Notes under the pieces: model-generated
Seen by the model: the letters and a program-made list of their open reading frames with translations, nothing else
The model's database searches: none
What the model was told of the DNA's origin: nothing
Shown here: positions 1-7,843 of the stretch, piece by piece
How positions within the stretch are numbered: the stretch's first letter is position 1
How the letters are laid out: the number at the start of each line of letters is the position of its first letter
Program-made: the position numbers and the translations under genes
From: Pseudobdellovibrionaceae bacterium
Lineage (GTDB): Bacteria; Bdellovibrionota; Bdellovibrionia; Bdellovibrionales; Bdellovibrionaceae
Assembly (NCBI GenBank): GCA_014376325.1
Contig: JACMRP010000120.1
Coordinates: 1-7,843 of the forward strand
Direction: 5' to 3'
Length of the DNA: 7,843 nt

Positions 1-922
1 TGACGAACTGAATATCCATTCCTAAAATCTTACCGTCTTTACGAACGGCGGTTTTGTGTCGCGTCCGGGACGGATGGCGTTTCGTCGTAGCGACCATATC
101 TTCTGCGCGGTCATAAATAATTTTTACGGTCTTGCCAGATTTCCAAGCAAGTAATGCCGCATGTCCCGCCAGAATCGACGGGTACTCTTCTTTGCCGCCA
201 AATCCGCCACCGGTTTCGGCCTGGATGATGCGAATTTTATCTTCCGGCAGATTGAACAATGGCAGCAATGCTTTATGAACGTAGTAGGGACATTGCATAG
301 AGCCCCAGATGGTCACGCCTTCTTCAGGATTCGCAAGGGCGACCATTCCGTTATTTTCTATATAGAGTTGCTCTTGCGCGCCAGTTTCGTATTCGTCCTC
401 TATGATGAAATCTGCTTTTGCCCAAACGCTTTCGATATCGCCTTTTTCTAGGAGATAAGATTTAAAAATATTATTGTCTCCCCAAATAACGTTTTGAGCC
501 GCCAGGGAATCGTTGATCGTGAAAACGGCGGGTAACTTTTCATAGTCGATCTTGATTGCAAGCTTCGCTCGTTCCACCAAGTATTTATCTTTATGCGCGA
601 TCAACACAATCGGCTCTTCTGGATGATGGATTTCGGTATCGGCTAAGAAGGGTTGATCCTGCAGTATCAATGCCACGTGATTTTGACCTGGGATGTCTTT
701 TGCCGTAACGATCGTGAATTCGTCCCACGGGATGCCTTCACCGAAATTTATTTTTAAGATGCGTCCGCGCGCGATCGTTGAGCGGATCGTCGCGCCGTAC
801 AGGCAGTTTTCAAACACAATGTCGTCGATGTATTTTGATCGACCGGTCAATTTGCGCGGACCCTCTTTGCGGGGGACGGATTTGCCGATCGGCGAGTCAT
901 GTTTTTCTTTGTGAATTGTCAT
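1..922 (-). CDS. Xanthine dehydrogenase/aldehyde oxidase family molybdopterin-binding subunit, N-terminal part (partial)
   Basis: The 307 codons seen here encode the N-terminal part of a molybdenum hydroxylase large subunit; the rest lies beyond the left edge. Such proteins are usually around 700-800 residues and hydroxylate purines or aldehydes at a Mo-pterin centre, with electrons leaving through partner 2Fe-2S and FAD subunits, which are not in this window. Seen: the opening region PIGKSVPRKEGPRKLTGRSKY (about residues 11-31) matches the family's RxDxxxKxTGxAxY region. A Trp-Gly-Ser-Met-Gln stretch near 206-210, the hallmark GGGFGGKE at 238-245, then DRAEDM (271-276) and KRHP (281-284) follow. 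I use ATG at 922. No good Shine-Dalgarno precedes it, and an in-frame GTG seven codons upstream (943) is possible. It is transcribed divergently from the thiolase gene. The substrate cannot be told from this part. The family call is firm. Confidence 0.9.
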   Translation of the reverse strand, partial: MTIHKEKHDSPIGKSVPRKEGPRKLTGRSKYIDDIVFENCLYGATIRSTIARGRILKINFGEGIPWDEFTIVTAKDIPGQNHVALILQDQPFLADTEIHHPEEPIVLIAHKDKYLVERAKLAIKIDYEKLPAVFTINDSLAAQNVIWGDNNIFKSYLLEKGDIESVWAKADFIIEDEYETGAQEQLYIENNGMVALANPEEGVTIWGSMQCPYYVHKALLPLFNLPEDKIRIIQAETGGGFGGKEEYPSILAGHAALLAWKSGKTVKIIYDRAEDMVATTKRHPSRTRHKTAVRKDGKILGMDIQFV

Positions 923-1015
923 CGCAACTATTGAAGCATTCACTCCACGAACTAGACAACGAAATAAACTGCGGAATAGTTGACGCAATCCGGGAGTTTC
1001 AATTAGGCTTACCAG
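923..1015. promoter_or_regulatory. Divergent intergenic region between the molybdoenzyme and thiolase genes
   Basis: This 93-base gap must carry the promoters of both divergent genes. On the minus strand a TTGAAA (997-1002) is followed after 18 bases by TATTCC (973-978), a weak sigma-70-like pair for the molybdoenzyme gene. On the plus strand a TTGACG (980-985) has only a poor -10 partner, TAGGCT (1004-1009), which would give an almost leaderless thiolase transcript. Neither is convincing alone. Confidence 0.3.
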
Positions 1016-2200
1016 ATGGAAAAAGTTGTATTTATCTCTGGAAAAAGAACTCCTTTCGGAAGCTTCGGCGGAACTCTGAAAGATGCATCAGCAACGGACC
1101 TCGGTGTCGCTTCCGCAAAAGCCACCTTGGAGCAAGCCGGCCTATCGCCAGAGAAAGTGGATCACGTCATTTTCGGTAACGTGATTCAGTCTGGTCCGGA
1201 CGCGATCTATGTCCCTCGTCACATCGGTCTGAAGGCCGGTGTTCCCGCTAATATCGGCGCGCTTGCGGTGAATCGATTGTGCGGTAGCGGCTTTCAATCG
1301 TGGACGTCGGCAGTGCAAATGATCCAAACCGGAGAAGCAACCACCATCCTTGCTGGCGGCACCGAGCAGATGTCGCAAATTCCGTACATTGCTCGCGGAA
1401 TGCGCTTCGGCGGAATCCGCATGGGCAACGGCGAGCTTGAAGATTACATGACGGCCGCGTTAACTGACGCTTACACGAAGACGCCGATGGCGATCACCGC
1501 GGAAAATCTTGCCGTGAAGTATTCAATTTCGCGCGAAGAAGCCGATCGTTATTCTTACCAATCACAACAGCGCTACAAAGCGGCGTTAGAGCGTTGCGAT
1601 TTCAATATTGAAATGAGCCCCTACACCGTCGAAACAAAAAAAGGTCCTTTGGTTTTAGACAAAGACGAACATCCTCGTCCAGAAACGACGCTTGAAAAGC
1701 TGGGTCAGCTAAAGCCCGTTTTCAAAAAAGACGGCATCGTCACCGCCGCGGGATCATCGGGTATCGTCGACGGTGCGGCCTGTTCGCTGCTGATGGGCGA
1801 ATCGAAAGCGAAAGAACTCGGCATGAAACCTCTCGCCCGCATCATCGCGTACGCATCGGTCGGCTGCGATCCTTCGATCATGGGAATCGGCCCTGCGGGC
1901 GCCTCCCGTTTAGCATTGCAAAAAGCGGGAATGACTTTAGAGCAAATGGATCTTGTCGAAGTAAATGAGGCCTTCGCCGCTCAGTACTTGTCGGTGCAAA
2001 AAGAATTAAAACTGAATCCAGAAAAAACCAACGTGAACGGTGGCGCGATTGCGGTTGGTCATCCTTTGGGCGCCTCCGGCACACGCATCATGAATCATTT
2101 GGTTTACGAACTTCATCGTCGCAAAGCGAAGTATGCACTCGGCAGCGCATGCATCGGCGGCGGGCAGGGGATCGCGGTCATTATCGAAAGAATGGATTAG
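1016..2200 (+). CDS. Thiolase, acetyl-CoA acetyltransferase type
   Basis: A complete 394-residue thiolase, the normal length for the family. Degradative members cleave 3-ketoacyl-CoA with CoA; biosynthetic members condense two acetyl-CoA to acetoacetyl-CoA. Seen: nucleophile Cys89 in NRLCGSG, GGTEQMS (114-120), VNEAFA (316-321), His349 in GGAIAVGHPLGASGTR, and the second catalytic Cys379 in ACIGGGQG. The usual NASGINDGAA stretch reads SSGIVDGAA (247-255). ATG at 1016 is chosen because the protein starts right at the family N-terminus (VVFISGKRTPFG); a modest AGG lies 8 bases upstream. The next gene, an SDR-fold protein, starts 4 bases after the stop, so the two are probably co-transcribed. 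A thiolase beside an SDR recalls the PhaA-PhaB order of polyhydroxybutyrate synthesis, but that SDR lacks catalytic residues, so fatty-acid or acetoacetyl-CoA metabolism is as far as I go. Confidence 0.95.
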   Translation: MEKVVFISGKRTPFGSFGGTLKDASATDLGVASAKATLEQAGLSPEKVDHVIFGNVIQSGPDAIYVPRHIGLKAGVPANIGALAVNRLCGSGFQSWTSAVQMIQTGEATTILAGGTEQMSQIPYIARGMRFGGIRMGNGELEDYMTAALTDAYTKTPMAITAENLAVKYSISREEADRYSYQSQQRYKAALERCDFNIEMSPYTVETKKGPLVLDKDEHPRPETTLEKLGQLKPVFKKDGIVTAAGSSGIVDGAACSLLMGESKAKELGMKPLARIIAYASVGCDPSIMGIGPAGASRLALQKAGMTLEQMDLVEVNEAFAAQYLSVQKELKLNPEKTNVNGGAIAVGHPLGASGTRIMNHLVYELHRRKAKYALGSACIGGGQGIAVIIERMD

Positions 2201-2204
2201 TCGT

Positions 2205-2987
2205 TTGCAACTAGGTTTGAATCTTCACCAAAGGGTTGCGCTGATCGCGGGTCCCATGAGCAGCACGGTTTCAAGCGTCGTGATGGGACTAACCCGCATG
2301 GGTGCCGATTGCATTATTCTGGATCCCGATAAGTCCGTTCATTCCGCGTTCATAAGTCAGATCAACGACGCTCGCGAAATCAACGACAAGTTCGGCAGGG
2401 CCTCGGTAATCCCGACAGATTTATCGACCACCGCGAACATCAAAGACACGATCGGCAAAGCCTCGCAAGTTTTCGGTGGCTTAGATATTTTTATCGACGC
2501 GCAGATGGTGAACAAACCGACGCCGCTAACGATTGATGGAACCTTGGACGGCATCGAAGGTTTGGACCTGATGTTAGATAGACATCTGAAAAGCACGTTG
2601 ATCCTGACACAAGGCGTGTTGGCATTTTTCAAAAGCCGCAAGCGCGGAAGAATCATTTATTTCCTGAACGACTCACCGGTCGCAAAAATAAAAGAAGACG
2701 TGGTCGTCCACGCGGTAAGATCGGGCTTGATCAACTTCGCCTCGGCGCTCGCTAAACAAGTCAGCGAATTCAACATCACGGTCAACATCTTGTCGCTAGC
2801 GCTCACGGAAGAATACATTTTAGCCCACGACCCAGATTCAAAATCCATCAAAGAAGCCCTAGAAAAACTAAAAACCACAGACCCAACAACAAAAATAACC
2901 GAACCCGACAAAATCAGCCAAACAGTCAGCTTCCTAGTAAGCCCAATGGGCGCAAGCATGACCGGCCAACACCTCAAACTCTCTTAG
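2205..2987 (+). CDS. Short-chain dehydrogenase/reductase-fold protein with degenerate active site
   Basis: A 260-residue protein with the length and order of a classical SDR Rossmann fold: LHQRVALIAGP opens it (7-17), VFGGLDIFI (89-97) is the beta-4 region, GRII (148-151) beta-5, and SFLVSP...MTGQHL (242-256) the usual C-terminal end. The key motifs are altered. The glycine-rich TGxxxGxG is AGPMSSTV (15-22), NNAG is DAQM, and aligned to FabG the catalytic Asn, Ser, Tyr and Lys become His127, Asn155, Val168 and Arg172. It is therefore probably not a normal oxidoreductase; a binding or regulatory role, or a divergent chemistry, are inferences. The start is taken as TTG at 2205, 4 bases after the thiolase stop with a weak GGA 8 bases ahead. 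An upstream in-frame ATG at 2133 lies deep inside the thiolase gene and would add a non-SDR tail. The last 53 codons have odd codon use, and the stop codon lies in a repeat. Confidence 0.82.
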   Translation: MQLGLNLHQRVALIAGPMSSTVSSVVMGLTRMGADCIILDPDKSVHSAFISQINDAREINDKFGRASVIPTDLSTTANIKDTIGKASQVFGGLDIFIDAQMVNKPTPLTIDGTLDGIEGLDLMLDRHLKSTLILTQGVLAFFKSRKRGRIIYFLNDSPVAKIKEDVVVHAVRSGLINFASALAKQVSEFNITVNILSLALTEEYILAHDPDSKSIKEALEKLKTTDPTTKITEPDKISQTVSFLVSPMGASMTGQHLKLS

Positions 2988-3030
2988 GTACGCCCTTCTT
3001 TTTGGGCATGCAGCGCTTCATAATATCCGG
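2982..3030 (+). repeat. REP-like palindromic repeat, copy A
   Basis: Positions 2982-3011 match 5263-5292 (other strand) exactly over 30 bases. The centre is a small hairpin, GCCC (2992-2995) TTCTTTTT GGGC (3004-3007), which with one mismatch extends by GTA (2988-2990 region) pairing to TGC on the far side. Weaker similarity to copies C and D continues to ATCCGG at 3025-3030. The unit covers both the SDR stop (TAG, 2985-2987) and the transposase stop (3018-3020) of two convergent genes. Confidence 0.75.
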
Positions 3031-3659
3031 AATTCTTCAGACGACGGTTTTTTGCCGGATTTCCGGCAGCGTTTGATCTGAAACTCACGGCGTTTCAGCG
3101 CTTTTCTAATAAGTTCATTGTCGTCTATCCGAGGCGGCGAATTAAGCCAATACAGAGTGCGTTCGGTAGAAATGAAGAGCTCTTCATTAGCAAATGTGGG
3201 TATTGATAAATGCTCGAAGCCAAGGAGGCCGCGTAAAGTAGAGTAGGCGTATTCTTCCACACTTTGAGCGATCCCCGCGCTGATGGGATTTCTTAAAGCG
3301 TATTTATATACGTTGCTATAGTAATTTAAATCTGTGATGAGGCAGGCATTGTAAGCGCCGCCGAAGTTATGATTTATTCGGTCACTGGCTTGACCAAGGC
3401 AGCGGCTGGTTTCACGCTGAAGGTAGCACATTGCTTCTTCAATGTTGGATTTTGGAGTGCTCAAGATAAGATGGTAATGATTATTCATCAATACGAAAGC
3501 GTGAATCTCAACACCGTAAGCGATCGTGATAAAATAAAGATAGCGGGAGAAGATTTCCCAGACCTCATCGAGTGGAATTGCAAACCAGTCCTTATTGTTA
3601 CACCTTGCCGATATATGATATGGGAACTCCGAACTACGGATTCTATTTTTTCTAGGCAC
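3018..3659 (-). CDS. REP-associated tyrosine transposase (RAYT, Y1_Tnp/HUH family)
   Basis: A 213-residue protein of the IS200-like Y1 transposase superfamily, RAYT branch. These enzymes cut and rejoin single-stranded DNA at REP palindromes through a 5'-phosphotyrosine. Seen: the N-terminal FPYHISARCNNK (12-23), like the family's YHVTSRGN; the metal-binding HUH motif as His61-Tyr62-His63 in MNNHYHLIL; and YALRNPISAGI (120-130), where Tyr120 fits the catalytic tyrosine of the family's YxxxNPVRAG motif. A Lys/Arg-rich tail (189-204) is typical. The start is GTG at 3659, picked because GAGGA sits 8 bases upstream; no in-frame ATG fits as well. All catalytic residues are present, so it looks intact. 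It is convergent with the SDR gene and flanked by repeat copies A (3' side) and B (5' side), the usual setting of a REPtron. Confidence 0.88.
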   Translation of the reverse strand: MPRKNRIRSSEFPYHISARCNNKDWFAIPLDEVWEIFSRYLYFITIAYGVEIHAFVLMNNHYHLILSTPKSNIEEAMCYLQRETSRCLGQASDRINHNFGGAYNACLITDLNYYSNVYKYALRNPISAGIAQSVEEYAYSTLRGLLGFEHLSIPTFANEELFISTERTLYWLNSPPRIDDNELIRKALKRREFQIKRCRKSGKKPSSEEFRIL

Positions 3660-3703
3660 GTTAGTTTCCTCGCAGTAATTTCTGACAGAGAAAATTGCAC
3701 GCC

Positions 3704-3729
3704 GCGTACCAGATAAGAATGGCGTACCT
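3704..3729 (-). repeat. REP-like repeat, copy B (diverged)
   Basis: Read on the minus strand, this segment aligns without gaps to copy A at 20 of 26 positions. The AGGTACGCC and TTCTT blocks are kept, but the GGGC arm that closes the hairpin is changed to TGGT. GGTACGC occurs twice inside it, 17 bases apart. It lies just upstream of the transposase ribosome binding site, inverted relative to copy A. Confidence 0.6.
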
Positions 3730-3758
3730 TTTAGAATTGCTTTGTTGGAAGATACTGA

Positions 3759-3780
3759 GTGTCCTTGTACTTCGGGACAC
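3759..3780 (+). promoter_or_regulatory. Leader hairpin just upstream of the ribosome binding site
   Basis: GTGTCC (3759-3764) and GGACAC (3775-3780) form a perfect 6-bp stem around a 10-base loop. It ends two bases before the strong Shine-Dalgarno AGGAGGAG (3783-3790) of the gene starting at 3796. It could modulate translation or be the remains of an older 3' end; the sequence alone does not decide. Confidence 0.4.
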
Positions 3781-3795
3781 GAAGGAGGAGACCTC

Positions 3796-4587
3796 TTGGC
3801 TCAAAAATTCATCGCGATAGCGCTCGTTATTATTATCGGACTTTGGTTAGGGAAATACTTCGAGAAGAAACCCGAAAAACCTCTGGTGAAGGATAGCTCG
3901 GGAGTAAGTTTGTTGAAGCACGGGGCTCCAGCCTCCATGACTGAGTCTGATGAGACCAAAGCGGTCGCGGAACCTCAACTCCCAGTAGTCAACAAGCCTG
4001 CAGAGCCGGTTTCTAAACCGACGGAAGTTCAAGCCTCTGATCTATCGCGTATCGAAAGTTTTTTTCAGTCAGGGAAGGCGCCAATTTCTTTCGCTGATTT
4101 AGAGCGGCGAACGACGCCACTTAAACTACCAAGAACATCTGCGAAACCAGAAGAAGTAGATACAGGTATTGCTGGTATCTACACGGGCTATATTTTTGAG
4201 AGCAAAACGCAATTACAGCGAATTCGAATTTCGACTGCGGTCGAGAACCGCGTGGCACTCGAAGGAAGCATTTCTGTAACCTCCGGAACGGCGATGGTCG
4301 ATTACGCTATAACCGGCGCAAATCAAAAAAACTTTGGTGGAGATCCTTATAGTTTCGTCTACAAGATTCCGGATGGCAGAATCATCTACGTAAAACTGTT
4401 CACAGATGTTTATTTCACGAAATACTCGATGAGTTTAAGAGTCATGAGCGGCTGGATAGTAGACCCAGCAATGAAACACATTTTAAAGCTAGCGCTGATG
4501 GACGACATGAGCGTCGTAGATCAGAAGCCATGGCCCGATCAAGAATTGATCGAGCCTCTCCTACCCGAAAAGACATTGCGGCCATAA
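3796..4587 (+). CDS. Membrane-anchored protein of unknown function
   Basis: I do not recognise this 263-residue protein. It starts with a single hydrophobic segment (about residues 4-19, FIAIALVIIIGLWLG) flanked by Lys, with no lipobox or clear cleavage site, so it is probably an inner-membrane anchor with the rest in the periplasm. A Pro/Glu/Lys/Val-rich linker follows (about 25-85), then a folded-looking C-terminal part (about 115-255) rich in aromatic residues and beta-strand-like stretches (GIAGIYTGYIF, GRIIYVKLFTDVYFTKYSMSLRVMSG in parts). TTG at 3796 is preferred because AGGAGGAG lies 6-13 bases ahead of it. The reading frame stays open upstream to a TTG at 3742, but that extension carries a Cys/Gly-rich stretch (ECPCTSGHEGG) encoded by a hairpin and would put polar residues before the anchor. 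The 3' end, with stop at 4585-4587, lies inside repeat copy C, and the gene converges on the Tat-exported protein gene. Confidence 0.7.
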   Translation: MAQKFIAIALVIIIGLWLGKYFEKKPEKPLVKDSSGVSLLKHGAPASMTESDETKAVAEPQLPVVNKPAEPVSKPTEVQASDLSRIESFFQSGKAPISFADLERRTTPLKLPRTSAKPEEVDTGIAGIYTGYIFESKTQLQRIRISTAVENRVALEGSISVTSGTAMVDYAITGANQKNFGGDPYSFVYKIPDGRIIYVKLFTDVYFTKYSMSLRVMSGWIVDPAMKHILKLALMDDMSVVDQKPWPDQELIEPLLPEKTLRP

Positions 4588-4625
4588 TAATGCGCCGCTT
4601 GCCCAAAAAGAAGGGCGTACCTTAA
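4578..4625 (-). repeat. REP-like palindromic repeat, copy C
   Basis: It shares an exact 23-base core (4600-4622) with copies A and D, including the GCCC (4601-4604) AAAAAGAA GGGC (4613-4616) hairpin, and it has one extra base in the outer TTAAGG end. Weaker similarity (12 of 19 positions to copy A) runs back to 4578. The unit covers the stop codons of both convergent genes, at 4585-4587 and 4622-4624. Confidence 0.7.
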
Positions 4626-4981
4626 GCGATTGCTAGGCGGACGGTGTGCGAGTGACCTGCGTCTTCGGACGAGTCTACGTCGACGACTTTAGTTTTTTGC
4701 AGCGTCGCTAAGATTTCTGCCGTGATAGTAACGGTGTGCGGGTGTGATGAAGTTCCCTGGATGTCGTGGTCGTTTGCGCCCGCAGCTAAAAGATCTTTCG
4801 ATGTCGCCACAAAAACGTGTCCGTGATTTCGTGAAATGTTTGCGGATAAGACACCCTCAGCCGCGAATGCACGAGTCGGAGCAGTCGTGATCGCGACCAA
4901 AGTTCCGGCAGCGGCCATTGCGCTCAGTTTTAGAAATTGACGACGGGAAACTTGCTTTAAGATTGCGTTGGATGAATTCAT
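4622..4981 (-). CDS. Tat-exported small histidine-rich protein
   Basis: A 119-residue precursor. Residues 12-18 (SRRQFLK) are a canonical twin-arginine motif, followed by a hydrophobic region (about 19-36) and an AFA-AEG cleavage site after residue 40. It should therefore be exported folded, leaving a mature part of about 79 residues. That part carries three His-x-His pairs (His53/55, His80/82, His110/112) plus His72, in the phrases NHGHVF, SSHPHTVTIT and DAGHSHTV. The last two look like internal repeats of one beta-hairpin unit. Metal binding (copper, zinc or similar) is a reasonable inference from the His pairs and Tat export, but no cysteine or known enzyme motif is present. The ATG at 4981 is well supported by GAGGAGG six bases upstream. 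The stop codon lies at the edge of repeat copy C. It is separated from the HD gene by 314 bases and probably has its own promoter. Confidence 0.8.
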   Translation of the reverse strand: MNSSNAILKQVSRRQFLKLSAMAAAGTLVAITTAPTRAFAAEGVLSANISRNHGHVFVATSKDLLAAGANDHDIQGTSSHPHTVTITAEILATLQKTKVVDVDSSEDAGHSHTVRLAIA

Positions 4982-5295
4982 TTAAAACCTCCTCAGGTTT
5001 GTTGATGTGCGGAACCTACAGGAGTGAAACCTTAATAACGATAGCCTCCGCGGAATACCCTATATTCCTAAAACGTAGAGCGTGAGCCGCGCTTGTAAAT
5101 TTACTGCGTGCGCTCCATCCGTTGGTTATGAGGCTTTGAATGTGATTCGTCTTGTAGATTTTAAACTTGAGAACGAAATTCGCTGCATAACCTTATGAAG
5201 TTATTACCTAGGCAAGGGCGTCGTTCCGATGCTCGGAGCTCTGCCGGATAAAATTACGCATCGCATGCCCAAAAAGAAGGGCGTACCTAAGATTC
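4982..5295. other. 314-base intergenic region with two palindromes and repeat copy D
   Basis: No convincing gene is seen here. It should hold the promoter of the Tat-exported protein gene. Two palindromic sites stand out: GGAATA (5052-5057) and TATTCC (5063-5068) separated by CCCTA, and the perfect 10-base palindrome GTAAATTTAC (5095-5104). Both lie 70-125 bases upstream of that gene's start, where an operator or activator site could sit. A 7-base inverted pair, GGTTATG (5124-5130) and CATAACC (5186-5192), is too widely spaced to weigh much. The right end is taken up by repeat copy D. Confidence 0.45.
5244..5292 (-). repeat. REP-like palindromic repeat, copy D
   Basis: Positions 5263-5292 are identical to copy A over 30 bases. 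The next 19 bases, out to the CCGG at 5244-5247, match copy A at 12 positions with no gap. The hairpin is GCCC (5267-5270) AAAAAGAA GGGC (5279-5282). It begins 3 bases beyond the HD-gene stop codon, in the same orientation relative to that gene as copies A and C have to theirs. Confidence 0.75.
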
Positions 5296-5304
5296 CTAAG
5301 ATTC
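5287..5304 (-). repeat. Perfect 9-base tandem duplication carrying the stop codon
   Basis: CTAAGATTC occurs twice in a row (5287-5295 and 5296-5304). On the gene strand this is GAATCTTAG twice, so the HD gene ends Glu-Ser-stop and an in-frame copy of the same codons follows at once. The outer copy belongs to repeat copy D. Confidence 0.7.
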
Positions 5305-6588
5305 GGTGAGAAGTTTTTCGGCGTCGGCGTAGTTTTCTGGGGCTACGTAGAGGCGGTCGATGATGCGCGCGCCTTCGTAACGCGAAAAGATTTCGGTGGA
5401 TTTGTCGATCGGGGCTGGTTTGTCCCAGCGGTCGTATTGGTCGACGACGAAGATTTGCATCGCTCGGTCTTCGGGCGAAGCCGTGTGGTACTTCGACAGT
5501 CGAGTCTTGGAGCTCGCCCAGATCGTGTCGATGCCTTCGGATTCTAGTTTCTTTTTGATGGTCTCGGCCCTGCGGTCTTCCGACGTGTTGTGAAGTTCCA
5601 TCAAGACTTTGTAAGGCCGACGCTGCGAAATTCGTTGCGCCCACGCATTCGGTGAACTCGCTAAATGCTCGTGCAACTTATAGTCGTTGTACTTCGTATA
5701 CTCGTTGATGTCGGCGGGCAGGACGAAAGAGCAGTCCTTCGACATCAGGTATTTGTTCAGCATCTCTTCGTAAATGATGCTCTTGTGATGGAAATAAACC
5801 ATCAGGTACATATGATGACGAGAAATCAAAAAGTCATCAAACGCATACAATGCCCGGCGGTTCAGCGCCAAGTACATCTTGCCCTCGTGCAGGTGAGTGG
5901 ACATATTCTGCAGAATCCACGCAAGATCGATCTTTCCGTAGTTCGTTCCGCAGAACAGCGAATCGCGTTCTAAATAATCCATACGATCGACGTCGAGTTC
6001 AGAACTGACCAACTGACTTAATATAGGACGGTAATCAATTCCATTATCCATAAAAAAATCATCAGGGCAGATCAGCGATTTATCGATCAGACAAGCGACG
6101 TGCACTGGACTAACGTCAGGGAAGCGCGCACGGATAACTTCCGCGATGTTTGAATCGGTCACGTATTTTATTGTGTAATCTTCGTGGTTCGCGCGACGGT
6201 TTTTGTGGAGCTCGGGTCGACCCACGGTTTCGTAGATCTTCACGTCCAACGCCTCGACCATCGGCATGACTTGTTCTGAAGTATGACTTAATGGACCGTG
6301 CCCCACATCGTGCAGCAGTGATGCCAGCCGAAAGGCCTGGCGTAATCGCAGGCGGGTCGCATTCTTTGTGAAGGGCAGTGCCTTAAAGATCGCATCGAAG
6401 GCCAGTCCCGCTAAGTGCGCGACGCCGACAGAGTGTAGATAACGATTATGAGTTGCACCGGGAAAACTAAATTCCGCAAAGCCGAGTTGCTTGATCGCGC
6501 GAAGGCGTTGGTATTCGGCAGTGTCTAGGACGGCTACTTCGGCATCGGAATAATAGATAGAACCGTGGACGGGGTCTCTGATTTCCAT
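5296..6588 (-). CDS. HD-domain phosphohydrolase (COG1078/SAMHD1-like family)
   Basis: A 430-residue HD-superfamily protein related to bacterial dGTP triphosphohydrolases and SAMHD1. Seen: the family N-terminus MEIRDPVHGSI, EYQRLRAIKQLG (25-36), FPGATHNRYLHSVGVAHLA (42-60) with metal ligand His52, LLHDVGHGPLSH (91-102) with His93-Asp94, the HEDYT phrase (135-139), and LDVDRMDYLERDS (198-210), whose aspartates complete the metal site. Metal-dependent hydrolysis of a nucleotide phosphate is expected; dNTPs are the best guess, but related proteins differ in substrate. The start is fixed by the family N-terminus and by in-frame stops just upstream. There is no Shine-Dalgarno; instead the ATG lies in a perfect hairpin. 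The gene follows a 32-residue membrane peptide by 26 bases, and translational coupling to it is plausible. It ends in a duplicated stop codon next to repeat copy D. Confidence 0.9.
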   Translation of the reverse strand: MEIRDPVHGSIYYSDAEVAVLDTAEYQRLRAIKQLGFAEFSFPGATHNRYLHSVGVAHLAGLAFDAIFKALPFTKNATRLRLRQAFRLASLLHDVGHGPLSHTSEQVMPMVEALDVKIYETVGRPELHKNRRANHEDYTIKYVTDSNIAEVIRARFPDVSPVHVACLIDKSLICPDDFFMDNGIDYRPILSQLVSSELDVDRMDYLERDSLFCGTNYGKIDLAWILQNMSTHLHEGKMYLALNRRALYAFDDFLISRHHMYLMVYFHHKSIIYEEMLNKYLMSKDCSFVLPADINEYTKYNDYKLHEHLASSPNAWAQRISQRRPYKVLMELHNTSEDRRAETIKKKLESEGIDTIWASSKTRLSKYHTASPEDRAMQIFVVDQYDRWDKPAPIDKSTEIFSRYEGARIIDRLYVAPENYADAEKLLTES

Positions 6589-6598
6589 AAGGAAATCA
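6579..6598 (-). promoter_or_regulatory. Palindrome enclosing the HD-gene start codon
   Basis: The arms TGATTTCC and GGAAATCA are perfect inverted repeats of 8 bases around a 4-base centre. In the minus-strand transcript the loop is UUAU, and the A and U of the start codon are in the loop with G in the stem. No Shine-Dalgarno precedes it. It could occlude initiation until ribosomes arrive from the upstream small gene, or act as a DNA operator. Confidence 0.5.
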
Positions 6599-6614
6599 AA
6601 CTTACATAGCCTAA

Positions 6615-6713
6615 TTAGACAGTCAAACTCTGGATGGCCAACGACAGGCCGAAAACCACGAGGATCTTGAATGCTTTCTGCATCTTCTTGTCTTTCACCG
6701 GAATGTTCATCAT
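6615..6713 (-). CDS. Small single-span membrane peptide (32 residues)
   Basis: ATG at 6713 (or the adjacent ATG at 6710) is preceded by AAAGGGG at a spacing of 5-8 bases. The peptide starts MMNIPVKDKKMQKAFK, a basic stretch, then FKILVVFGLSLAIQSLTV, a hydrophobic segment long enough for one membrane span, and ends. The positive residues at the N-side predict a cytoplasmic N-terminus. It lies 26 bases upstream of the HD phosphohydrolase on the same strand and probably shares its transcript. I do not recognise a family. The frame stays open upstream to TTG at 6830, but that extension is Arg-rich, is encoded by a GC-rich hairpin region, and has no better ribosome site. A role as a leader for translation of the HD gene is as likely as a function of its own. 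Confidence 0.55.
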   Translation of the reverse strand: MMNIPVKDKKMQKAFKILVVFGLSLAIQSLTV

Positions 6714-6753
6714 AAACGCCCCTTTCTGAGAGTGTACCACCAGTAAAAGCAAA

Positions 6754-6809
6754 GCCCGGGCCCGGCTCAAACCCCTCAAAATGACGATGGGGGCCGAAAA
6801 GGGCCGGGC
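6754..6809. promoter_or_regulatory. GC-rich stem structure in the leader of the small membrane peptide
   Basis: GCCCGGC (6760-6766) pairs with GCCGGGC (6803-6809), and inside the loop CCCC (6772-6775) can pair with GGGG (6789-6792). The palindrome GCCCGGGC (6754-6761) overlaps the left arm. Read on the minus strand it is followed by a T-rich run (6745-6753), so an attenuator or weak terminator ahead of the 32-residue peptide gene is possible. The T-run is interrupted, so this is tentative. Confidence 0.35.
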
Positions 6810-6858
6810 AGAGCGTCTTTTGCGGGCCAAATCAGGTAAAATTACAGGGTTTTAGTCT

Positions 6859-6883
6859 AGATTATCTCATAAAGGGATAATCT
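6859..6883. promoter_or_regulatory. Inverted and direct repeat upstream of the flagellin promoter, candidate operator
   Basis: AGATTATC (6859-6866) and GATAATCT (6876-6883) are perfect 8-base inverted repeats separated by 9 bases. The same segment also contains a 16-base-period direct repeat, GATTATCTCA and GATAATCTCA. It lies about 23 bases upstream of the flagellin -10 motif, between two divergent transcription units, a typical position for a regulator site. Confidence 0.4.
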
Positions 6884-6886
6884 CAC

Positions 6887-6913
6887 TTTAGGATTTCTGA
6901 GACGCGCCGATCA
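6887..6913 (+). promoter_or_regulatory. Sigma-28 (FliA)-like flagellin promoter
   Basis: GCCGATCA at 6906-6913 matches the sigma-28 -10 consensus GCCGATAA at 7 of 8 positions. The -35 position with the standard spacing reads TTTAGGAT (6887-6894), a weak match to TAAAGTTT. Transcription would start near 6920, giving a leader of about 80 bases. Late flagellin genes are commonly sigma-28 dependent. Confidence 0.5.
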
Positions 6914-6956
6914 GTAGCTTAAGAGAACTACCCATTCAGGTGCTAAGATGGCGCCC

Positions 6957-6979
6957 CAAGTTTCAAGGATCGAAACTTG
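6957..6979 (+). promoter_or_regulatory. Flagellin leader hairpin with GGA in the loop
   Basis: CAAGTTTC (6957-6964) and GAAACTTG (6972-6979) form a perfect 8-bp stem with the 7-base loop AAGGATC. CAAGGAT matches the core of the CsrA/RsmA binding consensus (CARGGAU), in the loop position CsrA prefers. The Shine-Dalgarno region AGGAGGAGGA (about 6989-6998) offers further GGA motifs ten bases downstream. Confidence 0.5.
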
Positions 6980-7001
6980 TGAATCTTCAGGAGGAGGAAT
7001 T

Positions 7002-7843
7002 ATGGGTTTACGTATTAATACGAACACGGCTTCGTTAAATTCACAGAGAGTTCTGTGGGGGACAAAGCTAGGTCTCGATAAGAGCATGGAAAGGCTCTCA
7101 TCGGGTTTCCGCATCAACCGCGCTGGTGATGATGCCGCTGGACTCGCGATCTCTGAAAACCTCAGAGCACAGATTCGCGGTCTAAAACAAGCTTCTCGAA
7201 ATGCCCAAGACGGTATTTCCCTTGTGCAAGTTGCAGAGGGTTCGATGAATGAGATCTCTTCGATCTTAATTCGTTTGAGAGAATTGGGCGTACAAGCCGC
7301 TTCAGACACTGTCGGGCCCACAGAGCGACAATTCCTGAATGTTGAGTACGATCAGCTGACTTCAGAGATCGACCGTATCGCCGAAGGTACAGAGTTCAAC
7401 GGAACTCAACTTCTTGCGGGTGTCGGTTCTATCTTGGACTTCCAAGTCGGTACTAGAAATAATCCAGAAATTGACCGAATCTCATTCGATGCTTCTAAAG
7501 CAGACGCGAATTCCGCGGCCTTAGGGGTGAACCTGACAAGCGTTGCGGATAAAGCTTCCGCACAGAATGCCTTGTCGGCGATCGATACCGCGATCATTTC
7601 CGTCTCTGCGATGCGAGCCGACTTCGGTGCGATTCAGAATCGTCTGACATCAACCGTGTCGAACATCCAAGTCAGCGTAGAAAATATGTCTGCCGCAAAT
7701 AGCCGTATCAAAGACGTCGACATTGCTGAAGAGACATCTGAGATGACTAAAAATAATATTTTACTGCAAGCGGGTACATCTGTACTAGCGCAAGCGAATC
7801 AGCAAGCTAACGTAGCACTTGGACTCTTGAACAAGTCATTCCA
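7002..7843 (+). CDS. fliC: Flagellin, nearly complete (3' end cut by the window)
   Basis: 280 codons are present. The last ones read LGLLNKSF, so only a few residues are likely missing. It is the filament subunit exported by the flagellar type III system. Seen: the N-terminal D0/D1 signature MGLRINTNTASLNSQR (1-16), RLSSGFRINRAGDDAAGLAISENLRAQIRGL (31-61), ISSILIRLRELGVQAASDT (85-103), EFNGTQLL (131-138), and the C-terminal RIKDVDIAEETSEMTK (235-250) and VLAQANQQANVALGLL (261-276) coils. Only about 50 residues lie between the conserved N- and C-terminal regions, so the exposed D2/D3 domain is absent, and there is no cysteine. The RLRELGVQ stretch resembles the TLR5-recognised motif of enteric flagellins. 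ATG at 7002 is fixed by the family N-terminus and AGGAGGAGGA just upstream. Promoter and leader features suggest late-class control and possible CsrA regulation. Confidence 0.97.
   Translation, partial: MGLRINTNTASLNSQRVLWGTKLGLDKSMERLSSGFRINRAGDDAAGLAISENLRAQIRGLKQASRNAQDGISLVQVAEGSMNEISSILIRLRELGVQAASDTVGPTERQFLNVEYDQLTSEIDRIAEGTEFNGTQLLAGVGSILDFQVGTRNNPEIDRISFDASKADANSAALGVNLTSVADKASAQNALSAIDTAIISVSAMRADFGAIQNRLTSTVSNIQVSVENMSAANSRIKDVDIAEETSEMTKNNILLQAGTSVLAQANQQANVALGLLNKSF

Follow-up and report, generated by a model that had tools for sequence, protein, structure and literature searches.

Two described systems come closest to the locus analysed here. In TIRtrons (TIRYTs, PMC3733652), which PMC6006769 assumes to belong mostly to TnpAY1 subclass 2.1, a Y1/HUH gene lies between inverted repeats other than GTAG REPs; the literature passages on TIR-flanked Y1 genes report no activity for them. 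In REPtrons, represented by TnpAREP of E. coli (PDB 4er8), a GT[AG]G tag stands 0-2 nt from a hairpin, and PMC6006769 gives a stem of 7-20 bp and a loop of 2-5 nt as the rule for short REP hairpins and links residues W94 and Q95 of TnpAREP to the reading of GTAG. The DNA under study, a stretch of 7,843 nucleotides from a Pseudobdellovibrionaceae bacterium (the window), holds a Y1/HUH transposase gene and four homologous copies of a repeat (Table 1). We consider it probable that the locus is a TIRtron-like variant, its gene bracketed by inverted terminal repeats (TIRs) of ~46 nt, with a repeat that is known from one Bdellovibrionota locus.

Table 1. Positions of the transposase gene, the repeat copies and the neighbouring genes in the window.
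Feature	Position	Strand	Details
Copy A (downstream TIR)	2982..3030	+	core 2986-3011; spans the gap from the SDR stop (2985-2987) to the transposase stop
Y1/HUH transposase (RAYT class)	3018..3659	-	213 codons; Pfam PF01797, NCBIfam, motifs, predicted fold
Copy B (upstream TIR)	about 3684..3729	-	core 3704-3729; diverged; GGTACGC twice, 18 nt apart
Orphan gene	3796..4587	+	263 aa, hydrophobic N-terminus; divergent from transposase
Copy C (satellite)	4577..4622	-	between the stop codons of the orphan and Tat-signal genes, which converge here
Small Tat-signal protein gene	4622..4981	-	Pfam PF10518, 27.5 bits; stop codon overlaps copy C
Copy D (satellite)	5243..5292	-	after the HD-domain gene stop; 30 nt identical to A

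An earlier note on this DNA had proposed a complete Y1/HUH transposase gene of the RAYT type, which the fold and the catalytic residues bear out. The gene starts with GTG, with GAGG 8 nt upstream, and its product scored 29.1 bits against the Y1_Tnp model (cut-off 23) and 48.4 bits against REP_Tyr_transpos, under that model's cut-off of 80. H61-Y-H63 presumably hold the metal-binding residues and Y120 is the presumed nucleophile; N60, H61, H63, Y120, N124 and P125 do not vary across the 120 aligned sequences, among which is that of the window, and the class 2 tyrosine motif Y---NP is present as Y120-ALR-NP. The predicted structure (pLDDT 92.6) has 4er8 as its top PDB match and shows the TnpAREP fold. 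Searching PDB sequences with this one protein returned chance-level matches only; the family profile recovered 4er8. Judged from its motifs and modelled fold, the enzyme is a TnpAY1 class 2 (RAYT-class) Y1/HUH protein, for which cleavage and strand transfer on single-stranded repeat DNA are predicted. It is set apart from IS200/IS605 elements (IS608, ISDra2), which carry Y---Q in place of Y---NP, and also by its greater length and its inverted flanking repeats. A Pfam search at E 0.001 found Y1_Tnp alone and no HTH tail domain; the tail is modelled as short helices (159-188), and the TIR-flanked relatives L005 and L009 are likewise short-tailed.

Coordinates and opposite strands confirmed that copies A and B flank the gene in inverted orientation, and the two further copies claimed within 2.3 kb are indeed there, as is the 30-base identity of A (2982-3011) and D (5263-5292). 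This stretch had been taken as the repeat unit, which proved too short, as the homologous unit is ~46 nt: about 20 additional inner bases are alike across A-D, and an equal score was reached in 13 of 5000 random quartets. When the window was searched with the 26-mer AGGTACGCCCTTCTTTTTGGGCATGC, allowing ≤3 mismatches, three matches (A, C and D) were found and none in 200 shuffles, and the pattern AGGTACGCCNTTCTT, again at ≤3 mismatches, matched A, B, C and D alone, each with 0 mismatches (shuffles: mean 0.52 matches, four reached in 1/200). The cores of A, C and D agree with each other at 25-26 of 26 positions, whereas that of B agrees with each of them at only 20/26. At copy D we also observed a 9-bp tandem duplication (5287-5304); the protein of the adjoining HD-domain gene ends in TES, its closest homologue in TEKK.

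The suggestion that the repeat is palindromic fared less well. The GCCC/GGGC stem has 4 bp and an 8-nt loop, and can be drawn out to at most 7 imperfect pairs if a T-G pair is counted and one mismatch is skipped; in copy A its folding energy as DNA is -3.3 kcal/mol. As DNA, A and D fold no better than shuffles (151/200 and 139/200 as good). Copy C does fold better (3/200), because it contains a second, separate hairpin, and copy B prefers another pairing (35/200). The hairpin register is clearly the best, with 92.9% of cells paired against ≤42.9% when it is slid; covariation over the four copies is not significant, as shuffled partners were equal or better in 134/500.

These properties bear on the proposal that the locus is a true REPtron, in which GTAC, at the base of a hairpin of the form GCCC-8-GGGC, replaces the GTAG guide and the repeats belong to an abundant, genome-wide REP family. 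The locus resembles TnpAREP systems in its fold, its HUH and Tyr residues and the two inverted copies around the gene, and its local clustering is like that reported for Marinomonas REPs (PMC8266576). GTAC stands directly 5' of the stem in 4/4 copies, and B keeps the inner 4-bp stem through a change of C-G to A-T, on both sides, and of one G-C to G-T. That the repeat differs from GTAG/GGAG-type REPs, as the earlier note had pointed out, is correct, since no GT[AG]G tag is present. This absence, together with a 4-bp/8-nt hairpin whose folding in A and D does not surpass that of shuffles, makes REPtron a poor label: the stem and loop lie outside the published rule (as given in PMC6006769), homology runs on past the hairpin unit, and in the profile alignment to 4er8 W94 and Q95, the two GTAG-linked residues that could be aligned, correspond to F and G in the window protein, [FYW]G being found at this site in 107/120 aligned sequences. 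The data therefore do not support placing the locus among REPtrons as published, and we regard this reading as unlikely.

Two other readings were weighed against the TIRtron-like one. A and C overlap the stop codon of a gene and lie between convergent genes, and D closely follows a stop, a distribution expected if the repeat were a 3'-end element (a transcription terminator or mRNA-end hairpin) located near the transposase by chance. As RNA, copy A can form a 7-bp imperfect stem of -10.3 kcal/mol with 26/200 shuffles as good (C and D: 71/200 and 63/200), but no U-run follows the stem, A, C and D are absent from the 10 sites of a terminator scan, no Rfam match was found up to E 1, and B is located in a divergent region, upstream of the gene. 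We consider a 3'-end function by itself quite unlikely. Possibly, the mobile unit is instead the larger A-to-D segment of 2.3 kb, in which the transposase gene would have the orphan gene and the Tat-signal gene as its passengers. This would fit with the closer likeness of A to D (86% over 49 nt) and to C (83% over 48 nt) than to B (72% over 39 nt), yet the higher identity may only reflect a recent origin of C and D by copying of A. The sole orphan homologue found (P0242, 70%) and the closest transposase homologue among those listed (P0002, 75%) are on equally long contigs (1707), which simple conservation of gene order in a sister species would explain as well; synteny read from equal-sized contigs is weak for short ones, and a pair of size 3476 was set aside because two different HD rows share this size. 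We saw no empty site, and a larger unit appears very unlikely.

With the TIRtron-like reading preferred, we compared the window with TIRtrons in more respects. It shares with them the inverted repeats around the gene, the extra repeat copies and the NH[YF]H and Y---NP motifs (NHYH in 66 and NHFH in 54 of 120 aligned sequences), and its ~46-nt unit resembles their TIRs. It differs from subclass 2.1 in having [FYW]G where that subclass has W[EQ] or FQ (FQ: 1/120) and in its lack of a Pfam-detected HTH tail, and from TIRtrons in its Y--[RQ]NP motif, its length (213 aa compared with a median of 238) and its repeat core, as AGGTACGC agrees with the published TIR motif GGGGWSAS at 5/8 positions. Among the 119 homologues listed every one with a named group is from Bdellovibrionota, and the motifs of the clade match no row of the published subclass table. 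The homologues include two paralogues of Bdellovibrio sp. KM01 (P0024 and P0055), one from Bdellovibrio sp. HCB337 and one, P0008, from a Pseudobdellovibrionaceae bin. In a tree of 120 listed proteins a long branch (1.53, support 100/100) separates the Bdellovibrionota family from the 2.1-like rows; the grouping of its 37 members is expected, because they were picked by similarity, and for this reason the case for a distinct clade is based on the long branch and the motifs. Of the 16 rows labelled 2.1-like, 14 form one group, from which L011 and L051 are excluded, each of them on a long branch; this label and 2.6-like are our own, given by motifs and phylum. One locus appears twice, as L002 and as L012, and the motif filter removed L007 (internal stop), L018 (fragment) and 10 of 24 Bacteroidota loci. 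By its sequence motifs the enzyme thus appears to belong to a Bdellovibrionota clade distinct from the described subclasses.

Beyond the window, a scan of 84,980 species genomes for an exact 21-mer of the repeat gave one match; it lies in a Bacteroidales bin that has just this one copy and no match to the REP-transposase model NF047646. By our own arithmetic about 0.2 matches are expected by chance in 257 Gb, and we therefore treat it as chance; it carries no information on the genome of the window. The repeat was not found in viral contigs, where four single-protein queries gave no relative, a family alignment (A2) one distant relative and a mixed alignment (A3) seven loci, one of them the place already found with A2. 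No relative was found in phages. In plasmids 11 records matched, all with best places below 31% identity, and 9 of these were fetched. A defence-system reading was also checked and is unsupported.

In the TIRtron-like reading the transposase most likely recognises the A and B terminal repeats as single-stranded DNA, and Tyr120 would cut and then rejoin the repeat DNA. The same activity would have left C and D behind as solo ends, after copying or movement over a short distance from the gene, and we propose that their position at the 3' ends of genes made them tolerable. Recognition of the repeat by this enzyme, cleavage and mobility are what we infer. Tentatively, Bdellovibrionota may harbour an undescribed, fast-evolving Y1/HUH subclass inherited near a conserved HD-domain gene, with its own GTAC-type terminal repeats and with solo ends that spread to the 3' ends of neighbouring genes and supply a stop codon. 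A diverged enzyme, two flanking ends and two solo copies within 2.3 kb make a ready series of substrates, which could show how an HUH enzyme without a GTAG guide chooses its DNA.

A similar layout and local repeat clusters occur in distant relatives. Flanking TIRs were present at 9 of 16 related loci outside the Bdellovibrionota lineage; none were found at the other seven (L004, L010, L011, L014, L015, L016 and L018), two of which, L014 and L018, are truncated by contig ends. Extra TIR copies lay near the transposase gene in 5/5 plasmid records searched; copies were counted for L003, L005-L008 and L017, leaving out L002, L009 and L013, and the clustering distances of 85 kb and 5 kb were picked after the positions were known. 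Of seven TIRs compared with the repeat, one had an aligned likeness to it; for copy B the likeness to the Acetoanaerobium TIR was no better than in shuffles (p 0.22), and six other TIRs showed no significant likeness to any of the copies (lowest p 0.097). In the Acetoanaerobium record all six fetched TIR doublets hold a remnant of the 3' end of the transposase gene, and these internally deleted elements cluster near that gene; with the 3' end kept and the elements clustered, local spread becomes directly testable. Near 342 kb the same record has two more candidate doublets with a spacing of about 156 nt.

The window locus is a real, well-formed RAYT-class locus and is better called TIRtron-like (a Y1 gene flanked by terminal inverted repeats, TIRs) than a REPtron (a RAYT gene with flanking REPs); of the earlier note's candidate RAYT REPtron, the enzyme class stands and the label gives way. 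The parts (see table), conserved residues, predicted fold and layout are all present. A pattern scan for AGGTACGCC-N-TTCTT, allowing up to 3 mismatches, gave four occurrences in the window, all exact, whereas shuffles at the same threshold gave a mean of 0.52 and reached four in 1 of 200. The earlier description of a transposase gene bracketed by inverted copies A and B with C and D nearby is borne out, and so is the 30-base identity of A and D, TCTTAGGTACGCCCTTCTTTTTGGGCATGC. The 26-base core, searched with up to 3 mismatches, recovered A, C and D, with 0 matches in 200 shuffles; identity among these three is 25-26 of 26, compared with 20 of 26 between B and each of them. The likeness of A-D continues inward from the core for about 20 more bases (summed alignment score equalled by 13 of 5000 random same-window quartets), and the repeat unit is therefore about 46 nt. 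GGTACGC is present twice in B, 18 nt apart, resembling the upstream end of the Acetoanaerobium locus, whose own core is doubled with a spacing of 19 nt.

Genes and repeat cores in the 7843-nt window
Feature	Position	Strand	Remark
Molybdopterin-binding oxidase fragment, then thiolase			left end of window
SDR-type dehydrogenase	end at 2987		left of transposase
Repeat core A	2986	+	exact pattern match
Y1/HUH transposase	3018-3659	-	
Repeat core B	3729	-	exact pattern match
Orphan gene	3796-4587	+	N-terminus hydrophobic
Repeat core C	4622	-	exact pattern match
Small Tat-signal protein	4622-4981	-	
Repeat core D	5288	-	exact pattern match
HD-domain protein	5296-6588	-	
Flagellin			right of HD-domain gene, last in window

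The hairpin proposed earlier, GCCC-TTCTTTTT-GGGC, exists in the sequence with a stem of 4 bp only, but selection for it is not demonstrable by folding or by pair-cell shuffles. As DNA, A folds at -3.3 kcal/mol, equalled by 151 of 200 shuffles, and the folds of D and B are equalled by 139 and 35 of 200, the pairing in B differing from the GCCC/GGGC stem. The fold of C is equalled by 3 of 200, because a second hairpin is present. Pair cells across A-D are 92.9% standard, with one pair altered on both sides, and this was matched by 134 of 500 shuffles. The inner half of B (3697-3709, minus strand) also forms a terminator-like hairpin, GTACGCGGCGTGC then AATTTTCTCT. It precedes the start codon of the transposase gene by about 40 nt and could dampen transposase expression; a window scan gave 10 terminator-like sites vs. 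5.1 in shuffles.

The subclass motif table of PMC6006769 has, in the portion available, 11 rows, and the abstract gives 12 subclasses. Across 120 aligned sequences (119 homologues and the window protein) the HUH motif is NHYH in 66 and NHFH in 54. At the W motif stand FG (75), YG (26), FA (8), WG (6) or one of five others found once each, and the Y motif, by column 123, is Y--RNP in 98 and Y--QNP in 16. The combination of [FYW]G with Y--RNP is in no row of the table as available, where the row nearest to the Bdellovibrionota clade is subclass 2.1, via NH[YF]H. Since the W[EQ]/FQ motif of subclass 2.1 is absent from the window enzyme and Pfam detected no HTH tail in it, the locus was not assigned to that subclass; as two TIR-flanked relatives are likewise without a long tail, the Pfam result does not decide by itself. 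In a profile alignment, F and G of the window enzyme face W94 and Q95 of E. coli TnpAREP, residues tied to GTAG reading in the accessible part of PMC6006769. A tree of 66 rows, without reference rows for other subclasses, placed the 37 Bdellovibrionota rows, picked by similarity, on a single branch (support 100/100, length 1.53), separate from 16 rows labelled here as 2.1-like from motifs and phylum and from 13 Bacteroidota rows. Among the 2.1-like rows 14 of 16 form one group, with the loci L011 and L051 outside it.

No close relative turned up in the viral, phage and plasmid collections. Among loci of distant relatives, flanking inverted repeats were found at 6 of 9 on plasmids (L003 and L005-L009; none at L004, L010 and L011) and at 3 of 7 distinct ones on viral contigs (L002, L013 and L017; none at L014, L015, L016 and L018). 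In 8 of the 9 TIR-flanked loci the upstream arm has a core, either GGG(G)TCAG or GGGACGG, pointing towards the gene, the exception being L002 with a reversed arm, and AGGTACGCC in B has the same position and direction as these cores. Compared with the window copies, the repeat from Acetoanaerobium, TTAGGGACGGTTCTTTTTG, resembles A and D best (p 0.0005 for either) and also C (p 0.0065), and not significantly B (p 0.22; 2000 shuffles), and the six other repeats compared have no significant likeness to any window copy (lowest p 0.097). These p-values come from 28 comparisons, and the sequence likeness to A, C and D is suggestive, no more.

In relatives the repeats cluster around the gene. Acetoanaerobium has 36 copies (up to 3 mismatches) in 2.63 Mb, compared with 1 for a backward-pattern control. 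Of the 34 that do not flank the gene, 31 are no more than 85 kb away from it (binomial p 6e-34); for Pseudoalteromonas, with 0.80 Mb searched, the figure is 10 of 11 additional copies at a distance of up to 5 kb (p 2e-18), both distances having been picked after the positions were known and both p-values assuming independent copies, which any tandem duplication would break. One extra inverted pair lies about 5 kb off in a Legionella adelaidensis plasmid and about 10 kb off in a Sporomusa plasmid, an Iodobacter plasmid carries four repeats beside each of its two gene copies, and the L017 viral contig has a single extra tandem copy. Despite one internal stop codon in its transposase frame, the Pseudoalteromonas plasmid pTHAF3_a (L007) has 12 of its 13 repeat copies no farther than about 5 kb from that frame.

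In the Acetoanaerobium record of locus L003 (NZ_CP154629.1), the stretches L027, L028 and L029 (376-416 kb) also hold six inverted TIR doublets with internal spacing of 41-91 nt, at most about 50 kb from the full gene. All six retain the 3' end of the transposase gene (37-53 aligned nt, 84-90% identity), with alignment scores of 39-77 vs. 29-33 for the highest of 500 letter shuffles, although the shortest remnant barely exceeds its shuffles (39 vs. 33), and three were recovered independently by protein search. The doublets are miniature versions of the element with internal deletions. PMC3733652 already describes families and dimers of TIRs, and in the portion available we found neither gene-end remnants nor clustering described; near-gene clustering is reported for two Marinomonas REP systems in the accessible text of PMC8266576. 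Our literature search, in the text accessible, found no paper linking RAYT, REP or IS200 on topic with Bdellovibrio.

IS200 enzymes act as dimers. The window enzyme, by this analogy also a dimer, would most likely bind the AGGTAC end on one strand at times when the DNA is single-stranded, Tyr120 would most likely cut and then rejoin this end, and segments bounded by such ends would most likely be moved or copied, chiefly nearby. We infer binding, cutting and mobility in the window organism, and on present evidence the locus would function like a TIRtron.

Copies A, C and D lie at gene 3' ends. The SDR stop codon TAG (2985-2987) shares bases with the core of A, and the stop TAA of the Tat-signal gene shares bases with the core of C. 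D follows the HD stop, where a 9-bp tandem duplication, CTAAGATTC, lies beside it at 5287-5304. The HD C-terminus reads LLTES in the window vs. LLTEKK in the closest homologue, and this one comparison fits a replacement of the last HD codons by D. The HD protein has 94% identity to the nearest among the matches listed and 85% to a Bdellovibrio sp. HCB337 protein, which makes the source a relative of Bdellovibrio. Transposase and HD homologues have longest contigs of equal size at 15151 (transposase 59% and HD protein 86% identical to their window counterparts), 1769680 (60 vs. 84%), 258572 (54 vs. 73%) and 16669 (51 vs. 70%); contig 3476 likewise matches and is too short for trust. Should each such pair lie on one contig, the transposase gene would have been inherited in the HD neighbourhood, evolving faster than the HD gene, and faster change is likewise known for RAYTs (PMC2817692, as far as available). 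In Bdellovibrio sp. KM01 the transposase is present as at least two paralogues (proteins P0024 and P0055). For the orphan gene a word-limited search of 5.8 billion proteins found a single homologue; this protein (70% identity) and the closest transposase homologue (75%) have contigs of equal size (1707) and are apparently on one contig.
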